Shown in pieces: positions 1-9,448 of a stretch of DNA of 9,448 bases. A model generated the notes under the pieces. It was not told where the DNA came from. It was given only the letters and a program-made list of their open reading frames with translations, and made no database searches. Source of the DNA: an uncultured Chthoniobacterales bacterium (GTDB taxonomy: Bacteria > Verrucomicrobiota > Verrucomicrobiae > Chthoniobacterales > UBA10450); the NCBI GenBank assembly GCA_955652855.1, contig CATPCN010000240.1, positions 1 to 9,448 on the forward strand, read 5' to 3'. The position numbers and the translations under genes were made by a program. Each line of letters opens with the position of its first letter. Positions within the stretch are counted from its first letter, which is position 1.

Positions 1-2
1 CA

Positions 3-1205
3 CCAGCGCAGTACCGACTCGTCCGCTTTCTGGCCGGAGACAATTTTCGAAATGTTTTCGCCGTCGCGGATGATGATCAAATCATCTATCAGTGGGCCGG
101 CGCCAGCTACCGGCAAATAGTCGCCTTTCGGGAACATTTTGTACCTGAGTTGATCCAGCTTGTTGAAAATCGCCGTTGCCCGCCGGAGGTAGTGAGGGTT
201 GCTAATAACCTGATCACTCATAACGCCGACAGGACGCCGGGAAAGGCTGCATTAACATCTACCCGACCCGATCGAGGACCCGCTATTAGCCAGCGGACCT
301 TCGGGACTGATGAGGAAGAGGCTTCCGGCATCGCTGAAGAAATCGCAGCGACGGAACCAGCCAAATGGGGTGACACCGCTGTGCTGGGACGCACCAGGGC
401 AATTTTGCAACCGGTGCTGAATGCCCTACGGGCCCGGTCAGTGAAGGCGTTCATCGTCACACGGCGCGATCGTTTCATCTCGCCGCAGTTCGTCTGGTTG
501 CAAACCTGTCTTGACCAATCGCTGCGTCCAACGGACAGGCAAGTCTTTACTGCCATGGCCGATGCAGCGAACCGAATCGCTGGGACCGAACTCGATGCTG
601 CCCTGCTTGCGGCCGAGGCTGAAGCGTCAGGCAACAGTTTTCTTGAGTACTGGGCTCTTGCGGCTAAGGCGTCTGACAATATGCTTGCATCGCGGCTTGC
701 GGAATTGGCGCTTCGCATCGTGCAATCCAGGGCAGCTTGGCGCGCGGTGGTTGATGAGGCTCTTCGTTGGTTGCCGGAAACCGCGGGAACAGCAAACGGT
801 GTAGTAACCGATGCGGCTGACGATAAGGCGGCCTGGGAAGTAGCCGCCCGTGCCATACGGGCCGAGAAGGGTGGCGCAATCGATTTGGCCGAGTTGCTAC
901 AAGGGTTGGCGCTTCGTCCAAAGGAACCCCCTCCCGATCCGGGCGCGGTAAGTCTCTTTACGATCCATTCTGCCAAAGGGTTGGAGTTTGAATACGTCTG
1001 GCTAATTGGTATGGCCGAAACCGTTCTTCCATCTTGGCAAAGTTTACAAACGAACGCTCGCCCCTCGGAGCTGGAAGAGGAACGCCGAAATTGTTTCGTG
1101 GCCATTACTCGAACTCGGCAAACCCTTGTTCTTTCGCGAGCCAGCCAGTACCGCGCCTGGCGGAAAGAACCATCCCGTTTCCTAGGGGAAATGGGCGTGC
1201 TGTAA
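3..1205 (+). CDS. UvrD/Rep-type superfamily 1 DNA helicase, C-terminal part (5' truncated by window edge)
   Basis: The frame is open from the first bases, so the true start lies outside the window; a TTG at 150 is not the start because helicase motif III lies upstream of it. About 400 residues are visible. Motif III is at residues 21-35 (VADDDQIIYQWAGAS), a motif IV-like segment at about 53-68 (LVENRRCPPEV), motif V at about 317-332 (TIHSAKGLEFEYVWL) and motif VI at about 358-372 (EEERRNCFVAITRTR), which carries the conserved arginines. Walker A and B would lie in the missing N-terminal part. The family uses ATP hydrolysis to move 3'-5' along single-stranded DNA. The C-terminal style (LPSWQ after motif V, RRNCFVAITR, PSRFLGEMG at the end) resembles helicases often encoded next to OLD-family nucleases, as in Gabija (GajA/GajB); that is recall and inference, since the upstream gene is not visible. 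It converges on the defence operon and is probably a separate transcription unit. Confidence 0.93.
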   Translation, partial: PAQYRLVRFLAGDNFRNVFAVADDDQIIYQWAGASYRQIVAFREHFVPELIQLVENRRCPPEVVRVANNLITHNADRTPGKAALTSTRPDRGPAISQRTFGTDEEEASGIAEEIAATEPAKWGDTAVLGRTRAILQPVLNALRARSVKAFIVTRRDRFISPQFVWLQTCLDQSLRPTDRQVFTAMADAANRIAGTELDAALLAAEAEASGNSFLEYWALAAKASDNMLASRLAELALRIVQSRAAWRAVVDEALRWLPETAGTANGVVTDAADDKAAWEVAARAIRAEKGGAIDLAELLQGLALRPKEPPPDPGAVSLFTIHSAKGLEFEYVWLIGMAETVLPSWQSLQTNARPSELEEERRNCFVAITRTRQTLVLSRASQYRAWRKEPSRFLGEMGVL

Positions 1206-1221
1206 AAGCAGCGCGTTGTGA

Positions 1222-4200
1222 TTATTCTTTTTCGAAGCCGTGCTGCCGGAACTTAAGAGCTTTGCAGTTCTCGGTCACGGTTCTAACGACCTGCTCACTC
1301 GCTCCGCCTGGAATCGTGCCTTCGATTTCCAGGACGACTTTAACGTCAGAGCCAACGAGCCCGGTAAGATGTGCGATTACTTCATCTGCGATCTGGCTAG
1401 CGTCCCGACCTGCCCGTTCGGGATCCAACTCGACGGAGCCGTGGAACCGACGTGGTAAAGGCGCTTTCTTCTTCTCCTCGCCAGCGTCGGCCTCGCTACT
1501 GGCATCTTGCTCTCCCGTCGCGCCACCCGCTCCGTCCGTAGGCGAATCGGGGCTACGCGTTTCAGCCTGCAGTTGCTGTCGCGCGATGTCCGGCTTTACA
1601 AGCAATCCAGGATCATCCCCATCGTAGATGGACACATTCTGGCCACCGCGGAGTCCGCGATATCTTCCAGCGGCTTCGTCATAACTCTCCGCGTAGGCGA
1701 ACGAATCTTCCGTCCAGGTGAGAAGTGTGAGGCCATCTCGGATCGCGTTGATCAACACTGACGGATTCGCTAGTCGCGGCAGGTAGATGTATCGGGCAAA
1801 ATCATCGACCAGTTGCTTTACTGCGACATGATTGCCGCGCCAGAGGGGCACCCGATCTAATTCCATTCGTAGGCGATTCGCACCGAGGCTCGGGATGAGC
1901 AGCTCTTCGCTGACGATCTTCCGACTGGCCCGAACCGCGAGGTTCTCGCTGCCAGAGAGACGCGATGCCTGCCATTCAATCGGAGCTTGGGGGCCGGCTT
2001 GCGTGGAAACGAGCAGCCACTGATACGTTTCAGGCAAACGCGCGGTGACGACACTGTCCGCCGATTTCTTTTGCGTTTCCGCTGAACGCACCTGAAATGG
2101 CGAGAGATCGAGGCTTTCCTTCTCATCGAGGATTGATTCCCACGCGAGATATTTTCGTGTCGCTTCATCCAAGTCTTGCAGGCGCACCTTGTCAGCGGCC
2201 AGAAAAACCAGCGTGTTTCGAAAGATGCGCGGCGTATTTCCACGTGTCTCAAGAATCGCTTTAGCACCGACTTCAGCGGCATTTGCAGGCTCCTTGGTGT
2301 AAGTGTCCTCAAGTCCCAGAACGACTAGGCGGGCATCGAGATCATCTGGTACATCGGCGCTGTTTCGCGGCATTGCATGCACCCGCGCGAAATTACCGCT
2401 CTTGGCAAGATCCTGGCGGAGACGGCGATCAATTTCCAACGCCACCTTGTCGCTCTCGCGCTTGAGCTGCTCAGCGCGGTCCTCGGCTAACTTTGTTACC
2501 GTTGGCTGAGTTGAGTACCAAACGCGCGGGCCATCCTGATACAAGTAAGTCGCAGCCGCGGTGAGGCGACGGAGCGCATCGCCAAAGTGAGCGGGCGATT
2601 CGCCCGGCATCACACAGCCAAGTTTCACTCGGCGATCTTCGATTCCATGGTGCGCCGCCGCCGAAGTAGGCGCCGATCCAAGATAGATTGTTCGCGCCAC
2701 ACGACGGGTAGCATGAAGTTTCCCAAGATTCGCGACTTCGCCGTCAATCCGGAGCGGAAGCGAGTTCGGTCCGTCCACATCCTTTTCGATTACTGGCACC
2801 CAGTTATCAGAGAGATATCTCGTTAGCTCAAACTGCACTCGCGGATCGTCGATCGGAATCATGCACGGCAGGATCATGGGATTCTTGTCGCCCTTTTCCC
2901 ATAAAGAGTGGATCACCGATGCCATAAGTCGCAACACGCCGCGCGTTCGTTGGAACTTCAGAAGCGTGGACCAATCAGCATACAATCGGTCGAAGATTTC
3001 AGGATGAATCGGATACGCAGCTTTCAGACGCGTTTCGTAGTCACTGTCGCGACATTCGGGCGGAAACTCTGCATGTTGCGCCCGATACAGGTCAGCAAAA
3101 GCTCGGGCAACGACATCGCGGTTCTTAAACTGATCGCCTGAAAGCGGCTCAAAAAGGCGTCGTCTTACGATTTCAAACCCTTCTTCCGCCGTAGCTGGCC
3201 GCCACGAGGATTCCAGGCGGCCGACGACATTCCGCAACCGATCAAGCGCCTCCCGTCCGCGGACACCGCCTACTTCAGTATCATCTGCTTGTGCATGCGG
3301 TGAAGTGCCAGTGTCGGACGCCGGGAGGGAGATAACGAGCAGGCAATTCCCTGCTAGCTTAGCCGACTCCGTGAGCGCCTGTGCGAAAGAAAACTGCGTC
3401 TCAAACCCGCCGGCTGGGAGATCGCTTTGATCGTGCAGTTGACGCGCGTAGGCCACCCATTCATCGATCAGGATCAGGCAGGGTCCGTGTTCTTTTAGTA
3501 ACTCCCGCAATAGATCACCAGGGCTTGTCGCATTCGCATCATCAGCGGCGATTTTGTTGAATGCTTTCTTACCACCAAGCTGGTAGGCGAGTTCGCCCCA
3601 GAACGTTCGGACCACGGTTCCATCCGGTTTGGTGCTCGGGGTACTTGGCGAAATCTTCGTGCCGACCAGCACTACCCTCTTAGCTTTTGGCAAACTTTTC
3701 ACGCCTGCCTTCGCCATAACAGCATCAACACCCGCCAAGTCTCCTGGCGTTGAACCGGAGAAAAGGTGATAGAGCGCCAGCATTGAGTGCGTCTTGCCAC
3801 CGCCAAAGTTCGTTTGAAGCTGAACGACGGGATCGCCACCCGTGCCGGAAAGGCGTTGAACCGCTCCGACAAGCATCCTTTCCAAGCTTTCGGTGAGGTA
3901 AGTGCGCCGAAAGAACTCTTTTGGATTCTTGTATTCGTCTGTGCCCTCGCCGAGATGCACCTGCCAGAGATCCGCGGCGAACTCCGCCTGTTGGTAGCGG
4001 CCGCTCGCGACATCTTTGTGCGGTGTGACCACTTCACGCCACGGCGGCAGTGCTGTGCCCGCTGCTGTCTCAATGAGCGAGCCGCCGGCCTTGCGCTTTT
4101 CGCCCCGCACCTGCTCATCGAACCGCAGGCGCAGCAGTTCCATCTTCATTTTTTCTAGCTCCGCCGATTGCGGAGCCGATACAGCCGCAAGAAGCCGACC

Positions 4201-4551
4201 AATGCTGTCAAAAACGCGATACGCGTCATCTGTGCTGAAGGGTTGCTGATGCGCCCACTTGTTGCGCACATCACGTAACTCACTCACGAGACTGCGTTCG
4301 GCGTGGCCGAGCGTCTTACGAAAAACCTCGTTCCATTGATTCCAAAGAACGCCGAGCAACATAGAAACATCCCACTCCGGCTCGCCTTTCTTTTTCACGA
4401 AGTTGAGCTGTTGTTGCGTGAGTGTGCGCTTAGTTTCCTCAAACCAATTATCGCTGTATTGCGCTTTTAGCTCTCGCTCGACGAACGGCCGCAAACCTTC
4501 GCGCAAAAGCTCCATAGCCTTACCAACTCGCTCATGATTGCTGATCGCCAT
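1222..4551 (-). CDS. Swt1-type HEPN domain fused to DUF499 AAA+-like ATPase (defence-associated)
   Basis: 1109 residues. Residues 1-125 form an all-helical domain containing RNKWAH, with R96 and H101 giving the Rx4H motif of HEPN ribonucleases; the context (ELRDVRNKWAHQQPFS) matches Swt1-type HEPN domains. A charged helical linker follows (about 129-157). The DUF499 ATPase core has a P-loop at 247-254 (TNFGGGKT, with T in place of the usual first G, apparently normal for the family) and a Walker B at 359-364 (LILIDE, D363/E364). A segment near 513-544 (YPIHPEIF, then FQRTRGVLRLMA) resembles the family's sensor-2 region. After a low-complexity acidic linker (about 997-1032) comes a small C-terminal domain (about 1033-1109) with HGSVELDPERAGRD. 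DUF499 ATPases are large defence ATPases related in general plan to BREX BrxC/PglY. It is the last gene of the operon, 12 bases after the methyltransferase stop, with a GGAA ribosome-binding-like stretch just before ATG. ATPase assignment is strong; substrate and RNase activity are inferred. Confidence 0.92.
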   Translation of the reverse strand: MAISNHERVGKAMELLREGLRPFVERELKAQYSDNWFEETKRTLTQQQLNFVKKKGEPEWDVSMLLGVLWNQWNEVFRKTLGHAERSLVSELRDVRNKWAHQQPFSTDDAYRVFDSIGRLLAAVSAPQSAELEKMKMELLRLRFDEQVRGEKRKAGGSLIETAAGTALPPWREVVTPHKDVASGRYQQAEFAADLWQVHLGEGTDEYKNPKEFFRRTYLTESLERMLVGAVQRLSGTGGDPVVQLQTNFGGGKTHSMLALYHLFSGSTPGDLAGVDAVMAKAGVKSLPKAKRVVLVGTKISPSTPSTKPDGTVVRTFWGELAYQLGGKKAFNKIAADDANATSPGDLLRELLKEHGPCLILIDEWVAYARQLHDQSDLPAGGFETQFSFAQALTESAKLAGNCLLVISLPASDTGTSPHAQADDTEVGGVRGREALDRLRNVVGRLESSWRPATAEEGFEIVRRRLFEPLSGDQFKNRDVVARAFADLYRAQHAEFPPECRDSDYETRLKAAYPIHPEIFDRLYADWSTLLKFQRTRGVLRLMASVIHSLWEKGDKNPMILPCMIPIDDPRVQFELTRYLSDNWVPVIEKDVDGPNSLPLRIDGEVANLGKLHATRRVARTIYLGSAPTSAAAHHGIEDRRVKLGCVMPGESPAHFGDALRRLTAAATYLYQDGPRVWYSTQPTVTKLAEDRAEQLKRESDKVALEIDRRLRQDLAKSGNFARVHAMPRNSADVPDDLDARLVVLGLEDTYTKEPANAAEVGAKAILETRGNTPRIFRNTLVFLAADKVRLQDLDEATRKYLAWESILDEKESLDLSPFQVRSAETQKKSADSVVTARLPETYQWLLVSTQAGPQAPIEWQASRLSGSENLAVRASRKIVSEELLIPSLGANRLRMELDRVPLWRGNHVAVKQLVDDFARYIYLPRLANPSVLINAIRDGLTLLTWTEDSFAYAESYDEAAGRYRGLRGGQNVSIYDGDDPGLLVKPDIARQQLQAETRSPDSPTDGAGGATGEQDASSEADAGEEKKKAPLPRRFHGSVELDPERAGRDASQIADEVIAHLTGLVGSDVKVVLEIEGTIPGGASEQVVRTVTENCKALKFRQHGFEKE

Positions 4552-4563
4552 ATATTCCGATCG

Positions 4564-7500
4564 CTAAAACTCCTGTTGCACCATACCGCCAACGGCGGGT
4601 GGTTGCTCTTTCCCTAAACGCATGATCTCAGGCCAGCTTTGGACGAGGCCGTTGTAGGCGAGCGCCTCGGCGGGGCGCTTTTTGCGTTCACAGAGCGTGT
4701 AAAGACGATAAGCCATTTCACGGGCCATTTCGGCCTTGGGGCCCAGCTTGGCAACCAGTTCCGCTGCTGCACCTTCGCCACCGCTCCCGAGCACGCGGAT
4801 CAGATGGTGGACAATTTCCCAAGCAGTAAGCCGCGGGTCGGTGGTCGGATCCCAGTCTGCAGCGAGTTCATCTGGCCGCAGCAGTCGCACCCTGCCGTGT
4901 TTGGATTCGAGGATTCCAGCCTCGGCCATGCCGTCTACGCTTGTGTTTTTGGACTTGGATAACTGCTCGGCTACGCCGTACTCATCATCACTGAAGCCCG
5001 ACTGCTCGAACCAGATCAGTGCCCAACGGCTATCGGCATCGAAATCGCCCTCCTGCTGGGCAAGCGCCTCGTCGAGGGTCTGGTTAATAAGCGCCAGCGC
5101 GTCGCGCACCGAGAGCGGCTTTCCCTCAGCGTCGAGCACCTTAGAGTAGTGTGTATAAACCGCCATGCCCGGACCGATGGCAGCCTGCGCCAAGTCAACT
5201 GGGGCGATATTGCCGCGCTGCAGGTTGGCAAGCGCAACTGGCAACTCGGCCTTGAGTGCGGTCACGAATTCGCGGCGGGTTGCTGTGGGCGCGTCGGTTT
5301 TTCGTGGCCGGCAGACGAGAACGATGCTCGAGGCGAGGGCGTTGGTGCCCGATGCAATCATGCGGCCCGCCCCCTCTGTTCGCATCGGCCAAGTTCCCGT
5401 AATTGCGAAACCAGCTCGAATCACGGCTTCAAGAAATGTGTCCCAACCTGTATTGGTAGTTCCCTCGTCATCATCGCTCTCGGTCTGCTTGAAGGCGTAG
5501 TAAATAGTGACTGGAAATGCCGGATGCGCCTGTTCGGCCAAGCGTCGCATAGCCTTCGTCATTCCATCGAGAAAGAACGCCTCCGCTTTCTCCTCGCCAC
5601 CATGTCGATGGGGTAAGGCGACAAGCTCCTCAGTTTTCGGAACGGTGAGCGTGGCAAAGAGGTCAGGGAACACAGGCTTTAATGATCGCCGCAGCCAGAC
5701 ATAGAAGAAGTCCGACAGATCGGCATAAGCGATGTTGTTGTAGTAAGGCGGATCTGTGCTGAAGACACAGACCTTGCCTCCGGCCACGGTAGTTTGCGCG
5801 TCGCACTGAGTCGCAACGCCAGCGGCGCAAGGCATAGCCAGTTCCAAATAATTACTGACTGAATTAGTGCAAGTGATTACATCACCGCTCGATTTTCCAA
5901 TCGGATTACATTCAGCAAAGTCCCACGTCATCGCAAGACCTTGGCGCGGCATGCAATCCCGGAGCGCGTTGTCTTTAGGAAGCCACGAAGTCAAATTCGA
6001 ACCGTAGTAGATCATCCGATCCAGCACACAAGCTAGGTAAGTACTTATGGCATCGGCATACGCAGTCACGCCATTACCGCCGGCCCGAAGAGGTGTCTTA
6101 TCGTTGGAAAGGTTTGCCGCCAGTGCATCGCGTTCAACCTTTTCACGTGCCTCCTGCACCAAGTCGGAGAACGTCGTCAGCGCAACGAGCTGCCGGGCGG
6201 TGAAAAGGTTGCCCCACCGCTCTAGCCCATAGGGTACGCAGGTGCCTCCAGTGAGACGCGCCGGGACGTCGCCCTCTGGCTTCCATTCTGGACTTCTGCT
6301 CCGCGCTAGCGTCTCCATCGCCGTGGTCGGCGACAAGAACACTCGTCCGCGCTCACCTTCGGCGACCATTGCCATAAGGCGCTCGCCCATTCGGCCAGAC
6401 TTCGCCTCGGCGCGGATGTACTCATATCCAATAGGCACGCCTGAAATTAAGCAGGTGAAGGCCTTTCGTTTTCCCGCTGAAGTTCCCGTCGTCGCTGCCG
6501 CGGTGTTCTTTGGTTTGCCAACCTTTACGGTAAAGCGATAGCTCCCATTTTCGATAACCGGTTCGACATAGACCTCCTTGCCAGCCTTAGTGGAAAGCAT
6601 GAACGTCGAAGCAAGCGGCACATCTACCTTAGCGAAGGCCGGGTTCGGGCTTTTTACCGTGCGCGCCCAAATCCAAGCGATGACGGTGAGCTTCTGTCCC
6701 TCGTATTTCTTCAGGTCTGGCCGCTCTTTTGCCATGGACGCTGTCACCTCAACCTTGGGGTAAAGGTCGCCGATGCGTTTCTCAGCTTCGTCCCGCATCC
6801 ATCGACCGTAGTAGCGCACATCCTCAGCGAGTCCCCGCGCGCCCTGCCACCCCCGATCTATAAGTGACTTGTCCTTGCGTGACTCAGGATTTACTGGCGG
6901 CTTAGCCGCAAAGTTGGACGGGATCTCGATTATTGCCTTGTTAATTAGCACTGCCACCGGATTCAGATCGCTAGCGTAGCTCTCCAAACCGAACCATTGG
7001 GCTGAGAGTGGCAGGCTCCCGCTTCCCGCGAATGGGTCGCAGAATGGCGGCAACTTCTGCCGATCGAACAACTCCTTTGCCCGCGGGTGGTCGGCATTTT
7101 CAGCACATGTCCGCCGCCAGCTCTGCCAGATTTCATCGCGCGCGGCCTCCAGCACCGCCCCGTTCATTGTGTTGTCCCACAGAACGAGATCTTCAATGAT
7201 GCCGAAGAGCCGCTGGCGTTCCTGGTCGGCCAAAGTGTCGTCGAGGGTTGGGGCCGGACCGGGTTCCGGAACCGATAGTCCAGTTCCTTTCGTCTTTTTT
7301 GCGAGGGCCGCCGCTTCCTCCCACAGCTTGAGACGAGCCTTGAGCGCGCTTTCAGCCTTGCGACGTAACTTTTGGTCCGAGCGGAGTACGTCCAAATAGA
7401 TCGAAGGGTCATCGACCATCTGCGCGAATATCACCGCCCTTGCCGCTGCCAACGGACGTTGAGCCCACCACTTATGGAACGAGGTCGGCCAACCTTTGGG

Positions 7501-7593
7501 AGCCTTTTGCTTTCTGCGCAGGGACTCCAAGTTGATAGCCTCCAGAGGCAACGCGACCTCAATGAGTTTCTTGCGCAGTTTGATCTGTTCCAT
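4564..7593 (-). CDS. DUF1156 domain-containing adenine-specific DNA methyltransferase
   Basis: 1009 residues. The N-terminus (KKLIEVALPLEAIN, then SFHKWWAQRPLAAARAVIFA, residues 9-57) is the DUF1156 signature. The SAM-binding motif I is DPFAGSG at 186-192 and the catalytic motif IV is DPPY at 614-617, which is typical of N6-adenine amino-methyltransferases. Motif I precedes motif IV by about 420 residues, giving an alpha-like order with a large insert that could hold target recognition. The region corresponding to the zinc ribbon of COG1743-type methylases has lost most of its cysteines (S315, F320, C381, S384). The expected role is to methylate host DNA at a specific site so that the partner proteins ignore it; the recognition sequence cannot be read from the protein. 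Its ATG follows the HEPN stop codon directly, and the DUF499 ATPase gene begins 12 bases after its own stop. DUF1156/DUF499 pairs are recurrent in defence islands. No nuclease domain is visible in it. Confidence 0.93.
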   Translation of the reverse strand: MEQIKLRKKLIEVALPLEAINLESLRRKQKAPKGWPTSFHKWWAQRPLAAARAVIFAQMVDDPSIYLDVLRSDQKLRRKAESALKARLKLWEEAAALAKKTKGTGLSVPEPGPAPTLDDTLADQERQRLFGIIEDLVLWDNTMNGAVLEAARDEIWQSWRRTCAENADHPRAKELFDRQKLPPFCDPFAGSGSLPLSAQWFGLESYASDLNPVAVLINKAIIEIPSNFAAKPPVNPESRKDKSLIDRGWQGARGLAEDVRYYGRWMRDEAEKRIGDLYPKVEVTASMAKERPDLKKYEGQKLTVIAWIWARTVKSPNPAFAKVDVPLASTFMLSTKAGKEVYVEPVIENGSYRFTVKVGKPKNTAAATTGTSAGKRKAFTCLISGVPIGYEYIRAEAKSGRMGERLMAMVAEGERGRVFLSPTTAMETLARSRSPEWKPEGDVPARLTGGTCVPYGLERWGNLFTARQLVALTTFSDLVQEAREKVERDALAANLSNDKTPLRAGGNGVTAYADAISTYLACVLDRMIYYGSNLTSWLPKDNALRDCMPRQGLAMTWDFAECNPIGKSSGDVITCTNSVSNYLELAMPCAAGVATQCDAQTTVAGGKVCVFSTDPPYYNNIAYADLSDFFYVWLRRSLKPVFPDLFATLTVPKTEELVALPHRHGGEEKAEAFFLDGMTKAMRRLAEQAHPAFPVTIYYAFKQTESDDDEGTTNTGWDTFLEAVIRAGFAITGTWPMRTEGAGRMIASGTNALASSIVLVCRPRKTDAPTATRREFVTALKAELPVALANLQRGNIAPVDLAQAAIGPGMAVYTHYSKVLDAEGKPLSVRDALALINQTLDEALAQQEGDFDADSRWALIWFEQSGFSDDEYGVAEQLSKSKNTSVDGMAEAGILESKHGRVRLLRPDELAADWDPTTDPRLTAWEIVHHLIRVLGSGGEGAAAELVAKLGPKAEMAREMAYRLYTLCERKKRPAEALAYNGLVQSWPEIMRLGKEQPPAVGGMVQQEF

Positions 7594-7596
7594 TCA
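7591..7596 (-). promoter_or_regulatory. Stop/start junction TGA-ATG coupling HEPN and methyltransferase translation
   Basis: Read on the minus strand, the HEPN stop TGA (7596-7594) is followed without a gap by the methyltransferase ATG (7593-7591). Such abutting codons usually mean that ribosomes finishing the first gene re-initiate on the second. The upstream purine-rich run coding for the KKM tail of the HEPN protein could act as ribosome-binding sequence. This ties methyltransferase synthesis to synthesis of the putative toxic RNase. Confidence 0.6.
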
Positions 7597-8115
7597 GGTC
7601 ATCTTCTTCTCAAGATATTCGACGAACTGCGTCGCGTCGTTATATAGCTGAAAGACTTCGTCTGCAGTCTTATCGCAACTAAATATAGCGAAGTTCTGAT
7701 GCACCATACAGTTGCGTAGGTGTCCGAGCTCTAAGAAGCGCGAGGCCGCGCTTTTCAGCTTTTCGTCCCCATTGACTTCGGCCTTCATCTCGGCCCCTAA
7801 CTCATCGCCAAACAAATTAAAGAACGTGTTGCAGCCGCTCGCCTTGTCCCACGTGAATAGTTTGAAGTATTGGCCTTCTATTGCCTTTCGTTTTACGAAC
7901 GACATCAACCCCGAGTCGCCGGCCGTCCTCTTAGCCATGAAGGCCAAGAGTATTTGGACGATCCGTTCCTCAAACAGACTCGCCGCCGCTAGAGCGAGGG
8001 TCTTTCGAAAGCTGTCCTCCGCGACCTGAAGATGCGATATTTCATTGTTCTTCGTCAGGTACTCAACCAAGGCTTGGTTGCCAGCGTACAGGCTCTCGAT
8101 GATTCCCTGCGCCAT
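7594..8115 (-). CDS. Stand-alone HEPN domain protein, RiboL-PSP-HEPN-like, predicted RNase
   Basis: 173 residues, predicted helical and soluble, with no signal peptide or membrane segment. The segment GHLRNCMVHQNF (residues 131-142) holds R134 and H139, the Rx4H motif of catalytic HEPN domains, with the usual polar N after R. Upstream features fit RiboL-PSP-type HEPN families: AAASLFEERIVQIL (44-57), SFVKRKAIEGQYFKLFTWD (72-90) and NLFGDE (100-105). Such proteins are metal-independent RNases in toxin and abortive-infection systems, working as dimers; activity here is inferred from the motif. DUF262 genes are commonly found beside small HEPN genes, and this gene follows a DUF262 gene by 6 bases, suggesting a functional pair. 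Its TGA stop abuts the methyltransferase ATG, so the two are likely translationally coupled. The exact HEPN subfamily (RiboL-PSP or MAE_28990-like) is less certain than the HEPN call. Confidence 0.85.
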   Translation of the reverse strand: MAQGIIESLYAGNQALVEYLTKNNEISHLQVAEDSFRKTLALAAASLFEERIVQILLAFMAKRTAGDSGLMSFVKRKAIEGQYFKLFTWDKASGCNTFFNLFGDELGAEMKAEVNGDEKLKSAASRFLELGHLRNCMVHQNFAIFSCDKTADEVFQLYNDATQFVEYLEKKMT

Positions 8116-8124
8116 GACAACCTA
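8116..8124 (-). promoter_or_regulatory. Ribosome-binding-like TAGG overlapping the DUF262 stop codon
   Basis: On the minus strand the DUF262 stop TAG is followed by G, giving TAGG with five bases (TTGTC) before the HEPN ATG. It is a short match to the anti-Shine-Dalgarno complement at usable spacing, and supports ATG at 8115 as the HEPN start. Weak on its own. Confidence 0.4.
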
Positions 8125-9324
8125 CAAAAGAAGCTCTCTCGCTCTGTTTATTCTGATCGTAACATTGGTGGTGCCTGCCGTGTCTTTTTGAGTTGCCTCC
8201 GTGAACTCAGGATCAGCTTTCAGCGCCTGCAGTTTGCTGGGATCGATGGGATGAATCACAAGTGATTGATCCTTAAACGCCTGCCTACAGACCGCCGTGA
8301 ACACGGCTTCATACATTGATATATTGAACTTCCCGGTAACCTTTCCGAAAAACGCGCGCTCGTTCAGGCCCGCAGCAGCATCCAAAAAAGACGTGAATAA
8401 GCTCTTTAAATATACAATGTCCTCTGCCGAACAATTCTTACACTTTCGTGAGAAGGCATTCAGAAACTTCGCCATCGAAGGTTTATAATTGTTGCCGTCC
8501 ACCAACATCGCGAAGCCTCGCAACAAAATTTCGAAATCCTTCATGTGTAAATCTGGCTCCGCGAAGCCCAGTAGCCGTCGCCATCTCTGATCGAGATTTA
8601 CTTCGTGAAGCATGTCGTAGAACGGAGAGTGATACAGGCTTCCGCGAATTTCTTGGGGCTTTAAATTCACGCCGCCAGAGTTCAAGCGATTAAAGATTTC
8701 GTATATCGACGAGTCGTCCTCCTCAGGAGAGTTCTGTTTGATGATGACGTTACGAATAGTACGTAACTCAAAGGTCCCCCTATATTGATCTAACGTAGAA
8801 TAATTCAGGCGCCGGAGTTTGTTCGGCACACCCGGGAGGTGTTCAGGTAGCTGCAGATTGAACTTCGTGAAGAAGCTGTCGTCTTCGAGCGTCTCAGCAG
8901 GGATTTTCCCAAACTGGTCGAAAATGTGCCTGAGTTCGATTCGCTTCTCCTTCCTGGGAAATCGCTGCTTGATAAAGTAGTAGATCGACATCAATCGCTG
9001 TTGACCATCGATCACAAGGAAACGGTTACGAGATTCCTCGTATAGAAATATTTGAGGGATCGGAAGTCCGATGATAATCGACTCGATGAGCTTCGACGCC
9101 CGCTTAATGTCCCAGACATAATTGCGTTGAAAGCCAGGTATCTTCACTGCACCCGACTCAATAAAGGAGTGCATGGTTGAAATATTGAAGTCATTGGGAG
9201 ACGCCGTGATGTCATATTCGCGAAGTTCGTACTCTTCTGCTTCGGCACTATCTCCCTCGAACCAGTTTTGTGATCCGGCGCGGTCCGCTAGCATCGGGGA
9301 TTCTGTCTCGTCTTCTTCTGTCAT
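8122..9324 (-). CDS. DUF262 domain protein (ParB/GmrS-like), lacking a DUF1524 nuclease domain
   Basis: 400 residues. After an acidic, probably disordered N-terminus (about 1-45), the DUF262 domain shows FQRNYVW (65-71), LIESIIIGLPIPQIFLYEE (79-97), the key motif IDGQQR (105-110), and IYEIFNRLNSGGVNLKPQEIR (207-227, split here by family conservation at FNRLNSGG and PQEIR). This ParB-like fold occurs in GmrSD, BrxU and SspE, where the DGQQR region is tied to NTP hydrolysis and to sensing modified DNA. Those enzymes carry a C-terminal DUF1524 HNH nuclease; here residues 230-400 show no HNH signature, and a HEPN gene follows instead. The likely role is sensing or switching for the HEPN partner or the system as a whole (inference). 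The first ATG is chosen because it keeps the acidic leader, but no strong ribosome-binding site precedes it; M11 is a possible alternative. The gene is AT-richer than parts of the methyltransferase. Confidence 0.9.
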   Translation of the reverse strand: MTEEDETESPMLADRAGSQNWFEGDSAEAEEYELREYDITASPNDFNISTMHSFIESGAVKIPGFQRNYVWDIKRASKLIESIIIGLPIPQIFLYEESRNRFLVIDGQQRLMSIYYFIKQRFPRKEKRIELRHIFDQFGKIPAETLEDDSFFTKFNLQLPEHLPGVPNKLRRLNYSTLDQYRGTFELRTIRNVIIKQNSPEEDDSSIYEIFNRLNSGGVNLKPQEIRGSLYHSPFYDMLHEVNLDQRWRRLLGFAEPDLHMKDFEILLRGFAMLVDGNNYKPSMAKFLNAFSRKCKNCSAEDIVYLKSLFTSFLDAAAGLNERAFFGKVTGKFNISMYEAVFTAVCRQAFKDQSLVIHPIDPSKLQALKADPEFTEATQKDTAGTTNVTIRINRARELLL

Positions 9325-9337
9325 AATAGCGGTCTAA

Positions 9338-9448
9338 TTATCCCGGAGGATGGGCTCGTTTGATTACTTCACTAAAGTCGTAATTCACACTCGTCACCCC
9401 AAAATCCGGTTCTCGGCGAAATGGCTGGCGAAGGTAATGGACCTGGTG
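9338..9448 (-). CDS. Possible 3' end of an upstream co-directional gene (partial, unidentified)
   Basis: On the minus strand a frame is open from the window edge and ends with TAA at 9338-9340. It gives about 36 residues ending NYDFSEVIKRAHPPG. I do not recognise the family. The stop lies 13 bases upstream of the DUF262 start, matching the tight spacing of the other genes in the operon (6, 0 and 12 bases), which is the main argument for it. A plus-strand frame from ATG at 9350 is also open to the edge (33 codons, higher third-position GC), so this call is tentative. If it is real, the operon has at least five genes and its promoter is outside the window. Confidence 0.35.
   Translation of the reverse strand, partial: HQVHYLRQPFRREPDFGVTSVNYDFSEVIKRAHPPG

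Follow-up and report, generated by a model that had tools for sequence, protein, structure and literature searches.

The Hma operon, which consists of helicase, methylase and ATPase genes and is often found alongside Septu, was named in 2021 (PMC8565338) and was reclassified in NAR in 2026 as a type-1 BREX-related (BR) system (PMC12839542). The latter work presents BR type 1 as a system in which a helicase-nuclease is the effector that restricts foreign DNA, a DUF499 ATPase assembles a scanning complex and a methylase marks self DNA, and it cites earlier work for activity of the Hma helicase against phage (PMC12839542). It also reports a C-terminal nuclease on the Hma helicase in 79% of taxa, a HEPN-DUF499 fusion in 1370 of 2446 taxa, and auxiliary nucleases, including those of HEPN and GmrSD types, within or beside BR loci (PMC12839542); the fusion of HEPN to DUF499 had already been noted in 2013 (PMC3710099). 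Also relevant here is PD-T4-2, an anti-T4 system of E. coli ECOR65 that is listed for both DUF262 and PF18735 HEPN (PMC10952713) and whose deletion from the native strain greatly raised T4 plaquing (PMC9519451). DUF262 is described as an NTPase, which in BrxU and SspE links the detection of modified DNA with a nuclease (PMC10952713). Finally, one table line of the 2013 HEPN survey gives Ribo L-PSP-HEPN as an "operon with ParB", and since this survey labels DUF262 as ParB, the pairing itself is already on record (PMC3710099).

The window analyzed here, a whole contig of 9448 bases, reads hmaA(3' end)-DUF262-HEPN-hmaB-hmaC and is cut by the contig end inside hmaA. Its features are as follows.

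9338-9448, minus strand: 3' end of hmaA (the final 36 codons plus stop), the gene for the SNF2-type helicase of Hma.
8122-9324, minus strand: first cassette gene, DUF262 (GmrSD_N) protein, 400 aa, with DGQQR and no HNH/DUF1524 match.
7594-8115, minus strand: HEPN protein of the RiboL-PSP type, 173 aa, with RNxxxH; second gene of the cassette (PF18735, E 4e-13).
4564-7593, minus strand: hmaB, DUF1156 DNA methyltransferase, 1009 aa (PADLOC HmaB, 1449 bits; PF06634, E 8e-17).
1222-4551, minus strand: hmaC, HEPN_Swt1 plus DUF499 AAA+ ATPase, 1109 aa (PADLOC HmaC, 1151 bits; PF04465, E 2e-27; PF18731, E 2e-41).
4177-4521, minus strand: HEPN_Swt1 domain of HmaC, residues 11-125, with RNKWAH (E 2e-41).

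The spacing along the operon is 13, 6, 0 and 12 nt, and a frame check found no internal stop in any of the four full genes or in the hmaA tail. The original prediction of four minus-strand genes separated by 6, 0 and 12 nt agrees with these coordinates and frames, and every key motif it named is present. The DUF262 protein has DGQQR at residue 106, the HEPN protein has the Rx4H motif (RNCMVH) at residue 134, the methylase has DPFAGSG at 186 together with DPPY at 614, and the ATPase has the Walker B LILIDE at 359 and a P-loop, GGGKTH, read from the translation. Its four-gene extent fell short, as the operon is longer and both the hmaA tail and the HEPN_Swt1 domain of HmaC had been overlooked. 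Its call of a defence-type operon is borne out, with a DUF262 protein (GmrSD_N, ParB-like) and its HEPN partner encoded next to a DUF1156 methylase and a DUF499 ATPase.

The core of this operon is Hma, alias BR type 1, a known type of anti-phage operon. In addition to the PADLOC matches of HmaB and HmaC, both above 1,100 bits, the likeness includes the HmaA C-terminus, the gene order and the HEPN domain fused to DUF499; Pfam identifies DUF1156, DUF499, GmrSD_N and HEPN_RiboL-PSP as well as HEPN_Swt1 in the DUF499 protein. The hmaC gene lies 12 nt downstream of hmaB, and 76 of 80 relatives (the best 80 of 447) have HmaC at the same locus. PglZ, which marks BREX proper, is not among the families listed for the window genes on this contig, which is cut at both ends. 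The view that the gene set matched no named system thus gives way to Hma as described in PMC8565338 and PMC12839542, from which the window differs by two additional genes between hmaA and hmaB.

Identification of hmaA rests on 111 bases at the window edge, which encode the 36 C-terminal residues of a protein, with the stop located 13 nt before the DUF262 start. This tail matches 66 of the 70 proteins in the HmaA cluster (the helicases found upstream of hmaB in relatives), with a best match of 80% over 35 aa (E 9e-17), and in 65 of these 66 matches the alignment stops no more than 12 residues from the HmaA C-terminus. One cluster member, L029:2442-6032, scores 1667 bits as HmaA, and hmaA of the relatives L001 and L029 encodes an SNF2-type helicase in which a NOV_C domain lies at the C-terminus. 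Nine matches fall outside the cluster; the one strong match (L025, E 6.5e-12) is to a 97-residue fragment at a locus edge upstream of hmaB, and the next best has an E of 0.67. Because the tail matches HmaA C-termini, the gene order given above probably follows, and as the sole contig listed for the HEPN and HmaB proteins of the window has 9448 bases, most of hmaA would lie beyond its end. The edge gene would thus be the presumed DNA-restricting helicase-nuclease (PMC12839542), and with its end present the original proposal that the system cleaves RNA rather than DNA is not supported.

The two additional genes occupy an interval that is commonly filled. We examined the best 80 of 447 hmaB relatives, among which hmaA and hmaB were both parsed in 63 loci; this number leaves out L016, L019 and L060, where hmaB was lost to an antisense ORF during ORF picking, and 14 loci without a parsed upstream hmaA ORF. 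Between hmaA and hmaB there are more than 400 nt in 50 of the 63 and fewer than 160 nt in 11, while the hmaB-hmaC interval exceeds 400 nt in 29/68 and is below 160 nt in 36/68. Among ORFs of at least 140 aa, 92 of 100 within the hmaA-hmaB interval are co-directional, as opposed to 177 of 327 flanking ones (Fisher p 2e-13), and these 92 proteins fall into 45 sequence clusters. Pfam and PADLOC matches listed for them include AAA_21/AAA_15 ATPases (11), sacsin-like TmtA (10), GmrSD_N (8), RloB (5) and Schlafen AlbA_2 (5), among others. Counted by cluster, with Septu PtuAB and AbiL identified in representatives, Septu is present in 3 of the 63 loci, AbiL in 5, TmtA in 8 and a 570-aa GmrSD_N protein in 7. 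The nearest hmaB relatives of the window, L001 (its sister, SH-aLRT 98) and L002, both carry other cargo: HEC-07 in L001, and AbiL-cluster genes plus that GmrSD_N protein in L002. Varied defence modules thus fill this interval in most parsed relatives among the best 80 of 447, and the DUF262-HEPN pair is one of these co-directional modules.

Compared with described systems, the pair is PD-T4-2-like. In PADLOC the DUF262 protein matches NsnA (204 bits) more strongly than PD-T4-2_A (138 bits, E 1e-40), whereas the HEPN protein has no PADLOC match, with neither NsnB nor, at E 10, PD-T4-2_B detected. The window shares with PD-T4-2 a DUF262 protein, a PF18735 HEPN and the gene order, but its HEPN misses the PD-T4-2_B profile, which a phage copy (L084) and a plasmid copy (L086) match weakly (E 4e-4). 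Equivalence to PD-T4-2 therefore depends on the DUF262 half, the order of the two genes and the Pfam family common to both HEPNs, and with an HEPN half that lacks the profile match we describe the cassette as PD-T4-2-like only. Likewise, the Nsn system of PADLOC is matched through NsnA and not through its NsnB partner. Across 23 aligned HEPN proteins, R134 and H139 are the sole invariant residues. An HEPN-type fold with RNxxxH is shared with HEPN-MNT toxin-antitoxin pairs, from which the cassette differs in having a DUF262 partner instead of MNT. The DUF262 fold and DGQQR are shared with GmrSD, BrxU, SspE and DndI; the window protein differs in having no DUF1524 or HNH match (none in Pfam at E 0.01 and no HNH-like motif by pattern search), and its presumed effector is the separate HEPN protein. 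Its fold is nearest to BrxU and SspE, and the large rmsd of the top structural match, BrxU (17.5 over 280), indicates that the domains agree and not their arrangement. The Ribo L-PSP-HEPN/ParB operon of the 2013 survey has the same HEPN family adjoining a ParB-fold gene, but the table line for this family gives no tie to DUF499 or methylase loci (PMC3710099).

The cassette is also observed on its own. An alignment search with DUF262 returned 33 viral contigs, some of which recur between separate searches, and a profile-detected HEPN lies directly downstream in 21 of these. In a further 8 the next protein has an RNxxxH-type motif, a loose pattern applied to the more distant partners, and in the remaining 4 the contig ends at the gene (L106), the next frame is cut off (L130) or neither the HEPN nor the motif is seen (L134 and L135). 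Neither HmaB nor HmaC is present on these viral contigs within the flanks examined. Elsewhere, the pair lies beside a tyrosine recombinase on an Exiguobacterium plasmid, directly behind a C5-cytosine methylase in Akkermansia phage Chambord, and also on E. coli plasmids. Searching genomes by HEPN alignment in five somewhat overlapping draws gave 5/394, 3/398, 1/399, 1/294 and 1/297 for a total of 11, each genome being assigned the phylum of its search draw. Six of the 11 carry the cassette without an Hma gene in the stretch examined, which for G454 and G596 means contigs of 5-7 kb. By eye, two such loci, L137 and L144, appear to have neighbors of the housekeeping type, for example gyrase in L137. 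The DUF262-HEPN pair is therefore a two-gene unit able to live alone, and these pairs point to a broad family of PD-T4-2-like units that reside on plasmids, phage contigs and chromosomes.

Within Hma the cassette is rare but recurrent. The window-HEPN profile has L029 as its sole match among the best 80 of 447 hmaB loci, so that the cassette occupies 1 of 63 parsed hmaA-hmaB intervals. In the HEPN-found genomes it lies between hmaA and hmaB in 4 of 11, one of which (G001) was the chosen centre of its own draw. Three of these four, G001 (L029, Chlorobiaceae), G362 (L136) and G323 (L141), come from one phylum draw, and the fourth, G1715 (L148), comes from the Acidobacteriota draw and additionally has a TmtA-length gene and two more cargo genes. 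Comparison of L029 with L044 captures presence and absence directly, as the two are 84-86% identical on both sides and only L029 has the cassette, which adds about 1.9 kb between its hmaA and ptuA. The Hma-borne copies, that of the window included, fall into more than one clade of the DUF262 tree and require at least two changes; a single origin of Hma-borne cassettes is rejected (p-AU 0.00015). One well-supported group unites the Chlorobi and Acidobacteriota Hma-borne copies with the standalone L144 and seven others of unassigned context. The cassette has thus entered Hma at least twice, and together the presence/absence pair and the tree document a standalone-capable cassette repeatedly entering one interval of a widespread BREX-related operon.

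We conclude that the window holds an intact-looking defence operon in which one defence system is nested in another, and not a new kind of immunity. This exact arrangement, Hma with DUF262-HEPN between hmaA and hmaB, was not found in the literature searched, and the portions of PMC12839542 on embedded effectors treat these generally without naming a DUF262-HEPN pair. The arrangement is built of known parts and fits this published theme. Our main reading, to which we assign a probability of roughly 0.72, is an Hma operon of the form hmaA-[cargo]-hmaB-hmaC in which the PD-T4-2-like cassette serves as a second, self-sufficient layer. By the mode of action given in the literature for relatives of Hma/BR, HmaB would methylate self DNA while HmaC, an AAA+ ATPase, and HmaA, an SNF2-type helicase with a C-terminal nuclease-like domain, would scan for phage DNA that lacks the modification and restrict it; HmaC may also supply a backup RNase through its HEPN_Swt1 domain. 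The DUF262 NTPase, whose fold senses modified DNA in BrxU and SspE, would sense a cue of infection and then release or activate the HEPN RNase, which would stop translation and thereby abort infection. The identities of the genes and their order, the conserved motifs, the independence of the cassette and its recurrence between hmaA and hmaB are shown directly here. By analogy, the pair most likely responds to such a cue and cleaves RNA, and we infer that it backs up Hma.

Several other explanations bear on the same observations. The cassette may have landed by chance in a defence island with no functional tie to Hma, which we regard as rather unlikely. Its presence in just one of the 63 parsed intervals among the best 80 of 447 relatives is consistent with such passive insertion, as is the GC content of the cassette (47.6% for DUF262 and 51.0% for HEPN), which is lower than that of hmaB (57.7%) and hmaC (56.5%) and suggests recent arrival, with the short hmaA tail also low at 50.5%. 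The original prediction had likewise proposed that rarity beside DUF1156/DUF499 genes would indicate a chance insertion; the pair is indeed rare in Hma and frequent elsewhere, but its presence in the interval in 4 of 11 HEPN-found genomes indicates that this is not a one-off event. Also against chance, the window and genomes of two phylum draws carry the cassette in this one interval, through at least two entries, and its placement is co-directional and nearly gapless, as is common in that interval. Under a crude null that sets Hma at 0.25% of each genome, finding 3 of 10 has p 1.9e-6, and counting lineages once (2 of 8) has p 1.7e-4, a null that is too easy to beat because defence genes cluster. 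Cooperation between nested systems, as against mere shared travel, becomes directly testable in one operon.

A more elaborate proposal, which we consider improbable, is that the interval is a dedicated and swappable effector bay, with a fixed Hma sensing and restriction core and with whole modules that are co-expressed and licensed by Hma. If so, a phage that disarms Hma would set off the cargo, be it Septu, AbiL, TmtA, GmrSD-like or DUF262-HEPN. Somewhat more doubtful still is an integrated system with guard logic, in which DUF262 would read HmaB methylation or the state of HmaABC and fire HEPN if Hma is inhibited or self-methylation is altered. The same-strand, closely spaced genes, the inclusion of Hma-borne copies of two phylum draws in one supported DUF262 group and the phage copy directly behind a C5-cytosine methylase are in keeping with this. 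However, the cassette occurs on plasmids, phage contigs and chromosomes without HmaB or HmaC in the stretch examined, and the supported group includes the standalone L144, so that the pair cannot generally need Hma; moreover, the interval accepts many unrelated cargos. Least probable is a toxin-antitoxin-like addiction pair in which DUF262 silences a HEPN toxin and stabilizes the operon with defence as a side effect, as DUF262 is to our knowledge not a typical antitoxin. It is a sensor fold of the NTPase type in studied proteins (PMC10952713), and the related system PD-T4-2 was recovered for its defence against phage (PMC9519451).

Not every copy of the second layer that we favor is whole. A broken copy of the cassette lies next to a ptuA fragment in G209 (L140), and the HEPN frame in G323 is just 89 aa (L092), which indicates that the pair can decay in place.

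The interval between hmaA and hmaB is not the only place where Hma operons carry additional genes: a second cargo interval lies between hmaB and hmaC. Of 68 loci among the best 80 of 447 hmaB relatives, 29 have an hmaB-hmaC interval longer than 400 nt. Its contents include protein kinase-FHA-TPR proteins, AAA ATPases and Schlafen, among others. Genes of possible defence function also adjoin the operon from outside, both in L044, an Hma locus lacking the DUF262-HEPN cassette, and in the window:

L044:1018-4221, DUF4062-NACHT-FGE-sulfatase protein, adjoining hmaA on its upstream side
Window 3-1205, plus strand, UvrD-type helicase, C-terminal two thirds, matching Gabija GajB (PDLC00114, E 4e-144)

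The former is possibly a further defence gene. The latter is convergent with hmaC and may represent a second defence system adjoining the Hma operon; the gene is partial, and any GajA would fall beyond the contig end.

The nested DUF262-HEPN pair (window 7594-9324) has a GC content of 47.6 and 51.0%, which is lower than that of hmaB and hmaC (57.7 and 56.5%) and of the GajB-like gene (57.1%). The hmaA tail is likewise low at 50.5%, a value that covers only 111 bases.

Septu genes occupy the hmaA-hmaB interval of Hma loci both with the DUF262-HEPN cassette (L029, L136 and L141) and without it (L044). In L136 the hmaB match is split into two pieces about 700 bases apart, and the HEPN frame of L141 spans only about 90 aa. 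At a further locus, L140:450-1980, broken remnants of DUF262, HEPN and ptuA adjoin one another; a search of the surrounding 12 kb found no hma gene. These remnants are perhaps eroded Hma-Septu cargo.

DUF262-HEPN pairs also occur on a phage, where the following genes could form a three-gene modification-linked module:

L084:3872-6682, three consecutive genes of Akkermansia phage Chambord, encoding a C5-cytosine methylase, DUF262 and HEPN

A tiny E. coli plasmid (L086, 3948 bases whole) has four annotated genes, including DUF262-HEPN and a VbhA-family antitoxin. Elsewhere, a tyrosine recombinase gene lies near the pair (L083:7983-11005, by annotation; L081:8250-11732, by eye), a possible route of its movement. 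Some DUF262 relatives at 61-67% identity are longer, with about 510-560 aa; they include P0014 and P0058, the latter having an additional PF14338 domain.
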